A stretch of 64,000 nucleotides of DNA, taken from NCBI GenBank assembly GCA_020848615.1, contig JADLHW010000086.1, forward strand, positions 1 through 64,000. The letters are read 5' to 3'. The DNA is from Thermoleophilia bacterium (GTDB lineage Bacteria; Actinomycetota; Thermoleophilia; Miltoncostaeales; Miltoncostaeaceae). The stretch's first letter is position 1, and the number at the start of each line of letters is the position of its first letter. The position numbers and the translations under genes are program-made. Below are positions 1 to 64,000 of this stretch, in pieces. The notes beneath the pieces were generated by a model. It did not search any database. It saw only the letters and a list, made by a program, of their open reading frames with translations, and was not told the DNA's origin.

Positions 1-128
1 CGTAGCACCACATCGGTCATCAGCGGCGGGAAGGTCTCGAGGATCTCCGCCCGCTGTTCGGGGGTCACGTGGAACTCGTTGACCACCGTGAGGATCGAGC
101 TGTCCTTGTCGATCACCGTGGGAGGCAT
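1..128 (-). CDS. ABM-like monooxygenase domain protein (N-terminal fragment)
   Basis: This is the first 42 codons of a gene that runs off the left edge. It starts at an ATG at 126-128 on the minus strand and reads MPPTVIDKDS, then ILTVVNEFHV, then TPEQRAEILE. A short beta strand (LTVVNEFHV), a P-E-Q turn and an amphipathic helix are the pattern of the dimeric alpha-beta antibiotic biosynthesis monooxygenase (ABM) fold, whose small members oxidise aromatic or polyketide substrates or act as heme or flavin partners. The catalytic half lies outside the window, so the assignment rests only on this N-terminal strand-helix pattern. No stop interrupts the fragment. Confidence 0.45.
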   Translation of the reverse strand, partial: MPPTVIDKDSSILTVVNEFHVTPEQRAEILETFPPLMTDVVL

Positions 129-236
129 CGGAGGTCGGGTTGCCGGTGGGCGCGGGCGCCGCGATGAGCACGAGGGTCGTGCCATCCGGATCCTTGAGCA
201 TCGCGACCCGACCTGGGCGCCATCCCGTCGTTCCCC

Positions 237-285
237 ATCCGGAGGGGACACTCGACTTTCGTCGTATTGGCGGGTCCCTCCGGAT
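237..285. promoter_or_regulatory. Inverted repeat upstream of secreted repeat protein
   Basis: Two perfect 10-base arms, ATCCGGAGGG (237-246) and CCCTCCGGAT (276-285), are separated by 29 bases that include an AT-richer stretch. The element ends 67 bases before the ATG at 353. It could be an operator or an untranslated-leader structure. The bases CCGGAGGGGACAC in the left arm resemble CCGGAGGGACAC just upstream of the second ECF sigma gene (8487-8498, minus strand). Confidence 0.35.
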
Positions 286-352
286 CGCCTAGCGTCCGCT
301 GCCATACGGCGCCCCACCTGGGGCGGGCGCCGGATCAAGTTCGGGGGATTCC

Positions 353-2308
353 ATGGTGCGTTCTTCCCGGCGTCGACGTCTGCCCGCGGCCCTCGGGGCC
401 GCGCTCGGCCTGGGTCTGGGGCTGGCCGCGGCCCAAGTCCCCGCGGTCGCCGATGTCGCGACACCGATGGCCACGCCGACGTTCCAGTCCACCGGCGAGG
501 AGATGGTCGCCTACGACGGTCACCTGTACTTCGCCGCGAACGACGGGGTGAACGGCAACGAGCTGTGGCGCACCGACGGCACGCCGGGCGGCACGACGAT
601 GGTCGCCGACATGAGCACCTCCGGCATCAACAGCAACCCGGTGCGGCTCACGGTCACCGACGGCAGGCTCTTCTTCAACGTCGCCGGTCCGAGCGGCCCC
701 CTGGACTCGGTCTACGTGTACACCGGCTCCGGCGCGCCCGTGAAGATCACCCAGGCCGCCGGTCACACGGCCGGCGGGATCCTCGGGACGGTCAACAACC
801 GGCTGCTGTTCGTGGGCTACACGGGGGGCGTCGGCGGATACCACGCGATGCACGCCGTCCCGTCGGGATCGACCTCGAGCGGCGTCGTGAGCGGCAACGT
901 GGCCACCGACTCCAACGCGGCGATCCTCTCCGCCACGATGGGCGGCTGGGCCTACTACTACGGCAGCAACAACCAGGGCAGCGGCCTCGGCGCCGGGCTC
1001 GGCCCGGAGCTCTACCGCACCGACGGCACGACGACCGAGCTGGTCAAGGAGATCGTCCCCGGCGGGACGGGGGGCGCGCCGTTCAACCTGACCGCCGCGG
1101 GCAACCTGGTCTTCTTCACGGCCTACACCGTCGCCGACAACCGCGAGCTGTGGCGCACCGACGGGACCGCCGCCGGCACCGTCATGGTGCACCAGCACTC
1201 GCCGGGTGCGGGCGCACCCTCCTTCGGGGAGTTCACCGCCCACGGCGGCAGGCTCTACTACGGCGTCCAGGACCCGGCGACGGGCAACGAGCTGTGGACC
1301 AGCGACGGCACCGGCAGCACGGTCGTGAAGGACATCGTGCCCGGCGCCCAGGGCTCCGGGCCGAGCGGCCTCACCTCGGTGGGGTGGGGGCTGTCGTTCT
1401 TCACGGCCAGCAGCCTCTGGGGCACCGACGGCACCGGTGGCGGGACGCGGGAGCTCGCGCAGATGCCGGGCGCCGGCTACGCGCCGGGCCACCCCCTCGC
1501 GGTCGGCAACCGGCTCTACTACCGCGCCGGCTCGGCCTACGGGAACCTCGTGTGGCGCAGCGACGGCACGGCGGCGGGCACGTTCCCGCTGTCGGCGGGT
1601 GCGTACGACACGGCTCCCGGCACCGGTGAGCCGCTCACGGGCCCTGCGGGGGCGGTGGGCAACCGGCTGGTGTTCAGCTCCCGGTTCCCGGGCGACACGA
1701 CGTCCACCAGGCGCCGGCTGACCGTCGTCGACCTCACGGCTCCCGACCCGGTGCGCGCCGCCACCGTCGCGCCCAGGCTCACCGGCACGGCCGCGCCCGG
1801 GAAGGTGCTGACCGTCACCCAGGGCACGTGGACCCACTCATCGCAGCGCTACACCTACCGGTGGTTCCGCGACGGCACGGCGATCGGCAACGCCACCGGC
1901 ACGACGCTGACGCTCACCGACGCCCACCTGGGCGCGCGGATCCACGCGGCCGTGACCGCCTCCGGATTGGGCGCGCCGCCGGCCACGGCGACCACCGCGC
2001 CGGTCGTGGTCACCAGGACCGGCACCTCCGCCAAGCGGCTCACGGTGACCCGGCGTCCGGCGATCGCCGGCCGGGCGAGGGTGGGCGCCAGGCTCACCGC
2101 GAAGGCGCCGCGGTTCGCCCAGTCCAGGGTCACGGTGCGGTACCAGTGGCTCGCCAACGGCAAGGCGATCAGGAGGGCCACCAAGCGGATCCTCGTGATC
2201 ACCGCCAAGCAGCGGGGCAAGCGGATCTCCGTGCGGATCACCGCGACCCGGTCCGGGTTCGCCAGGACCGTGGTGACCTCCGGGGCCACCGTGAAGGTCA
2301 GGTCGTAG
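353..2308 (+). CDS. Secreted ELWxTDGT-repeat protein with C-terminal Ig-like modules
   Basis: A 651-residue exported protein. Residues 1-33 form a typical Sec signal peptide: an Arg-rich start, an Ala/Leu/Gly core, and cleavage near AVA. The body carries about six copies of an [EL]-L-W-x-[TS]-D-G-T-x-x-G-T motif (for example NELWRTDGT, RELWRTDGT, NELWTSDGT) spaced about 45-70 residues, the hallmark of hyalin-like ELWxTDGT repeats that probably build a beta-propeller. From about residue 470 two modules of about 85 residues follow (one containing YTYRWFRDGTAIG, the other VRYQWLANGKAI), the Ig-like cell-surface repeat common in actinobacteria. No sortase signal or terminal membrane anchor is seen, so it is probably released or held non-covalently. 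The ATG at 353 is chosen because it gives an intact signal peptide. It stands alone; its ligand is unknown. Confidence 0.75.
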   Translation: MVRSSRRRRLPAALGAALGLGLGLAAAQVPAVADVATPMATPTFQSTGEEMVAYDGHLYFAANDGVNGNELWRTDGTPGGTTMVADMSTSGINSNPVRLTVTDGRLFFNVAGPSGPLDSVYVYTGSGAPVKITQAAGHTAGGILGTVNNRLLFVGYTGGVGGYHAMHAVPSGSTSSGVVSGNVATDSNAAILSATMGGWAYYYGSNNQGSGLGAGLGPELYRTDGTTTELVKEIVPGGTGGAPFNLTAAGNLVFFTAYTVADNRELWRTDGTAAGTVMVHQHSPGAGAPSFGEFTAHGGRLYYGVQDPATGNELWTSDGTGSTVVKDIVPGAQGSGPSGLTSVGWGLSFFTASSLWGTDGTGGGTRELAQMPGAGYAPGHPLAVGNRLYYRAGSAYGNLVWRSDGTAAGTFPLSAGAYDTAPGTGEPLTGPAGAVGNRLVFSSRFPGDTTSTRRRLTVVDLTAPDPVRAATVAPRLTGTAAPGKVLTVTQGTWTHSSQRYTYRWFRDGTAIGNATGTTLTLTDAHLGARIHAAVTASGLGAPPATATTAPVVVTRTGTSAKRLTVTRRPAIAGRARVGARLTAKAPRFAQSRVTVRYQWLANGKAIRRATKRILVITAKQRGKRISVRITATRSGFARTVVTSGATVKVRS

Positions 2309-2702
2309 GGCCGGCCACCGGCCCGGTCGTCACGCCGGGGCGCCGCCGCAGCCCGGTGTCCTGCCTCGCGTGCTTCGAGAACCCCTTGAGAGAGGGGTTC
2401 TCGTCGTTCTGGGACGGGTTCGTGGGCCCACGCGGGTGCCGGGGTGCCGGCACGGTGTCAGCACGAGCCCGTCGATCTCCCCGGCCGGTCGCCGTCCAGC
2501 GGGCCGCCTCGTTGCTTCAGCCGGGTGACTCCCCGATACCGGGTGCAACCCACCCGGGGCCGCCGTGCCCCGGGTCTTCCTGCGGCGACCCGGTGACCAC
2601 GACCCACGCGTGGCCGGGATGGGACCGGCGACCGCACCCCCATCTCCACGGTGCCGCAGGCGCGCCGATCGCCCGGGGCCGTCATCGCCGAGTCGCCGTC
2701 CC
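2309..2702. other. Intergenic gap between convergent genes
   Basis: 394 bases between the stops of the secreted repeat protein (+) and the propeller lipoprotein (-). The only clear structure is the hairpin at 2376-2403. Open frames here have no family resemblance and are taken as GC-driven shadows. Confidence 0.6.
2376..2403. terminator. Hairpin terminator
   Basis: CGAGAACCCCT (2376-2386) pairs with AGGGGTTCTCG (2393-2403) in a perfect 11-base-pair stem with a small loop. There is no U-tract. It lies between convergent genes, so it can serve both directions. Confidence 0.6.
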
Positions 2703-4079
2703 TCAGGGACGGGACGCGCGATAGGTCTCCGTTCGGTTCCCGGTGAGGACTTGGACCTCCCATTCCAGGAGTTCCGCGCCGTCCCGGGTCCCCGTGAGCC
2801 GGATCGCGCCGACCACGCCGTCTCCGGTCGTCGGGACGGTGGTGGGTGCCGAGCCATCGAGCGGAGTCACGGTGATCACGGGGGTGGAGCGGTCCTGCGG
2901 CTGGGTCGGCCCGGCCCAGGCGACCGCTGCACCGCCGCCGGCCGTCAGGTTCACGGCGCTGGAGTAGGAGGGCAGCGACGGCCGGTTGCCGGGCCCCGTG
3001 CCGATGCGGGTGCGTGACAGCACGGTGCGACTGGGTGCGCCGTTGGCCGTGACGGTCCAGGCCTCCAGGCGGACCGGTCGGGTGGCGCCCCGCCATATGG
3101 TCGCGGTGATCACCGCGGTCCCGTCGTCACCGAGGCTGGCGGTGAGTCCCTGCAGGTAGCCGGAGGACAGCAGGGTCCGGGGCGTCCCCCAGCCGCCGGT
3201 CGGCGACCGGTGGGCGATGTGCAGGCCGCGCCCGCCGCCACCCCAGGCGGCGATGATCCAGCCGGCCGGGTTCGCCGCGGTGGTCATCTCCTGGGGCCGG
3301 TCCGACGGCCCGGAGACCGCCCGCGGCGGGGTCCAGCCGCCACGGGACCGCCAGGTCTGGGACATGAGCCGGCGCTTGGTGTTCCCGTCGAAGCGCTCCC
3401 AGGTGGTCACGATCGACCGGGTCGACGGGACCGCCGCCGCGGCCAGCTGGTACCGCTGCCCGTCGCCGATCACCCGGCCGGCCTGCCAGCGTCCCCGGAC
3501 CCGCAGCGCCGCCTTGGAACCCGGGTGGTAGGAGCCGTCGCGGCGTTCGCTTCCGGACCACACCACCATGGCGGTGCCGTCATCCAGGTGCGCGACGCCC
3601 GTCTCCGCCAGGCCGTTGGTGCCGCGGGACAGGGTCTGGGTCGGTCCCCAGGTGCCGTCCGCTGCCATGGTCGCGGTCTGGGTGAAGGCGAACACCGCGC
3701 CGGAGGGACGGTCCCACAGCGCCCATGAGGCGATCGCCTGGCCCCGGCGGTTCGCGGTGACGCGGACCCCGGTGCGCGGGACCGGCTCCCGGGGCGCGAC
3801 CTGGCGCGGCGCACCCCAGGTGCCGTCCGCTTCACGGATGGCACTGAGGAGCCGGGATGGTGTGCCGCCGGGCCGGGTCGCCCAGACGGCGACCACCCGG
3901 CCGCCGGGCAGGCCGGCGATCCTCGCGGCGGCGGGTGGCGTGGTCGGCGGCTGCAGCTCCGGCGTCCGCCATGCGGACGGGGTCGCCTGCTGGGCGGGGG
4001 CGTCCGTGCCGCCGCAGCCCGCCACGCCCGCAAGGGCCAGCGTCGCGATGCACAGAAGGGACCGGCGGGGGGTGGTCAT
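2703..4079 (-). CDS. Propeller-type lipoprotein of the first ECF module
   Basis: A 458-residue predicted lipoprotein. The N-terminus has a basic start, a hydrophobic core and a lipobox ending V-A-G-C with the acylated cysteine at residue 22, then a short Gly/Thr/Gln-rich linker. The rest is built of repeats of about 50-60 residues, each with a pattern like GxAVVxWxxx..(G)W.xPxxLS, the same beta-propeller style as the two membrane-anchored propeller proteins next door. Its ATG overlaps the stop of the upstream gene by four bases (ATGA), so it is translationally coupled as the third gene of an operon: ECF sigma, membrane propeller, lipoprotein propeller. It probably sits on the outer face of the membrane and may bind the same signal as the membrane propeller. 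No enzyme motif is visible. Confidence 0.7.
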   Translation of the reverse strand: MTTPRRSLLCIATLALAGVAGCGGTDAPAQQATPSAWRTPELQPPTTPPAAARIAGLPGGRVVAVWATRPGGTPSRLLSAIREADGTWGAPRQVAPREPVPRTGVRVTANRRGQAIASWALWDRPSGAVFAFTQTATMAADGTWGPTQTLSRGTNGLAETGVAHLDDGTAMVVWSGSERRDGSYHPGSKAALRVRGRWQAGRVIGDGQRYQLAAAAVPSTRSIVTTWERFDGNTKRRLMSQTWRSRGGWTPPRAVSGPSDRPQEMTTAANPAGWIIAAWGGGGRGLHIAHRSPTGGWGTPRTLLSSGYLQGLTASLGDDGTAVITATIWRGATRPVRLEAWTVTANGAPSRTVLSRTRIGTGPGNRPSLPSYSSAVNLTAGGGAAVAWAGPTQPQDRSTPVITVTPLDGSAPTTVPTTGDGVVGAIRLTGTRDGAELLEWEVQVLTGNRTETYRASRP

Positions 4080-5659
4080 CCTGCCTCCTTGTCGCGGCCG
4101 AGGCCGGCCGGCTCACGGATCGTGACCGAGATCCCGGCCCCGTCCTCGCTGAAGGTGGTCATCAGCAGGGCCGCGGACCCCGTGGGGGCCGCCGCGATCC
4201 CGCTGTAGCCGAACTGCCAGCCCGTCGAGCCGGCTGCCGTCACCGGCCCGCCCAGCCGCCCGCCGCGCCAGTCGGCGACGCGGAGGCCGCCGCGGGTACC
4301 CAGCGCCAGCACCAGGTCCCCGTCCCCGGTTGACGCGACCGGGTTTGCCTCCGGGGAGTACGCGCCGGTGAGGCCGGCGCGGCTGACCCCGGCCGGCGCC
4401 GTCCAGGCCCCACCGGGCGCGCGGGTGCTGACCTGCGTCGCCGCCCCGACGGACCACGACGCCACCGCGGTGCCGGCACGGTCGAAGCCGGCACCCGGGG
4501 AGTACGCCTCACGTCGTGGACTCGAGATGCGGACCTGGGGACTCCACGTTCCGCCGGCATGCTCGGACACCACGATCCCCATGGGCGTGCCGGTGCTCCG
4601 GCTGGTCCAGGCCACCAGGATCCGCGACCCGCGCGCGGCGACCACCGGCCGCTCGTTGAGGGCCAGTCCCGTTCCGAGCCGCACGGGCGGTTCCCATCCC
4701 GGGCCGTCGGCCGCGGACGCCATCACCGCCCCGTCGTGCGACCACACCGGCCGCTCCCGGTGGGCGAAGACCACCAACGGGGTCCCGCCGCGGTCCGCCA
4801 GCACCGGCTCCGACACCTCACCCGCCCGTGGCGGGGTGACCTCCTGCGGGTCGCCGAGCCCTCCGTCGGCCCGCAGCGTGCGGGTCTGGATGCGGCCCGC
4901 GTGGGGCCAGGCGATCAGGAACGCCCCGTTCGGGCGCCCCAGCACCGCGAGATCCGACATGTCCCTCCGGTTCCCGGAGGAATCCGGGCTGACCTGCACG
5001 CGCGGACCCCACCCGCCGGTCGCGCTCCAGCGCCGGGCGACCACGACGTACCGTGTCCCGACCCTGCGCTGGATCACCCCCGCGACGGACCCGTCGGGCA
5101 GCCGCAGCACCCGGCGGATCACGCGGCCGCCCATCCGCTCGCGCCACACCACCACCGCGGCCCGCCCGCCGTCGGCGAACGCGACCTCCGGACGCGCCGT
5201 CCCGACCCCGATCCCCGAGAGCCGTGTCGTCGGCCCCCACGGGCCATCCGGTGGCCGGCGACGCACCTCGATGCGCCGACCCCGGCTCCATGCGACCAGC
5301 ACCGCCCCCGAGGGGTCCATCCCGGCCACCGGCTTCGGGATCTGCCCGCGCGGGAACACGGGCGCCACCGCAAACGCGGGCCCCCACTCCGCGGTGATCG
5401 CCCCTCGGCTCACGGGCGTCGCCCGCCCGCCCCCGCCCGGGAGCAACGTCGCCGCGACGCCGGTTCCGCCGGCGGCCAGCAGCACCGCGACGCCCAGCAA
5501 CCGTCCCCGCGGGGTGCGGGTCACCCACGCGACCGCCGAACGACCCCGGCCACGCCGCCTGCGCGAGAACGCCCGCAACGCCCGGGCGGTCGCCTCCGCC
5601 GTCGGTTCGCCGTCTGCCGGCCGGGCGAGCCGCAGCCGGGTCTCGAGGTCAGCCGCCAT
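4076..5659 (-). CDS. Putative anti-sigma-like membrane protein with external propeller (module 1)
   Basis: About 527 residues from the ATG at 5659; an in-frame ATG at 5671 would add four residues. The first 55 or so residues are charged and cytoplasmic, rich in Arg, and end in an RRRRGRGR patch before one membrane span (LLGVAVLLAAGGTGVAATLL). The remainder is extracellular and made of W-G-P/W-x-P-x-R-x-S type repeats, for example GGWGPRVQVSPDS, typical of BNR/sialidase-like propellers. The gene overlaps the end of the ECF sigma gene, the usual position of an anti-sigma factor, but the N-terminal region lacks the zinc-binding HxxxCxxC of the ZAS family. A role as anti-sigma factor is therefore inferred from position and topology. 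Known relatives of such fusions in actinobacteria are mostly uncharacterised. Confidence 0.65.
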   Translation of the reverse strand: MAADLETRLRLARPADGEPTAEATARALRAFSRRRRGRGRSAVAWVTRTPRGRLLGVAVLLAAGGTGVAATLLPGGGGRATPVSRGAITAEWGPAFAVAPVFPRGQIPKPVAGMDPSGAVLVAWSRGRRIEVRRRPPDGPWGPTTRLSGIGVGTARPEVAFADGGRAAVVVWRERMGGRVIRRVLRLPDGSVAGVIQRRVGTRYVVVARRWSATGGWGPRVQVSPDSSGNRRDMSDLAVLGRPNGAFLIAWPHAGRIQTRTLRADGGLGDPQEVTPPRAGEVSEPVLADRGGTPLVVFAHRERPVWSHDGAVMASAADGPGWEPPVRLGTGLALNERPVVAARGSRILVAWTSRSTGTPMGIVVSEHAGGTWSPQVRISSPRREAYSPGAGFDRAGTAVASWSVGAATQVSTRAPGGAWTAPAGVSRAGLTGAYSPEANPVASTGDGDLVLALGTRGGLRVADWRGGRLGGPVTAAGSTGWQFGYSGIAAAPTGSAALLMTTFSEDGAGISVTIREPAGLGRDKEAG

Positions 5660-6176
5660 CAGCCGCTCCAAGCGTCACCCGCAGATCAGAGAGCGCCCGG
5701 GCGAGGCGCGAGTTGACCGTCCCCACCGGAACCCCCAGCACCTCGGCGATCTCGGTGGGGGTCAGATCCAGCCAATACCGCAGCGCGACCACCACGCGGC
5801 GATCCGGGTCGAGGCCCGCCACGGCGCGCCGCAGGTCCCGGTCGGCCGCGGCGCCACCGGTCCAGTCCACGGTCTCCGCACGCTGGGTGTCCAGGCCGAC
5901 CAGCCGCGACTCGCGGCGCAGCCAATCCACGCACCGGTTCACCACCACCCGGTCCAGCCACCCCGCGAACCGCTCCGGATGCTCGAGATCCCCCAGGCGG
6001 TCGATCCCGGTGATCAGCGCGTCCTGGGCGATGTCGTCCGCGGCGGCCCGGACGCCCACCACCGTGAACGCCCGGCGCCACGCCACCGGCCAGAACCGGC
6101 GGAACAACTCCTCCCGGGCGGTCCGGTCACCGCCGGTCGCGGCGGTCACCAGCTGTTCGGTGGTGCGTGCGGTCAT
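5649..6176 (-). CDS. ECF RNA polymerase sigma factor (module 1)
   Basis: 175 residues from the ATG at 6176 (MTARTTEQ). A longer frame to 6239 adds a Met/Trp-rich stretch unlike sigma factors. Region 2 is clear: EELFRRFWPVAWRRAF, then the DDIAQDALI motif for core binding and minus-10 recognition, then FAGWLDRVVVNRCVDWLRR. Region 4 holds the helix-turn-helix LTPTEIAEVLGVPVGTVNSRLARA. It should direct RNA polymerase to a small regulon, commonly including its own promoter. The downstream propeller protein starts inside this gene (8-20 base overlap), so the two are produced together. Confidence 0.9.
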   Translation of the reverse strand: MTARTTEQLVTAATGGDRTAREELFRRFWPVAWRRAFTVVGVRAAADDIAQDALITGIDRLGDLEHPERFAGWLDRVVVNRCVDWLRRESRLVGLDTQRAETVDWTGGAAADRDLRRAVAGLDPDRRVVVALRYWLDLTPTEIAEVLGVPVGTVNSRLARALSDLRVTLGAADGG

Positions 6177-6293
6177 GTCCACTGGTTCATAGACGCACCA
6201 GAGCATCGACCGCGTCCCGGCCATCACCCACATCGTCACCGGCGGGACCCTCGGGACGCGTGAGGCCCCCGCATGCGGAGGCGGTCGCTCCCG

Positions 6294-7913
6294 CTACCGC
6301 ACCCGCGTGGCGGCACCCCAGGCCGCTCCCGCCGGGCGGGTCGCGACCCGCAGGATCAGGTCGCGGCCTCCGGCGCATCGCATCCATGCCGCGGCGGTGT
6401 TCCCGGCCTCGTCCCGGGTGAGGGCCGGGGTGAGCGGCCCGGTGCCGCGCTCCGAGATGCGGCGCCCGCCGGACCATCCCGCCCCGGGCGCGTACGTGAT
6501 CACCCTCACGCTGGAGTTCCGCCCGGAGTTCTGGTTCGCCCCGTCGGTCCACGCGACGGTGAGGTCGCCGTCGTCGCCGAGTGCCAGGGCGGGACTGCTG
6601 ATGGTGCCCCTGGCGCCCGGTACCAGCAGCGTCGCCGGTGCGGTCCGGTCGAGTCCGGTGGGGAACCGCCCGTCCCGGGTCAGGGCGACGCGCAGGATGC
6701 GCGGTGGGAACCCGGGCCTGCGGTACTCGGGGGTGCCGGGTGCCGCGGCGGCGATCCAGGCGACCGCGACCTCCCCGTCGGATCCCGCGACGCCGGTGTT
6801 CTGCGCGGGGACCTCGCCCCGGGGACTCAGTCGCAGTGCACGACTCCACCGGGAGGCACCCGACGGGAGCCGGGTCGCGACGACCATGTCGTCCCGACCC
6901 AGGATCCTCCCGCTGCGGATGCGGGTGGCCCGGCCCACCAGCATACTCAGCACGAATCCGCGCCCGGAGGCGACGACCCGGGGGTTGCCGTACATGGCCA
7001 CCGGGCCGGTGACGGTGTTCAGCACCTTCTGGGTCGCGGTCCACCCGGTCCCATTCGCCGGCCACGTTGCGGCGCCGATACCCTCGCCGCCCATCATCCA
7101 CACGGCCGCGACGTCACCGTCATCATCCACGGCGATCGCCGCCTCGGAGGCGCCGGACGGATCCTCCTGGTCCTGGAGCGGGGTCCCCGGCGTCGCAGCG
7201 CGGCTCCAGGTGCCGTCGGGCGCACGACGGGCCGCCCGCAGCCCGGCGCCGGATGGCCAGGCCACCGTGGCGGTGCCGTCGGGCGCCACGGCGGCCGCGG
7301 GCCCGTCGAACAGCCGACGTCCCTGCTTGGCCGGTCCGAGGACCTCCGGGTCGCTCCAGTCCCCCCCGGCGGCGCGATGGGCGGCGACCACCCGTCCCCC
7401 CTCGATCCACGCGGCCAGGCCGTCACCACGTTCGTTCTGCGCGAACGCGGGACCGGTCCAGCCGAACACGTCCGGCCCGCTGAGGCGGGTGGATGCGAAC
7501 GGCGCGGCGGGAACGGCGTCGCCCACGCGGATGGTGCGGTCGAAGGCGTTCCATGCCACCGTGGCCGTCCCATCCCGCATCGCCACGGCCGCTTGGAGCG
7601 GAAGGATCCGGATGGTCTGGCCGCGCTGCACGACGCAGCTCTCGGTCTGCGGACCGGGCGCCACCGCGGCACGATCCTCATCCCCACGGGGAAGGGACAG
7701 GACCAGCACGGTCCCGATCGCCGCGATCCCGGTGGCGGGTAGCGCGAACCGAAGCGTCGGGCGAATCCACCGCAGCGGTCCGCGGCCACCCGGGGTGGCG
7801 GCCACGCCGATGATCGCGGCCCGGGCCCGGTCGGTCGCGGCGGGATCCGGACGCAGCGAGGAGAGCGCCGCGACGATGCGGGCGCGTTCGTCCGCGGTGT
7901 GCGGTTCAGACAT
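6294..7913 (-). CDS. Putative anti-sigma-like membrane protein with external propeller (module 2)
   Basis: 539 residues with the same plan as the protein at 4076-5659. A cytoplasmic segment of about 50 residues (MSEPHTADERARIVAALSSL onward) is followed by one membrane span (FALPATGIAAIGTVLVLSL) and then a long extracellular part. The outer part has repeated units such as GTATVAWPSG, GDVAAVWMMG and GDLTVAWTDG, each preceded by a Trp-containing strand, which fits a beta-propeller. Its start lies inside the end of the second ECF sigma gene (8-base overlap). It therefore looks like the cognate membrane partner of that sigma factor. No classical anti-sigma zinc motif is present, so the regulatory role is an inference. 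Two cysteines in the outer part (VVQ context near residue 95, MRCAGG near the end) could form a disulfide. Confidence 0.65.
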   Translation of the reverse strand: MSEPHTADERARIVAALSSLRPDPAATDRARAAIIGVAATPGGRGPLRWIRPTLRFALPATGIAAIGTVLVLSLPRGDEDRAAVAPGPQTESCVVQRGQTIRILPLQAAVAMRDGTATVAWNAFDRTIRVGDAVPAAPFASTRLSGPDVFGWTGPAFAQNERGDGLAAWIEGGRVVAAHRAAGGDWSDPEVLGPAKQGRRLFDGPAAAVAPDGTATVAWPSGAGLRAARRAPDGTWSRAATPGTPLQDQEDPSGASEAAIAVDDDGDVAAVWMMGGEGIGAATWPANGTGWTATQKVLNTVTGPVAMYGNPRVVASGRGFVLSMLVGRATRIRSGRILGRDDMVVATRLPSGASRWSRALRLSPRGEVPAQNTGVAGSDGEVAVAWIAAAAPGTPEYRRPGFPPRILRVALTRDGRFPTGLDRTAPATLLVPGARGTISSPALALGDDGDLTVAWTDGANQNSGRNSSVRVITYAPGAGWSGGRRISERGTGPLTPALTRDEAGNTAAAWMRCAGGRDLILRVATRPAGAAWGAATRVR

Positions 7914-8448
7914 CGGTCACCCTCGCGATCGCCTGGAGGTCGGGGTGGGCGCGCAACGCGGTCATCGCGCGTGCCAGGCGCGACCGGACCGTGCCGCGCG
8001 CGACGCCGAGCACGACCGCCACCTCATCCACGGTGTGTCCCACCCAGAAATGCAGGAACACCACGGCGCGCTGCTCGTCGCTGAGGGCCAGCAACGCGGC
8101 GTGCAGCTCCGGAACGCCCCCGTCCGACGCGGCCGGACCGTCCCCGGCGGCGAGCGGCTGGGACACGTCCGGCCGGCGCCGTTCCCGCCGCATGAGGTCG
8201 ATCGCGGTGTTCACCACGATCCGATGCAGCCACACCGCGAACGGTCGTCGTCCATCGAATCCCCGCAGGCCCCGGATGGCCCGGATGAAGGCCTCCTGGG
8301 CGATGTCCTCGGCGGCCGTCGGGTCGCCGGAGACACCCACCGCCACACGCCACGCGCCATGCCAGTGCGCGTCGAACAGCTCCGCCACCGCGTGGGCATC
8401 ACCTCGCCGGGCACGCCCCACCAGCTCATGTTCCGAGGACGCGGTCAT
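7906..8448 (-). CDS. ECF RNA polymerase sigma factor (module 2)
   Basis: 180 residues from the ATG at 8448 (MTASSEHELVGRARRGD); an ATG three codons earlier (8457) is also possible and has a purine-rich sequence just ahead of it. Region 2 motifs are AVAELFDAHWHGAWRVAV, AEDIAQEAFIRAIRGL and FAVWLHRIVVNTAIDLMRRE. Region 4 has LSDEQRAVVFLHFWVGHTVD followed by the recognition helix VLGVARGTVRSRLARAM. It belongs to the ECF family and is clearly a different protein from the sigma factor at 5649. Its partner membrane gene overlaps its 3 prime end. The element CCGGAGGGACAC lies 40-50 bases upstream of the start. Confidence 0.9.
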   Translation of the reverse strand: MTASSEHELVGRARRGDAHAVAELFDAHWHGAWRVAVGVSGDPTAAEDIAQEAFIRAIRGLRGFDGRRPFAVWLHRIVVNTAIDLMRRERRRPDVSQPLAAGDGPAASDGGVPELHAALLALSDEQRAVVFLHFWVGHTVDEVAVVLGVARGTVRSRLARAMTALRAHPDLQAIARVTDV

Positions 8449-8573
8449 CGTGCACATCACTTCATCAACGAACGGCGGCCACCTTTGTGTCCCTCCGGCG
8501 AGCACCGCCGAGGTTCGGGGGTCGAGCCCTCGGACACGGGCCGCGGGCGTTCCCGGCGCCGCCGGGCGGGTGC

Positions 8574-9353
8574 TCAGCCGCGCCGGCCGGCCCCGCGCAC
8601 CAGGGGCCGCCCGCCCGTTGGATCGCCGTCGGCTCGCGCCGACCCGGCGGTGCGGGCCCGCGCGCCGGCTCGCGGGCGGCGCTCGCGGGTCTCCGCGAAC
8701 GCGCTGCGGCCGAGCCAGCGCCACAGCGCCTCGGCGTCCGGTGGCACCCCGACGACCCGGATCGCGCGGGCCTTCACCGCGTCCTCATGCCGGCGGTCCC
8801 CCGTCCACACCTCCGTCAGGGTCCGCACCGTCGACTCGACGATGAGCGTGACCTCCTGGCCGGGGTCCTCCCGGCACAGGTCGACCTCGCCACCGCTGAC
8901 CACCAGCCACCACAGCCGCTCACCCGCCGGCGCGTCCGTGAGCCGGAAGTGGATGACGATGCAGCGCCCCTCCGGGCACTCGCCCGCGTTCATGAAACGG
9001 CGGATGTCCCACATCAGGAACCCCGCGTCCAGCTGACCGCGCTTCAGGCGGCCGCCGATCCAGCGCGCGCCCCAGTGTCCCAGCGCCATCACGATCGGGC
9101 GCAGCTCCTCACCGGCGGCGGTCAACCGGTACTCGACGGCCTGCCCGGTCGTCACGCGCCGCACGACGCCGACCTCCTCGAGGGTGCGGAGCCGTTCCGC
9201 CAGCAGCGACCGGGAGATGCGCGGGACACCCCGGTGGATGTCGTTGAACCGCGTGCTCCCGCACAGCAGCTCGCGCACCACCAGCGGCGTCCACCGCTGC
9301 CCGATGACCTCGGCCCCCCGCGCGACGGTGCAGAACTGCCCGTAGTCGATCAT
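8574..9353 (-). CDS. HxlR-family winged-helix regulator with SCP2-like C-terminal domain
   Basis: 259 residues from the ATG at 9353. Residues 5-100 are a canonical HxlR DNA-binding domain: CTVARGAEVIGQRWTPLVVRELLCG, then FNDIHRGVPRISRSLLAERL, then a wing ending in VEYRLTAAGEEL. The C-terminal 130 residues, including RLWWLVVSGGEVDLCREDPG and VIVxSTVRTLTEVW-like strands, match the small lipid-binding-type domain often attached to actinobacterial HxlR proteins. The last 35 residues are Arg/Gly-rich and probably disordered. It is divergent from a SAM-dependent methyltransferase gene, with a 17-base near-palindrome in the shared intergenic region, so it probably controls that gene and itself. Confidence 0.85.
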   Translation of the reverse strand: MIDYGQFCTVARGAEVIGQRWTPLVVRELLCGSTRFNDIHRGVPRISRSLLAERLRTLEEVGVVRRVTTGQAVEYRLTAAGEELRPIVMALGHWGARWIGGRLKRGQLDAGFLMWDIRRFMNAGECPEGRCIVIHFRLTDAPAGERLWWLVVSGGEVDLCREDPGQEVTLIVESTVRTLTEVWTGDRRHEDAVKARAIRVVGVPPDAEALWRWLGRSAFAETRERRPRAGARARTAGSARADGDPTGGRPLVRGAGRRG

Positions 9354-9388
9354 CACCTCACGGTACCCCGGTCCGCGGGACGCTCGCC

Positions 9389-9405
9389 AGTTCAGAATCT
9401 GGACT
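9389..9405. promoter_or_regulatory. Near-palindromic operator candidate for HxlR
   Basis: AGTTCAGAATCTGGACT is symmetric about the A at 9397, with seven of eight base pairs matching. It lies between the divergent HxlR and methyltransferase genes, 36 bases upstream of the HxlR ATG. HxlR proteins bind such short inverted repeats as dimers; binding here is inferred. Confidence 0.5.
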
Positions 9406-9471
9406 TGAGCGGGTGCCCCGGCGGGCGGAACCCTCGTCGTGTCACGACCCACGACACCACGAGGTCCGATC

Positions 9472-10341
9472 ATGAGCATCACGACCACACCGGCCTTCGA
9501 CGCCGCCGCGTTCAAGGCGACGACCCGCGCGCAATGGCAGGCCGCGGCCGAGGCCTGGCACCGCTGGGGCCCGTTTGTGGGGACCTGGCTCGGCGACGCG
9601 ACCGAGGCGATGTTCGACCTGGCATCGATCGGCCCCGGCTCCCATGTGCTGGACGTCGCGGCCGGCGCCGGCGAGCAGTCGATCCGGGCGGCACGGCGCG
9701 CGCTTCCCGGCGGCAGCGTCCTGGCCACCGACCTCGCCCCGGCGCTGCTGGAACGCGCGGCGGCAGACGCCGCGGCGGCCGGGCTGACGAACCTCGAGGT
9801 CCGGGAGCTCGACGGCGAGGCGCTTCACGAGATCCCCCGGGCGTCGTTCGACGCCGCGATCAGTCGCGTCGGGCTCATCTACTTCCCCGATCAGGCGCGC
9901 GCGGCCGCGGGGATGCGCCGCGCCCTCAGGCCCGGCGGGCGGGTCGCGGCGGTCGTCTACTCGACCCCCGACCGCAACCCGTTCTTCGCGATCCCCGTGA
10001 AGATCATCCGTGAGCGCGCGGAGCTCCCGCCGCCGCTGCCCGGGCAGCCCGGCCCCGTCTCCCTCGGCGCGGACGGCGCCCTGGAGGCCCTGCTCACCGG
10101 GGCCGGCCTGCGCGACATCCAGGTCCGCAGGGTGCCGTCGCCCGTGCGGCTCCCGAGCGCCGCCGAGTGCGTGCGATTCGAGCGGGAGTCGTTCGGGGCG
10201 CTCCACCAGATGATGGCGGGGCTCACCGAGACGCGGCGCGCGGAGGTCTGGACGGAGATCGAGGAGGCCCTGCGGCAGTTCGAGACCGACGGCGCCTTCA
10301 CGGGGCCGTGCGAGATGCTCGTCGGCGCGGGCACCGCGTAG
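9472..10341 (+). CDS. Class I SAM-dependent methyltransferase
   Basis: 289 residues from the ATG at 9472, preceded by GAGGTCC. Motif I, VLDVAAGAGEQSIRAAR, is the SAM-binding glycine loop, followed by an acidic residue at the end of strand 2 (LATDLAPALL). Motif GLIYFPDQARAAAGMRRALRPGGRVAAVVY is the post-SAM segment common to UbiE-like and small-molecule methyltransferases. The substrate cannot be read from the sequence. Being divergent from an HxlR regulator suggests induction by a small molecule, for instance a phenolic or quinone, but that is inference. It is followed by a gap of 164 bases holding nothing recognisable. Confidence 0.85.
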   Translation: MSITTTPAFDAAAFKATTRAQWQAAAEAWHRWGPFVGTWLGDATEAMFDLASIGPGSHVLDVAAGAGEQSIRAARRALPGGSVLATDLAPALLERAAADAAAAGLTNLEVRELDGEALHEIPRASFDAAISRVGLIYFPDQARAAAGMRRALRPGGRVAAVVYSTPDRNPFFAIPVKIIRERAELPPPLPGQPGPVSLGADGALEALLTGAGLRDIQVRRVPSPVRLPSAAECVRFERESFGALHQMMAGLTETRRAEVWTEIEEALRQFETDGAFTGPCEMLVGAGTA

Positions 10342-10505
10342 GCCGCGCCGCACGCAGCCCATGTTGAGGGCCGACCGCGCCGGCGTCGGATGGTGGACCG
10401 CGACGGGCTCGCGGACCCCCCGAGCCGCCGGCGCGGTGCCGGGCCTGGGCCGCGCCGCCCCCGGAGACGTCAAGGCTCCGAGCCGGCGGGTCGATATCGA
10501 ACCGG

Positions 10506-13037
10506 ATGAGTGGATTCGACGGTTTCGCGAAGGTGCAGGACGCCTGGCGGGCGTTCGTGGAGCCCCTGCGCCGGGACCGGTTCAGCGCGACCCACGACGA
10601 CGAGCACCGCCAGATGGAGCTGTGCTCGATCCTGTGGGCGGCACGGCACGCGTTCAGCATCGTGTACCTGGTGATCCTGATGCTCGCCGCGGGCCCGGCC
10701 ACGCCGACCATCCTGGTGGGGTGCGCCCTGGCGCTCGGGATCGGCGCCCAGTGGGCGTACACGCGGGATCGCTCACGCGCGGTGGCGATCATCATCGCCG
10801 ACGCCCTGGTGCTCGTCGGATTCGCCGCCGCGGGGATGCCCGCGACGGCCGTGGTGATCATGGCGACCAGCGCCCTGGTGTGGGCCGCCACGTTCCGGCC
10901 GGGACGCGCGGCACTCGTCTACGCGTGCGCGGTCGTCGCGGTGCTCGTCGCGTGGGCCCGCGCGCCGCAGCCGCCGCAGATCGCCATGGTCGCCGGCTTC
11001 TGCGTGCTCGGGGCGATGCTCATGCTCCGGGCCGTGCGGCTCAACATGGGGGCGCGGCGCACCGCCGACCGGGAGCGGATGGTCGCCAACAGCCTGGACG
11101 CCGTGCTGTGGGAGCAGATCCCGGGCCGGGAGGGCGCGCTCAAGGTCTCCCCGGCCGCCGAACGCATCCTGGGGCATCCCCTGCGCTCCTGGGACCGGCC
11201 CGGGTTCCTGGAGTCCATCGCCCACCCCGACGACCTGCCGCACGTCCACGCGCTCCTGGCGGGCGACGAGGACTCGGTGCGCACCTGGCGGCTGCGGCAC
11301 CTGGACGGCGGCTGGCGGTGGATGGAGAGCCGCACCACCTCGGTGCGTGACCGCGCCGGGCGCCACGCCTTCCACGCCGGGGTCCTCATCGACCGCACCG
11401 ACCAGCTGGAGGCCGAGCGCGAGGCCCTGATGTTCGGCAACCTGGTCGCGTCCTCCCCGATCGGGCAGATGCTCGTGCGCTGCAACGGGGAGGCGCCCGT
11501 GATCGATGCCGCCAACACGGCCTGCCGGACGGTGGTCGGCGCGGCCCGCGAGCTGGTCGGCACCCCCCTGCACGATCTGGCCGGGGAGTTCCCGGCGATC
11601 GCTGACCTGCTGACCGCCCTGTCCCACGACATGCCCACCGCGCAGACCATCGAGATCGCCGGCGCCGACGGCCGCATCTACGAGGCCCACGCCCGGGTCC
11701 TCAGCGAGACGACCTGCAGCGTGGACTTCCTGGACATCACCGAGCGGGTCGAGCACACCCGCCTCGTGCACGCGCAGGCCCGCCAGGACGAGCTCACCGG
11801 GCTGCCGAACCGGCGGGCGCTGCGCGAGGCCGTCACGTCGCACCTGGAGGCCGGCACCCCGGCGGCGCTCCTGCTGATCGACCTCGATGACTTCAAGGAG
11901 GTCAACGACAGCCTCGGTCATGAGACCGGGGACCAGTTGCTGCGCCAGATCGGCACGCGCATCCAGGCGAGCGCCCCCGCCGGGGCGATGAGCGCGCGCC
12001 TCGGCGGCGACGAGTTCGCCCTGCTGCTGCCCGGTGCCGGGGGCGCCGAGGCCCGGGCATTCGGCACGCGCCTGGTCACCGCCATCGCCGCGCCCGTCGT
12101 GGAGGACGGCCTCGCGCTGCGCGTCCGCTCATCGGTCGGCATCGCGACCTACCCGGATGACGCGACGGACACCGGCGAGCTCATGCGGCGCGCCGACGTC
12201 GCCATGTACCGCGCCAAGCGGCGCCGCTCACGCGTCGAGGTCTACGACGCGGACGCCGACCCGTTCGGCCATGAGCGTCTGGCCCTGGTCGCCGACCTCG
12301 AGCACGCCCTGGCCGGCGAGGCGCTCACCTTGCATCATCAGCCCCTGGTGGAGGTGGCGACCGGCCGGATCATGGGCACCGAGGTCCTCGCGCGCTGGAA
12401 GCACCCGCGCCTCGGGAACATCCCGCCCGAGACCTTCATCGAGATCGCCGAGGTCTCGAACCAGATCGGGACCCTCACCCGCTGGGTCATCCGGCAGGCC
12501 CTCGCCGACCTCACCGGGATGCCCGGCCACATGGACGTCTCCGTGAACCTGTCGGTCCGCAACCTCTACGAGCAGGACCTGCTCGGGTGGCTGGCCGCGG
12601 CGGTCGCCGACAGCGGCGTCGCCCCGCACCGCCTGGTGCTGGAGATCACCGAATCCACGGTCATGGACGACCAGACCGCGGCCATGGACGTGCTCGAGGG
12701 GATCCGCCGGCTGGGGGTGCGGACCTGGATCGACGACTTCGGCACGGGCCACTCCAGCTTCAGCCGCCTTCGCAGCCTGCCCGTCGACGGCGTCAAGATC
12801 GACCGGTCCTTCCTGTACGGGGCACGCGACTCCGACACCGACCGCATCCTGCTGCACCGCATGATCGACCTGGTCCTCGGCATCGGGCTCCAGGTGATCG
12901 TGGAGGGCGTCGAGACCGCCGAGTGCCTGGACCTGCTCGCCGACACCGGATGCCATCTCGCCCAGGGCTACCACCTCGGCAGGCCCATGCCGCTCGCCGG
13001 CGTGGTCCCGCTCCTGGAGCTCCCCCAGGCGGCGTGA
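10506..13037 (+). CDS. Membrane-bound PAS-GGDEF-EAL protein (c-di-GMP turnover)
   Basis: 843 residues. About five membrane spans occupy residues 45-178, followed by a PAS fold (about 190-300) and a second, weaker PAS-like region (305-418). The GGDEF domain runs from about 425 to 580; the signature GGDEF is intact at 500-504, so cyclase activity is possible. The EAL domain starts near 590. Its first motif reads EVLARW instead of EALxRW, but DDFGTG, VKIDRSF and the late VEGVET glutamate are intact, so phosphodiesterase activity is plausible. Such dual proteins make or break cyclic di-GMP in response to a membrane or PAS signal. The gene stands alone with a strong hairpin after its stop. Confidence 0.92.
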   Translation: MSGFDGFAKVQDAWRAFVEPLRRDRFSATHDDEHRQMELCSILWAARHAFSIVYLVILMLAAGPATPTILVGCALALGIGAQWAYTRDRSRAVAIIIADALVLVGFAAAGMPATAVVIMATSALVWAATFRPGRAALVYACAVVAVLVAWARAPQPPQIAMVAGFCVLGAMLMLRAVRLNMGARRTADRERMVANSLDAVLWEQIPGREGALKVSPAAERILGHPLRSWDRPGFLESIAHPDDLPHVHALLAGDEDSVRTWRLRHLDGGWRWMESRTTSVRDRAGRHAFHAGVLIDRTDQLEAEREALMFGNLVASSPIGQMLVRCNGEAPVIDAANTACRTVVGAARELVGTPLHDLAGEFPAIADLLTALSHDMPTAQTIEIAGADGRIYEAHARVLSETTCSVDFLDITERVEHTRLVHAQARQDELTGLPNRRALREAVTSHLEAGTPAALLLIDLDDFKEVNDSLGHETGDQLLRQIGTRIQASAPAGAMSARLGGDEFALLLPGAGGAEARAFGTRLVTAIAAPVVEDGLALRVRSSVGIATYPDDATDTGELMRRADVAMYRAKRRRSRVEVYDADADPFGHERLALVADLEHALAGEALTLHHQPLVEVATGRIMGTEVLARWKHPRLGNIPPETFIEIAEVSNQIGTLTRWVIRQALADLTGMPGHMDVSVNLSVRNLYEQDLLGWLAAAVADSGVAPHRLVLEITESTVMDDQTAAMDVLEGIRRLGVRTWIDDFGTGHSSFSRLRSLPVDGVKIDRSFLYGARDSDTDRILLHRMIDLVLGIGLQVIVEGVETAECLDLLADTGCHLAQGYHLGRPMPLAGVVPLLELPQAA

Positions 13038-13045
13038 GACGGCGT

Positions 13046-13079
13046 CCGCTCCACCGCCCCCGGACGGGCGGTGGAGCGG
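13046..13079. terminator. Bidirectional hairpin terminator
   Basis: CCGCTCCACCGCCC (13046-13059) and GGGCGGTGGAGCGG (13066-13079) form a perfect 14-base-pair stem with a 6-base loop. It sits between the convergent GGDEF-EAL gene and the zinc-ribbon gene. Confidence 0.75.
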
Positions 13080-13087
13080 GGACGCGC

Positions 13088-13345
13088 CTACGGTGGGATG
13101 ATCTCCCCGTTCGGGGCCCGGCGGGCGTGCGCGCACCCGGCGTGGCAGGTGTGCCGCGCGTATCCGGTGACCGTCGGGTCCGGGTTGTCCCGCGCGGGCC
13201 GGGACGTGATGAACGCGGTCAGCACCTGGGACACGCCGGGTGCGCCGCATCCGGGGCACACGCGGTCGTGGTCACGCAGGAACCGCTGCCGGAACACCTC
13301 GAAGTCCAGCCCGCAGCCGTCGCAGTGGAGGTCGTAGGAGGGCAC
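13088..13345 (-). CDS. FmdB-type zinc ribbon protein
   Basis: 85 residues from a GTG at 13345, two bases after the stop of the alcohol dehydrogenase gene, which places it as second gene of that operon. The N-terminus VPSYDLHCDGCGLDFEVF and the later CPGCGAPG give the C-x2-C...C-x2-C zinc ribbon of the FmdB family of putative regulatory proteins. A second Cys/His cluster near the end (ARHTCHAGCAHA) may bind another metal. FmdB-like proteins are often next to dehydrogenases or amidases, but their role is not well established. Confidence 0.75.
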   Translation of the reverse strand: MPSYDLHCDGCGLDFEVFRQRFLRDHDRVCPGCGAPGVSQVLTAFITSRPARDNPDPTVTGYARHTCHAGCAHARRAPNGEIIPP

Positions 13346-13347
13346 CG

Positions 13348-14424
13348 TCAGTCCGTGGTGATCGCGACCTTCAGCACCCCGTCCTCCTGGTTGGAGAACA
13401 ACGGGTAGGCGTCCTCGATCTGGTCGAGCTTGAACCGGTGGGTGACGAGCTGGCCCAGGTCCAGGCGCCCGGACTGCACCATGCTCATGAGCGCGCGCAT
13501 GCGCTCCTTGCCGCCCGGGCAGAGCGTCGAGCGGATGTCGATGTCGCCGATGCCGTAGATGAAGCCCTCCAGCGGCACCGTCACCTTGTCGCCGTACACG
13601 CCCAGCGACGACACCACGCCGGCGGGACGCACGGACTTCAGACAGTTCTCGAAGGTCTCCTGCAGGCCGAGGGCCTCGATGGCGACGTCCGCGCCGCGGC
13701 CGTCGGTGAGGGCCTTCACCTTCGCGACGGGGTCCTCCTCCCGGAAGTTCACGACCACGTCCGCGCCCATCTTCTTCGCCATCTCGAGGCGCACCGGGTT
13801 CGAGTCCACGGCGATCACCAGGGCCGCGCCCATGAGCCGCGCCCCGGCCGTCGCCGACAGCCCGATGGGCCCCTGGGCGTACACCACCACCGAGTCGCCG
13901 ATCGCCACGTTCGCGGTCTCTGCGGCGGCGATGCCGGTGGACGCGATGTCGGTGACGAACATGACCTCCTCGTCGGAGAGCCCGTCGGGGATCTTCGCGA
14001 GGTTCGCCTGCGCGTACGGCACCCGGAAGAACTCGGCCTGCACCCCGTCCATGGAGTTGCCGAGCCGCCAGCCGCCGATGATCCCCCAGGTGTCCTCGTA
14101 CCCGGCGCACTGGGAGAAGTCCCCGTGCTGGCAGAAGTAGCAGGCGCCGCAGGGGGTGATGGCGCCAACCACGACGCGGTCGCCCACCTCGTACCCCATC
14201 ACGGCCTCGCCGACCGCCTCGACCACGCCCACCGGTTCATGGCCCACCACCCGGCCGTTCGCCACCGGGTACTCCTCGCGCCAGATGTGGCTGTCGGTGC
14301 CGCAGATGGTGGTGGTGGTGACCCGGACGATCGCGTCGGTGGGCCCGCAGGCGGGCTTGGCGACCTCCTCGATGTGGATGTCCTCGTGTCCGCGGAAGAC
14401 CGCGGCCCGCATGGTTTCGGCCAT
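13348..14424 (-). CDS. Zinc-dependent alcohol dehydrogenase (MDR family)
   Basis: 358 residues from the ATG at 14424, with a good GAGGGG ribosome site. Catalytic zinc ligands Cys41 (TICGTDSH) and His62-Glu63 (GHEPVG) are present, as are the four structural-zinc cysteines at 92, 95, 98 and 106 (PCGACYFCQHGDFSQC). The Rossmann region contains VVVYAQGPIGLSATAGARL, a Gly-x-Gly-like dinucleotide loop, with an aspartate (AVDSNPVR) at the end of the second strand, which favours NAD over NADP. It should oxidise or reduce an alcohol/aldehyde pair in the cytosol. Sequence features such as GIGDIDIRSTLCPGGKERM resemble formaldehyde- or isopropanol-type dehydrogenases; the exact substrate is uncertain. 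The FmdB-like gene follows directly. Confidence 0.92.
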   Translation of the reverse strand: MAETMRAAVFRGHEDIHIEEVAKPACGPTDAIVRVTTTTICGTDSHIWREEYPVANGRVVGHEPVGVVEAVGEAVMGYEVGDRVVVGAITPCGACYFCQHGDFSQCAGYEDTWGIIGGWRLGNSMDGVQAEFFRVPYAQANLAKIPDGLSDEEVMFVTDIASTGIAAAETANVAIGDSVVVYAQGPIGLSATAGARLMGAALVIAVDSNPVRLEMAKKMGADVVVNFREEDPVAKVKALTDGRGADVAIEALGLQETFENCLKSVRPAGVVSSLGVYGDKVTVPLEGFIYGIGDIDIRSTLCPGGKERMRALMSMVQSGRLDLGQLVTHRFKLDQIEDAYPLFSNQEDGVLKVAITTD

Positions 14425-14666
14425 CGTGTTCCCCTCGGTGCTGGATGACGCGGACGGCGGACCGGCCGCCGCCGGGTGAAGTGAGCGTCCGCCCGCACCC
14501 CCGCGCCGGGCAACACGCGACCTGGCCCGGCGCCTGTGTCCCGCGCGGCGTGCGGCGCCGGTGGCATACCCCGATTTGCAGGCGGTTCGCCGCGGGCGGA
14601 CCCCCGGGGGCGCGCTGGGACGCCGCTCACCCGTTCGGGTGACCCGCGCGGGACCGGCGGTCGCCG

Positions 14667-15035
14667 TCAGGCGAGCGGGACGGCGACCACCAGGCCGGTC
14701 GCGTCCCCGGCGTGGAGGTTCGTGCCGTCGACGCCCACGCCGATCACGCCGCCCTTGAAGCCGGTGAGGAACGGCGTGGCGACACCCCCGGCGAGGGGGA
14801 CCGTGTCGACGGCCGTCCTCCCGAACATGCCGACGTGGAGGTCCTCCCCGGAGGAGCCGAGGCCCATGGGGCCGGTGTGGCCCGGGAAGGACTTCCCCGG
14901 CTGCGCGGCGTTCGTGCGGTCGGCCGGCCGTGAGCGCAGGCACGCCGGGAATCCGAAGCCCGCGCCGTGGGTCGCCACCACCAGGAGGTCCGTGGGGTCC
15001 TTCGTGCCGGGGTTCGCGCCGGCCGGCTCGGTCAC
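14667..15035 (-). pseudogene. C-terminal remnant resembling a PQQ-type sugar (sorbosone) dehydrogenase propeller
   Basis: The minus strand encodes about 122 codons ending at 14667 with segments DLLVVATHGAGFGFPAC, FPGHTGPMGLG, VPLAGGVATPFLTGF and DGTNLHAGDATGLVVAVPLA. Their order and spacing resemble the last blades of soluble PQQ-dependent aldose/sorbosone dehydrogenases (a G-x-x-P-x-C turn, H-x-x-P-x-G-L, and a terminal propeller strand pair). The catalytic N-terminal blades are missing: upstream the frame runs into low-complexity sequence and then into the antisense of the DUF808 gene, and no credible start codon precedes it. I read it as the decayed 3 prime end of a gene. A short, unrelated secreted protein is the alternative. 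Confidence 0.4.
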
Positions 15036-15198
15036 CGGGGGGCCGTCGGCCAGCACCGGTCGACGGCCGTCCGCTTCGATGGTCCCGGCGCGGGCCGCCC
15101 CGTCCCCTCCTGGGCCGTGGCGATCGCTTGTACGCTCCGGGCGTGCTGCGCCGTCCCCTCGCCGTGACCCGCCCGGCGGCCGCCCCGGTAGGGCGCCG

Positions 15199-16140
15199 GT
15201 GAGCGGCGGCCTCGTCGCGCTGCTCGACGACGTCGCGGCGCTGGCGAAGCTCGCCGCGGCCTCCGTGGACGACGTCGGCGCCGCCGCCGGCCGCGCGAGC
15301 GTGAAGGCCGCCGGCGTGGTGGTGGACGACACGGCCGTCACCCCGCGCTACGTCCAGGGCTTCACGGCCGACCGGGAGCTGCCGGTCATCAAGCGCATCG
15401 CCCTCGGCTCGCTGCGGAACAAGCTGCTGTTCATCCTTCCCGCGGCGATGCTGCTGAGCCAGTTCGCGGATTGGCTCCTCACCCCGCTGCTCATGGTCGG
15501 CGGCGTCTACCTGTGCTTCGAGGGCGCCGAGAAGATCTGGGAGAAGGTCTCCGGCCACCACCCGGAGGGCGACGACGCCACGCCGGACGCCGGCACCGAC
15601 CAGGAGGCCACCCTGGTGGCGGGCGCCATCAGGACCGACTTCATCCTGTCGGCGGAGATCATGGTGATCTCCCTGAACGAGGTGGCCTCCGAGCCGTTCC
15701 TCAGCCGCCTCATGATCCTCATCGTCGTCGCGTTCGCGATCACCGCGCTGGTGTACGGGGCGGTCGCGCTCATCGTGAAGATGGACGACGTGGGGCTGCG
15801 TCTCGCCGAGCGCCGCGGGGGCCTGGCACCGCGGATCGGCCGGGGGCTGGTGCGGGGCATGCCGCGCCTGCTGGCGCTGCTCTCGACCGTGGGCATCGCG
15901 GCGATGCTGTGGGTGGGCGGGCACATCCTGCTGGCCGGCCTCGACGATGTCGGCTGGAGCGGGCCGTACCACCTGGTGCACCGCGCGGAGGAGGGGGCGG
16001 CGGAGGCCCTGGGGGTGCTGGAGGGCCTCGTCGCCTGGCTCGTCAACACGGGCCTGTCCGGGCTGCTGGGCGTCGCGGTGGGCGCGCTGGCGGTGACCGC
16101 GATGCACCTGGTGCCGCGCCGGGGCGCCGCCGCGCACTGA
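15199..16140 (+). CDS. DUF808 family membrane protein
   Basis: 313 residues from a GTG at 15199. The start is set by the conserved N-terminus of this family (GGLVALLDDVAALAKLAAAS, then VDDVGAAAGRASVKAAGVVVDD). About five membrane segments follow (around residues 75-110, 155-200, 225-250, 285-305), with a hydrophilic loop rich in Asp and His (SGHHPEGDDATPDAGTD). Family length is usually near 300 residues, so it looks complete. DUF808 proteins are widespread in proteobacteria and actinobacteria, and no function is established. The 150 or so bases before it hold no other gene. Confidence 0.85.
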   Translation: MSGGLVALLDDVAALAKLAAASVDDVGAAAGRASVKAAGVVVDDTAVTPRYVQGFTADRELPVIKRIALGSLRNKLLFILPAAMLLSQFADWLLTPLLMVGGVYLCFEGAEKIWEKVSGHHPEGDDATPDAGTDQEATLVAGAIRTDFILSAEIMVISLNEVASEPFLSRLMILIVVAFAITALVYGAVALIVKMDDVGLRLAERRGGLAPRIGRGLVRGMPRLLALLSTVGIAAMLWVGGHILLAGLDDVGWSGPYHLVHRAEEGAAEALGVLEGLVAWLVNTGLSGLLGVAVGALAVTAMHLVPRRGAAAH

Positions 16141-16381
16141 TCGCGGCCAGGGCGGGGCATCCATGAGCGCGTCCACGCAGGCCCGGGGGTCGCCGTCGAG
16201 CCTCCGTGACCGACCCACGGACGCGTACAGGTCGTCGAACCGCCGCTCGGGCGTCGGGGGCATCACCACCACATGACGCGGGGGCGCCCGGTGTCACGCG
16301 GGGCGGCCGGGACGCGGGGGCGAGGACGCGGCATCATCGCGGCGATGACGGCCCACCCCGCCCCGCGTCGTCACCGCCGCG

Positions 16382-16645
16382 TCATGCGCCGCGGAACTGC
16401 TCGGCCTCCTCCAGCCGCTCCTGCACCACCCGCAGCTCACCGAACAGCGGTGCCAGCGCCGTCAGCAGCTGGTACAGGTGCGCCGTGGCCTCCGACCTGG
16501 CGGACTCGTCGTCGGATGGCAGCTCCGGGAGGCCGCCCAGGGTGTTCAGCAGGTCCAGCGTGTCGTCCACCATCTTCTGGACCAGGTCGGTGAACATGCC
16601 GAGCTGCGCGCCGATGCGGGCGAGCTCCAGGTCGTGCGGATCCAT
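16382..16645 (-). CDS. Small acidic helical protein
   Basis: 87 residues from the ATG at 16645, with a strong AGGGAG site five bases away. It is almost entirely helical and amphipathic: LARIGAQLGMFTDLVQKMVD, LDLLNTLGGLPEL, AHLYQLLTALAPLFGELRVV, then an acidic tail EERLEEAEQF-like region. No signal peptide, membrane span or cysteine is present. The heptad-like spacing of hydrophobic residues suggests a helical bundle or dimer. I do not recognise the family. It is flanked by DUF808 upstream of its 3 prime end and a divergent DJ-1 protein. Confidence 0.65.
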   Translation of the reverse strand: MDPHDLELARIGAQLGMFTDLVQKMVDDTLDLLNTLGGLPELPSDDESARSEATAHLYQLLTALAPLFGELRVVQERLEEAEQFRGA

Positions 16646-16850
16646 GCGCGGCTCCCTGCGCGGGGGTGGCGTCCTGCCGCGGCCGCGTGACGGCCGCCTG
16701 CACACATCATCGGCCGCGGAGGCCGGGCCGCTGAGCACCGCGCGGCCGATGTGAGGGCGGCACCTGAGCGGGCAGGGGGCGGCCACCGATCCGCCGGCGC
16801 CCCCGGCGCGGGACGCTGATGGCGGTGCGCCGACGTGAGGGGAGGGACCC

Positions 16851-17411
16851 ATGGGCAACGTGCTGATGGTCGTCGCCCCGGAGCGGTTCCGGGACGAGGA
16901 GGTGACCGAGACGCGGGAGGTGCTCACCGAGCTCGGCCACGAGGTGCAGCTGGCGAGCACCCGCACCGGCCGTGCGACCGGCGTGCGCGGGGCGGCGGTC
17001 GAGGTGGGACACCGCCTCGCCGAGGTCCACGGCGACGCATGGGACGGGGTCGTGTTCGCGGGCGGGCCCGGCATGCAGGTGCTGTGGGACGACCCCGACG
17101 CGATCCGGGTGGCCCGCGAGGCCAGCGAGCACGGCAGGGTCCTCGGGGCGATCTGCACCGGGCCGGTGGTGCTGGCCGGCGCCGGACTGCTGAACGGCCG
17201 TGAGGCGACGGTGTGGCACCGGGAGCGGAACCGCATCGCCGCCGCCGGGGCGCTCGCCTCGCCGATGCACCTGGTGGTGGACGGCAGGATGGTCACCGCC
17301 GACGGGCCGCGGCAGGCGCACCGCTTCGGCATCGCCGTGGCCGCCGTGCTCGCCGACCCCGGCGAGCTGCGGACCCCGGACGCCGAGGTCCCGGAGATCT
17401 GGGTGGGATGA
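16851..17411 (+). CDS. DJ-1/PfpI superfamily protein
   Basis: 186 residues with the flavodoxin-like fold of the DJ-1/PfpI group. The nucleophile elbow is GAICTGP with Cys102, preceded by the oxyanion stretch FAGGPGMQ, and the conserved acidic residue of the active site lies near Glu16-Glu17. A histidine (VWHRER) follows at the position used in PfpI-type enzymes. Members act as proteases, glyoxalases or deglycases and often in stress defence; which applies here is not clear. The gene is 28 bases upstream of the P-type ATPase and is probably co-transcribed with it and the two-component pair. Confidence 0.85.
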
Positions 17412-17439
17412 ACCCCGCCCCGCAGGGGGACTGACGGGG

Positions 17440-20166
17440 ATGGACCAGCGGGACCGGACCGGCACCGCGGGCGACCCGCGGGAGCCGGTGGCGCGCCTCC
17501 TCCGCGACCTGCGGAGCACGCCGGACGGCCTCACCGCCCGTGAGGCCGCGCGACGCCTCGTCTCCTACGGGCCGAACACCCTGGTGCGACGCGGCGGCCC
17601 CGGCTGGCCCGGCCTGCTCGCAGCACAGCTCCTGCACCCGCTCGCCGGCCTGCTGTGGGTCGCCGCGGTGCTCGCGGTGGCGAGCGGATCCCCGGTGCTG
17701 GGCGCCGCGATCGTGGTCGTGATCCTCATGAACGCGGTGTTCGCGTTCGCGCAGGAACGGCAGGCCGCGCGCGCGGTGGAGGCCCTGCGCCGATACCTGC
17801 CCCAGCGCGTCCGGGTGTTGCGGGACGGCGTGCGGTGCGACGCCGACGGCGCCGTCCTGGTGCCGGGCGACGTGGTGCTCATCGAGGAGGGCGACCGCAT
17901 CCCCGCCGACCTGCGCCTGCTCGACGGCGCCCTCGACATCGACATGTCGCCGCTCACCGGCGAGTCGCAGGCGGTGCTGCGCTCCGCGGACCTCGCGGAC
18001 ACCGAGGGCCCCCTGCTGGAGGCACGCGAGATGGTGTTCAGCGGCAGCAGCTGCGTGGGCGGCGAGGGCCGCGGCCTCGTCGTGGCCACCGGCATGCAGA
18101 CCGAGCTGGGCCGCATCGCGGCGCTGTCGGAGGGGGTGCAGGCGGGTCCCAGCCCCCTGGAGGCCGAGGTGCGCCGCGTGGCATGGCTCATCGCGATCGT
18201 CGCCGTGGGGGCCGGGCTGGCGTTCCTGCCGGTGGGGTGGCTCGCCGCCGGCCTGCCGCTCGCCGACGCCGCCCGGTTCACCATCGGCCTCATCGTCGCG
18301 AACGTCCCGGAGGGCCTGCTGCCCACCATCACCCTGGCACTGGCGGCCGGGGTCGCCGGCCTCGCCCGCCGCGGCGCCCTGGTGAAGCGCCTGAGCGCGG
18401 TCGAGACGCTGGGGTCCACCACGGTGATCTGCACCGACAAGACCGGCACCCTCACCGAGAACCGGATGCAGGCGGTGCGCGTCTGGACGCCTGCGGGTGA
18501 GGCCGACCTGGAGGCCGGCACGCCGCCGGATCCCGCCGCGGCGCCGCTGCTGGGGCTGCTGGGCCGAGCGATCGCCGCGGCGTCCACCGCCGAGCTCGAC
18601 CCGGAGCGCGCGGGCCGCTCGCGCGGGGAGGCCACCGAGGTGGGGATGCTCGAGGCCGCCCGCGCCCTGGGGGTGGACACCGCCGTGGACCGGCGCGAGC
18701 GGCACCGCGAGCGCCTGAACCGCTTCGACCCCAGGCTCCGCCTCATGTCGTCCATCGACGCCCGCGAGGACGGGGACCTCACCGTGCACGTCAAGGGCGC
18801 ACCCGAGGAGGTCCTCCGGCGGTGCACCGCCATGGCGGGGGCCGGCGAGGACGCGCCGCTGGACCCGGACGCCGTCGCGGCGGTGGCGCGGGTGATGGAG
18901 GACTGGGCGGCCGGGGGCCTGCGGGTCCTCGCCGTCGCCCGGCGGCGCCTGCCGCCCGGGTCCCCCATACCCGCGGAACGGGAGGACGCCGAGCGCGACC
19001 TCACCCTGCTGGGGCTGGTGGCGTTGTTCGACCCGCCCCGCGCCGGCGTCGCCGACGCCGTCGCCCGCTGCCACGCCGCGGGCATCCGGATCCTGGTGCT
19101 CACCGGCGACCACGGCACCACCGCCGCGGAGATCGCCCGGCGGGTCGGCATCGCCCGGGAGGGCGCCACCGTCGTGACCGGCGCGGAGCTGGAGGCGATG
19201 ACCGAGGCGCGCCTGGACGTGCTGCTGCGCGAGGGCCGGGAGCTGGTGGTCGCCCGAGCGTCCCCGGAGATGAAGCTGCGCATCGCCGACGCCCTGCGCG
19301 CCGAGGGCCACGTGGTCGCCATGACCGGTGACGGCGTGAACGACGCACCCGCCCTGCGCCGCGCCGACATCGGCGTGGCCATGGGCCGGTCCGGTACGGA
19401 CGTCGCCCGTGAGTCCGCGGCGATGGTCCTCACCGACGACAGCTTCTCCACCATCGTCGCGGCCGTCGCCGCGGGACGTCAGGTCTTCGACAACGTCCGC
19501 AAGTTCATCCTGTACATCTTCGCCCACGCCACCCCGGAGGTCGTCCCGTTCCTGGTGTTCGCGCTCTCCGGCGGCGCCGTCCCGCTGCCCCTCACCGTGC
19601 TCCAGATCCTGGCGATCGACCTGGGCACCGAGGTCCTCCCGGCGCTCGCCCTGGGCCGCGAGCCGCCGGAGCCCGGGCTCATGGACCGGCCGCCGCGGTC
19701 CCGCCGGGAGGGGGTCGTGCGGCGCGGCATGCTCGTGCGCGCGTGGCTGTTCCTGGGGGTCATCGAGGCCGCGCTGGTGATGGCCGGCTTCCTGTGGGTG
19801 CTGGTCGGCGCCGGCTGGGGGCCCGGTGACCAGGTGGGCGCCGGCTCCGTCCTGCACGGCGACTACCTGCGGGCCACGACGATGACGTTCGCCGGCATCG
19901 TGGCGTGCCAGATCGGGACGGCCGTCGCGGCCCGCACCGAACGCGCGTCGCTGCGGTCGGTGGGGGTGTTCGGCAACCGCCTGCTGCTGTGGGGCCTGGC
20001 CTCCGAGGTCGCGTTCGCCGCCGCGCTGGTCTACGTTCCGCCGCTGCAGGACCTGTTCGCCACCGCGGCGCTGCGCCCGCAGGAGGTCGCCGTGCTGGCC
20101 GTGTTCCCCGTCGTGGTGTGGGGTGCCGACGAACTCCGTCGCGCCTGGGTGCGGCGACGGGCGTGA
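17440..20166 (+). CDS. P-type cation-transporting ATPase (type II)
   Basis: 908 residues from the ATG at 17440. Domains in order: an N-terminal cation-ATPase domain, two membrane helices, an actuator domain with LTGES, the helix-4 motif [15 protein letters not shown], the phosphorylation site DKTGTLTEN with Asp333, the nucleotide domain with VKGAPE, the hinge [17 protein letters not shown], and six C-terminal helices. The helix-4 sequence NVPEGLL is closer to Na/K-type (IIC) pumps than to the IPEGLP of calcium pumps, so the ion may be Na or K, although calcium cannot be excluded. It acts in the cytoplasmic membrane. It follows a DJ-1 gene and precedes a response regulator/kinase pair that could control it. 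Confidence 0.9.
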
Positions 20167-20293
20167 CCACCGGGGCGGCCCGCGTCCTCCGCCCGGCGGA
20201 TGCCGGGGTCCCCCGGTCGGCCCATCGTCGCGCGGCCCCACCGGGGGTATCGTCAGCGGTGTGACCGTGCAGACCGCGGGGGAGACGAGCCGG

Positions 20294-20938
20294 ATGGGCG
20301 GTGGCGACCGCGTGCGGGTGGTGGTGGTCGACGACCACCCGGTCTTCCGCGAGGGCGTGGTGCGCGCCCTCACCTCCTCAGGGCAGGTCGAGGTGGTGGG
20401 GGAGGCCGGCGACGGGCGCTCGGCCCTCGCGATGGTGGAGGAGCTGCGGCCCGACGTCGTGCTGCTCGACCACTCCCTGCCGGAGCTCGGCGGCCAGGCC
20501 GTGGCCCATGCCATCGTGCGCGACGGGCTGCCCAGCCGGGTGCTGTTCCTGTCGGCCCACGCCGAGAGCTCGGTGGTGTACCAGGCCCTCGAGGCGGGCG
20601 CCGCCGGGTACCTGTCCAAGGAGTCCCGCCGGGAGCAGATCGTGGACGCCGTCGTCGCGTGCGCGGAGGGCCGGAACGTCGTGCCGCCGGACGTCGCCGC
20701 CGGCCTGGTGTCGGAGATCCGGCTGCGTTCACGTCGCGACGCGCCGGTGCTCACGCCGCGTGAGCGGGAGATCCTCGAGCTCATCGCCGCCGGCCGGAGC
20801 CTCCCGGACATCGCCAAGCACCTCACCCTGGGCCTCACCACCGTCAAGACACACGCCCAGCACCTGTACGAGAAGCTCGGGGTGTCGGACCGGGCGGCGG
20901 CCGTCGCCGAGGCGATGCGGCGGGGGCTGATCGAATAG
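20294..20938 (+). CDS. NarL/LuxR-type response regulator
   Basis: 214 residues from the ATG at 20294 with GGGGGAG upstream; a GTG at 20261 would add eleven residues. The receiver domain has the acidic pair (VVDDHPVFRE), phospho-acceptor Asp59 (VVLLDHSLPE) and the conserved lysine (GYLSKES). The LuxR-type helix-turn-helix occupies the last 65 residues (LTPREREILELIAAGRSLPD, then LTTVKTHAQHLYEKLGVSDR). It is followed at once by a histidine kinase, so the two form a DegSU/NarXL-like pair. Confidence 0.92.
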   Translation: MGGGDRVRVVVVDDHPVFREGVVRALTSSGQVEVVGEAGDGRSALAMVEELRPDVVLLDHSLPELGGQAVAHAIVRDGLPSRVLFLSAHAESSVVYQALEAGAAGYLSKESRREQIVDAVVACAEGRNVVPPDVAAGLVSEIRLRSRRDAPVLTPREREILELIAAGRSLPDIAKHLTLGLTTVKTHAQHLYEKLGVSDRAAAVAEAMRRGLIE

Positions 20939-21027
20939 GCGTCGTCGCGCGACGACGATCCGGACCGGCCCCGGACGCGGCGACCGAGGCGGAGCGCCTG
21001 GTCGCGTGGCTCCGCGTCCCCGCGATC

Positions 21028-22119
21028 ATGCTGGTGGGAGCCGGCGAGGCCATCACCTCCGGCGACGAGCGCCGGGGCTTCGTCGTCGCCGTCGCCGTGT
21101 TCCTGTGCTGGGCCGGCGCCGTGCTGGTGTGGGCGCACCGCCGCCCCGTCGACCAGGCCGCGTCGCTGCTGATCGCCGCGGTGGACATCGCCGGCATCAC
21201 GGCCCTCACGTTCCTGTCGGGCGGCGGCGTCTCGCAGGTCCGCATCGCCTACACGCTCGTGCCCATCACCCTGGCGTTCCGCTTCCGTCCCACCCTCACC
21301 GCCGCCGGTGGCCTCGCGGTGGTGGTCGCGTACCTCGCGCAGGCCCTCAGCCATCCCTCGGTGTGGGACGGCGACGCGTGGCGGTTCGTCGCCGTGCAGG
21401 CCGGGTTCCTCCTGTGGGTCGCGGCCGCCACCGCCGCCCTCGCCCAGGTCCTGGCGCGGCGCACCGGGCAGGTCGCCGCCCTGGCCGACCAGTCGCGGCA
21501 CCTGCTCGCCGACGCCCTGGGCGCCGAGGAACGCGAGCGGCAGACCCTCGCGGAGACCCTCCACGACACGGCCCTCCAGAACCTGCTGGCCGCGCGGCAC
21601 GACCTCGAGGAGGTCGCGGAGACCACCGACAGCCCGGCCCTGGCGCGGGCCGAGGCGACCATCTCCGGCACGGCCCGGCAACTGCGCGACGTCGTGACCC
21701 AGCTGCACCCGCTCATCCTGGAGCAGGCCGGGCTGGAGGCCGCCCTGTCGGCGGTCGCCGCCGGCGCCGGGCAGCGCGGGGGCTTCCGGGTGCACGTCGA
21801 CCACCGGGCGCCCGACCGCCACCCCCAGGACCGGCTCGCCCTGTCGGCTGCCCGCGAGCTGCTCACGAACGCCGCCAAGCACTCCCGGGCGCGCAACGTG
21901 TGGGTGCGATGCACCGAGGACCACGGCGACCTGGTGCTCGAGGTCGCCGACGACGGGGTGGGCGTCGACGCGGCGCGCCTCGCATCCCGCCTGGTCGACG
22001 GGCACATCGGGCTCGCCGCCCAGCGGGTGCGCATCGAGGGGGCCGGCGGGGTGCTCACCGTCAGCGGATCCGAGGGCGGCGGCACCACGGCGACGGTGCG
22101 GCTGCCGGGCGCCCCCTGA
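21028..22119 (+). CDS. NarL-partner sensor histidine kinase
   Basis: At least 363 residues. Four to five membrane spans lie in residues 1-140 with little external loop. The HisKA_3 box has the phospho-accepting His179 in AETLHDTALQNLLAARHDL, and the ATPase domain has ELLTNAAKHS (N box) and EVADDGVGVD (G1). The frame is open back into the response regulator gene, and residues just before the ATG (RLVAWLRVPAI) look like the beginning of the first membrane helix, so the real start may be a CTG at 20998 or another non-ATG codon. No ATG, GTG or TTG is available in frame between 20830 and 21028. It probably senses a membrane condition and phosphorylates the regulator at 20294. Confidence 0.88.
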   Translation: MLVGAGEAITSGDERRGFVVAVAVFLCWAGAVLVWAHRRPVDQAASLLIAAVDIAGITALTFLSGGGVSQVRIAYTLVPITLAFRFRPTLTAAGGLAVVVAYLAQALSHPSVWDGDAWRFVAVQAGFLLWVAAATAALAQVLARRTGQVAALADQSRHLLADALGAEERERQTLAETLHDTALQNLLAARHDLEEVAETTDSPALARAEATISGTARQLRDVVTQLHPLILEQAGLEAALSAVAAGAGQRGGFRVHVDHRAPDRHPQDRLALSAARELLTNAAKHSRARNVWVRCTEDHGDLVLEVADDGVGVDAARLASRLVDGHIGLAAQRVRIEGAGGVLTVSGSEGGGTTATVRLPGAP

Positions 22120-22561
22120 GCCGGGCCGCCCGGCGGCGGCTCATCCTCCCGGTCCTCCGAACGGCCGATGCCGGACCCGCGCCGGCCGTGGTGTCATCAC
22201 CGCAGGGCCCCGCCCGGTCTCGTCTCAAAGGCGTGGGGGAGACCGCCCAGGGGCGGGGCCTTCGAGTCCCCGGCGCGCACCTCCTGGGCGCCGGCGGTGC
22301 CGCGGGGCGGGTCCGGTCGCCCGCCTCCGTGGCGTTGCCTGCCCGGAGCGGTCGCGCCGGCACCGTCGCACCGCGGGGCGCCCCGCGGGGGTGGCGGCCG
22401 CGTGGTACGCGATCGCCAGGCGGTGGCGGGACGCCGCGCGTCCTGGTGGGCGCCGGCGTGACGGTGGTCGCCATCGCCACGCTCGCCCTCATCGTGCTGA
22501 GCGCCCGACCGACCGGAGGATCCCCGGGATCGCCGGCGCCGCGCCAGCCGCCCGGGCGGCG
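22120..22561. other. Intergenic gap between convergent genes, with long hairpin
   Basis: 442 bases between the kinase (+) and the end of the hydrogenase-like operon (-). The notable structure is the imperfect hairpin at 22206-22260. A region with Ala/Val/Leu codons on the plus strand (around 22460-22510) looks like a membrane segment in one frame but lacks a start, and I do not call it a gene. Confidence 0.55.
22206..22260. terminator. Long two-part hairpin, likely bidirectional terminator
   Basis: GGCCCCGCCC (22206-22215) pairs with GGGCGGGGCC (22251-22260), and inside it GGTCTC (22216-22221) pairs with GAGACC (22239-22244), leaving a 6-base bulge. It lies between convergent transcripts. 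There is no U-tract. Confidence 0.6.
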
Positions 22562-23026
22562 TCACCAGGGGCGCCGCTCCGGCGGGAGCGCGGCGAGGCC
22601 CACGCGGAGGCCCTCGGCGATCTGGCCCGGCGTGGGCGGGCACCCGGGGATGCGGATGTCCACCGGCAGGACCCGCTCCAGCGGCCCCGCCACCTCGTCG
22701 GGGTGCGCGTCGACCCCGCCGCCCAGCGGGCAGTCGCCGAGGGCCGCCACCAGACGGGGCTCCGGCATCGCCGCGTACGCCCGCAGCAGCGCGGGCAGCA
22801 TCCGCGTGGTCACCGGACCGCTCACCAGCAGCACGTCCGCGTGGCGCGGCGAGGCGGTGATCGCGAACCCGTACCGCTGGAGGTCGTGGTGGGGTCCGCC
22901 GGTGGCCACCAGCTCGTGCTCGCAGCCGTTGCACGACCCGGCGTCGACGAGCCGGATCGCGCACGACGCGGGTGGCCTGCGCTCCAGGCCGACGGCCCGG
23001 CGCACCCGGGCCAGGCGCGTGAGCAT
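22562..23026 (-). CDS. Group 4 hydrogenase-like small subunit (NuoB/HyfI family)
   Basis: 154 residues from the ATG at 23026; GTG codons at 23029 and 23035, four bases after the preceding stop, are possible alternatives. The cysteines expected to hold the proximal 4Fe-4S cluster are all present: Cys32 and Cys35 (DAGSCNGCEHEL), Cys99 (ALGDCP) and Cys129 (RIPGCPPTP). The C-x2-C form of the first pair is that of hydrogenase small subunits rather than the CC pair of complex I NuoB. It should dock on the large subunit encoded just upstream and pass electrons to or from its active site. It is the last gene of the operon, whereas in mycobacteria the equivalent gene follows the regulator. Confidence 0.88.
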   Translation of the reverse strand: MLTRLARVRRAVGLERRPPASCAIRLVDAGSCNGCEHELVATGGPHHDLQRYGFAITASPRHADVLLVSGPVTTRMLPALLRAYAAMPEPRLVAALGDCPLGGGVDAHPDEVAGPLERVLPVDIRIPGCPPTPGQIAEGLRVGLAALPPERRPW

Positions 23027-23039
23027 CACGTACACGGGG

Positions 23040-24431
23040 TCACCGGTCCACGCAGGCGTAGCAGAGCTCGAAGCTCTTGTTGACCAGCGGGAAGTCCGGG
23101 AGGATCGCCCGCGTCCCGGCCACGGCCACCGCCGGCCAGTTGGCGTAGGAGCCGGTGCGCAGGTGCACGCGGCGCACCGTGCCGCCCCGGATCTCGACGG
23201 TGCAGACCGTGCGGCCCCTCGGGCTCTCGGCGATCCCGACGCCGTGCCCCGTGCCCGTTCCGGTGTCCGCGGGCGCGTCCGGGCGCAGCGGCGCGGACAG
23301 CAGCTCCCCCACGATGCCGGCGGCCTGCTCCAGCTCCACCCAGCGGGCCTCCAGGCGGGCGGCCACGTCCCCGGCCGGGGTGGGCGGCACCACCGCGGCG
23401 AACCCCGGATACCACAGGCGCGGCGCATCGGTGCGGCTGTCGGCGGCGACCCCCGCCGCGCGCGCGGCGGGTCCCACCACGCCCAGCTCGCGCACCGCAT
23501 CGGCGTCGATGCGGCCCGGGCCGGAGGTGCGGTCCCGCAGCGACGTGTCGAACAGCAGCCCACGCGCCGCGGTCGCCGCGTCGGCGGCCACCGCCGCGAG
23601 CTCCGCGCGCATCGCCTCCCTGGCGGCGTCACCGGGGTCGCCGGGCGCCGAGGCGAGGGTGACCGCGTCGAACATGAACCTGTGGCCGGTGAGCAGCGCG
23701 CACACCCGCTGCACCCGTTCCTTCAGGGTCGCGAACAGCATCGTGCCGGGGGCGAGGCCCACGCCGGCGCAGATCTGGCTCACGTCGTTCAGGTGGTTCC
23801 ACATGCGCTCGAGCTCGATCAGCAGCGTGCGCACCCTGCGGGTCCCCTCGCCCGGCACACGGCCCAGGGCGTCCTCGGTCGCGGCCGCGTAGGCCACGGC
23901 GTTCGTGACGGCGCAGCCCGCGCACACCCGCGACAGCACCCGGCCGGCGTCCTCCGGCGAGCGGCCCTCGGCGTGGCGCTCCAGCCCGCGGTGCTTGTGG
24001 AACAGGCGGGCGTCGACGTGCAGGACCCGCTCGCCCACCACGTGGAACAGGAAGTGCCCGCTCTCGATGACCCCGGCGTGGACGGGTCCCACCGGCACGG
24101 TATGGACGTCGCTCCCCACCACGGGCGTCGCCCACAGGTCCCGGTCGTCGGGGTGGTGCACGAGCGCCCGGTGCGGGTCGTGGCCCTCGAACCGCAGGCC
24201 GTACAGGTCGGCGGCCTCGCGTTCGTCCCAGCCGGCCGGCAGGAGGTCGACGAGCGTGGGGACCACCCCGCCGGGCGCGGCGACGGCCAGGAGCCGCGGC
24301 GTCTCCCCGGCCAGCACCGCCCGCACCTCCGGCGTCCCGTCCGGGCCGATGGCGGCGTGCAGGCCCGCGACGTTCCCCCGGGCGACCCGGTCGCGCCAGG
24401 CGTCGGCGCCGACGCGCTCGATCCCGGCCAT
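23040..24431 (-). CDS. Group 4 [NiFe] hydrogenase-like large subunit with NuoC-like domain (HycE/HyfG type)
   Basis: 463 residues. Residues 1-100 are a NuoC-like 30-kDa domain (AGWDEREAADLYGLRFEGHDP), and the rest is the NuoD/hydrogenase large-subunit fold. Four cysteines that could bind nickel and iron are present: Cys170 and Cys173 (RVCAGCAVTN) and Cys457 and Cys460 (ELCYACVDR). The flanks differ from the textbook RxCGxC and DPCxxC. The protein ends three residues after the last cysteine, so there is no C-terminal extension to be removed by a maturation endopeptidase. Its ATG overlaps the upstream stop by one base. It is the catalytic-site subunit of the complex. Whether it makes hydrogen, oxidises formate-derived electrons, or does something else is unknown; no formate dehydrogenase is in the window. 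Confidence 0.88.
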   Translation of the reverse strand: MAGIERVGADAWRDRVARGNVAGLHAAIGPDGTPEVRAVLAGETPRLLAVAAPGGVVPTLVDLLPAGWDEREAADLYGLRFEGHDPHRALVHHPDDRDLWATPVVGSDVHTVPVGPVHAGVIESGHFLFHVVGERVLHVDARLFHKHRGLERHAEGRSPEDAGRVLSRVCAGCAVTNAVAYAAATEDALGRVPGEGTRRVRTLLIELERMWNHLNDVSQICAGVGLAPGTMLFATLKERVQRVCALLTGHRFMFDAVTLASAPGDPGDAAREAMRAELAAVAADAATAARGLLFDTSLRDRTSGPGRIDADAVRELGVVGPAARAAGVAADSRTDAPRLWYPGFAAVVPPTPAGDVAARLEARWVELEQAAGIVGELLSAPLRPDAPADTGTGTGHGVGIAESPRGRTVCTVEIRGGTVRRVHLRTGSYANWPAVAVAGTRAILPDFPLVNKSFELCYACVDR

Positions 24432-25906
24432 CAGCCGCCCCCCAGCAGGGTGAGGGCCACGGCGGCGTCCGGCACCGTGAACGCCAGGGCCGCGACCACG
24501 CCCATCGCCGCGAGCGCCGCCACGCACGCCCCCCGCAGGAGGCGAATCGCGCCGGGCCCGCGGGGCCGGCGGTCGGCGACGCGGCCCGGCACGGCCTCGA
24601 TGAGCACGTGGATGATCCCGATGAACCCCAGCGCGAGCAGCACCGCGGTGACGGCCGCGAACGCGACGGCATCGGCGCGCACCGCCCCGGCGATCACCAG
24701 CAGCTCGCTGGCGAACAGCGGCGAGGGCGGCAGGCCGGAGAGCGCCCCGGCGCTCACGATCACCGACACGGCGAGCGTCGGATCGAGGCGCAGCAGGCCG
24801 CGGGGCGGGCGGCGGCCCGCCGAGGGCTGGTACCGCAGCAGCGGGGTGGCGGCCCAGAACCCCAGTGCCTTCGCCGCGGCGTGCCCCGCCACGTGGATGC
24901 ACACGCCGGCGGCGGCCAGGTCGTTCTGCATGGCGATGCCGATCGCGATCACGCCCATGTGCTCCAGGCTGGAGTACGCCAGGAAGCGCTTCCAGGCCAT
25001 GGGCCGCCACAGGAACGGGACGGCCACCGCCAGGGACGCCAGCCCGATGCCGCCCAGCAGGTGCCGGAACAGCCCCTGCCCCACGGTCGGGGACAGGGCC
25101 TCCACCGTGCGCCACACCTGCAGGGCGACGGTGGGCAGCAGGGCGGCCGACAGCACGGCGCTCACCGGTGGCGGCGCCTCGCTGTGGGCGTCCGGGAGCC
25201 AGTTGTGCACCGGGGCCCACCCGGCCTTCGACGCCATCCCAACCACGATCAGCACCGCGGCGGCCGCGGCGAGGTCGCCGCCCGCGGGCCCGGCGTCACG
25301 CAGCGACGCGAAGTCCAGCGACCCGATGCCCGACCCGGTCGTGGTGCCGGACACCACCAGCAGCACGATGCCGAGCAGCGCCACCGCCAGGCCGCAACTG
25401 GTGAGGATGAGGTACTTCCAGCCGGCCTCCAGGGCGGAGCGGCCGCCGCTGAACGCCACGAGCAGGGCCGACGCGGCGGTGGTGGCCTCCAGCAGCAGCC
25501 AGCCGAGGCCCAGGTTCCCGCACAGGGGCACGGCGGCGAGCACCGCCCAGAACCCCAGCATCGCGGTGGCGTAGTACCGGCGGGCGGCCTCCGCACCCAC
25601 ACCGGACCGCGTGGCGCGCGCCAGGTACTGCGGGGAGAGGATGCAGCTGATCCCCGCAACGCCGGCGATGACCAGGGTGAACAGCCCCGCCGGGGCGTCG
25701 ATGACATACCAGCCGCCCTCCACGGCGTCGCCGCCGCGGGCGAGCGCCCACGTCCCGCACGCCAGCCCCGCCAGTCCTCCGGCGATGCCGGTGGCGACCA
25801 GCACGCGGTCGGCCCGGGCGCGGGCCCCGGGCATGAGGCAGCACAGGGCGGCGAGCGCCGGGATGGCCGGCACCGCGACTGCGAGGATGCGCAGCAGGTC
25901 AGTCAC
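24431..25906 (-). CDS. Hydrogenase-4 component F-like membrane subunit (HyfF/HycQ type)
   Basis: 491 residues from a GTG at 25906 that overlaps the previous gene by eight bases. It is a proton_antipo_M (ND2/ND4/ND5-like) protein with about 13-14 membrane helices. Landmarks are the charged/Pro-broken helix GMASKAGWAPVHNWLPDAHSEAPPPVSAVLS, with the key lysine in helix 7, and the later SSLEHMGVIAIGIA and HVAGHAAAKALGFWA. These residues form the half-channels of proton or sodium pumping in complex I-like enzymes. It matches mycobacterial HycQ (Rv0086) in position and type. Confidence 0.88.
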   Translation of the reverse strand: MTDLLRILAVAVPAIPALAALCCLMPGARARADRVLVATGIAGGLAGLACGTWALARGGDAVEGGWYVIDAPAGLFTLVIAGVAGISCILSPQYLARATRSGVGAEAARRYYATAMLGFWAVLAAVPLCGNLGLGWLLLEATTAASALLVAFSGGRSALEAGWKYLILTSCGLAVALLGIVLLVVSGTTTGSGIGSLDFASLRDAGPAGGDLAAAAAVLIVVGMASKAGWAPVHNWLPDAHSEAPPPVSAVLSAALLPTVALQVWRTVEALSPTVGQGLFRHLLGGIGLASLAVAVPFLWRPMAWKRFLAYSSLEHMGVIAIGIAMQNDLAAAGVCIHVAGHAAAKALGFWAATPLLRYQPSAGRRPPRGLLRLDPTLAVSVIVSAGALSGLPPSPLFASELLVIAGAVRADAVAFAAVTAVLLALGFIGIIHVLIEAVPGRVADRRPRGPGAIRLLRGACVAALAAMGVVAALAFTVPDAAVALTLLGGG

Positions 25907-26516
25907 GCAGCCCCCGCATGGCCTCGGCGTCGGTGGTCCCGAAGGCCCCGAGGATCCGGGACTGGAAGGTCACGGCGACCGCCACGACGATCGCCAGGTC
26001 GAAGATCACGCCCAGCTCCACCACCGCCGGCAGGCCGCGTTCGCCGCCCAGGGCGACGATCGCCACGCCGTTCTCGATGGTGAGCAGGCCCATCAGCTGG
26101 AACAGCGTGGGCCGCCGCATGGCGGCCATGACGATCCCGATCGCCAGCAGCGCCAGGCCGCCGTGCATGGCCGTGCGGGACGCGCCGCCGGCATCCGGGA
26201 TCAGGGCGATCGCCGCCGCCACGGCCCCCACCATCACCAGGCCGTTCAGCACGGGCGCGGCGTCGTCGCCGATGGGCCGCGGCTGGCGGGTGCGGGACAC
26301 CGCGTACCCCAGCAGCCCCGCCACCAGCACGGCCTTGGCCACCAGGGCCACACCGGCCAGGGGCTCGGCGTGGCCCTCCCCGGACCCCAGGCCCAGCGCC
26401 GCCAGGCCGATGAGCAGCGACTGCAGCGCCATGAGCGCGACCGCGGCGGACCGGCGGCGCACCACGCCGGTGCCGAGGCCCAGGATCACGCACAGCCACA
26501 CGACGCCCGAGCTCAC
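25899..26516 (-). CDS. Hydrogenase-4 component E-like membrane subunit (HyfE/HycP type)
   Basis: 205 residues from a GTG at 26516 whose GTGA overlaps the stop of the upstream subunit. It has six or seven membrane helices and contains a NuoK/ND4L-like pair with a buried glutamate (LMGLLTIENGVAIVALGG). The length matches HyfE proteins, which are longer than NuoK. It is the small antiporter-like subunit lying between the ND1-like protein and the larger pumps. The operon position equals mycobacterial HycP (Rv0085). Confidence 0.85.
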   Translation of the reverse strand: MSSGVVWLCVILGLGTGVVRRRSAAVALMALQSLLIGLAALGLGSGEGHAEPLAGVALVAKAVLVAGLLGYAVSRTRQPRPIGDDAAPVLNGLVMVGAVAAAIALIPDAGGASRTAMHGGLALLAIGIVMAAMRRPTLFQLMGLLTIENGVAIVALGGERGLPAVVELGVIFDLAIVVAVAVTFQSRILGAFGTTDAEAMRGLRD

Positions 26517-27442
26517 AGGCCCGCTCCGAAGGCCCATGCGACGGCGCCCAGCAGCGTGAGCACCGCACCGGAGGCCAGAAGGCGCGGGGCGCGGCCCAGG
26601 CGCATCTTCGCCTGGGAGGACTCGGCGAGGGCCGTCGCCGCGGCCAGGACCGGCAGCCAGGCGACGGTGACCACGGCACCGGCCGCGGCGCCCGACGGGT
26701 GCGGCAGGAACACCCCCGCCGCGAGGCCCATCACGATCCAGTGCCGCGCGCCGGCCACCCAGGTGAGCATCGCCAGGTCCCGGCCGGCGTACTCCAGCAG
26801 CGGGCCCTCGTGGATCATCGTGAGCTCGAGGTGGGTGTCGGGGTTGTCGATGGGCTGCCGGCCGGTCTCCACCAGCACCACCAGGGCCACGGCCAGCAGC
26901 CCCGCCCAGTGGGCCGGGGTGCGCCAGGTCTCCGCCTGCGCGGCGGCCGCCCACAGCCCGCGCAGGTCGGTGGTGCCCGCCGGCAGCGCCGCGACGAGCA
27001 GGGTGCCGAGCAGCAGCGCCTCCCCGGACACCGCGTAGGCGAGGTCGCGGGCGGCGCCCATCATCCCGAACGCGGCCGAGGTGTCCCATGCCGAGACGGC
27101 ACCGGCCATGCGGGCGGTCGCCAGCAGGCCCACGACCAGCAGGGCGTCGGCGCCCAGGAACGGCCACCGCGGGGCGTCGGCGCCCAGCGGCACCATCAGC
27201 ACCGCCGCCGCGGTCACGGCGGCGATCACGGCGGGCGCCGTGCGGTAGGCGGCGCCGGTTCCCTCCGGGTCCACCACCGACCGCCGCCACAGGCGCCGCA
27301 GGTCGCGGTAGGGCTGCAGCGGGTCCGCGCCGCGCCGGCCCTGCAGCCGGGCCTTCGCGGTCTGCACCAGCCCGGCGAGCCCGGGTCCGGCGGCCAGGGC
27401 CAGCACCGACAGGGCGCCCAGGACGGCGGCGGTGCCGGTCAC
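26513..27442 (-). CDS. Hydrogenase-4 component C/D-like (NuoH/HycD family) membrane subunit
   Basis: 309 residues from a GTG at 27442 that overlaps the preceding stop by four bases. It is a NuoH/ND1-type protein with eight membrane helices. The cytoplasmic loops are characteristic: ARLQGRRGADPLQPYRDLRR near the start and LVETGRQPIDNPDTHLELT followed by MIHEGPLLEYAGRDLAML, where the acidic and Arg residues line the quinone-like or proton-coupling cavity. It anchors the hydrophilic arm to the membrane. The equivalent mycobacterial gene is hycD (Rv0084). Confidence 0.9.
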   Translation of the reverse strand: MTGTAAVLGALSVLALAAGPGLAGLVQTAKARLQGRRGADPLQPYRDLRRLWRRSVVDPEGTGAAYRTAPAVIAAVTAAAVLMVPLGADAPRWPFLGADALLVVGLLATARMAGAVSAWDTSAAFGMMGAARDLAYAVSGEALLLGTLLVAALPAGTTDLRGLWAAAAQAETWRTPAHWAGLLAVALVVLVETGRQPIDNPDTHLELTMIHEGPLLEYAGRDLAMLTWVAGARHWIVMGLAAGVFLPHPSGAAAGAVVTVAWLPVLAAATALAESSQAKMRLGRAPRLLASGAVLTLLGAVAWAFGAGL

Positions 27443-29370
27443 GACAGCCACCCCGCGCGCAACAGGGCGAGGCACACGACGACCATGGCCCCCAGCCAGG
27501 CGATGTACGCCCGCAGGGACCCGGACTGCAGACGCCGGGCGTGCGCGGCGGCGGCCAGGGCGAGGCGTCGGGCCGGGTCGTACATGAAGCGGTCCACCAG
27601 GTCGGGCACCCGGCCGGTGGAGGTCACGCGGTGCACCAGGCCGCCCCGCCGCTCCACCTCGACGTCGCGCTCGGACCGCAGCAGCCCGTCCACCGCGATG
27701 CGGAAGCTCTTGGTGAACCCGGCGCCCGTGTACGGCGCCCGGGCGAGCTCCGGCTGCCCGCACAGCCAGATGGGCGCGCGGGCCGCGCTGCGTCCCCGCA
27801 CGCGCGTGAGCAGGAACGCGGCCGCGGCCAGGACCGCGAGCGTCCAGGCCGGCGCGAGCCCGCCGGTGGCCGGCACGTCCAGCAGGTCCGGTCCGTCGTC
27901 GCCGATGCCTCCGGGCACCATGCTCGCCAGGCCGGGCAGGATCCATCCCGCGGCGAGCACCAGCCCGGCGAGGGCGGCCAGCGCGAGCGCCCCGGCGGCA
28001 CGCATGGGGCCGGGCGCCTCCACCGCCGCCGCGGCCGCCGCGGTGCGCGGCGGGCCCAGCAGCACGAGCCCCAGCATCTTCGCCACCGTGAGGGCGGCCA
28101 GCCCCGCCGCCACCGCCAGGAGCAGAACGGTGCCGCCGGCCACGACCCCGGCCACCGGATCGTCGATGCGCGCCGCCCCGAACGCGCCCTGCAGCACCGC
28201 CCACTCCGACACGAAGCCCGCGGTGGGCGGCAGGGCGGCCAGGCTCACCCCGGCCACGCCGACGACCCCCGCCGTCAGCGGCATGCGCCCGGACAGGCCG
28301 CCCAGGCGTCCCAGGTCCAGCGTCCCCGCGGCGCCCTGCACGGCCCCCGCGGCGATGAACAGGCCGCCCTTGGCCGCCGCGTGGGTGAGCAGATGCAGCA
28401 TGGCGGCGCCGAACGCGAGGGCCGCGGGGCTCCCGGCACCCTCGCCGTGGAGCCACAGGGACGCGCCCAGTGCGGCGGCCGCCACCCCCATGTTCTCGAT
28501 CGTCGAGTGCGCGAGCAGGAGCTTGAGCTCCGGCTGCATCGCGGCGTAGACGATGCCGGTGACCGCGGTCACCGCGCCCACCGTCATCAGCGCCGGCCCG
28601 GCCCAGGCGGGGGCGAGCATCCACTGGAACAGCACCCGCACCAGGCCGTACAGGGCGACGGCGACCATGGCCCCGGACATCACCGCCGACAGGGGGCCGG
28701 GCGCGACCGGGTGGGCGCGCGGCAGCCAGGCGTGCAGGGGCCCAAGGCCGGCCTTGGTCCCGAACCCCACGATGGCGGCGGCCGCCGCGAACCCCGCGGT
28801 CGCGCCGCCGGGGCCCAGCGGGGGGCCGCCGATGGCGCCACGCTCGGCCAGCACCAGGATCGCCGCCCACACCCCCGCGCCGCCGATGTGGGTGATGGCC
28901 AGGTACTCGAACATGGCCCGCCGGACCGGCGGCGAGGCGTCGGCGACCAGCGACGCCACCGCGGGCAGCAGCGTCATGAGCTCCCAGCAGGCCAGCAGGG
29001 CGCTGGCGTCACGCGCGGTGACCACCCCGGCGAGGGCGAGCACGAAGCAGCCGAACAGGCTCGCGACCGCCCCGGGACGGGCGACGTGGCGCAGGTACGC
29101 GATGCACGCCAGCGCGGCGGGCAACGCGACCCCGGCGATCAGCGCGAGCATCGTGCCGGTGAGCCGGTCGGCGCCGAACGCCGGGGAGATCGCCGGGCTG
29201 AAGGCCGCCCCCGCCGTCTCGCCGCCGATCGCGATCCCGGCGCCACCCACGCCCACCGCGGCGATGCCCGTGGCCTGCACGACGAGCCCGGCCGCCAGCA
29301 GCGGCCGCCGCAGCGGCAGCAGCGCCCCGATCACGATCAGGGCGACGCCGGCGAGGACGAGCTCAGCCAC
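27439..29370 (-). CDS. Hydrogenase-4 component B-like membrane subunit (HyfB family)
   Basis: 643 residues from a GTG at 29370, five bases after the ArsR stop. It is an ND5/NuoL-like antiporter protein with about 14-16 membrane helices. The conserved motifs GFGTKAGLGPLHAWLPRAHP and LAHSTIENMGVAAAALG are intact, as is HLLTHAAAKGGLFIAAGAVQ. A long cytoplasmic region near residues 530-600 (RSAARAPIWLCGQPELARAP and the VDRFMYDPARRLAL segment) precedes the last helix, as in HyfB/HycC. It corresponds to mycobacterial Rv0083. It is the first structural gene of the operon. Confidence 0.9.
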   Translation of the reverse strand: MAELVLAGVALIVIGALLPLRRPLLAAGLVVQATGIAAVGVGGAGIAIGGETAGAAFSPAISPAFGADRLTGTMLALIAGVALPAALACIAYLRHVARPGAVASLFGCFVLALAGVVTARDASALLACWELMTLLPAVASLVADASPPVRRAMFEYLAITHIGGAGVWAAILVLAERGAIGGPPLGPGGATAGFAAAAAIVGFGTKAGLGPLHAWLPRAHPVAPGPLSAVMSGAMVAVALYGLVRVLFQWMLAPAWAGPALMTVGAVTAVTGIVYAAMQPELKLLLAHSTIENMGVAAAALGASLWLHGEGAGSPAALAFGAAMLHLLTHAAAKGGLFIAAGAVQGAAGTLDLGRLGGLSGRMPLTAGVVGVAGVSLAALPPTAGFVSEWAVLQGAFGAARIDDPVAGVVAGGTVLLLAVAAGLAALTVAKMLGLVLLGPPRTAAAAAAVEAPGPMRAAGALALAALAGLVLAAGWILPGLASMVPGGIGDDGPDLLDVPATGGLAPAWTLAVLAAAAFLLTRVRGRSAARAPIWLCGQPELARAPYTGAGFTKSFRIAVDGLLRSERDVEVERRGGLVHRVTSTGRVPDLVDRFMYDPARRLALAAAAHARRLQSGSLRAYIAWLGAMVVVCLALLRAGWLS

Positions 29371-29375
29371 GCGGC

Positions 29376-29912
29376 TCAGGCGTCGGCGTCACCGGGCGCG
29401 CCGGCCCCATCGGCCCCGTCGGCCACCAGCGATCCGGCGAGTTCCTCCAGCAGCGCCTGTTGCCGGCCGAGGGAGGCCGCGAGGAAGTCCCGTCCGGCGG
29501 CCAGCAGGCCGAACACGGCGGGGTCGGCGGCGGTGTAGTAGACGCTGGTGCCCTGGCGGCGGGACACCACCAGCCCGTGCTTGCGCAGCGCCGCCAGGTG
29601 CTGGGAGGTGCCGCTGGAGTCGAGCCCCAGCGCGCCCTGCAGGCTGCCCACCGAGCGCTCCCCGTCGCGCAGCAGCTCCAGGATCCGCACCCGCACGGGG
29701 TGGCCGAGCACGCGGAAGAGCTCCGCCTTGGCCTCGTACAGGGGGGTCGTGCCCTGGGTGTCGATGACGCGCGGCTCCGATCTCCCGTCACGGCCCCGGT
29801 CAGGGCCGGGGACCGCGCGGGGACTGCTCCAGGGGCGTCGCGCGTCGCCGGGATTCGAGTACCGGCGGGACGTGCGTCGCACGGGCCTCAGGGACGTGAG
29901 GCCCGTGGCCAC
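29376..29912 (-). CDS. ArsR-family regulator leading the hydrogenase-like operon (Rv0081-like)
   Basis: Up to 178 residues; the conserved part begins at TPLYEAKAELFRVLGHPVR and is followed by the winged helix (VGSLQGALGL, then SGTSQHLAALRKHGLVVSRR, and the wing TSVYYTAADP). The C-terminal 45 residues are helical and probably dimerise. No metal-binding Cys pair is seen in the recognition helix, so it is not a classical arsenic sensor. The first 48 residues are Arg/Pro-rich and unlike the family, so the true start may be later, but no ATG or GTG lies just before the conserved part. Candidate GTG starts are at 29912 and 29882. It is like mycobacterial Rv0081 in sequence pattern and in lying directly upstream of the hydrogenase genes, which it probably autoregulates. 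Confidence 0.85.
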   Translation of the reverse strand: MATGLTSLRPVRRTSRRYSNPGDARRPWSSPRAVPGPDRGRDGRSEPRVIDTQGTTPLYEAKAELFRVLGHPVRVRILELLRDGERSVGSLQGALGLDSSGTSQHLAALRKHGLVVSRRQGTSVYYTAADPAVFGLLAAGRDFLAASLGRQQALLEELAGSLVADGADGAGAPGDADA

Positions 29913-29946
29913 TCAACCGCATCAGGGCGAAGAATGCAACCCACGA

Positions 29947-29966
29947 ATCTTCGATGATTTGAAGAT
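29947..29966. promoter_or_regulatory. Inverted repeat, ArsR operator candidate
   Basis: ATCTTC (29947-29952) and GAAGAT (29961-29966) are perfect inverted arms eight bases apart in the only AT-rich stretch of this region, between the ArsR start and the divergent DUF3817 gene. ArsR/SmtB proteins bind imperfect inverted repeats of this kind, so it is a good candidate operator for the whole operon. Confidence 0.5.
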
Positions 29967-30041
29967 AATCCGGGCCTCGTGACCCGAGACCCGCGAGACT
30001 CGGTCGTCCGTCCGCACGCGACACGAGGACCGAGACCCCTG

Positions 30042-30383
30042 ATGACTCCCCCTCCCATCGGCCGCGCCTACGTGTTCAGCGCCCTCGTCGAGGCCGGCAC
30101 GTGGCTCGGCCTGCTCGTCGGCATGTTCCTGAAGTACGTCACCGACACCACGGAGGCCGGCGTCCAGGTCTTCGGCGCCCTCCACGGCGTCGCGTTCCTG
30201 GCGTACGCCGCCATCACGGTCACCGCCGCCGTCCGGCTCCGCTGGCGCCCATGGGTCACCGTGGTCGCGCTGCTGGCGTCCATTCCGCCGTTCACCACGA
30301 TCCCGGCCGAGCGTTGGATCACCCGCCGGGGTGATCTCGCCGACCGCCCGGTGCGCGGTGACCTGTCCGGTGCCGAGGCCTGA
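30042..30383 (+). CDS. DUF3817 family integral membrane protein
   Basis: 113 residues from the ATG at 30042. Three membrane helices: RAYVFSALVEAGTWLGLLVG, an internal one around GALHGVAFLAYAAITVTAAV, and WVTVVALLASIPPFTTIPAE. The E-A-x-x-x-L and HGxxF signatures and the final F-x-x-E-R segment are typical of DUF3817 proteins, which average about 100 residues in actinobacteria. No function is established. It is divergent from the ArsR gene. Confidence 0.8.
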   Translation: MTPPPIGRAYVFSALVEAGTWLGLLVGMFLKYVTDTTEAGVQVFGALHGVAFLAYAAITVTAAVRLRWRPWVTVVALLASIPPFTTIPAERWITRRGDLADRPVRGDLSGAEA

Positions 30384-30469
30384 GGGGCGAGGGCCGTGCG
30401 ATGAGCGGCGGCGCCGGGAACCGTCATACGATCGACCCCATCCCGTCGCATCGACCGGAGGATGCCCAC

Positions 30470-30727
30470 ATGTGCCGGAACATCACCATCCTGCGCGGGC
30501 TGGAGCCCGCCGCGACCGCCGAGGAGATCGAGGCGGCCGCCACGCAGTACGTCCGCAAGGTGAGCGGCGTCGCACGCCCGAGCGCGGCCACCGCCGACGC
30601 CTTCGAGCGGGCGGTCCGCGCGATCACGGCGGTCACGACCGACCTGCTCGCCGAGCTGCCGGCGCGACGCAACCCGCCGCGCACGGTGCCGCCGCTGCGC
30701 CGCCTGAACCGTCCGCTCAGCGCGTAG
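30470..30727 (+). CDS. DUF2277 family protein
   Basis: 85 residues from the ATG at 30470, with a strong GGAGG site. The start MCRNITILRGLEPAATAEEI and the later ARPSAATADAFERAVRAITA segment, and the tail RRNPPRTVPPLRRLNRP, are the signature of DUF2277. It is soluble and mostly helical. The conserved Met-Cys-Arg-Asn at the very N-terminus is notable, as it may become an exposed cysteine after methionine removal. Its role is unknown. It precedes nucS by 72 bases. Confidence 0.85.
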   Translation: MCRNITILRGLEPAATAEEIEAAATQYVRKVSGVARPSAATADAFERAVRAITAVTTDLLAELPARRNPPRTVPPLRRLNRPLSA

Positions 30728-30799
30728 CGCAGGGAGGGGCGACGGCCGTCACGCGCGGGGGGTAGCATCGGGCCGCGCCCGTCCGGAGGTCCGCCCCCT

Positions 30800-31471
30800 C
30801 TGCGTCTCATCGTCGCCCACTGTGAGGTCCACTACCGCGGCCGCGTGTCGTCGGTGCTGCCGCCCGCCGTCCGCCTGCTCATGTGCAAGTCGGACGGGTC
30901 GGTGATGGTGCACTCCGACGCGGGCGGCTACAAGCCGCAGAACTGGATGACGCCGCCGACGCGCATCGAGGAGTCCGCGGAGCTGATCGTCGTGGAGAAG
31001 GGCTCCGGGGCGCGGCTGGAGCGCCTGGAGATCCACATCGCCCGCATCCTGTCCGACGTCACGCACGACATGGACGAGGGCCCGCGGCTGGAGAAGGACG
31101 GGGTGGAGCGCGACCTGCAGGAGGCGCTCGCCGACGCCCCGCACGCCCTGGGCGACGGGCTGCGGCTGGTGCGCCGCGAGTACCCCACCCCGATCGGCCC
31201 GGTCGACCTCATGTGCTGCGACGACGACGGGTACCTGGTCGTCGAGGTCAAGCGCGTCGGCACGATCGACGCGGTGGAGCAGCTCACCCGGTACCTGGAG
31301 TACATCCGGGGGGAACGCGGCCTCGAGACGTGCCGGGGGATGCTGGTCGCCGAGACGATGAAGCCGCAGGCCCGCACGCTCGCGCGGTCCCGCGGAATCA
31401 CCACGTGCACCGTGGACCTGGCGGAGCTGCGCGGCCTGCGCGAGCCGGAGCTCACCCTGTTCGCGCCCTGA
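30800..31471 (+). CDS. nucS: Endonuclease NucS (mismatch-specific, EndoMS)
   Basis: 223 residues if a CTG at 30800 is the start; the N-terminus then reads RLIVAHCEVHYRGR, matching the family start (RLVIA-C-VDY-GR). A GTG at 30845 would remove the first 15 residues of the DNA-binding domain. A GGAGG at 30785-30789 is correctly spaced for the CTG. The N-terminal beta-barrel carries SDGSVMVHSDAGGYKPQNWM, and the nuclease domain has Asp136 (GPVDLM), Glu149 and Lys151 (VVEVKR) and Gln161 (VEQLTRYLE). The C-terminal ELTLFAP resembles a beta-clamp binding tail. NucS cuts both strands at mismatches in non-canonical mismatch repair of actinobacteria that lack MutS/MutL. Confidence 0.92.
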   Translation: MRLIVAHCEVHYRGRVSSVLPPAVRLLMCKSDGSVMVHSDAGGYKPQNWMTPPTRIEESAELIVVEKGSGARLERLEIHIARILSDVTHDMDEGPRLEKDGVERDLQEALADAPHALGDGLRLVRREYPTPIGPVDLMCCDDDGYLVVEVKRVGTIDAVEQLTRYLEYIRGERGLETCRGMLVAETMKPQARTLARSRGITTCTVDLAELRGLREPELTLFAP

Positions 31472-31485
31472 CCGCCTCGGGCGGT

Positions 31486-31505
31486 TGCCGGCAGGAACGC
31501 CGGCA
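31486..31505. terminator. Hairpin after nucS
   Basis: TGCCGGC (31486-31492) pairs with GCCGGCA (31499-31505) around a 6-base loop, 14 bases downstream of the nucS stop. Confidence 0.5.
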
Positions 31506-31693
31506 GCAGGAACCCCGGCGCGGCACGGCGGATCATCGCTCGCTGCGGCGAACAAACGCTCCCTTAACCAACCGTAAGCCGAATTCGCGTTGATCGCGCG
31601 CCCTCCCCGTCCCAGGCTGTCCGCGAAGGACCGCACACGGCGCGCGCGCTTCCTCGTTACTGACGTCGCATCGTCTGACAGGGAGGTTGGGAC

Positions 31694-32050
31694 GTGGGCT
31701 TCGGGATCATCTGGAGCAGGTGCACCGCGCCGGAGATGTGCCGGTGCCGCACCTGCGGCCGCCACGACCGCCACTGGGACCACTGGACCGTCCCCTCGCT
31801 GGCGGAGCAGGTCATCGCCGACCTCGGCCGTCCGCCGCACGGGCCCGGGTCGCCGACGCCGTGCCTGAGCGTGCAGGAGGAGATCGGGCTGCGTGACGCG
31901 CTCATCGCACGGCTGGGTCAGCTGGTGCGGGACGGCGTGGTCGTCGCCTGCCCGTGGCGGGTCGGGGCGGAGGTGCTCGCGATCATGACCCCGCCCGCCG
32001 CGGACGGGCGCGCGGACGCCGGCGGTCCCCTGCTGGCCCCGTACGCATGA
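31694..32050 (+). CDS. Small Cys/His-containing protein
   Basis: 118 residues from a GTG at 31694, with a well-placed GGGAGG. Residues 9-30 hold a compact CTAPEMCRCRTCGRHDRHWDH cluster (four Cys, three His) that could bind zinc or iron-sulfur. The middle is helical (LAEQVIADLGRP, VQEEIGLRDALIARLGQLVR) and the end is Pro/Gly-rich. There is no signal peptide or membrane span. I do not recognise the family. It is monocistronic, between nucS and a convergent peptidase gene. Confidence 0.6.
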   Translation: MGFGIIWSRCTAPEMCRCRTCGRHDRHWDHWTVPSLAEQVIADLGRPPHGPGSPTPCLSVQEEIGLRDALIARLGQLVRDGVVVACPWRVGAEVLAIMTPPAADGRADAGGPLLAPYA

Positions 32051-32056
32051 CCGTGC

Positions 32057-32091
32057 GGCGGGTGGCCCGGCCTCGGCCGCGGCCACCCGCC
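32057..32091. terminator. Bidirectional hairpin terminator
   Basis: GGCGGGTGGCC (32057-32067) pairs with GGCCACCCGCC (32081-32091), and the enclosed CGGCC/GGCCG extends the stem. It lies between convergent genes. Confidence 0.65.
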
Positions 32092-32096
32092 GGGCG

Positions 32097-33686
32097 TCAC
32101 CGCAACAGGCGGGAGCCCGCGCCGTGCAGGCGCACCCGCGACGCGGCGGCCCGCAGGCGCCGCGACGCGGCCACCGGGGCGGCCTCCACCTGGAACGCCG
32201 GCGGCGTCGCCTGCTGGGGGCACACGATCCCGGACGCCGGCACGCGCAGTGACACCAGGTAGCGCTCCACGCGGAGGTCGACGCAGTTGCTGTTCCCGCC
32301 GTAGGCCGTGTGCCCGTCGCCCGACATGGTGAGCAGCGTGGCGTTCCCCAACTCGGCGGCCAGCGCGACCGACCCCTTGTACGGCGTCGCCGGGTCGGCG
32401 GTGGTGCCCACCACCAGCACCGGCGGCAGGTCCTTCGGGACGAACGGACCCGTGAAGCGATCCACCGGCGTCACCGGCCACCCGGCGGCGAGGTAGCTCG
32501 ACGGCCAGAACTGCCCGGGGCCGAACAGCGGCGACGCCTCCGCCCACGCCTCGCGCAGGTCGTCGTACGCGGCCAGGTCGGCGGGGTACTCCCGGTCGGC
32601 GGCGGTGATCGCGTTGAACGCGGCGCCCTCGTCGCCGTAGGTGCCGTCGTCGTTCCGGCCGATGGCGGCATCCGACAGGATCTGGACCACGGCCCCGTCG
32701 CCCAGGTCCGCCAGCTGCAGCGCGCCGGCCAGCAGCGGCCAGGTCTGGCGGGAGTACAGGGCGATGAGGCTCGCGTTGAGGACCTCGGCGGCCCGCACCG
32801 GGCGGGTGTCGAGCCCGGGGAGCGGGGCGGCGTCCGCGCGGCGCAGCAGGGCGGCGAAGGCGGCCTCGGGGGCGCCGTCGCCGAACTCGCACTCCAGGCG
32901 GCACCATGCGAGGAAGCGCTCCATGGCGCCCTGGAACCCGCGTGCCTGCCGCAGGTCGGTGAGCAGCGGCCGGGTGGCGTAGGCGGTGGGGTCCAGGCCC
33001 CCGTCGAGCACGAGCGCGCGCACGCGCTTGGGGAACAACGCGGCGTAGGTCGCGCCCAGGTACGTGCCGTACGAGAACCCCAGGTAGGTGAGCCGGGCGT
33101 CGCCGAGGGCGTCGCGCAGCAGGTCCATGTCGCGGGCCACGCTCGCGGTGGTGATGTGGCGCAGCAGGTCCCCCGAGTTCGCCCGGCAGGCGGCCTGGAA
33201 CACTCTTGCGCGGGCGACGATGGCGTCGCGTTCGCCGGCCCCGGGGAAGGCGGTCGCGACGCTGTTGGCGGCCTCCTGGCCGGCGTCATCGAGGCACACC
33301 ACGGTGCGGGACGCGCCGGTGCCGCGCGGGTCGAACCCCACGATGTCGAAGCGGCGGTTGAGGGTCGCGAACAGCGTGGTGCCGGCATCCCGCACGAAGT
33401 CCACCCCGGAGCCGCCGGGGCCGCCCGGGTTCACCACCAGCGACCCGATGCGGGCGGCCGGGTCCGATGCGGGCAGCCGGATGACCGCGACGTCGAGGGT
33501 CCCGGCCTCCGCCGCGGTGCGGTCGAGGGGCACCGGCAGCGTCGCGCACTCGAAGGGCCCGTCGCACGGGGTCCACGACAGCGGGGCGGCGGCGGCCGTC
33601 CCTGCGGCGGCGGCCCACGCGGCCGAGGCGACGGCGAACGCCGCGATGCGGCGGCGCGGCGGACGGCGGGGGCCGGGACGTGACAT
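32097..33686 (-). CDS. Secreted alpha/beta hydrolase, tripeptidyl aminopeptidase-like
   Basis: 529 residues from the ATG at 33686, with GAGGAG upstream. A signal peptide covers about residues 1-34 (PPRRRIAAFAVASAAWAAAAG, then TAAAAP). The alpha/beta-hydrolase core shows VVNPGGPGGSGVDFV (oxyanion region), FDPRGTGAS and the nucleophile elbow YLGFSYGTYLG. The C-terminal TAP-like domain contains the catalytic Asp region (VVGTTADPATPYKGSV) and His (SGDGHTAYGG). These are the marks of the SlpD/SlpE and tripeptidyl aminopeptidase group that trim peptides from the N-terminus outside the cell. Several cysteines (DGPFEC, WCRLEC, NCVDL, GIVCP) probably form disulfides. Confidence 0.9.
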   Translation of the reverse strand: MSRPGPRRPPRRRIAAFAVASAAWAAAAGTAAAAPLSWTPCDGPFECATLPVPLDRTAAEAGTLDVAVIRLPASDPAARIGSLVVNPGGPGGSGVDFVRDAGTTLFATLNRRFDIVGFDPRGTGASRTVVCLDDAGQEAANSVATAFPGAGERDAIVARARVFQAACRANSGDLLRHITTASVARDMDLLRDALGDARLTYLGFSYGTYLGATYAALFPKRVRALVLDGGLDPTAYATRPLLTDLRQARGFQGAMERFLAWCRLECEFGDGAPEAAFAALLRRADAAPLPGLDTRPVRAAEVLNASLIALYSRQTWPLLAGALQLADLGDGAVVQILSDAAIGRNDDGTYGDEGAAFNAITAADREYPADLAAYDDLREAWAEASPLFGPGQFWPSSYLAAGWPVTPVDRFTGPFVPKDLPPVLVVGTTADPATPYKGSVALAAELGNATLLTMSGDGHTAYGGNSNCVDLRVERYLVSLRVPASGIVCPQQATPPAFQVEAAPVAASRRLRAAASRVRLHGAGSRLLR

Positions 33687-33788
33687 GCGCGCTCCTCGGG
33701 CGGGTGGGCCTGGCGGTGGACACGTTCTCCGGGGCGCCCGGCTCCCCTCCCGGGGCGCGCGCGACGGGGATCGTGAACCGGGCCCGAG

Positions 33789-35372
33789 GTGCGAACATGG
33801 GACGCGGTGGCCGATCTGCTCGCCGACAACCCCCTCCTGCTGCTCTTCGCGTGCCTCGCGGTGGGCAGCGCCCTGGGGGCGTTCCGCGTCCGCGGGTTCA
33901 TGCTGGGACCGGCCGCGGTGCTGTTCACGGCGCTCGCGCTGTCGGCGTGGGACGGCCGGCTGGAGCTCCCGCCCGCCGTGGGCAGCCTGGGCCTGGCGGT
34001 GTTCGCGTACTGCGTGGGCGTGGCGAGCGGCCCGTCGTTCTTCGGCGCGCTGCGCCACAACCTGGGCGCGGTCGCCGCGGTGGTGGGCCTTCTGGCGTTC
34101 AGCGCGGGCGTGGCGTGGCTGGCGGGGGACCTGCTGGGCCTGGCGTCCGACGTCACCGCCGGGGTGTACGCGGGCGCCCTCACCAACACCCCGGCCCTCG
34201 CGGCGGCGAGCGAGCAGGCCGGCGGTCCCGGCCCCACCATCGGCTACTCGGTGACGTACCTGGGCGGGGTGATCCTCATGCTCGTCATCGCGGCGTGGGC
34301 CCTCAGCCGTCCGGAGCCCGCCACCGACGACGACGCCGCCCCGGAGCCCCTGGTGGCCCGCACCCTGGAGGTCACCGACCCGCACCTGCCGCCCCTGGGG
34401 GACCTGTCGGCGGCGGAGGACCACCCGGTGGTGTTCTCCCGGGTCAAGCACGAGGGCCGCGTCGAGGTGGCCCGCGCGGACATGGTGGTGGAGCCCGGCG
34501 ACCTGGTGTCGGCGGTGGGCCGCCGGGAGGACGTGGAGGCGATGGCCGAGCGGGTGGGCCACATCGCCGACGAGAAGCTCACGCTGGACCGCCGCTCCCT
34601 CGACATGCGCCGCGTCGCGTTGTCGAACCGCCGCCTCTCGGGCCGCACCGTCGCGGAGCTCGGCCTGGAGCAGCTGGGCGCCCGGGCCACCCGCGTGCGG
34701 CGCGGCGACGTCGACCTCATCGCGACGCCCGACCTGCGGGTGCACCAGGGGGACCGGATCCGCGTGATCGCGATGCGCGACCAGATGGCCCGCGTGTCGC
34801 GCCACCTGGGCGACTCCGAGCGGGGTCCCGGGGACCTGAACCCCGTGGGCCTGTCGGTGGGGCTCGCCGCGGGGCTGCTCTTGGGCCTGGTGCCGCTGCC
34901 GTCGCCGGTGGGCGGGACGTTCACGATGGGCACCGCCGCCGGCCCGCTCATCGCCGGGCTGCTGCTGGGCCGCAGGGCGCGCACGGGGCCCATCGTGTGG
35001 TCCCTGCCGTACACCGCGTCCCAGCTGCTGCAGCAGCTCGGCATCCTGATCTTCCTCGCGACGGCGGGGTCGCGCGCGGGCGGGGACCTGGCCGACGCCC
35101 TGCGCGCCGGCGAGGGCCTGGACATCGCGATGGCCGGGATGCTGGTCACCGCCGTCGCCGCCCTCGCGCTCATCGGGATGGCCCGGGTGTTCGGCCTCGG
35201 AGGGCCACGCCTGGCGGGCCTGGTGGCCGGCACCCAGACCCAGCCCGCGGTGCTCGCGTTCGCGCAGGAGCGCACGGGCGGCGACCAGCGGGTCGCGCTG
35301 GGCTACGCCCTGGTGTTCCCCGCGGCCATGATCACCAAGATCATCGCCGCGACCCTCCTGGTCACGCTGTAG
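33789..35372 (+). CDS. AspT/YidE-like (AAE family) transporter with two RCK_C domains
   Basis: 527 residues from a GTG at 33789. Two membrane halves (about residues 10-175 and 355-525), each with five or so helices, flank a cytoplasmic region of about 180 residues built of two TrkA-C (RCK_C) domains (for example FSRVKHEGRVEVARADMVVEP and VRVHQGDRIRVIAMRDQMAR). The motif GALTNTPALAAASE in the first half and GTQTQPAVLAFAQE in the second are the duplicated signatures of AspT-type exchangers. The substrate is not known; AspT itself exchanges aspartate and alanine. Its 3 prime end overlaps the convergent phosphoribosyltransferase gene by 11 bases. Confidence 0.88.
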   Translation: MRTWDAVADLLADNPLLLLFACLAVGSALGAFRVRGFMLGPAAVLFTALALSAWDGRLELPPAVGSLGLAVFAYCVGVASGPSFFGALRHNLGAVAAVVGLLAFSAGVAWLAGDLLGLASDVTAGVYAGALTNTPALAAASEQAGGPGPTIGYSVTYLGGVILMLVIAAWALSRPEPATDDDAAPEPLVARTLEVTDPHLPPLGDLSAAEDHPVVFSRVKHEGRVEVARADMVVEPGDLVSAVGRREDVEAMAERVGHIADEKLTLDRRSLDMRRVALSNRRLSGRTVAELGLEQLGARATRVRRGDVDLIATPDLRVHQGDRIRVIAMRDQMARVSRHLGDSERGPGDLNPVGLSVGLAAGLLLGLVPLPSPVGGTFTMGTAAGPLIAGLLLGRRARTGPIVWSLPYTASQLLQQLGILIFLATAGSRAGGDLADALRAGEGLDIAMAGMLVTAVAALALIGMARVFGLGGPRLAGLVAGTQTQPAVLAFAQERTGGDQRVALGYALVFPAAMITKIIAATLLVTL

Positions 35373-35856
35373 GTGAGGAGTCCGGGTAGGCGACCGGCTC
35401 GTCCGTCGACCAGGGGAACACGATCCACCGGTCGGTGCGCAGCCCCACGTAGTCGCACGTGACGACGCTGATGGGCTTCTCGTACAGCACGGCGGTGCGG
35501 ACCTCCGCGACGGCGTCCGCGCAGATGTCCCGGACCACCTCGAGGGTGGCGCCCGTGTCGGCCACGTCGTCGGCGATGAGGATCTTCAGGTTGCGGAGGT
35601 CCCGCACCTGCAGCTGCGGCGGGAGGATCACCGGGGCCTGCAGGCGCTCATCGACGCCCGTGTAGAACTCGACGTTGATGAGGAACACCGGCTTGATGTC
35701 GAGGTCGTAGGCCAGGGCCCCGGCCACCAGGAGGCCGCCGCGGGCGATCCCGAGGATCGCGTCGGGCCGGAAGCCGTCCGCGGCGACCTGCTCGGCCAGG
35801 CCGCGGCTCAGCTCGCCGAACCGGCTCCAGGTGAGGATCTCGCGGGGCGGCGCCAC
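35362..35856 (-). CDS. Phosphoribosyltransferase (purine type)
   Basis: 164 residues from a GTG at 35856. It has the type I PRTase core: ILGIARGGLLVAGALAYDL (pyrophosphate loop), and the PRPP motif LKILIADDVADTGATLEVV with the acidic pair. The flexible loop follows (FYTGVDERLQAPVI is before it), and the hood region is DRWIVFPWSTDEP. The overall pattern is close to actinobacterial xanthine/hypoxanthine-type phosphoribosyltransferases, which salvage purine bases to nucleotides in the cytosol. The base specificity cannot be fixed. It is convergent with the transporter gene. Confidence 0.88.
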   Translation of the reverse strand: MAPPREILTWSRFGELSRGLAEQVAADGFRPDAILGIARGGLLVAGALAYDLDIKPVFLINVEFYTGVDERLQAPVILPPQLQVRDLRNLKILIADDVADTGATLEVVRDICADAVAEVRTAVLYEKPISVVTCDYVGLRTDRWIVFPWSTDEPVAYPDSSPTA

Positions 35857-35912
35857 GGGGCGGAACGCTACCTGCCGGGGACCCCGCGCCGCCCGGGGCC
35901 GCGCCGGCCGCG

Positions 35913-37106
35913 TCAGGAGCGGCCCGGGAGCCTCGGCGGGGCGAGGTCCCGCAGCACCTCGCGCAGGTCGCCCCCCTCCAGCGCCGTGGTGAGGAACCGG
36001 CCGGCGACCTTGCCGGGCGGCCACCACAGCGGCTCGCCCACCGACACCACGCCGTGGCTCTCGTCGCGCCCGCCGGCGAGGTCGCTGCGGATGAAGCTCG
36101 CGTCGGCGCCCGACCACACCTGCCCCCGCAGGCGCGGGGCGAACGGGATGGGGTCGACGGGGTGCCCGAGCATGACGGCGGCGGTCGCCGCGGCGGTGTC
36201 CGCCATCTGGCAGGCCACGCCGCCCTGCTTCACCGGGAAGTCCGTGGCGTCCCCGGCGGCCAGCACGCCCTCCGTGTGGGCGACCCGGCCGTCCTGCTCC
36301 ACCGGCAGGAACCCCAGCGGCGTCGCGGGCAGCCCCGGGACCTCGGGCCCGGACAGCGCCGCCATGGTCACCACGCGGTCCGCCCCGATCTGCTCGCCGG
36401 AGGACAGCACCAGCGCCCCGCCCACTCGGCTGCGCGCGACGGTGCCCGGCCGCACGGCGACGCCGTGGTCGTGCAGCAGCCCCTCCAGTGCGTCGCTCGC
36501 CGCGGTCCCGAACAGCGACAGGGGCCGGTCCTCGGCGGTCACGATCGTCACCCGCACCCGGCCGCCCGCGTTCCGTGCCCGCAGGTGCGCGGCGGTGAGC
36601 AGCGCCAGCTCGTACGCCGGCAGCGACCATGTGGGGCCCGACGGCACCACGATCGCCAGGTCGATCCCGACGCCCCCCGCCGCCAGCGCATGGACCTCGT
36701 CCACCAGCCGCCGGTAGGCGCGCACGTCCTCGGTGCCCCGGAACGTGATGTCGGCCCCGCGAAGCCACGTCCGGCGCCGCGCTCCCACCGCGACCACCAG
36801 CGCGTCGTACGACAGCCGCCGGCCGTCGGTGGTGATGACCGCGCCCTCCTCGGCCTCCACGATGCCGAGCATGCCCTTCACCATCGTGAACCCGCCCACG
36901 CGGGCGAGGGAGGTGAGCGGCACCTGCGCCCACGCGGCGTCCTGGAACGGCTCGATGACCGCGGCCGGCACGTAGGTGAACACGTTCGCGGGCGTCAGCA
37001 GCCGCACGCGCACGCGGCCGTGGGCGATGACGCGCAGCGCGAGCGCCGCCTCCAGACCCGCGAACCCGGCCCCCGCGACCAGGACCTCGCCACCCTGCGC
37101 CGCCAT
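35913..37106 (-). CDS. FAD-dependent pyridine nucleotide/sulfide-quinone-type oxidoreductase
   Basis: 397 residues from the ATG at 37106, with a strong GAGGGAG site. The N-terminal FAD fingerprint is VLVAGAGFAGLEAALAL, the second nucleotide loop is LAIVVPSGPTWSLPAYELALL, and the C-terminal FAD motif is EGVLAAGDATDFPVKQGGVACQMADTAA. This arrangement is that of NDH-2, sulfide:quinone reductase and related proteins. The cysteine pair needed for a classical SQR is not evident: only one Cys (VACQM) is seen in the C-terminal part. I therefore expect a peripheral membrane or soluble flavoprotein passing electrons from NAD(P)H or a small donor to quinone, without choosing between them. Confidence 0.85.
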   Translation of the reverse strand: MAAQGGEVLVAGAGFAGLEAALALRVIAHGRVRVRLLTPANVFTYVPAAVIEPFQDAAWAQVPLTSLARVGGFTMVKGMLGIVEAEEGAVITTDGRRLSYDALVVAVGARRRTWLRGADITFRGTEDVRAYRRLVDEVHALAAGGVGIDLAIVVPSGPTWSLPAYELALLTAAHLRARNAGGRVRVTIVTAEDRPLSLFGTAASDALEGLLHDHGVAVRPGTVARSRVGGALVLSSGEQIGADRVVTMAALSGPEVPGLPATPLGFLPVEQDGRVAHTEGVLAAGDATDFPVKQGGVACQMADTAAATAAVMLGHPVDPIPFAPRLRGQVWSGADASFIRSDLAGGRDESHGVVSVGEPLWWPPGKVAGRFLTTALEGGDLREVLRDLAPPRLPGRS

Positions 37107-37261
37107 CGTCACTCCCTCGGACGTCTCCGGTGCACCGTCCCACCGGCGGGGGGAGGGGACATCGGAGACGGACGCACCCGCCACCCGGGGTTCGCCGGAG
37201 CGGGTGTCCGGGAGGCATGCGGAAACCGCGGCGGCGGCGGCACCGCGGCGCTGCGGGCGGT

Positions 37262-37295
37262 CACCCATCCGTCCCGCCCACGGGACGGATGGGTG
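37262..37295 (-). terminator. Long perfect hairpin downstream of the sortase fusion gene
   Basis: CACCCATCCGTCCCG (37262-37276) pairs with CGGGACGGATGGGTG (37281-37295), 15 perfect base pairs with the loop CCCA, 36-70 bases downstream of the sortase gene stop. No U-tract. Confidence 0.75.
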
Positions 37296-37321
37296 GCGCC
37301 GGGCCGCGTGGGCCCGGCGCC
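37295..37321 (-). terminator. Second tandem hairpin
   Basis: GGCGCCGGGCC (37295-37305) pairs with GGCCCGGCGCC (37311-37321) around a 5-base loop, directly adjoining the 15-pair hairpin. On the transcript it comes first, 10 bases after the stop. Confidence 0.6.
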
Positions 37322-37331
37322 GCGCCGACGG

Positions 37332-40106
37332 CTACCGCACGGGGACCGCGGTCACCACGACGTTGTCGCGGTAGTGCCCGGTCTGGGTGTTGAACGGCCC
37401 GCCGCAGGTCACCAGCACCAGCCGGGCAGCGCCCCGCGTGGAGTAGATGGCCGCCGGCAGATCCGTCTTCTCGTACGTCTTCACCGTGGTGACGCGGTAC
37501 GTCCGGGTCTTCCCGTCCGCGGTGGTCACCTGCACGCGGCTGCGCGCCGTCGCCCGCTTGAGCGGCCCGAAGGCGCCCACGCCGGCCCTGGCGGAGTCCA
37601 CGTGCCCGGCGATGAGCACCGCGCCGGTGCTGTCACCGGGAGCCGCGCCGTCACGGAACCAGCCGGTGCGCCTGATGTTCGTGGGAACGTCCAGGGCACC
37701 CGTCGCCAGGTCGATGCCGACGCCCTGCACCGGGGCGTCCACCCCGAGGTCGGCGATCCTCACCCGCGTGGGGGCGGAACGGCCGGACTGCAGCCCGCGG
37801 GCGGGCGCCCGCGCCGTGTCGCCCCGGCCGGTGAGGATGAGCGGCCGCGCGAGGGCCGTCTCGCTCACCTCGCCGCACGCGCCCTCGGTGCTCTTCACCA
37901 GGCCCGTCCCGACGAGCTTCTCACGGTAGGTGTAGAAGCCCGCCTTGGCGATGGTGACCGCCGGCGACCGGGTCTCCCCGTCGCCCTTCACCGTGAAGCT
38001 CCCCTTCCAGAACGGGGTGACGTCGCAGCGGATCGCGGCCTTCGTGGCGAACGGCCCGAACAGCTCGAGCTGCACCGTCGCCTCGGAGTCGCCCAGGCCC
38101 TTCACGCGGACCCGGTCGAAGATCTGCTGGCCGGGCTTCACCACGTCGGAGGACGCGATGGTCGTGACCTCCGGCTCGGCGGAGACCAGCGCGGTCTCGC
38201 TCGCCTCACCGCACGGAGTCGTCACGCCGGAGTTCGCCTCCGACTCGGCGATCGACGCACGGTAGGTGTAGTAGCCCACGTTGTTGAGCCGCACCTTGCC
38301 GGTGGCGTGGACGCCGTCGCCGATCTCGGCGTCGATCGTGCCGGTCCACGCCGGCGTGCCGGAGCAGTTGATCGCCTCGCGGGTGGGGTACGGACCCCAC
38401 AGCTCCATGTTGATGGTGGTGGACAGCGCGCCCATGCCGCTCACGATCACCCGGTCCGACAGCTGCTGGCCGGGCTTGAGCTGCAGAGCGCTCACCTGGC
38501 TGGTGATGCGCGGGGCGCCGGTCACGATCACGCCCTCGCTGGTCTCACCGCACTTGCCCTCGAAGCCGCGCACGAAGCCGTTCGCCTCGAGCCGCTCGCG
38601 GTACGTGTAGTAGCCGCCCACGGTGGGGGTGAACTGCTCGGTCACGTACTCGCCGTCGCCGGTGGCGGTGACCCCGCCGGTCCAGATGGGCGCGCCGTCG
38701 CAGTTCACGGCGGCCGCGGTGCTGAACGGCCCGTACAGGGAGATCGAGACCGGGGAGGTCTCGCCGTTCAGGCCCGTCACGACGGCCGTGTCGGAGATGG
38801 GCTGGCCCACCGGGGTGCGGGCCGTGCTGGCCTGGGTGCGCACCGCCGGCTGGGTCTCCACGCGGATCGTCTCGGCGGGCACGCCGCACGGGGTGGTGAC
38901 GCCGGTGAAGTCCTCGTCGCCCGCGATGATGATGCGGTACGTGTAGATGCCGGGCTTCGTGGGCCGGATGACCCCGGTCTGGTAGGTCCCGGACTTGGTG
39001 ACCTCGATGTCGGCCGTCGCGGCGGGCGCCGCGGTGCAGGCGATGTCCGCCTCGCGGCGGAACGGCCCGTGCAACTCCACCTTCACGGCGGTCTTCCGTC
39101 CGCCGGGCAGGCCCGTGATGGTGATGCGGTCACGGGTGGCGCCGCCCACCAGCAGCTTCGCGGGGCGCGCCTGGGTGGTCACCGTCGCGCGGGTGCGCGC
39201 CACGGTGCCGGTCGCGGTGGCCGCCACGGTCTGGGAGGCGGCGGTCGCGAGGCGCTGCCCGTTGCGGGCGGCGGCGGCCGTCGTGGGACGGAACACCCGC
39301 GGCAGCGTGGAGGCGATGGGCGCGCTCCGCGCCGTGAGGGAGATGTCGCCGGCGCCGTCCGGCGTGAAGGTGACGGTGGCGACGCCGGTGCTGCCGGTGC
39401 TCACCCGGGCGGGGAGGTCCGACGCGCCCTTGGAGGTGAGCGTGAGCGCGACGCCCGGCACGGGCGCGCCGGTGGCGGACAGGACCCGGATGGTCGCCTT
39501 GGCGTCGGACCCCACGCGCAGCCCGCCGGCGAACGCCGCCCGCACCCGGTATGGGCCGCGGTAGCGGTCGGCGTCGGCGCTGATCCTGCGGTAGATGGAG
39601 GCGACGGTCGCGCCGATGGCGTCTGGTGCGGCCTCGCCGGGGGCGCCGTCGCCCATGAGGCCGTGCACGTAGAGCATCACGGCGGCCTGCTGGTTGGCGT
39701 TGCTGCTGCGCCCGTGGTTCCACAGGGCGTACGCCATCCGCGACAGCTCGGCGTTGGAGATGGTCCGCCCGGCCTTGTTCTTCAGGCCGGTGACGTCGTC
39801 GATCTCCGTGAAGGCGTAGCGCTTGGCCGGGTACCAGAAGCGCAGGTCGATGCAGAAGGCCGGCGGGATGCCGTCGATGGCCCCCCGGTAGTCGCCGAAC
39901 CAGCGGATGCCGTACTTGTAGCGCTGGTAGCTGCCCACTCCCGTGGTGCCGCAGGTGTCGCGGCCGACGGAGGAACAGGGGTCGTTCTGATTCGGAGGCT
40001 CGGCCGCCGGTGCGTCCGCGGCGGTCATCAGCATGCCGGCCGCGACGGCCAGCCCTGCGATGACGCCCCAGGTGCGCCGGGACCGGCACGGGGGTGCGAG
40101 GTCCAT
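37332..40106 (-). CDS. Secreted fusion: thioester-like domain, four repeats and class F sortase
   Basis: 924 residues from the ATG at 40106, with AGGAGG upstream. Residues 1-35 are a signal peptide. Residues about 45-190 resemble the thioester (TQXA) adhesion domain: PPAFCIDLRF with Cys85 and NQQAAVMLYV with Gln139/Gln140, the two residues whose side chains would form an internal thioester. Residues 190-265 look like one Ig-like strand-rich module. Four repeats of about 112 residues follow (about 317-428, 429-540, 541-652, 653-755), each with E-L-x-G-P[FY], YTYR and a conserved cysteine pair. Residues 775-924 are a class F sortase: His835 (IAGHVDS), Cys901 (LVLVTCGG) and Arg913 (HYRDNVVV). 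There is no LPxTG signal or C-terminal membrane anchor. Such a fusion would let a surface adhesin carry its own transpeptidase; the activity is inferred from residues only. Confidence 0.85.
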   Translation of the reverse strand: MDLAPPCRSRRTWGVIAGLAVAAGMLMTAADAPAAEPPNQNDPCSSVGRDTCGTTGVGSYQRYKYGIRWFGDYRGAIDGIPPAFCIDLRFWYPAKRYAFTEIDDVTGLKNKAGRTISNAELSRMAYALWNHGRSSNANQQAAVMLYVHGLMGDGAPGEAAPDAIGATVASIYRRISADADRYRGPYRVRAAFAGGLRVGSDAKATIRVLSATGAPVPGVALTLTSKGASDLPARVSTGSTGVATVTFTPDGAGDISLTARSAPIASTLPRVFRPTTAAAARNGQRLATAASQTVAATATGTVARTRATVTTQARPAKLLVGGATRDRITITGLPGGRKTAVKVELHGPFRREADIACTAAPAATADIEVTKSGTYQTGVIRPTKPGIYTYRIIIAGDEDFTGVTTPCGVPAETIRVETQPAVRTQASTARTPVGQPISDTAVVTGLNGETSPVSISLYGPFSTAAAVNCDGAPIWTGGVTATGDGEYVTEQFTPTVGGYYTYRERLEANGFVRGFEGKCGETSEGVIVTGAPRITSQVSALQLKPGQQLSDRVIVSGMGALSTTINMELWGPYPTREAINCSGTPAWTGTIDAEIGDGVHATGKVRLNNVGYYTYRASIAESEANSGVTTPCGEASETALVSAEPEVTTIASSDVVKPGQQIFDRVRVKGLGDSEATVQLELFGPFATKAAIRCDVTPFWKGSFTVKGDGETRSPAVTIAKAGFYTYREKLVGTGLVKSTEGACGEVSETALARPLILTGRGDTARAPARGLQSGRSAPTRVRIADLGVDAPVQGVGIDLATGALDVPTNIRRTGWFRDGAAPGDSTGAVLIAGHVDSARAGVGAFGPLKRATARSRVQVTTADGKTRTYRVTTVKTYEKTDLPAAIYSTRGAARLVLVTCGGPFNTQTGHYRDNVVVTAVPVR
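37842..39158 (-). repeat. Four tandem 112-residue repeats inside the sortase fusion
   Basis: The repeat unit begins near a P-G-Q-Q/P-V-G-Q motif, carries V-E-L-x-G-P-F, a Cys within I-x-C-x-x-x-P, W-x-G, G-[YF]-Y-T-Y-R, and ends in C-G-E-x-S-E-T. Units 2, 3 and 4 start at residues 429, 541 and 653, exactly 112 residues apart. Each has two cysteines. Unit 1 is the most diverged (lacking W-x-G). Confidence 0.8.
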
Positions 40107-40221
40107 GCGCGCGACCCTACCTCCTGGGAACCCCCGATCGCTACGGAGCGTCCGCCCCTCATGGGGGGACTCCCGGTGCCGATCTCGAACATGACCGCAC
40201 GGCGGACGAGGGTGAGGGCGG

Positions 40222-41004
40222 ATGAGCGGACCACTGATCATGATCGACGGAGTGCCCGTGCCCGGCGGCGAGACCGCCCGGGTCCCGCTGGACGACGGGC
40301 TCGTCCGCGGTGACGGCGTGTTCGAGGGCATGCGCCAGTACGGGCGGCGCATCCGCACCACCGAGGCGCACCTTGACCGCATGGAGCGGTCCTGCCGGGC
40401 GATCTCCCTGCCGTTCGACCGCGCGCTGGTCGCGGAGGAGCTGCGGCGCTTCGCCGGGAGCACCTCGCAGGCCGACTGCGCGATCCGGCTCATGCTCACC
40501 CGCGGTGGCCGGCGCATCCTGCGCGAGGAGCCGCTGCCGCCCCACGCGGACTCCTGGCGCCTCATGGCCGTGGAGCACCGCATCAGCCCGCTGCTCATGG
40601 AGAGCAAGACCCTGAGCTACGCGGCGAACATGCAGGCCAACCGGCTGGCGAGGGCCGCCGGCTTCGACGAGGCCCTGATGGTGCGCGCCGGCGACCGGGT
40701 GGTGCTGGAGGCGCCCACCAGCTCGTTCCTGTGGATCGAGGGCGGCGAGGTGGTGTTCCCGCCGCTGTCGCTCGGCATCCTGGACTCCCTCACCCGCCGC
40801 CTGGTGGTGGAGGCCGTCCCGGTGCGGGAGCGCGAGCTGCCGGTGGAGGGCCTGGCCGGTGCCGACGGGGCACTCCTGGTGAGCAGCGTGCTCGAGAGCC
40901 GCCCCGTCCGGGCGGTGGGCGACATCGCGATCCCCACCGACGGGGCGCGGCTCGGCGAGGTCCGCCGCGCCCTGTCGGAGATCACCCTGGCCCGCCTGAG
41001 CTGA
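40222..41004 (+). CDS. Class IV aminotransferase / aminodeoxychorismate lyase-like protein
   Basis: 260 residues from the ATG at 40222. The PLP lysine is Lys129 in SKTLSYAANMQAN, and the fold-type IV pattern includes VPLDDGLVRGDGVFEGMR near the start, EALMVRAGDRVVLEAPTSSFLWIE for the cofactor phosphate, and LLVSSVLESRPV near the end. Relatives are branched-chain aminotransferases, D-amino acid aminotransferases and PabC. The short length and the Arg-rich substrate side favour PabC- or D-amino-acid-like enzymes, but I cannot choose. Divergent from the sortase fusion; convergent with the DsbA-like gene. Confidence 0.85.
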   Translation: MSGPLIMIDGVPVPGGETARVPLDDGLVRGDGVFEGMRQYGRRIRTTEAHLDRMERSCRAISLPFDRALVAEELRRFAGSTSQADCAIRLMLTRGGRRILREEPLPPHADSWRLMAVEHRISPLLMESKTLSYAANMQANRLARAAGFDEALMVRAGDRVVLEAPTSSFLWIEGGEVVFPPLSLGILDSLTRRLVVEAVPVRERELPVEGLAGADGALLVSSVLESRPVRAVGDIAIPTDGARLGEVRRALSEITLARLS

Positions 41005-41694
41005 TCACCCCTCGGCGAGGGCGGCGCGCAGGTTGGCGCGCACCTCGCCGATGGGCCGCCACGCCGGCACGATCCGGCCGTTCACGTAGAACCTGGGGAC
41101 GCCGTCCAGCGACACCTCCAGGGCGCGCTCGCGGTCGGCGAGCGTCTCGGCGAGGTGGTCCCGCGGGTCCGCGAGGCGCGTCCAGATGCGCTCCGGCACG
41201 TCGAGGCCCGCGTCCACCATGGCGGCGCGCAGGGCGGCCGGGTCGTCCATCGCCGTGCCACGCACGAAGTTCGCGCTCCACACGGCGCGGGCGAGGCTCC
41301 ACATGTCGGGCAGGTCGGTGCCCTCCTCGTCACGGGCCATCGCCAGCAGCCGGTGGGCGAGGAGCGGGTTGTACAGGTAGGTGTGGCGCGCGGGGTCCAT
41401 GCCGATCCCCACCGAGCGCAGGAACGCCGCGAGCTCCGCCCTGGCCGCCGCCGCCTGCTGGGCGTCCATGCCGTACCTCGCCCACTGGTCGTCCGTGCGC
41501 ATCCCCTCCGGCGGGTTCATGTCGTGCAGGCGGATGAACCGCCACCGCAGCCGCACGGCCGGCATGGACGCGTCGGCGGCCACCTCGTCCAGGACCCGGC
41601 GGATGGTGGCGAGGCCGCCATGGCACCAGGGGCAGCTGACGTCGACGAACACCTCGACGCCGGCGGGTGCGGGGACGGGTGCGGCTGGGGTCAT
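41005..41694 (-). CDS. DsbA/FrnE family oxidoreductase
   Basis: 229 residues from the ATG at 41694. The redox motif is CPWC (Cys21-Cys24, DVSCPWCHGG), the large helical insertion contains the FrnE-type segments RWRFIRLHDMNPPEG and HTYLYNPLLAHRLLAMARDE, and the cis-proline loop is DGVPRFYVNGR. There is no signal peptide, so it is cytosolic, as are FrnE-like proteins and 2-hydroxychromene-2-carboxylate isomerase relatives. It probably acts on disulfides or in thiol stress. It is divergent from a cysteine dioxygenase gene, which fits thiol metabolism. Confidence 0.88.
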   Translation of the reverse strand: MTPAAPVPAPAGVEVFVDVSCPWCHGGLATIRRVLDEVAADASMPAVRLRWRFIRLHDMNPPEGMRTDDQWARYGMDAQQAAAARAELAAFLRSVGIGMDPARHTYLYNPLLAHRLLAMARDEEGTDLPDMWSLARAVWSANFVRGTAMDDPAALRAAMVDAGLDVPERIWTRLADPRDHLAETLADRERALEVSLDGVPRFYVNGRIVPAWRPIGEVRANLRAALAEG

Positions 41695-41850
41695 GGGCGG
41701 CTCCGTGGAGGGGGTTTCCGGGGGTGGATCAGGGGCATTCGTCCCGCGATCCGCACGACCGAACCCTGGCAGGTTGTTCACCGGTTGTCTGCTACACACC
41801 GGGGGCGGGACCCACACCGCCGAACCGCCGAGCAAACGGAGCCCCAGAAC

Positions 41851-42390
41851 GTGACGACGCACACGCTTCCTCCGCCGCCATGGCCCTTCCCGGCCCTCCC
41901 GCAGGAGCTCCGCTTCCTGGAGGACGTCGACCATGTCATGCGGGCCCCGGAGCTCGTCCGGCTGGGACAGCGCATCGCCGCGACCGGCGCGTGGCGCGAC
42001 TACATCGTGGAGAGCCACGACTACCGCGACTACCGGCTCGTGTTCGAGAACGAGTACACCGACATCTGGGTGCTGTCGTGGCTGCCCGGCCAGACCACCG
42101 GCTTCCACGACCACGACATCTCCGAGGTCGGCATCACCGTGTTGCAGGGGAGCCTCCGCGAGGGCCACATGCACATGGGCGCCCCGTCCACCAGCCACGT
42201 GATGCACGCCGGCGACACCCAGGAGGGGACGTTCGGCTACATCCACCAGGTGCAGCACGAGGAGGGCGAGATCGCGGCGAGCCTCCACGCGTACTCCCCG
42301 CCGCTCTTGCGGGTGGGCCAGTACCGGGAGCGCGACGGGCGGATGATCCGGCTGCCGGAGCCGGGCCGCACGCGCCTCACCCCCGGCTGA
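41851..42390 (+). CDS. Cysteine dioxygenase type I family protein
   Basis: 179 residues from a GTG at 41851. It is a cupin whose iron would be held by His86 and His88 (GFHDHDISE) and His146 (SLHAYSPPL), the pattern of type I cysteine/thiol dioxygenases. The family enzyme adds two oxygens to the cysteine thiol, giving cysteine sulfinate. The Tyr of the eukaryotic Cys-Tyr cross-link region is present (HAYSPP), but a cross-link cannot be inferred. An upstream in-frame extension lacks family similarity. The last 14 bases overlap the convergent Mur-ligase gene. Confidence 0.88.
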   Translation: MTTHTLPPPPWPFPALPQELRFLEDVDHVMRAPELVRLGQRIAATGAWRDYIVESHDYRDYRLVFENEYTDIWVLSWLPGQTTGFHDHDISEVGITVLQGSLREGHMHMGAPSTSHVMHAGDTQEGTFGYIHQVQHEEGEIAASLHAYSPPLLRVGQYRERDGRMIRLPEPGRTRLTPG

Positions 42391-43564
42391 GCCGCGCGAA
42401 CCGGGCCCGGTCGTCCTGGGCCATGGGGAACATCGGCGACAGCAGCAGCGTGACGCCCGGGCCCAGGTGGGGCCGGGCCGCCGCGACCGCCGCATCCAGG
42501 TCCGCCGCCCGGATCGTCGCCACGCCGTCCAGCAGCGGGACGAGCCGGCCCGCGGCGGGGCCGAAGCACACGACCGCCCGGGCGGCGCGCACCGCCTCGC
42601 GGCACGCCTCGCGCAGCCGCGCCTCCTCGCGCGGGTCGGCGTGCACCCGGGCGCCGGGCAGGGTGTCGTCGCCGCCGGCCAGGAGCACCACCGACCGGTC
42701 CGCGTGACGCGCCAGGGCCGCCCGCGCCTTCACGGGCGTGGCGGCCATCGCGTCGTCCACCACGGGGCAGCCGTCCAGGGTCCCCACCCGGTGCATCCGG
42801 TGGGGCAGGCCGGACACGGCGGCCAGCCCGGCGGCGACGGCCTCCGGGGTCGCCCCGGCGGCGAGCGCGGCGGCGGCCGCCCCCGCCACCGCGACCGGAT
42901 GCACCCACTCCGGGATGTCGGTCATCGCGCACACCGCCCGCGGCGGCCCGTCCCATCGCGCGTGCAGCCGTCCGCCGGCGATCCACGCGCCGCGGCCCAC
43001 CGGGCGGGTCGCGGAGAACTCCGCCAGGTTCCCGGCCACGGGCGGCCCCAGCAGCGCCCGGCCCTGCGTGTCGTCGGCGTTCAGGACGGCCCAGCCGTCC
43101 GCGGGCTGCCCGGCCAGGATGCGGCGCTTGGCGGCCGCGTACGCCTCCAGCGACCCGTGCAGCTCCAGGTGGTCGGGCCACAGGCACGTCACCAGCGCCA
43201 CGCGCGGGGCACTCCGGAGCTCCAGGTGGCACAGGTGCGTGCTGGTGAGCTCCGCGAGCAGCCAGGCGCCGGGCGGCGCCGGCTCGTCCAGCAGCGCCAC
43301 CTCGGGCCACGCGTTGGCGGCCCGGCCCGAGCGGTTCATCACCACCGGGATCCCCGCGGCGGCCAGGATGGCGGCGGTCAGATGCGTCGCCGTGGTCTTG
43401 CCCGCCGTGCCGGTGACGCCCAGCACCGGCAGGTCCGTCGCGTCGAAGAGCCGCTGCGAGGGATGCCGCACCGGGACCCCGGCCGCGCGGGCGCGGCGCA
43501 CGGCGGGCGAGGTCTCGCCGGCCCACTCGTCGACCCACAGCGTGCCCCGATCGGGGGATGGCAT
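42377..43564 (-). CDS. Mur ligase family protein (MurD-like)
   Basis: 395 residues from the ATG at 43564, with GGAGGTGA six bases away. The ATP P-loop is GVTGTAGKTTATH, followed by LLAELTSTHLCHLE (central Mur ligase motif with the catalytic Glu), DHLELHGSLEAYAAAKRRIL with the carbamylated-lysine region, and the C-terminal VDDAMAATPVKARAALA. The order is that of MurD, UDP-MurNAc-L-Ala:D-Glu ligase. The N-terminal uridine-nucleotide domain is very short compared with true MurD (about 45 instead of 90 residues), so it probably works on a different substrate. It is not in a dcw cluster. It faces a cysteine dioxygenase and is divergent from a small membrane protein. Confidence 0.8.
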   Translation of the reverse strand: MPSPDRGTLWVDEWAGETSPAVRRARAAGVPVRHPSQRLFDATDLPVLGVTGTAGKTTATHLTAAILAAAGIPVVMNRSGRAANAWPEVALLDEPAPPGAWLLAELTSTHLCHLELRSAPRVALVTCLWPDHLELHGSLEAYAAAKRRILAGQPADGWAVLNADDTQGRALLGPPVAGNLAEFSATRPVGRGAWIAGGRLHARWDGPPRAVCAMTDIPEWVHPVAVAGAAAAALAAGATPEAVAAGLAAVSGLPHRMHRVGTLDGCPVVDDAMAATPVKARAALARHADRSVVLLAGGDDTLPGARVHADPREEARLREACREAVRAARAVVCFGPAAGRLVPLLDGVATIRAADLDAAVAAARPHLGPGVTLLLSPMFPMAQDDRARFARLSRG

Positions 43565-43745
43565 CTCCGTCACCTCCCTGAGGCTATCCGGGGGCACGTC
43601 CGCAACGCTCCTTCTCCTTGCCGCGTCAACGATGGGGTGATGCGCCGCACCCGGCATCGCGTGTGGCCGGATTCCCCGCGGCGCGTGGTCGTCCATCGTC
43701 GTCACATCGGTCCGCGGCAGGGCGGACCCGCTCCAGGAGGAAGTG

Positions 43746-44375
43746 ATGAACGGGGGATCCCGCAGGGCGATGCTCGGGTGGATCGGGGGTGTCGTCGCGT
43801 GTGTGGTGCTGCTCGTCGCCGGCATCGCGTACGTGGCGATCGGCATGCAGGGCCGCAACGAGGTCCGCGACACGCTGAAGAAGGAGCAGATCGTCGGTAC
43901 ACCCGACATGAAGCCGGGCGGCATCGAGGCGGACGCCAAGCTCGGCGCGCTGCCGACCTGTGACGTCGCCGGCAAGGCGGTCGCCGACGGCGCGAGCGCG
44001 AAGTGCTTCGCCAGCTACATGCGCATCCACGCGCTGGAGTCGAGCGACGGGCTGACCTACGCCCAGATGGGCCGGTACCTCGACGCGAACGGCAACCAGA
44101 CCAGCGACGAGTCCAAGGCCGCGAAGGACCCCAACACGGGGCGGCCCGTCGAGAACGCGGCCCGCAACCTGTGGGTCACCGAGACCGCGCTGGCCACCGG
44201 CCTCAACATGTCCTTCTTCGCCGAGCAGGTCTCGCTGTTCGCCATCGTCATCGGCATCTGCGTGATCATGATCGGGATCGGCCTGGGCGTGCTCACCGTG
44301 GCGACCTGGGGCTTCACCCCCTGGCGCAGCGGTGCGGCGAGCGAGGTCCGCGGCGACGAGCCCGTCACCGCCTGA
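43746..44375 (+). CDS. Two-span membrane protein with external domain
   Basis: 209 residues from the ATG at 43746, with AGGAGG six bases ahead. The topology is one span (residues 9-32, IGGVVACVVLLVAGIAYVAI), a 120-residue outer domain with NEVRDTLKKEQIVGTPDMKP, two cysteines (LPTCDVAG and AKCFASYM, probably a disulfide) and a helical LATGLNMSFFAEQ, then a second span (FAIVIGICVIMIGIGLGVL) and a short cytoplasmic tail. Both ends are cytoplasmic. I do not recognise a named family. It is followed by a strong hairpin and a convergent CDGSH gene. Confidence 0.75.
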   Translation: MNGGSRRAMLGWIGGVVACVVLLVAGIAYVAIGMQGRNEVRDTLKKEQIVGTPDMKPGGIEADAKLGALPTCDVAGKAVADGASAKCFASYMRIHALESSDGLTYAQMGRYLDANGNQTSDESKAAKDPNTGRPVENAARNLWVTETALATGLNMSFFAEQVSLFAIVIGICVIMIGIGLGVLTVATWGFTPWRSGAASEVRGDEPVTA

Positions 44376-44391
44376 CCGTCAGGCCCGCGTC

Positions 44392-44421
44392 GTCCCCCGG
44401 GCGGGTGCCCGCCCGGGGGAC
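44392..44421. terminator. Bidirectional hairpin terminator
   Basis: GTCCCCCGGGCGG (44392-44404) pairs with CCGCCCGGGGGAC (44409-44421), 13 perfect base pairs around a 4-base loop, between convergent genes. Confidence 0.75.
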
Positions 44422-44431
44422 CTTCGCGTGC

Positions 44432-44632
44432 TCAGGCCCGTTCCTGCGCGGTGAAGCCCAGGGTCTTGTGGCTCGCATCGCAGAACGGCTTGTTCTTCGA
44501 GGCGCCGCACCGGCACAGCGCGATCACCTCGCGCTCCAGCGTGCGGGCGGTGCCCGCGCCGTCCAGGAGGGTGATGGGCCCGGTGACCTTGAGGGGGCCG
44601 TTGTCCATCGCCTGGATGGTGATGTCGCTCAT
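44432..44632 (-). CDS. CDGSH iron-sulfur domain protein
   Basis: 66 residues. The three-Cys one-His cluster is Cys40, Cys42, Cys51 and His55 in ALCRCGASKNKPFCDASHKT, the diagnostic CDGSH pattern that holds a redox-active, acid-labile 2Fe-2S centre. Residues 1-38 form a small beta domain (GPLKVTGPITLLDG) usual for actinobacterial single-domain forms, which often occur with MocF-like partners. No membrane anchor is present. It likely has a role in redox or iron handling. Monocistronic. Confidence 0.92.
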   Translation of the reverse strand: MSDITIQAMDNGPLKVTGPITLLDGAGTARTLEREVIALCRCGASKNKPFCDASHKTLGFTAQERA

Positions 44633-44837
44633 CGCTGCTCCTCGCGTCGTGCCGCAGGCGCGGCGGGGTGACGGAGCCGCACGATAGCGGACGAACGTCC
44701 GCTTGAATGCCCCGCCGGTGGCCGGGGGCGATCACCGGATGCCCCCGGCGCGGGGAGGGACGGGGCCGAACCGGGAGGGGTGCATTTCCGCCCCCGGGCC
44801 AATGCGGCGTGCGGCGCCATGAGCGATTCTCCCGCAC

Positions 44838-45044
44838 ATGACGACGACCTGGCACATCCGGGTGACGGACCTCATGAGCGGGGCGCGCGAGGTGGCCGCG
44901 TTCGAGGCCCGGACATCGTCCGTGGACGACCTCCGGGCACGGTGCCGGCACCTGCGCGGCGAGGCCGGCGAGGCGATCCACGTCGAGGCCGTCCGCACCG
45001 GACGGCTCCGCCCTCCGCGGACGCTCGCCTGGGCGGTGGCGTAG
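44838..45044 (+). CDS. Small hypothetical protein
   Basis: 68 residues from the ATG at 44838. It would encode MTTTWHIRVTDLMSGAREVA, then an Arg-rich helix (VDDLRARCRHLRGEAGEA), then IHVEAVRTGRLRPPRTLAWA. Alternation of strand and helix suggests a tiny alpha-beta fold, and the reading frame has the codon-position bias of the window. There is no strong ribosome site. It could equally be a spurious frame in the 554 bases between the CDGSH and cupredoxin genes. Confidence 0.4.
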   Translation: MTTTWHIRVTDLMSGAREVAAFEARTSSVDDLRARCRHLRGEAGEAIHVEAVRTGRLRPPRTLAWAVA

Positions 45045-45186
45045 GCGGACGGCGAGGGACCGGGGGACCCGAGGGTCGGCGGGTCCCCGAGGTCCTGCCC
45101 ACCGGTCGCGCGGCGTGACCCGCCCGTGCGGGGTACGGTGCCCGGTGATGCGGACGGAGGTCCGCGCTGCCCCATCGGGAGGACCC

Positions 45187-45594
45187 ATGAACGCACGCAC
45201 CATGCGCCGCGGCGCATTCACCCTCATCGCCACCGCCGCCCTCGGCGCCGCGGGGATGAGCGCCCTGGCCGCCGGCGGCGTCCCGACCGCCACCAGGACC
45301 GTCACCAACGGGGCCGGCGAGCTGAGCTACAAGCCCGCCAAGCTCCAGGTGAAGATCCCGAAGGGCAAGGCCACCATCAGGGTCACCCTGCGGTACCGCA
45401 ACACCGGCCTCACCATGCACGACGTCGCGGTGAAGGGCCGCGGCGTGGCGAAGGTGGGCAGGGAGGTGGCGCCGGGTGCCCGCACGGCCGTCACCGCGAT
45501 CCTGAAGGCCGGTTCCTACACCTACTACTGCACCATCCCCGGGCACGAGGCCGGCGGGATGAAGGGCACCCTGAAGGTCGTGAAGGCCCGCTGA
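45187..45594 (+). CDS. Secreted cupredoxin (plastocyanin/azurin-like)
   Basis: 135 residues from the ATG at 45187, with GGAGGAC just ahead. Signal peptide about residues 1-29. The type 1 copper site is His78 (LTMHDVAV), Cys115 (YYCTIPGH), His120 and Met125 (GGMKG), all correctly spaced. The fold is a small beta sandwich. It probably carries electrons outside the membrane or under copper control; the partner is unknown. The nearest candidate is the cytochrome c at 51072, but they are not in one operon. It is convergent with the EamA transporter gene, one base apart. Confidence 0.88.
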   Translation: MNARTMRRGAFTLIATAALGAAGMSALAAGGVPTATRTVTNGAGELSYKPAKLQVKIPKGKATIRVTLRYRNTGLTMHDVAVKGRGVAKVGREVAPGARTAVTAILKAGSYTYYCTIPGHEAGGMKGTLKVVKAR

Positions 45595-46428
45595 TCAGCC
45601 CAGGCTGATCAGCACGACGCCCGACAGCGCCAGGGCCACGCCCGCCTGCTGCGGCGCGGAGACGCGCTCCCGCAGGCGGGTGCGGGCCAGGGCCACGGTG
45701 ACCACCGGGTAGAGGGATGCCAGCACGCCGGCGACGCTGAGGTACCCCAGGGTCGCGGCCGCCGCGAACAGCAGGTTCGCGCCCACGTCCAGCACGCCCA
45801 CCGCCACCAGTGGCGCGAGCGCCGCGCGCCCGGCGCGCAGGTCCGTCCTCGCGGCGACCGCGGCCCCCAGCAGCACCCCGAAGGACGTGAGCCTGCCCAC
45901 CGCGACCGTCCACACCAGGTCGTCCTGCGCGCCGCGGTGGTACGCCACCAGCGTGAGGCCCAGCAGCAGCGCCGCCACGAGCGCGAGCATCACGCTGCGG
46001 CGATGGTCACCCGACCCGCCGCCGGGTTCGCGCGCGGCGAGGACCACCCCGATACTGGCGGCCATGAGGCCCAGGAGCTGGGGCAGCTGCGGCCGCTCTC
46101 CGAGGGCGATGCCCACGGCGAGGGGGATGGTGGCGTTGGTGGCGGTGATCGGGGCGATCACGCCCATCGAGCCCCGGGCGAGGGCGGCGTAGAACGCCGC
46201 GATGGACCCGGCCCCCAGGACGCCGCCCGTCACGGCGGCGGCCAGCGCCGCGGCGGGGGGCGGTCCGTCCGCGCGCGCGGCGAGCACCACGAGCATGAGC
46301 ACCAGGCCCGCGGCCTGGCTGGTCACGAGCACGGTCAGCAGCGCCCGCCGCCGGGACTCCACGCCCCCCAGGAAGTCGGCGACGCCCCACGACAGGGCGG
46401 CGCCCAGTGCCAGCACCACCGCCGTCAT
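45595..46428 (-). CDS. EamA/DMT superfamily transporter
   Basis: 277 residues from the ATG at 46428, with ten membrane helices in two EamA repeats of five (about residues 1-130 and 145-277). The first helix LALGAALSWGVADFLGG and the segment AFYAALARGSMGVIAPITAT are typical. Substrates in this family range from amino acids to drugs and nucleosides, and are not predictable. The start overlaps the stop of the GntR regulator (ATGA), so the two are one operon and the regulator probably controls the export or uptake. Confidence 0.88.
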   Translation of the reverse strand: MTAVVLALGAALSWGVADFLGGVESRRRALLTVLVTSQAAGLVLMLVVLAARADGPPPAAALAAAVTGGVLGAGSIAAFYAALARGSMGVIAPITATNATIPLAVGIALGERPQLPQLLGLMAASIGVVLAAREPGGGSGDHRRSVMLALVAALLLGLTLVAYHRGAQDDLVWTVAVGRLTSFGVLLGAAVAARTDLRAGRAALAPLVAVGVLDVGANLLFAAAATLGYLSVAGVLASLYPVVTVALARTRLRERVSAPQQAGVALALSGVVLISLG

Positions 46429-47072
46429 GCCCGCAGCGCCTCGCAGATGACCTCGCCGATCGCGAGGAAGTTCTCCTCCACCAGCCGGGCCGCGTGGGCG
46501 GCGTCGGCGCGCTCGCACGCCGCGACGATCGCGTCGTGCTCGCGCGTGGAGGCGTCGGGGTCCATGCGCAGGAAGTGGGCGTGGTCGAGCCGCCGCACCT
46601 TCGGCATGAGGCGCTCGAGCGCCGAGCGCAGCTCGGCGTTGTCGGCCCGGTCCACCAGGACCTGGTGGAAGCGGTCGTCGGCCGCGATGGCCGCGCCGAT
46701 GTCCCCGGCGCGCAGGGCGCGGGCCCGTTCCCCGTTCACCCGCCGCATGGCGGCCAGGTCCGCGGCGGTGAGCCGCTGCGTGGCGATGCGGGTGGCGAGG
46801 GCGTGCAGCGCCGCGGCCACCACGTACGCCTGGGCGGCGGCATCGGCGTCCACGCCGGCGACGCGGGAATGGGACCCGGGCACGGACTCGACGAGCCCCT
46901 CGTGCCCCAGGCGCAGCAGGGCCTCGCGCACCGGCGTGCGGCTCACGCCCAGCCGCTGGGCCAGCTCGGTGTCACGGACGCGCTCGCCGGGCGCGAGCTC
47001 GCCGCGCACGATGGCGCCCAGCAGGCTGGCATACACGCGTTCGGACAGGGAGGTGCGCGCGAGAGTCTCCAT
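46425..47072 (-). CDS. GntR-family regulator, FadR/FCD type
   Basis: 215 residues from the ATG at 47072. The winged helix covers LSERVYASLLGAIVRGELAP, then LAQRLGVSRTPVREALLRL, ending near SRVAGV. The C-terminal all-helical FCD domain has the metal/ligand residues around DDRFHQVLVDRAD, and the later REHDAIVAACE. FCD domains bind small organic acids, often with a divalent metal. It is encoded with the EamA transporter and preceded by a 16-base perfect palindrome. Divergent from the CNNM/CBS gene. Confidence 0.9.
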   Translation of the reverse strand: METLARTSLSERVYASLLGAIVRGELAPGERVRDTELAQRLGVSRTPVREALLRLGHEGLVESVPGSHSRVAGVDADAAAQAYVVAAALHALATRIATQRLTAADLAAMRRVNGERARALRAGDIGAAIAADDRFHQVLVDRADNAELRSALERLMPKVRRLDHAHFLRMDPDASTREHDAIVAACERADAAHAARLVEENFLAIGEVICEALRA

Positions 47073-47074
47073 GA

Positions 47075-47090
47075 ATGCGATATATCGCAT
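47075..47090. promoter_or_regulatory. Perfect 16-base palindrome, GntR operator candidate
   Basis: ATGCGATATATCGCAT is a perfect palindrome lying 3-18 bases before the GntR start codon, where a ribosome site would be, in the intergenic region shared with the divergent CNNM gene. It is AT-rich in a GC-rich window. GntR proteins bind as dimers to such repeats, so it is likely an autoregulatory operator. Confidence 0.65.
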
Positions 47091-47154
47091 ACGCATCGGC
47101 ACCGCAAGATGCCCCCTCGATCGTGCAGGCGGATCCGCCGGAGACGCGGATACA

Positions 47155-47190
47155 ATGCCGCGCGTGGACGAACCCGGGGCCGCGCGCTGA
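47155..47190 (+). CDS. Possible 11-codon leader peptide
   Basis: ATG at 47155 to TGA at 47188-47190 reads MPRVDEPGAAR. Its stop overlaps the CTG proposed as start of the CNNM gene (CTGA), the arrangement of translational coupling. TACAAT at 47151-47156 also resembles a minus-10 box, so the ATG could instead be upstream of the transcript. It is a low-confidence call. Confidence 0.25.
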   Translation: MPRVDEPGAAR

Positions 47191-48524
47191 ACGCGGTCCA
47201 AATCTCCGCGGCACTCCTGCTGGTGCTGCTCAACGGCTTCTTCGTGGCGGCCGAGTTCTCGCTCGCCCGTGCACGGCTCACCCGCCTCGACCAGATGGCC
47301 GCCGACGGCGTGGGCAGCGCGGAGCTCGCCGGCCGGCAGGCGCGGCAGATCGACCGCTACCTGGCGGCCTGCCAGCTGGGCATCACGCTGGCCAGCCTGG
47401 GCCTGGGCTGGCTCGGCGAGCCGGCCTTCGCGCACCTCGCCGAGCCGCTGCTGCAGCGCATCGGGCTGGGTGACCAGTCCGCCCCCATCGTGGGCGGCAT
47501 CCTCGCCTTCACGATCATCACGGCGCTGCACGTGGTGGTCGGCGAGCTCGCCCCGAAGAACCTCGCCCTGCAGCGCCCGGAGGTCACGGTCCGGGCGGTC
47601 GCGCACCCCCTGGAGTGGTTCCGCGTCCTGCTGTCGCCGCTCATCGCGGTGCTCAACGGCGCGGGCAACCGCATCATCGGCGTCTTCGGCATCGAGCCGG
47701 CCACCGAGTCCGAGCTCGCCTCAACCCCGGAGGACCTGCAGCGGCTCATCGCCCAGAGCGAGGAGGGCGGCACCATCGAGCCGGAGGAGGCGGACATGCT
47801 CGAGGGCGTGTTCGCGCTGGGCGACCGCATCGCCCGCGACGTGATGACCCCGCGGCCCGAGGTGTGCGACCTGTCCGCCGACCTCCCGGTGCGGGCCGCC
47901 CTGGAGGAGGCCCTCTCCACACGCCACAGCCGCTTCCCCGTCACCGGCGGCGACGGCGTGCTGGGCGTGGTGCACCTGTCGGACCTCGCCGTCGGCGCGC
48001 TGACCAGCGAGGCCGTGGCCACCGTCAAGTCGGTCACCAACCCCGCGTTCTTCGTCCCGGAGACCCAGCCCGTCGACGACCTGCTGCGCGAGCTGCAGCG
48101 GCGCCGCACCTCCCTGGCGGTGGTGCTGGACGAGTACGGGGAGCTGAGCGGCCTGGTGACCGTCGAGGACATCATCGAGGAGATCGTCGGGGAGATCGAC
48201 GACGAGCGCGATCGCGCGCCGGCCGTGGACGAGGCGCCCGACGGGCGGCTCATCGTGCGTGGCCACGTCCCGCTGGAGGACCTCGTGGACCACGGGGTCG
48301 AGGTGGAGGACGAGACGGTCACCAGCGTCGGCGGCCTGGTGTTCGCCCGCCTGGGGCGGCTGCCGCGCACCGGCGACTCGGTCGCCGTGGGCGGCTGGCG
48401 GTTCACGGTGGAGGCCACCCGTGGCACCCGGGTCGTGCTGGTGGCCGTCGAGCCCGAGCCGCACCCCCATGCGGACCCGGCCGCGGACGAGCAGGACCGC
48501 AGCGGCCGCAACGGGCACGCCTGA
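47187..48524 (+). CDS. CNNM/CorC-HlyC family membrane protein with CBS pair
   Basis: 445 residues if a CTG at 47187 is the start (then NAVQISAALLLVLLNGFFVA). No ATG or TTG precedes the first membrane helix in frame near it, and the first GTG falls inside the helix. The CNNM domain has three to four helices with GFFVAAEFSLARARLTRL, GLGWLGEPAFAHLAEP and ELAPKNLALQRPE. Two CBS domains follow (DRIARDVMTPRPEV and VVLDEYGELSGLVTVEDIIEEI), then a CorC_HlyC (transporter-associated) domain ending in GRLPRTGDSV. Members are linked to magnesium or cobalt efflux and sensing. Divergent from the GntR operon. Confidence 0.9.
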   Translation: MNAVQISAALLLVLLNGFFVAAEFSLARARLTRLDQMAADGVGSAELAGRQARQIDRYLAACQLGITLASLGLGWLGEPAFAHLAEPLLQRIGLGDQSAPIVGGILAFTIITALHVVVGELAPKNLALQRPEVTVRAVAHPLEWFRVLLSPLIAVLNGAGNRIIGVFGIEPATESELASTPEDLQRLIAQSEEGGTIEPEEADMLEGVFALGDRIARDVMTPRPEVCDLSADLPVRAALEEALSTRHSRFPVTGGDGVLGVVHLSDLAVGALTSEAVATVKSVTNPAFFVPETQPVDDLLRELQRRRTSLAVVLDEYGELSGLVTVEDIIEEIVGEIDDERDRAPAVDEAPDGRLIVRGHVPLEDLVDHGVEVEDETVTSVGGLVFARLGRLPRTGDSVAVGGWRFTVEATRGTRVVLVAVEPEPHPHADPAADEQDRSGRNGHA

Positions 48525-48535
48525 TCCCGGCCCTT

Positions 48536-49390
48536 TCAGCCCTCCGGGAGCGCCGCGTCCGGTGAGGCGGCCCGCAGCACGCCCGCAAGGCCCCCGCGCC
48601 CGGTGACCGCGCTTGCCCCGCAGCGGGCGGCCAGGGCGACGGCCCGCTCCAGCGGCCACCCGGCGGCGAGGCCCACGGTGAGGCCGGCGGCGAAGGCGTC
48701 GCCGCACCCGTAGCTGTCCAGCGGCGGGGCGGGCGGCACGCCCGCGTCCCACCGCCACGGCGGCTCCCCGGCGGGGCGCACCCATCCGCCCCGCTCGCCC
48801 TGGGTGGCCACCACGACCTCCGGCGGCGGGCGCAGCGCCCCGTACGGCGGGGTCTCGCCCGGATCGTCCGCCGAGCCCACCAGCACCTCGCACGGCACGC
48901 CCGCCTCCGCGAGCACGGGCCACCTGCGGGCCATGACGACCAGCACGGGCGCCCGGCGGCAGGCCGCCAGCGTCCCGGGATCGCGGCCCGTGAAGTACAC
49001 GGCGTCCACGCCGGCCAGGGCGTCCCAGTCCAGCGCGTCGCCCGCCTCGGGATGCAGCCGCTCCCCGATCACCGCGATCGCCCGGTCGCCGTCGTCCCCG
49101 GACACCGACAGCGCGCGCGTGTGGCCGGTGCCCCGCCAGGCGACGTCCATGGTCACGCCGGCCGCCGCGACGGCCTCCGCGGTGCGCCGGCCCAGGTCGT
49201 CGTCGCCCAGGGCGGTGAGGAACCGCACGCCGGCGCCCAGCGCGGCGGCCTGCACGGCGGCGACCCCGCCCCCGCCCCCGGGTTCGTCCAGCGGATCGGT
49301 CAGATGCGTGATCTCCCCGGACGTGGGCATCCGGCCGCGGGCGTGCGTGACCCATTCGACGTGGCCCACGATGGCCACGCGGGGCGTCAT
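48536..49390 (-). CDS. PfkB-family carbohydrate kinase
   Basis: 284 residues. The N-terminal half has the sugar-binding strand-rich pattern (VAIVGHVEWVTH and EPGGGGGVAAVQAAALGA), and the C-terminal signature is DSYGCGDAFAAGLTVG, in which the catalytic aspartate is retained while the usual DTxGAGD reads DSYGCGD. ATP-binding residues follow around ALAARCGASAV. The substrate may be ribose, adenosine or another sugar. The ATG overlaps the SerS stop by four bases, so it is translated with SerS. Confidence 0.88.
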   Translation of the reverse strand: MTPRVAIVGHVEWVTHARGRMPTSGEITHLTDPLDEPGGGGGVAAVQAAALGAGVRFLTALGDDDLGRRTAEAVAAAGVTMDVAWRGTGHTRALSVSGDDGDRAIAVIGERLHPEAGDALDWDALAGVDAVYFTGRDPGTLAACRRAPVLVVMARRWPVLAEAGVPCEVLVGSADDPGETPPYGALRPPPEVVVATQGERGGWVRPAGEPPWRWDAGVPPAPPLDSYGCGDAFAAGLTVGLAAGWPLERAVALAARCGASAVTGRGGLAGVLRAASPDAALPEG

Positions 49391-50649
49391 CGCGGCGTCA
49401 GCACCGCCGGTGCGCCGTGCGCCTGCAGGACCTCGGGCACCGCCACCGACCCGTCGGGGCGCTGGTGGGTCTCGATGATCGCGATGATCGTGCGGCCCAC
49501 GGCGACCGCCGTCCCGTTCAGGGTGTGCACGGTCTCGGTGCCACCCTCGCCCCTGGCGCGGCAGTTGAGGCGGCGCGCCTGGTAGTCGGTGCAGTTGGAG
49601 CACGAGGTGACCTCGCGGAACCGCCGCTGGCCGGGCATCCACGCCTCGCAGTCGAACTTGCGGGCGGCGGACGCCCCCAGGTCGCCCACGGCGATGTCCA
49701 TGACCCGGTAGTGCAGGCCCAGCGCCTGGAGGATCTCCTCCTGCACCGACAGGATCCGCAGGTGCTCGGCCGCGGACTCCCGCGGGGAGGTGAACGCGAA
49801 CATCTCGATCTTGTCGAACTGGTGGACGCGGAAGATCCCGCGGGTGTCGCGGCCCGCCGCCCCCGCCTCGCGGCGGAAGCAGCTGGACATCCCCGCGAAG
49901 CGCAGCGGGAGGTCGCCCGCCGCGAAGATGCGGTCGTAGCCCAGGCCCGCCAGCGGCACCTCGCTGGTGCCCACCAGGTAGAGGTCGTCGTCGGCCAGCC
50001 GGTAGATCGAGGCGCGGTCGGTGGGGAAGAACCCCGTGCCGTACATCGCCTCCTCGCGCACCAGCACCGGCGGGATCACCGGGGTGAAGCCCCGGCGCTC
50101 CAGCAGGTCGATCGCGAACCCGGTGAGCGCCACCTGCAGCCGGGCGAGCGGGCCCATGAGGTACGCGAACCGCGCCCCCGAGATCTTCGCGGCCTGCTCC
50201 ATGTCGAGGCCGCCGAGGATCTCGCCGATCTCCACGTGGTCGCGCACGGGGTCCGCCGGCGCGGGCGGCTCGCCGACGGTGCGGACCAGGACGGCGTCGT
50301 CCTCGCCGCCGTCCGGGGCCTCGTCCTGCGCCAGGTTCGGCAGGCCCAGAAGCAGCTCGTCCCGTCGCGACTCCAGGTCGCGCAGCCGGTCCTCGTCCTG
50401 GGCGAGCGACTCACCGGCGGCCCGGGCGGCGGCCTCCTCGGCGGAGCTGTCGCGCCCCTCGCGCTTCGCCATGCCGACGGCCTTGCTCAGGCGGCCGCGC
50501 TCGGCGCGGGTCGTCTCCACGCGGGTGCGCGTCTCGCGGGCGTCGCGGTCCAGCGCGACGACCTCGTCCAGCGCGTCGACGGGGCCACGGCGCGCGATGG
50601 AGGCCCGGACCCGGTCGGGGTCCTGGCGGATGAGGCGGAGGTCGAGCAG
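49387..50649 (-). CDS. serS: Seryl-tRNA synthetase
   Basis: 420 residues from a CTG at 50649, three bases after the STAS stop. This CTG gives the standard SerS N-terminus (LDLRLIRQDPDRVRAS). No ATG, GTG or TTG lies in frame before the GTG at 50520, which would delete the first 43 residues of the tRNA-binding arm. The coiled-coil arm spans residues about 25-105. Class II motifs are present: motif 2 FRREAGAAGRDTRGIFRVHQ and motif 3 NGTAVAVGRTIIAIIETHQ, and the serine pocket region is TSEVPLAGL. It charges tRNA-Ser (and tRNA-Sec where present). It lies in an operon with STAS and PfkB. Confidence 0.95.
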   Translation of the reverse strand: MLDLRLIRQDPDRVRASIARRGPVDALDEVVALDRDARETRTRVETTRAERGRLSKAVGMAKREGRDSSAEEAAARAAGESLAQDEDRLRDLESRRDELLLGLPNLAQDEAPDGGEDDAVLVRTVGEPPAPADPVRDHVEIGEILGGLDMEQAAKISGARFAYLMGPLARLQVALTGFAIDLLERRGFTPVIPPVLVREEAMYGTGFFPTDRASIYRLADDDLYLVGTSEVPLAGLGYDRIFAAGDLPLRFAGMSSCFRREAGAAGRDTRGIFRVHQFDKIEMFAFTSPRESAAEHLRILSVQEEILQALGLHYRVMDIAVGDLGASAARKFDCEAWMPGQRRFREVTSCSNCTDYQARRLNCRARGEGGTETVHTLNGTAVAVGRTIIAIIETHQRPDGSVAVPEVLQAHGAPAVLTPR

Positions 50650-50652
50650 GGC

Positions 50653-51018
50653 TCAGCCGGCTCCGGGGTCCTCGCGCTCGGCCTCGAGGGCGTCGCGCAC
50701 CTGGTCCAGGTCGTCGCCGAAGGTGAACGCGCGGCGCAGGCCGGTGATCTCGAAGACGCGCCGCAGGCGGCGGTGCGGGCACACGAGCCCCAGCTGGCCG
50801 GTGCCGGCCCGGGCCTGGTTGAGGAGGCTCACCAGCGCCCCCAGGCCGCTGGAGTCCAGCAGCGTGACCTCGGTGAGGTCGATGACGATGCGGGCCGCGG
50901 CGGGATCGAGCCGGTCGAGCTCGCCGCGGAAGCCCGCGACGGTGTAGATGTCCAGCTCGCCGTCGAGGCGCACGACGGTGAGGTCGTCACGCCGGGCTGT
51001 GGAGACATCGAGGGCCAC
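50653..51018 (-). CDS. STAS-domain anti-sigma factor antagonist
   Basis: 121 residues from a GTG at 51018. It is a single STAS domain: VVRLDGELDIYTVAGF, then DLTEVTLLDSSGLGALVSLLN with the phosphorylatable serine at 56 or 57, then LRRVFEITGLRRAFTF. It resembles SpoIIAA/RsbV. Such proteins are phosphorylated by a RsbW-type kinase and dephosphorylated by a SpoIIE-type phosphatase, releasing a sigma factor. The likely phosphatase is the gene at 52175, which is divergent; no kinase is in the window. Confidence 0.9.
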   Translation of the reverse strand: MALDVSTARRDDLTVVRLDGELDIYTVAGFRGELDRLDPAAARIVIDLTEVTLLDSSGLGALVSLLNQARAGTGQLGLVCPHRRLRRVFEITGLRRAFTFGDDLDQVRDALEAEREDPGAG

Positions 51019-51071
51019 GTCGGGAGGATACCCCCCGACGCGGCCCTGGATAACATCCGGCCGGGTCCGGC

Positions 51072-51536
51072 CTACTGGATGCTGAGGACGTACGCCGCGA
51101 CGTTCTCCAGGTCGTCCCCGGAGACCAGGCCGGGGGGCATCGCGCCCTTGCCGCTCTGGATCGTCGTCTTGATGGTGTCCCCGGTGAGGCCCGCGCCGGC
51201 GAGCTTGGGGCCCACCCCGGCGTCGTTGCCGCCGTTGGCGTGGCAGCCCTGGCAGATGCCCTCGAAGGTCGTCTTGCCGGCGGCCGCGTCACCGGAGGCC
51301 TCCTCACCGCCACCGGAGGTGGTGGTCGCCTCGGTCTCGGTGGTCTCGGCGGGCGGAGCGGTCTCCGTGGCGACCGTGCTGCCCTCGCCGTCCGTCTGCA
51401 CCGCGGTGTTCGGGGCCGTGGTGGCCGCCGCGGGCGTCGACGACTCGGAGCTGTCGGAGTCGCTGCAGCCCGCAGCGATGCCGCCCAGCACGGCGACTGA
51501 GGCCATGACCGCCGCGAGACTCTTCCAACGCTTCAT
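51072..51536 (-). CDS. Lipoprotein cytochrome c
   Basis: 154 residues from the ATG at 51536, with AAGGGAG ahead. Signal sequence with lipobox IAAGC (Cys24), then a 55-residue Ser/Thr/Glu-rich linker, then a class I cytochrome c domain with CQGCH (Cys95, Cys98, His99) and the distal Met133 (GAMPPGL). The linker would hold the heme domain away from the membrane. It could carry electrons to or from the cytochrome oxidase or to the secreted cupredoxin. The following STAS gene is 53 bases away and may be separately expressed. Confidence 0.92.
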   Translation of the reverse strand: MKRWKSLAAVMASVAVLGGIAAGCSDSDSSESSTPAAATTAPNTAVQTDGEGSTVATETAPPAETTETEATTTSGGGEEASGDAAAGKTTFEGICQGCHANGGNDAGVGPKLAGAGLTGDTIKTTIQSGKGAMPPGLVSGDDLENVAAYVLSIQ

Positions 51537-51678
51537 ACATGCTCCCTTTGATGGTTCCCCCTGCCGGGGCCGGATCTTAGGCAGCTTCGGGCCGGATGGC
51601 ACTCCGCATTAACCCGAAGGGGCGAATTGGCAGCATGGTGCATGGCGGATGTCCCGGATCTCGGTTACCGTCGGCCCC

Positions 51679-52182
51679 GTGATCCGGGCGCTGCAGGGGC
51701 ATCGGCCCGTCCTGGGCGACGGCGCGCACGTGGACGCCACCGCGGTCGTGATCGGCCGGGTGCTGCTGGGAGCGCGCGCGTCGGTGTGGCCGCTGGCGGT
51801 CATCCGCGGCGATACGGACGTCATCACGGTTGGGGACGAGAGCAACGTCCAGGACGGCGCGGTGCTCCACGCCGACGCCGGCGTCCCGTGCACCGTGGGG
51901 GCCCGGGTCACCATCGGGCACCGGGCGATCGTGCACGGCTGCACCGTGGGCGACGAGGCGCTCATCGGGATGGGCGCGATCGTGATGAACCGCGCCGCGA
52001 TCGGCGCGAGCAGCATCGTCGGCGCCGGGGCGGTGGTGCCGGAGGGCATGGAGGTCCCGCCGGGCAGCATGGCGGTGGGCGTCCCGGCCCGCGTGGTGCG
52101 GCCGCTGTCGGATGCCGAGCGCGAGGCCGTCCGGCGGTCGGCCCGGCACTACGTCGACCTGATCGGCGCCCATCGTGGCTGA
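51679..52182 (+). CDS. Gamma-class carbonic anhydrase-like protein
   Basis: 167 residues from a GTG at 51679; an ATG at 51649 would add ten residues. The protein is a left-handed beta-helix of hexapeptide repeats (VDATAVVIGRVLLGARASVW, then VGDESNVQDGAVLHAD). The metal histidines are present in VLHADAG and TIGHRAIVHGCTVG. It likely hydrates carbon dioxide or is a related acyl-carrier-like metal protein such as the PaaY/CaiE group. The stop overlaps the start of the next gene by eight bases, so both are one operon. Confidence 0.88.
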   Translation: MIRALQGHRPVLGDGAHVDATAVVIGRVLLGARASVWPLAVIRGDTDVITVGDESNVQDGAVLHADAGVPCTVGARVTIGHRAIVHGCTVGDEALIGMGAIVMNRAAIGASSIVGAGAVVPEGMEVPPGSMAVGVPARVVRPLSDAEREAVRRSARHYVDLIGAHRG

Positions 52183-54391
52183 GCGCCGCGCCGACGCGCC
52201 CGCCACCGGCGCGGCCCTCGCCAGGGTGCTGTTCGACCCGGGTGCCGTGACGCACCTGGCGGAGGCCCTCGCGGAGCTCGCCGGGCGCGTGCGGGCGGTG
52301 ATGGACGCCGACCTGGCGGCGATCGTCGTGATCGACGAATCCGATCCGGAGCACGGCACGACGCTGGGCGCCGGGCTGGCCGAGGGGGCGCCGGCCGGCA
52401 CGCTGGCCCCGCTGCTGGGCCCGGGCGACGACCTGCTGGCGCTCCCGGGCCAGGCGACGTGGAGCGGCTCGCCGGTGGTGTGGCCGCGCCTCCTGGCCGA
52501 GGCGGCGGTGCTGGACCGCCTGGCCGAGCTCGCCGCCGGCGGCCTCGACACGGCTCCGCTGCGGGCGCTGCTGCGGCGCGCCAGCGGGGTGGCGGTGCCG
52601 CTCGCCACGCCCAACCACCCGCGCCTCGGCGCCGTGTGCCTGGTGTCGCTCGACCCGGCGCGCCCCATCGGGGGCCCGGCGGTGGACGTGCTGGAGCAAG
52701 CCGCCCGCCAGCTGTCGCTCACGGTGCGCAACCACCAGTGGCGGGACCGGAACCGCCGCACCCGGCAGGTGCTGCAGGCCGTGCTGGAGAGCACGCCCAG
52801 CGCGGTGGTGGTGACCGACCTGCGCGACCGCCTGCTGATGGGCAACCGCGCGGCCGGCGATCTGCTGGGCGCCGACCTGGACGTGCTGGCCGGCGAGCCG
52901 TACCGGGCCCTGGTGACCGGGCCCTTCCGCCGCCGGTTCGCCGACGGGGACGCGTACGTCGCCGAGACGCTGGCGGCGCTGGACCGGCCCGGGGAGGCCG
53001 CGGGAGACGAGCTCCACACCGCCGACGGGCGCATCCTGGAGCGGTACTCGGCGCCCGTGCGCGACACGTCCGGCGATTCCCTGGGCCGGGTCGAGATCCT
53101 CACCGACGTCACGGCCGCCCGCGAGGCGCTGCAGGAGGCCCATCGCCTGGCCGACGAGGCGGCGCGGCTGCGCATGCTGGAGGAACGGCGCTCCGGCGAG
53201 GAGACCGCGCTGGCCCGCGCCGCGCACCTCATGGCGGCGGCCCTCACCAGCGCCGACGTCCACGTGCACCTGCTCGACCAGGCGCGCGAGCTCACCGGCG
53301 CCACGGCGGGCGCCGTGCTGCGGCTCGAGCACGGGGAGGTCGTGCCGGTCGCGGCGTCGGGCATGGAGGAGGCCGAGCTCGACGCGATGGCGCGCGGCAC
53401 GGACCGCGCGATGCTGCAGCGGCTGCTCTCCACGCGCCGGTCCTTCATGTGCAGCGACACGCGGGTGGAGGCGCCGGGCGTGCGCAGCCTGGTGCCGGGG
53501 GAGGCGCGGTCGTTCGTGCTGGTGCCCCTGGCCGCCGGCGACCGCCTGCACGGCGTGCTGCTGCTCACCGGCGACCGGCCGCGCGCGTTCGGGGCGCGGG
53601 AGCTGCGGCTTGCCGGTGAGCTCGCCGCCCACGCCGGGATGGCCCTGCAGAACGCCACCCTGTTCGAGCAGGAGCACCACGTCGCCGAGACGCTCCAGGC
53701 GGCGCTGCTGCCGGACGAGCTGCCCCGCGTCCGGGGCCTGGAGCTCGCGGGCCTGTACCGGGCCGCCGCGGGCAGCCTCGCCGGCGGCGACTTCTACGGG
53801 GCCTGGCAGCTGCCCGGCGGGCGCGTCGCGGTGCTGGTGGGCGACGTGAGCGGCAAGGGCGCGGAGGCCGCCGGCCTCACCGCGATGGTCCGGTACGCGG
53901 CGGAGGGCCTCAGCCTCCACGAGGACGACCCGGGGCGCATCACCTCGGCGCTGAACGAGCTCCTGCTGCCGCGCCTGCCCGACGGCACGTTCGTCGCGAC
54001 CGCGCTGGTGGTGATCGACCTGGAGGGAAACCTCTTGCGGTGGTGCACCGCCGGGCATCCGCCGCCCCTGCTGGTCAGCGCCTCGGGGGCGCTGCGGGCC
54101 CTGGAGGGCGCCGGCCCGCCGTGCGGCGTGTTCGCGGGCACCGCCTACGAGGCGCGCGACGCGGTGTTCGAACCCGGCGACACGCTGTTCGTGAGCACCG
54201 ACGGCCTCATCGAGGCGCGCCGCGGCCGCGAGGAGTTCGGCGAGGAGCGCCTGCGGGAGGTCGTGCTGGCGGGGGCCGGGGCGGCGCCCCGGGACCTGGC
54301 CCGCGCCGTGCACGCCGCGGTGAGCGCCTGGGCCGCGGGGCGCCTCTCCGACGACGTGGCGATCGCCGTGGCGCGCAGGACCGCCGCGTGA
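52175..54391 (+). CDS. GAF-PAS-GAF-SpoIIE phosphatase
   Basis: 738 residues from a GTG at 52175. Domain order: GAF-like (about 25-190), PAS (about 205-315, LESTPSAVVVTDLRDRLLMG), GAF-like (about 340-500), and a PP2C/SpoIIE phosphatase (about 525-738). The phosphatase metal residues are in GGDFYG, VGDVSGKG, STDGLIEAR and LSDDVAIAV, all intact. The family removes phosphate from serine of STAS proteins; the STAS gene 1.2 kb away on the other strand is an obvious substrate candidate. There is no kinase domain in this protein. Inputs may be small ligands bound by the GAF and PAS domains. Confidence 0.9.
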   Translation: MAERRADAPATGAALARVLFDPGAVTHLAEALAELAGRVRAVMDADLAAIVVIDESDPEHGTTLGAGLAEGAPAGTLAPLLGPGDDLLALPGQATWSGSPVVWPRLLAEAAVLDRLAELAAGGLDTAPLRALLRRASGVAVPLATPNHPRLGAVCLVSLDPARPIGGPAVDVLEQAARQLSLTVRNHQWRDRNRRTRQVLQAVLESTPSAVVVTDLRDRLLMGNRAAGDLLGADLDVLAGEPYRALVTGPFRRRFADGDAYVAETLAALDRPGEAAGDELHTADGRILERYSAPVRDTSGDSLGRVEILTDVTAAREALQEAHRLADEAARLRMLEERRSGEETALARAAHLMAAALTSADVHVHLLDQARELTGATAGAVLRLEHGEVVPVAASGMEEAELDAMARGTDRAMLQRLLSTRRSFMCSDTRVEAPGVRSLVPGEARSFVLVPLAAGDRLHGVLLLTGDRPRAFGARELRLAGELAAHAGMALQNATLFEQEHHVAETLQAALLPDELPRVRGLELAGLYRAAAGSLAGGDFYGAWQLPGGRVAVLVGDVSGKGAEAAGLTAMVRYAAEGLSLHEDDPGRITSALNELLLPRLPDGTFVATALVVIDLEGNLLRWCTAGHPPPLLVSASGALRALEGAGPPCGVFAGTAYEARDAVFEPGDTLFVSTDGLIEARRGREEFGEERLREVVLAGAGAAPRDLARAVHAAVSAWAAGRLSDDVAIAVARRTAA

Positions 54392-54503
54392 CCGGTGCCG
54401 GCGCGGCCACCACCCCGGCCGCCTGAGGCGACCGCCCCGATTGCAGGTTTCGGCGATGTGGTGGAACCTTTCGCCATCCCGCCCTGTCGGGACCCCCGCA
54501 ACC

Positions 54504-55253
54504 ATGCCCATGAACGATTTCCACGCCATCGCGGCGCAGTCCGCGGGGGTCGGCTCGACGCCGCGAGCCGACGAGCTCCGCCTGTTCGTGCAGCCGGTGG
54601 TGGACCTCGCGGGGCGCCACATCGCGGGCTGGGAGGCCCTGGTGCGCTGGGAGCGCCCGGGGCACGGGTTCGTCGACCCCGGTGGGTTCATCCCCGGCGC
54701 CGAGCGCTCCGGCGCGATCCACGGCATCGGGGAGTGGGTGCTGGGCCGGGCGGTGGGCTGGCTCGCGGCCCGGGGCCTCATGCAGGCCGTGGGCATCAAC
54801 GCGTCCGCCGCGGAGCTCGAGCGGCCCGGCTTCACGGAGCTGGTCGCCCGTACCCTCGACCTCCACGGCATCGAGCCCGGCCAGCTGGTGGTGGAGCTCA
54901 CCGAGACGGTGCCCGCCGGCGAGGTGGCCGTGCTCGCCTGCACGATGGAGCGCCTGCTGGGCATGGGGGTGGGCGTGGCCATCGACGACGCGGGCTGCGG
55001 GTTCAGCAACGAGGCGCTCATCCGCGCGCTGCCGGCCGACATCCTCAAGCTCGACGAGGCACTGGTGGGGCGACTGCCGTGCCCGCTGGCCCTGGAGGAG
55101 GCGGCCCGCTGGGTGGACCTGGCACGGGAGCTCGGCATGAAGGTGGTCGCCGAGGGCGTGCGCACGCCGGAACAGGCCCGCATGGTGCGCGGCCTGGGGT
55201 GCACCTGGGGTCAGGGCGATCTGTACGGCCCGCCGGTGCCCGCCGTGAGCTGA
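54504..55253 (+). CDS. Stand-alone EAL domain protein (c-di-GMP phosphodiesterase)
   Basis: 249 residues from the ATG at 54504 (an ATG at 54510 is equally possible). It is a bare EAL domain. The metal/catalytic residues are present: EALVRW, the asparagine of INASAAE, Glu in VELTET, Asp-Asp in AIDDAGCG (instead of the usual DDFGTG), Lys-x-Asp in ILKLDE, Glu in VVAEGV and the final QGDLYGPP. It should hydrolyse cyclic di-GMP. No sensor domain is attached. The gene has its own 112-base leader and a terminator hairpin before the convergent ETF oxidoreductase. Confidence 0.88.
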   Translation: MPMNDFHAIAAQSAGVGSTPRADELRLFVQPVVDLAGRHIAGWEALVRWERPGHGFVDPGGFIPGAERSGAIHGIGEWVLGRAVGWLAARGLMQAVGINASAAELERPGFTELVARTLDLHGIEPGQLVVELTETVPAGEVAVLACTMERLLGMGVGVAIDDAGCGFSNEALIRALPADILKLDEALVGRLPCPLALEEAARWVDLARELGMKVVAEGVRTPEQARMVRGLGCTWGQGDLYGPPVPAVS

Positions 55254-55339
55254 GCCACCGGTGCCGGTGCGCCGGCCCCCGGTCGGATGGCGAGGGCGAT
55301 CGCCTCCACCGGCATGCGCTCGCCCATCGGGGCGCGCGG

Positions 55340-55379
55340 CCGCGGGTTGCCGGCCCGCATCCGGACCGGCAACCCGCGG
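55340..55379. terminator. Bidirectional hairpin terminator
   Basis: CCGCGGGTTGCCGG (55340-55353) pairs with CCGGCAACCCGCGG (55366-55379), 14 base pairs with a 12-base loop, between convergent genes. Confidence 0.75.
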
Positions 55380-55408
55380 GCGACGGGGTGGGGCGTGGTG
55401 CCCGGGAC

Positions 55409-57106
55409 CTACGTGAGGGTGTACTCGGGGCCGGAGCCGCCCTCCGGCGGGGTGAGCCGCCCGCCCTTGGCGGTGATCGCCCCGCACTGCACGCAGTTCG
55501 ACGGGTTGAGGTGCACCGTGACCATCCCGCCGGGCGAGGCCGGCTGGTCCTCCGGGATCTCGTAGACCTTCGCCGGGCACATCGCCTCCCACGCGACCGC
55601 CAGCTCCCTCGGCACCACCTTCTGGATGCGGATGTGGCTGGGTTGGTCGTCGCGGGTCTTGTTGCCCGAGGCGAACACCGACGACAGCTTGTCGAAGGTG
55701 AGCTGCCCGTCCGGCTTGGAGTACTCCTTGCCGCCGATGAACACCGGCTCGCGGGCGTCGCTGATCGGCTTGACCTCCTTCGGGAGGCGGCCCATCGACG
55801 CGGTCGCCATGCCGTGCACCATGCCGCCCACGATCATGCCGCGCTGGAAGCCCGGGCGGATGTTGCGGACCTTCCAGAGGTCCTTCCACAGCGAGCTGTC
55901 CTTGATGCGCTTGTCGTAGCCCCACAGGCCGGCGGCGTGCGTGGCCTTCTTCGCCTTCAGCGCCTCGTAGATCGCCTCGGCGGCGATCATCCCGGACTGG
56001 ATGGCGTAGTTCACGCCCTTCAGGGCGGCCATGTCCACGAACCCGGCGGAGTCGCCCACGAGCACGGCGCCCGGTACGTGCAGGCGGCTCGGCAGGCCGT
56101 ACAGCCCGCTGCCGGGGATCGTCTTGGCGCCCCACGCGACGCGCTTGCCGCCGTCGAGGATGCCCCGGATGAGGGGATGCGTCTTGAAATCCTGCAGCAC
56201 ATCGTGCACCGACAGCGTCGCGTCGGCGTAGTCCAGGCCCACCACGAAACCCAGGGAGACCTTGTCGTCACCCATCGGGTACAGCCACGACCCGCCGTAC
56301 TCGCGGTACTTGGGACGCAGCCGCAGCGGCCAGCCCGCGGTGTGCACGAGCTTGGTGAGGGGCGTCGGGACCTCCCACACCTCCTTCACCCCGAGCTCCC
56401 AGGTCTGCACCGACTCCCGGTCGAGCTCGAAGTGACGGCGCACGATCGACGTGAGGTGGCCGGGGGTGCCCTCGGCGAACACCGTGACGTTCGCGTGCAG
56501 CTCCATGCCGGGCTCGAACGTGGACAGCTCCTCGCCGTCCCTGCCGCGGCCCTTGTCGCCGGTGATCACCCCGAGGACGCGGCCCTGGTCGATCAGCACC
56601 TTCTGGCAGTCGGTCTCCGGCAGCAGGTACACCCCGTACTCCTCGGCCTGCTCGCTCATCCAGCGGGCCATCTGGCTCACCGACACGACCCAGTTGCCGT
56701 GGTTCCGCATCTGCGGGGGCGGCGGGACCCGGAGGCTGGACCCCTTGGTCATGAAGTACACGGCCTCCTTGTCGACCTCCCAGTAGTGGGGGATCGAGGC
56801 GGGGTCGTGGTCGGGGAACAGCGCCTTGACGGGGCCCGGCTTCATGACGGCACCGGACAGCAGGTGCGAGCCGGGGCCCTTGCCCTTGTCGGCCAGCGCG
56901 ATCGGCACCTCGCCGAGCTGCTCCATGAGCGCCTCGTCTCCGGCGAGCAGCTGGCCCAGCCGGACCGCGGTGGCCAGGCCGCCGGGACCGCCGCCCACGA
57001 TGAGCACGCCGACCTCGATGCGCTCGTCCTCGCCGGCGACCGGCAGCTCGACGTAGTCGGACTCCGCGAACGGGGGCGGGTAGTCGGCGGGATACACGTT
57101 GGCCAT
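55409..57106 (-). CDS. Electron-transfer flavoprotein-quinone oxidoreductase
   Basis: 565 residues. The FAD fingerprint is VLIVGGGPGGLATAVRLG, a second conserved segment is VLVGDSAGFVDMAALKGVNYAI, and the quinone/membrane-associated middle includes GPGSHLLSGAVMKP. The C-terminal ferredoxin-like part has Cys510 (MCPAKVYE) and Cys538 and Cys541 (SNCVQCGAI), but the fourth cluster cysteine of the usual C-x2-C-x2-C is isoleucine at 544. The protein passes electrons from ETF (fatty-acid and amino-acid oxidation) to the quinone pool at the membrane. No etfA/etfB genes are nearby. Start at the ATG at 57106. Confidence 0.92.
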   Translation of the reverse strand: MANVYPADYPPPFAESDYVELPVAGEDERIEVGVLIVGGGPGGLATAVRLGQLLAGDEALMEQLGEVPIALADKGKGPGSHLLSGAVMKPGPVKALFPDHDPASIPHYWEVDKEAVYFMTKGSSLRVPPPPQMRNHGNWVVSVSQMARWMSEQAEEYGVYLLPETDCQKVLIDQGRVLGVITGDKGRGRDGEELSTFEPGMELHANVTVFAEGTPGHLTSIVRRHFELDRESVQTWELGVKEVWEVPTPLTKLVHTAGWPLRLRPKYREYGGSWLYPMGDDKVSLGFVVGLDYADATLSVHDVLQDFKTHPLIRGILDGGKRVAWGAKTIPGSGLYGLPSRLHVPGAVLVGDSAGFVDMAALKGVNYAIQSGMIAAEAIYEALKAKKATHAAGLWGYDKRIKDSSLWKDLWKVRNIRPGFQRGMIVGGMVHGMATASMGRLPKEVKPISDAREPVFIGGKEYSKPDGQLTFDKLSSVFASGNKTRDDQPSHIRIQKVVPRELAVAWEAMCPAKVYEIPEDQPASPGGMVTVHLNPSNCVQCGAITAKGGRLTPPEGGSGPEYTLT

Positions 57107-57262
57107 TGGCTGCTCTCGGGTCGGTTGGCGTGCCCGGCTCGGCAGGTGGAGGCGCTCGACGGGGGCCGGGACGCGGGGCCCCGTCGGCGCTCCAGTCTAC
57201 CCATGGCAAACGGGCGGTGGACATGCCATCGCGCGCGCCGCGAAGGGTGCAATGCTCCCGGC

Positions 57263-57733
57263 ATGGAGGGCCTGTTGCTCCGCTCGCTCACCGGTGAGGA
57301 CTTCGCCGCGGCCCGCGCCGTGGCGGACGACTGGTTCGGGCGGCCCGTGGGGCTCACGATGCACCGCCTGTTCTTCGAGCAGCTCGGGGCGTCCGGGGTG
57401 CACGCCGCCCCGCGCGGGGAGCCGGGCCGCCTGGCGGGGGTGCTTCTGGGCCTGTGCAGCGAGAACGACCCCGGGCTCGCGTACATCCACTTCCACATGG
57501 TGGACCCCGCGATGCGCGGCCGCGGCGTGGGCCGGGCCCTCTACGCGGCGTTCGGGGAGCGCATGCACGCCCGGGGCTGCACGCGGGTGCGGGCCCTGGC
57601 GGCCCCCACCAACGGCGGGTCCCTCCGGTTCCACGAGGCGCTGGGGTTCACCGGGACGTTCCGGTCGCAGTACGTGGGGCCCGGTCAGGACCGCATCGTG
57701 TTCGAGCGGCCGTTGCCGCTGGGGCCGGCGTGA
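57263..57733 (+). CDS. GNAT-family N-acetyltransferase
   Basis: 156 residues from the ATG at 57263. The acetyl-CoA loop is VDPAMRGRGVGRALYAAFGE (Q/R-x-x-G-x-G/A form), with FHMV strand before and ALAAPTNGGSLRFHEALGFTG after. It could modify a small amine or protein. Its stop overlaps the start of a TetR gene by four bases (GTGA). Confidence 0.88.
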   Translation: MEGLLLRSLTGEDFAAARAVADDWFGRPVGLTMHRLFFEQLGASGVHAAPRGEPGRLAGVLLGLCSENDPGLAYIHFHMVDPAMRGRGVGRALYAAFGERMHARGCTRVRALAAPTNGGSLRFHEALGFTGTFRSQYVGPGQDRIVFERPLPLGPA

Positions 57734-58383
57734 GCCCCCGCGAGCCGCTGTCCCGGGAGCGCGTGGTGTGCGGGGCCCTGCGCATCGTGGACGTGGAGGG
57801 GCTGGACGCCCTCACCATGCGGCGCCTGGGCGCCGCACTGGGTGTGGAGGCGATGTCCCTGTACCACCACGTCCCGAACAAGGCGGCGCTGCTGGACGCC
57901 GTGGTCGAGGCGATCATGGTGGAGGACCTGGACCGCGTGGACATCGGGGAGGGCCCCTGGCCGGAGCGGCTGCATCGCATCGCCGCGGGGTACCGGCGGC
58001 TGCTGCTGCGCCATCCGAACGCGGTGGTGCTGGTCGCGACCCGGCCACTGGCCACGGGGGAGTCCCTGCGGATCGTGGAGCGCTGCCTGGAGGCGCTCAC
58101 CGGCGGCGGCCTGGAGCCGCCCGAGGCCCTCGCCGCCCTGAACGCCGCGGTCCTGTGGACGCTCGGGTACGTGGTGGCCGAGGTGGGGCGGCTGCCCGGC
58201 ACCGCCCCCCGCGCCATGGCGGAGGAGACGGAGCGGACGATGGCCGCCCTCGCCCCCGCCGGGTTACCGCTGGTCGCCGCCGCGGTGGCCGGCACCACCT
58301 GGGGCCTTCCCGACGGGGAGTTCACCTTCGGGCTGGAGTCCGTCGTGCGGGGGCTGCAGGCCGTCCTCGGGGATGCGGACTGA
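57730..58383 (+). CDS. TetR-family regulator (TetR-class C-terminal domain)
   Basis: 217 residues from a GTG at 57730. The DNA-binding helix-turn-helix is VDVEGLDALTMRRLGAALGVEAMSLYHHV, the exact style of TetR-type repressors with a C-terminal TetR_C domain. The ligand domain is all-helical and ends LESVVRGLQAVLG. It is encoded directly after the acetyltransferase, so it may respond to the same substrate. The last 120 bases overlap antisense with the membrane protein gene at 58264. Confidence 0.88.
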   Translation: MSPREPLSRERVVCGALRIVDVEGLDALTMRRLGAALGVEAMSLYHHVPNKAALLDAVVEAIMVEDLDRVDIGEGPWPERLHRIAAGYRRLLLRHPNAVVLVATRPLATGESLRIVERCLEALTGGGLEPPEALAALNAAVLWTLGYVVAEVGRLPGTAPRAMAEETERTMAALAPAGLPLVAAAVAGTTWGLPDGEFTFGLESVVRGLQAVLGDAD

Positions 58384-59031
58384 CCCGCCGCGCCGGGCGT
58401 CGTGGCGCCGCCGTCGCCGGATCTCGGCCACGGCCAGCACGACGGCGATCACGACGGGACCGGCGAATCGCGCCGCATCGATGACCGCATGCACCCAGGC
58501 GGGCAGGTCCCAGTCGGGCCACGGCACCTCCGGCCACGGGATGTCGGGCAGGTCGGGCAGCGGCGGGTCGGGGAGGCTCCAGTCCGGCCACGGGATGCGG
58601 GGCAGGGCGAACCGGGACAGCAGCCACACCGCGAGCAGAGGGACCGCGATGCCCACGGCGGCCGCCGCGGCCCGCCGCACGACGTGCCACCGCGGGTGGG
58701 CGCGGATCCATGCGTCGCGCGCGGCGGCCGCCGAGCCCGGCTCGGGGTCGAGGTCGATGCCGCCCAGCCCGGCCCGCGCGGCGGCCGCGGGCGGCAGTTC
58801 GCCGCCCGCGGGATGGAGCGTGACCCGCCGTGCCGGACCCGTGAGGGCCGGCAGCCGGACGCCGACGGCCCCGGCCCGGTCGTCCTCGAGCACGACCCGC
58901 TGGTCGCCGGTGCGCCGCGACGCGACCTCCTCGCCGTCGACGCTCCAGGTGAGCCGCTTGCCCAGCCCGGCGTCGGCGATCTCGACCACGTGCTCGTGGC
59001 CGTCGTGGATGAGGGTCCAGCGCTCCGTCAC
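58264..59031 (-). CDS. Two-span membrane protein with Trp/Pro/Asp-rich loop
   Basis: 255 residues from a GTG at 59031. The first 115 residues are strand-rich and cytoplasmic (WTLIHDGHEHVVEIADAGLG). One span is about residues 142-165 (AAAAAVGIAVPLLAVWLLSR). It is followed by a 35-residue loop with repeated P-W-P-D-W, P-D-L-P and P-W-P-E units, and then a second span (VVIAVVLAVAEI). The tail is Arg- then Gly-rich. The first part resembles a small FHA-like or beta domain, without certainty. The 3 prime 120 bases overlap the convergent TetR gene. It is divergent from another TetR regulator 49 bases away, which may control it. No named family recognised. Confidence 0.65.
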   Translation of the reverse strand: MTERWTLIHDGHEHVVEIADAGLGKRLTWSVDGEEVASRRTGDQRVVLEDDRAGAVGVRLPALTGPARRVTLHPAGGELPPAAAARAGLGGIDLDPEPGSAAAARDAWIRAHPRWHVVRRAAAAAVGIAVPLLAVWLLSRFALPRIPWPDWSLPDPPLPDLPDIPWPEVPWPDWDLPAWVHAVIDAARFAGPVVIAVVLAVAEIRRRRRHDARRGGSVRIPEDGLQPPHDGLQPEGELPVGKAPGGAGHRGGDQR

Positions 59032-59080
59032 GCCCCAATAATAGAGTGGATGCTCTGGTAATGCGAAGGAGGTGGTGACG

Positions 59081-59680
59081 GTGGCCCGGACCGTCGATCC
59101 CGAACGGCACGAGGCGCGGCGCCTGGTGATCATCGACGCGGCGCTCACCCGGTTCGCGGCCGACGGGTACCACGGCGCCACGACGGCCGCGATCTGCCGG
59201 GAGGCGGGGATCGGGTCCGGCACCTTCTTCCACTACTTCCCCACCAAGCTCGACCTGTTGCTGGCGATCCTCGAGCTCGGCACAGGTGAGGTGGAGGAGT
59301 GGTTCGCGGCCCAGGAGGGGCGTGCGGACGCCGCCCGCGTGGTCGCCGAGTTCGTCGAGCGCACGGCGCGGGAGGCCACGGACCCCCGGATGCCCGGCTT
59401 CGTCCGCGCCGTGGGCGCGGTCGTGGCCGAGCCGCGGGTCGCGGCGGCCCTCGAGCGCGACGAGCGGGTGCAGGCCCACGGCCTGTGCGGGTGGATCGAG
59501 GCGGCCCGCCGGGCCGGGGAGGTCCGGACCGACCTCCCGGCGGAGCGGCTGTCCCAGTGGGTGATGGTCGTGCTGGACGGCTACCTGGCCCGCCTGGCGG
59601 CCGACGGCCTCGACGCCGCGGCCGAGCGGGAGCAGCTCGGCGACACCGTCGCGCGGCTGCTCGCACCCGCCGGCGCCTGA
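59081..59680 (+). CDS. TetR-family regulator
   Basis: 199 residues from a GTG at 59081, seven bases after AGGAGGT; GTG codons at 59072 and 59075 are too close to that site. The helix-turn-helix is FAADGYHGATTAAICREAGIGSGTFFHYF. The ligand domain is helical (for example VVAEFVERTAREATDPRMPG). It is divergent from the Trp/Pro-rich membrane protein, so it probably represses that gene and itself. The intergenic 49 bases are AT-rich by local standards and include AGAG and CTCT inverted arms around TGGATG. Confidence 0.9.
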   Translation: MARTVDPERHEARRLVIIDAALTRFAADGYHGATTAAICREAGIGSGTFFHYFPTKLDLLLAILELGTGEVEEWFAAQEGRADAARVVAEFVERTAREATDPRMPGFVRAVGAVVAEPRVAAALERDERVQAHGLCGWIEAARRAGEVRTDLPAERLSQWVMVVLDGYLARLAADGLDAAAEREQLGDTVARLLAPAGA

Positions 59681-59702
59681 GCGCCGGTCCCTCCGGCCGG
59701 CC

Positions 59703-61109
59703 TCAGGCCGGGCGGAATGCCACGATCCGGCGGGCCGGGTCGGCCTCGGCGAGCACCACCTGCACGTCGGACCCCGGGCGGGCGTCCGAGCCGGGCAGCG
59801 TGGCGCGCACCGGCGGGTCGCGCAGCTGGATGCGGGCGCCGCGGTCGTTGGCGCCCCACACCACGGCCGCGAACCGCTCGCCCACGTGGGACCGCAGGAG
59901 CGTGGCCTCCACGAGGTCGATGCAGGCGTTCTCCAGCCGGTCGGCGAGGGCCTCGGCGCGGCCCATCACCTCCGGGAGCCTCGACAGCGTCCCGGCGGTG
60001 TCCGGGGGCGCGGGACGCCCGGCCGACAGCTCCACCAGCAGGTCCAGCACGTACCGGTCGGCGAGCCGCCGCAGCGGCGCGGTGGCGTGTGCGTACGGGG
60101 CGGCCACCGCCGAGTGGAACGGCGGGTCGCCGGGGGACGGCCACGCGCGGTACCCGGCTCCGGTGGGGACGGCGGCCCGGGCGCTGCGGCGCAGCTGGTG
60201 CACGGCGCGCTCCGGGCCCGAGGACGCGGCGACCGCGCGCAGCCCGTCCCGTGCGCCGGGGGGCGTCAGGCCCAGGGCCGCGGCCGCGGCCTGCAGGCCC
60301 GCGACCCGGTCCGGGTCGGGGGGTCCCAGCACCCGGAACAGGCCCATCCCCGCCCCGAGCATGAGCCGCGCGCCGGAGACGTTCGCGCACAGCGAGACCT
60401 GGGCGTTCCAGTCCTCGTCCGGGGTGCGCGTCTCCAGGGTCAGCGCGAACCCCTCGGGCGTGGCGGCCGGCACCACCTGCTGGCCCGGCAGGTCGATCTC
60501 GACCGCCCCGCGGCGTTCGGCGGCCGCGGCGAGCACCGTGCCGAGCTCCCGCAGCAGCGGCACCCGCCCGCCCTCGGCGCCGTACGCGAGCTTCGCCCGG
60601 CTGCGCACCACCGCCCGGAACACCCGGCAGGGGCCGGCGTCGCCGGCGGCGTCCACCGGGACCTCGAACACCACGGACGGCCGGTCCACGTCCGGCAGCA
60701 GGCTCGCGGCACCCTCCGACAGCACGGGCGGGTACAGCGGGGTCTTCACGTCCGGCGCGTAGATCGTGGTGCCGCGCGTCCACGCCTCCCGCTCCATCGC
60801 GCCGCCCGGCCGCACGAACGCGCCCACGTCGGCGATCGCATAACGCAGCAGGAAGCCGTCGTCACGCCGCTCGATGCACATCGCCTGGTCGAGGTCCCGG
60901 CTGGAGGGCGGGTCGATGGTGACGAACTCCAGCCCCCGCAGGTCCTCGCGGCCGTCGGTGGGCACCGGTGCCGCCGCCGCGGCCCGCGCCTCGTGGGTCA
61001 CCTCGCCGGGGAAGGCCGAGGGCACGCCCATCTCCTCGCGCAGCTGCGCGAACCCGGCCAGCAGGGACTCCGGGACCCGGGGGACGGCGCGGAGGCGGCG
61101 GCGGCTCAT
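59703..61109 (-). CDS. RNB-domain ribonuclease (RNase II/R family)
   Basis: 468 residues. The RNB core has TIDPPSSRDLDQAMCIE with the metal aspartates at 66, 72 and 74, YAIADVGAFVRPGGAMEREA, and the later HSAVAAPYAHATAPLRRLADRY. There is no N-terminal cold-shock pair and only a short C-terminal S1-like tail (VQVVLAEADPARRIVAFRPA), so it is smaller than RNase R (over 700 residues) and matches the compact actinobacterial RNB proteins. It should degrade single-stranded RNA from the 3 prime end. Convergent with the TetR gene at 59081. Confidence 0.92.
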   Translation of the reverse strand: MSRRRLRAVPRVPESLLAGFAQLREEMGVPSAFPGEVTHEARAAAAAPVPTDGREDLRGLEFVTIDPPSSRDLDQAMCIERRDDGFLLRYAIADVGAFVRPGGAMEREAWTRGTTIYAPDVKTPLYPPVLSEGAASLLPDVDRPSVVFEVPVDAAGDAGPCRVFRAVVRSRAKLAYGAEGGRVPLLRELGTVLAAAAERRGAVEIDLPGQQVVPAATPEGFALTLETRTPDEDWNAQVSLCANVSGARLMLGAGMGLFRVLGPPDPDRVAGLQAAAAALGLTPPGARDGLRAVAASSGPERAVHQLRRSARAAVPTGAGYRAWPSPGDPPFHSAVAAPYAHATAPLRRLADRYVLDLLVELSAGRPAPPDTAGTLSRLPEVMGRAEALADRLENACIDLVEATLLRSHVGERFAAVVWGANDRGARIQLRDPPVRATLPGSDARPGSDVQVVLAEADPARRIVAFRPA

Positions 61110-61330
61110 GCGGCCGGGGCCGGGGACCGCGCGGCCGGGGTGCCTCCGGCGCGGGCGGCGGGTGCGTGCGACCGGTCGGGCATCGCGCCGACACTAACAG
61201 CGACGCGCTCGCCGCCGGCCTCCACCGTGCGGCGCCGGCCGGCCGTTAACGGGCGACGCCCGGGGCCGGCCGGCGCGGAAACGCGGCGCGCGTAGCGTCG
61301 CCCTGCACGTGACCCCCGATGGGAGCCGGA

Positions 61331-61660
61331 ATGGAGACGACGCTCGGGATGCCACCGGCCGCCGGGCCGCCGGTGGCGACGCCGGCCGATGGCGGGCACC
61401 CCACCCCCCACGAGCTGAGGGCGTTCCTCGTGCTCGCCGACGAGCTGCACTTCGGCCGGGCCGCGGTCGCGCTCGGCGTCGCGCAGTCGTCGTTGTCGGA
61501 GGTCATCCGGCGGCTGGAGGCCAGGGTCGGCGTCGTCCTGCTCGAGCGCACGTCCCGGCGGGTGGCGCTCACACCGGCCGGGATCCGCCTGCTGGCGCCC
61601 GCCCGGCGCGTGCTCCACGAGCTGACCACGCTGCGTTCCGCCCTGCTGCCGGCGGACTGA
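61331..61660 (+). CDS. LysR-type HTH-only protein (no effector domain)
   Basis: 109 residues from the ATG at 61331, with GGGAG ahead. Residues 27-95 are a complete LysR winged helix (LRAFLVLADELHFGRAAVALGVAQSSLSEVIRRL, then RTSRRVALTPAGIRLL), but the protein stops where the linker helix ends, so the whole 200-residue substrate-binding domain is absent. It may be a truncated gene or a small repressor able to bind DNA and perhaps heterodimerise. The last 92 bases overlap antisense with the 3 prime end of the activator gene. Confidence 0.8.
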   Translation: METTLGMPPAAGPPVATPADGGHPTPHELRAFLVLADELHFGRAAVALGVAQSSLSEVIRRLEARVGVVLLERTSRRVALTPAGIRLLAPARRVLHELTTLRSALLPAD

Positions 61661-64000
61661 CCCGGCGGCCCGCCCCGCGCAGTCGCCGCAGCAGCTCCCG
61701 GATGCCGGGGGACGGCTGCAGGCCCACCTCCGCCAGGGACGCCGCGCACTCGGCGTACACGGGAAGCGCCGCCGCGGGACCGTCCGCGGCGGCCGCGGCC
61801 TGCATCGCCAGGTACCAGCCGTCCTCGCGGAGCGGTTCCGCCGCGGCCGCCGCGCGCGCCGTGGCCAGCGCCTCCACCGCACGCCCGGCCGCGAGCAGGA
61901 GGCGCGCGTGCTCCCTGCGCGCCTCGGCCACCGCGCCGGCCAGCTCGTCCCGGCGGCCGAGGGCCGCCCGGTCATCCGCGCAGGCGACCATGGGGCCCCG
62001 GTCGGCGAGCTCCAGGGCGGTGCGCAGGGTCCGGTCCCGGGCGTCCCCGGTGTCGCGGAACGCCTGGGCGAGCAGCGCCGACAGCACATCGTCCTCGGCC
62101 GTGACCGCGCCCGCCGGCGACCAGCGCAGGACGCCGTCGGCGGACTGGAGCTCCACGCCCTCGGGCGCGATCCGCCGGAGCCGGTGGATGATCTGCCGAA
62201 GGTAGTTCTGCGCGTCGCCGCTGTGCTCCTCGAGCATCGCGACCAGCCGTGCCCTGGGGACGCCGCGCCTGCCCGACCGGGCGATCTCGGCGGCCACATC
62301 GATCGCGCGCGCCGGGCGCACCTCCACGTCGGCGCCATCCACCTCGATACGCGGACGGCCGAGCGTGCCGATCAGGACGCGTGCCCCGGCCCCGCTGCCC
62401 GACACCCGCGGCGGATCGCCGGCCCGGGCCAGGCGCCGCCAGTCGGACTCGCGCGGGCCACCGGCGTCGATGCGGCGGGCCAGGACGTCCGGATGGTCCG
62501 CCAGCGCGACGAGCAGCGGGCTGAGGGAACCCATCTCCTCGGAGACCTCGAGCGCACGATCCGCGGCCGCGTCGTGCCCGTCCTCGTCGCCCTGCCGCCA
62601 GCACGCCTCGGCGAGCAGCACCTGCGCCGCGGGCTGCTCCAGGCGCCGCTCGGCGCGGTCCATCCCCGTGATGGCGGTCCGCAGCAGCCGGATCGCGGCG
62701 GCCGGATCCTCCCCGTCGCTCAGGCGGGCGGCCGCCCGCCAGGTCGCGGCCGTCTCCCAGAAGCACGGCAGCCCGCGCGCGTGGGACCACGTCATCGCGT
62801 CGTCGAGCACCGCCGCCGCCTCGTGGGCGCGCCCCATCCGCACCAGCATCTTGCCCTCGGTGGCCGCGAAGATCGCGCGGTCCGCCGGCTGGTGCGCGCG
62901 GGACCGGGCGACCTCCCGGGCCTCCCGCACCAGCGCGAGCCCGCCGTCCCGGTCACCCTCGGCGAACGTCAGCTCGCCATCCGCGTGCAGGAAGAACTCG
63001 CGCCACGAGTGCGCGGTGATCGAGGCGCGGGTGGCCTCCAGCCGCGCACGCGCGTCTCCCAGGCGGCCGAGCTCGCGCAGCGCGTCGATCCGGAAGAACG
63101 GCGTGGCCGCAACGGGCTCGCGGGCGCCCACGTGAATCGCCTCGACCTCCAGGAAGCGGCCCTGGAAGTAGAGGCCGCACTCGAGCATCCCGAGATCCGC
63201 GCGGTCGGCGGGCCACTCGGGCTCGGGCCAGGGCCGGGGCGGCGCCGAGGAGGCGCCGACCTCGTAGACGTACCGCGACGCGCGGAACGCGGGGCCCGCC
63301 TCGTCGCGCGGCAGGAGGCGGGCCGCCGCACTCCAGTCTCCGCACAGATGGACGCCGAAGGCGGCGGCCACCGCGGCGTGAGGCCGTTGTGCCGCGAGCC
63401 GGGCGTACTCGCCGCTCGCGACGAGGCGGGCGGCGAGCGCGGGCAGCTCGTGCCGCCCGCCCGCGAGCACGGCCTCGAGCTGCACCGCGCGCAGGCCGGG
63501 GCGCCGGGACAGCAGCTCCTCGCCCAGATCGCAGCACCACCGCTGGGCCTTCTCCCAGTCCCCTCGCAGCACCACGGCCGAGCCGGCCTCCTCGATGCAG
63601 GGGGCCGCATCCTCCGGGGCGCCCGCCTCCAGGAAGCGGTCCGCCGCCTCCTCCATCTGGCCGCGCGCCCGCATCCGCCGCCCGTCGCGGAGCAGCACCT
63701 CCCGGCGGGTCCCGGGATCATCCTCGAGGAGGCTCAGCAGGAACTCCCGGAAGCGCGGGTGGTAGCGCAGGCCCTCCGGTTCGATGGTGGCGGGGAGGTG
63801 CTGGTGGAGGATCGCCCGGTACAGGGCGTCCGCCGACGGGACGTCGAGGAGCACGGCGAGCGCCTGCGGCTCCACGATGTCGAGCACGGCGCCGGTGACG
63901 ACGGCCGCCCGCACGTCCGGTGGGATGGGGGCGAGCACCTCGGCACCGAGGTACGCGAAGAACGGATCCTCCGGGTCCCCCGCGGCCGGCCGGCCGCGGA
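61569..64000 (-). CDS. MalT-like ATPase/BTAD transcriptional activator (5 prime end outside window)
   Basis: At least 810 residues; the frame is open to the right edge without a stop, so the N-terminal part is missing. The visible start (DPFFAYLGAEVLAPIPPDV, then DIVEPQALAVLLDV) is the end of a MalT/STAND ATPase and its helical arm. A long set of TPR-like helices fills the middle (for example REVARSRAHQPADRAIF). Near the end come a winged-helix module (RARLVAMLEEHSGDAQNYLRQIIHRLRRIAPEGV) and a BTAD helical domain (DRAALGRRDELAGAVAEARR, then YLAMQAAAAADGPAAALPVY). It is a large signal-integrating activator, regulated by ligand and ATP; its targets are not visible. Convergent with the LysR-HTH gene. 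Confidence 0.85.
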   Translation of the reverse strand, partial: RGRPAAGDPEDPFFAYLGAEVLAPIPPDVRAAVVTGAVLDIVEPQALAVLLDVPSADALYRAILHQHLPATIEPEGLRYHPRFREFLLSLLEDDPGTRREVLLRDGRRMRARGQMEEAADRFLEAGAPEDAAPCIEEAGSAVVLRGDWEKAQRWCCDLGEELLSRRPGLRAVQLEAVLAGGRHELPALAARLVASGEYARLAAQRPHAAVAAAFGVHLCGDWSAAARLLPRDEAGPAFRASRYVYEVGASSAPPRPWPEPEWPADRADLGMLECGLYFQGRFLEVEAIHVGAREPVAATPFFRIDALRELGRLGDARARLEATRASITAHSWREFFLHADGELTFAEGDRDGGLALVREAREVARSRAHQPADRAIFAATEGKMLVRMGRAHEAAAVLDDAMTWSHARGLPCFWETAATWRAAARLSDGEDPAAAIRLLRTAITGMDRAERRLEQPAAQVLLAEACWRQGDEDGHDAAADRALEVSEEMGSLSPLLVALADHPDVLARRIDAGGPRESDWRRLARAGDPPRVSGSGAGARVLIGTLGRPRIEVDGADVEVRPARAIDVAAEIARSGRRGVPRARLVAMLEEHSGDAQNYLRQIIHRLRRIAPEGVELQSADGVLRWSPAGAVTAEDDVLSALLAQAFRDTGDARDRTLRTALELADRGPMVACADDRAALGRRDELAGAVAEARREHARLLLAAGRAVEALATARAAAAAEPLREDGWYLAMQAAAAADGPAAALPVYAECAASLAEVGLQPSPGIRELLRRLRGAGRRVSPPAAGRNAAWSARGARAGRAPAGGSRPV

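Follow-up and report, generated by a model that had tools for sequence, protein, structure and literature searches.

Sortases usually figure as the enzymes and thioester adhesins as their substrates; the gene described here belongs to a conserved family in which a single secreted chain holds both, which raises the question of what such a chain might do. The gene lies on the minus strand of the window (the whole stretch of 64,000 nucleotides that was analysed) at 37332..40106, and all features given below are on the same strand. Its open reading frame starts with ATG and encodes 924 aa, the coordinates including the stop codon; an AGGAGG at 40120..40125, read directly 13 nt 5' of the ATG, is the likely ribosome binding site. 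From the N to the C terminus, the protein consists of a signal peptide and a region resembling thioester domains (TEDs), followed by four repeats, each containing one Cys pair, and by a class F-like sortase. The signal peptide (residues 1-35; 40002..40106) ends in an AxA site before EPPN, and an AxA-type site before [EVT]PP[ND] is kept in the homologues with an intact 5' end, which bears out the signal peptide that an earlier note on this DNA had claimed. The C terminus reads VVVTAVPVR, and inspection of the 924-aa sequence revealed neither an LPXTG signal nor a C-terminal transmembrane segment, again as had been claimed. The protein thus has a cleavable-type signal peptide some 750 residues away from its sortase and is without a transmembrane segment.

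A search for the same combination in other genomes, which the earlier note had proposed, found the N-terminal domain of the fusion in 24 of the 399 genomes sampled in the class. On every intact contig, one, three or four repeats and then the sortase come after this domain, and full-length homologues occur in the same genus, in the same family and in other families of the class; since the full architecture recurs across several families, it is not a product of chance. The closest named relative, from the MAG Actinobacteria bacterium Ga0077560, is 83% identical, and the distances between the TED-like regions and between the sortases of 21 members are correlated (Spearman 0.57; the pairs are not independent). 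Some members are split or ended by contig edges (G007, G040, G327). The gene is spread over two contigs in the draft genomes G007 (C18/C99) and G040 (C70/C89), and these splits are probably assembly breaks. In the window, the neighbours of the fusion gene are an aminotransferase class IV gene and a pyridine nucleotide oxidoreductase gene; outside one genus no conserved neighbours were found, and no relatives of the fusion were found on viral contigs. The fusion is the sole PF04203 match in the source genome (96% complete), in which no PF00746 anchor protein was detected. The same holds for the nine other fusion-bearing members of the bacterial family, except that G007 has one PF00746 match. 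The fusion gene stands alone in its genome in these respects, and among the papers searched none combined 'class F sortase' and 'thioester domain'.

The N-terminal region (residues 36-305; 39192..40001) was recognised as class II thioester-domain-like by motif and profile comparison. The predicted thioester Cys, Cys85 (39852..39854), lies in an FCID segment that agrees with the class II [YFL]C-hydrophobic-hydrophilic motif, and is invariant in 24/24 class homologues as well as in four Streptomyces-like relatives. The earlier note had singled out this Cys, and had paired it with Gln139 or Gln140 (39687..39692), two residues of a QQAAVM helix motif that resembles TQxA. Gln139 is kept in 17/24 homologues and Gln140 in 20/24, and one homologue (L009) has neither residue while retaining Cys85. 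A single homologue without both compares with about 1.2 expected if the two were lost independently, so there is no sign that one compensates for the other. In published thioester domains, the TQxA-type Gln belongs to a central helix, where it makes a hydrogen bond to the backbone of the Cys, and the thioester can form without it. The Gln that does form the bond is found in a later strand, which in class II domains comes after an inserted beta-sandwich (PMC4450167, PMC6194298). Conservation and the published chemistry together speak against Gln139/140 as the bond-forming residues, and a Cys85–Gln139/140 thioester is scarcely credible; the earlier note was probably right about the kind of chemistry and named the wrong Gln. 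The class II version of the helical motif, TQxxPhiW, is itself not universal and has been published as dispensable; QQAAVM lacks its T and W, and its Gln is variable.

The arrangement expected of a class II domain is found further downstream. An Ig-like beta-sandwich (Big_1/filamin-like; residues 195-261; 39324..39524) is inserted into the region, as recognised with Pfam, the filamin model matching above its cut-off and Big_1 below its cut-off (E 6e-7). Directly after this insert comes Gln284 (NGQRLA; 39255..39257), the predicted thioester-forming Gln, which is invariant as QR[LMV] in 23/23 homologues, is preceded mostly by Gly rather than by a hydrophobic residue, and corresponds to the late conserved Gln of class II domains, which stands in a weak hydrophobic-Q-polar-hydrophobic-hydrophobic motif. 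Across the homologues Cys85 and Gln284 are 195-200 residues apart, and the equivalent spacing in crystallised class II TEDs is 171-204 (PMC6194298). Gln284 aligns with the QRL of pLS20-type class II TEDs. The published class II TED of plasmid pLS20 depends on Cys68, for which Gln256 has been modelled as the partner (PMC8092201); the pLS20 TIE protein carries YCIDP and YQRLM 188 residues apart, with the same QRL motif. The Streptomyces-like relatives have AQRMLL 205-206 residues past their Cys, and a further relative, in G744, has AQRVIL 210 residues past its Cys.

Profile comparison places the family alongside class II domains with a low absolute probability. With hhalign, the alignment of the fusion family to eight Bacillota class II TEDs scored 28.0 over 178 columns, with the Cys and the Gln of the two profiles each in register; the 150 column-shuffled controls averaged 13.8 (s.d. 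2.9, maximum 26.4) and produced no alignment as long as 178 columns, and the reversed alignment scored 14.2. The absolute hhalign probability was only 8%, the comparison with class I Streptomyces TEDs returned a short helix match only and that with the single pLS20 sequence the Cys motif only. The Pfam TED and TED_2 models and the NCBIfam TED models did not match the N-terminal region, and PDB sequence searches with it returned no TED. An AlphaFold2 model of the N-terminal domain, built from a two-sequence alignment and covering part of residues 36-305, predicts three helices in the expected order at low confidence (pLDDT 36). Given the 8% probability and the lack of a Pfam TED match, the assignment of Gln284 draws jointly on the identity of the motifs, their order and spacing, and the outcome of the shuffles, and these make Gln284 the likely partner of Cys85.

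The number of cysteines points in the same direction. A mature four-repeat protein has 12, a three-repeat protein 10 and a one-repeat protein 6, i.e. 4+2n for n repeats; Cys85, Cys901 of the sortase, a pair at 44/52 and a further pair in each repeat account for all of them. As the counts fit 4+2n exactly, Cys85 would be the sole unpaired non-catalytic Cys if the others form the predicted disulfides, and this is consistent with the requirement for a thioester. A rival reading takes the protein for a class F sortase with a housekeeping role, whose long N-terminal extension is exposed at the surface and retains a TED-like part as a structural relic that forms no thioester. In its favour, the genome has no other sortase, TED models do not match the N-terminal region and standalone class F-like sortases are present in the same class. 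Against it, Cys85 and Gln284 are invariant in several families although identity over the remainder of the region drops to 45-50%, the protein lacks an N-terminal transmembrane segment, and the genome offers a housekeeping enzyme no PF00746 substrate, so that we consider this explanation distinctly unlikely.

Between residues 306 and 755, the protein carries four repeats with one invariant Cys pair each: repeat 1 (Cys357-Cys407; 38853..39191), repeat 2 (Cys469-Cys519; 38517..38855), repeat 3 (Cys581-Cys632; 38181..38519) and repeat 4 (Cys694-Cys744; 37842..38183). The four repeats and their Cys pairs are as previously described, but the spacing, said to be exactly 112 residues, is 112/112/113 between the first and 112/113/112 between the second cysteines. 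An AlphaFold2 model of one repeat (repeat 2), built from an alignment of eight repeats of the window protein and of its homologue L019, is a confident beta-sandwich (pLDDT 89.6). Its best PDB match is 8f9l, an ester-bond stalk domain of a Gemella adhesin (TM 0.64, rmsd 5.2, 18% identity), and the further matches are other beta-sandwiches. No Pfam isopeptide-domain match was found in the fusion protein. The modelled fold and the predicted Cys pairing fit a stalk in which disulfides take the place of isopeptide or ester bonds.

The C-terminal domain (residues 783-923; 37338..37760) matches PF04203 above the cut-off (E 1e-18). NF033748, the NCBIfam model for class F, is the best class model (E 2e-35), at 122 bits and thus below its cut-off of 166, and we refer to the domain as class F-like. 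The catalytic His835 (GHVD; 37602..37604) and the catalytic Cys901 (VTCGG; 37404..37406) are present in every homologue with an intact sortase, and the whole TCGG motif around Cys901 is conserved. The third residue of the triad named in the earlier note, Arg913 (Arg913-Asp914-Asn915; 37362..37370), proved less constant, being Arg in 19/23 homologues and V, K, L or E in 4/23. The column that holds the catalytic Arg in classes A and E is occupied by the invariant Asn915 in these class F-like sortases, with the variable Arg two residues earlier. Since an Arg is essential in tested sortases (PMC13257024) and Arg913 is variable, sortase activity of the fusion is likely but not secure.

The same variability could mean that the domain is a pseudo-sortase, a sortase fold that has given up transpeptidation and binds a wall or protein ligand, holding the adhesin at the surface. 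Such an anchor would tolerate the loss of an essential Arg and the Asn in its canonical column, and would suit a genome with no detected LPXTG substrate protein. A pure binding domain, however, would need no invariant active-site Cys, and here His835, Cys901 and the entire TCGG motif are invariant; moreover, this Arg is also absent from L013, a class F-like sortase from the same class that stands alone. We therefore regard loss of catalysis as unlikely. Compared with the class F sortases of C. acnes (SrtF) and A. missouriensis (SrtF1-4), the domain shares the sortase fold, the GHVD His, the TCGG Cys and the DN[VI]VV strand. Class F enzymes are typically standalone and have an N-terminal membrane anchor, and those of A. 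missouriensis are small (184-273 aa; PMC13251363), whereas here the sortase makes up the last sixth of a secreted protein of 924 aa that has no transmembrane segment, and its score falls below the NCBIfam cut-off.

We propose, with a probability of roughly 0.55, that the protein is a secreted TIE-type fibrillar adhesin with a class II Cys85–Gln284 thioester tip, in which a sortase domain has taken the place of the C-terminal wall-sorting signal. Cys85 and Gln284 would form the internal thioester, through which the tip could attach covalently to an amine of a target surface. The stalk would consist of one to four Ig-like domains with a single disulfide lock in each, and the class F-like sortase at the far end would act on the cell side, where it would either serve as a binding anchor or, as an enzyme, attach the adhesin or partners of it to the envelope. 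An exchange of the anchor signal of an adhesin for a sortase domain is the simplest reading of the relatives. The Streptomyces-like TED/CnaB proteins (L128-L130) and the G744 protein (L164) share the N-terminal region, the Cys, the Big_1-like insert and the QR Gln with the fusion family, but end in sortase substrate signals, LAHTG and LARTG respectively, whereas the fusion family ends in a sortase; the sortase thus occupies the position of the anchor. Known class II TED adhesins (BaTIE, SaTIE, EfmTIE86 and pLS20 TIE) have in common with the fusion the aromatic-Cys-hydrophobic-Asp motif, the helix motif, the Ig-like insert, a late QRL-type Gln at a similar distance, a signal peptide and an Ig-like stalk. 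They differ in that the fusion ends in a sortase and not in LPXTG (pLS20 TIE has neither), has a putative disulfide stalk in place of one with isopeptide or ester bonds, and is without a Pfam TED or TED_2 match. Against this proposal stand the failure of TED models to detect the region, the hhalign probability of 8% and the absence of Arg913 in 4/23 homologues; in addition, cleavage of the signal peptide would leave no membrane anchor to retain the protein at the cell. On balance, the analysis supports the architecture put forward in the earlier note, in which an adhesion domain of the thioester type, a stalk with disulfides and a sortase share a single secreted chain.

The bacterial family also encodes other secreted proteins of related appearance. 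The source genome has a protein combining a TED-like region with DUF11 (L161:2171-3514, G000:C162) and carrying the motifs WCVM, IQVAVW and AQNLSW, and similar multi-copy secreted proteins (L161, L162, L163, L166-L195) occur in the family in several copies per genome, with Cys, IQVAVW-type helix and late Gln motifs and no Pfam TED match. A large number of the family's secreted proteins have xPAVTG or a close variant, xP[ASGN]V[TA]G, as their exact C terminus, with neither a transmembrane segment nor a charged tail (L204-L232; L233:18217-19563; L234:4019-10453, with four consecutive in L234), and this ending looks like an undescribed C-terminal signal. In 61 genomes, the strict xPAVTG DNA pattern had 42 matches, a few of them in frames unlike genes, vs 6 for the reversed pattern. 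The ending was found in 8/10 genomes of the family with the fusion vs 6/27 without it (Fisher p ~0.005, computed with 26 instead of 27 and uncorrected for kinship). TED-DUF11 proteins and the xPAVTG end are present in G012 and G025 as well, two nearly or fully complete genomes with no PF04203 sortase; xPAVTG is thus not a proven sorting signal, and a role of TED-DUF11 proteins as obligate sortase substrates is not supported. One could imagine the fusion as a soluble two-ended covalent crosslinker, whose thioester bonds one surface while its sortase activates the anchorless secreted xPAVTG-ending DUF11 and TED-like proteins and links them either to one another or to the envelope, a form of sorting with neither a membrane-anchored enzyme nor membrane-anchored substrates; we hold this to be a decidedly improbable scheme.

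If the fusion is an adhesin as we propose, the question becomes whether its sortase serves as the anchor of the adhesin or acts on non-canonical substrates, in genomes that encode no other sortase and almost no LPXTG protein. The conserved motifs would carry the range of class II thioester domains into an actinobacterial group in which the Pfam TED models miss them, and they offer a precise bond, Cys85–Gln284, for testing.
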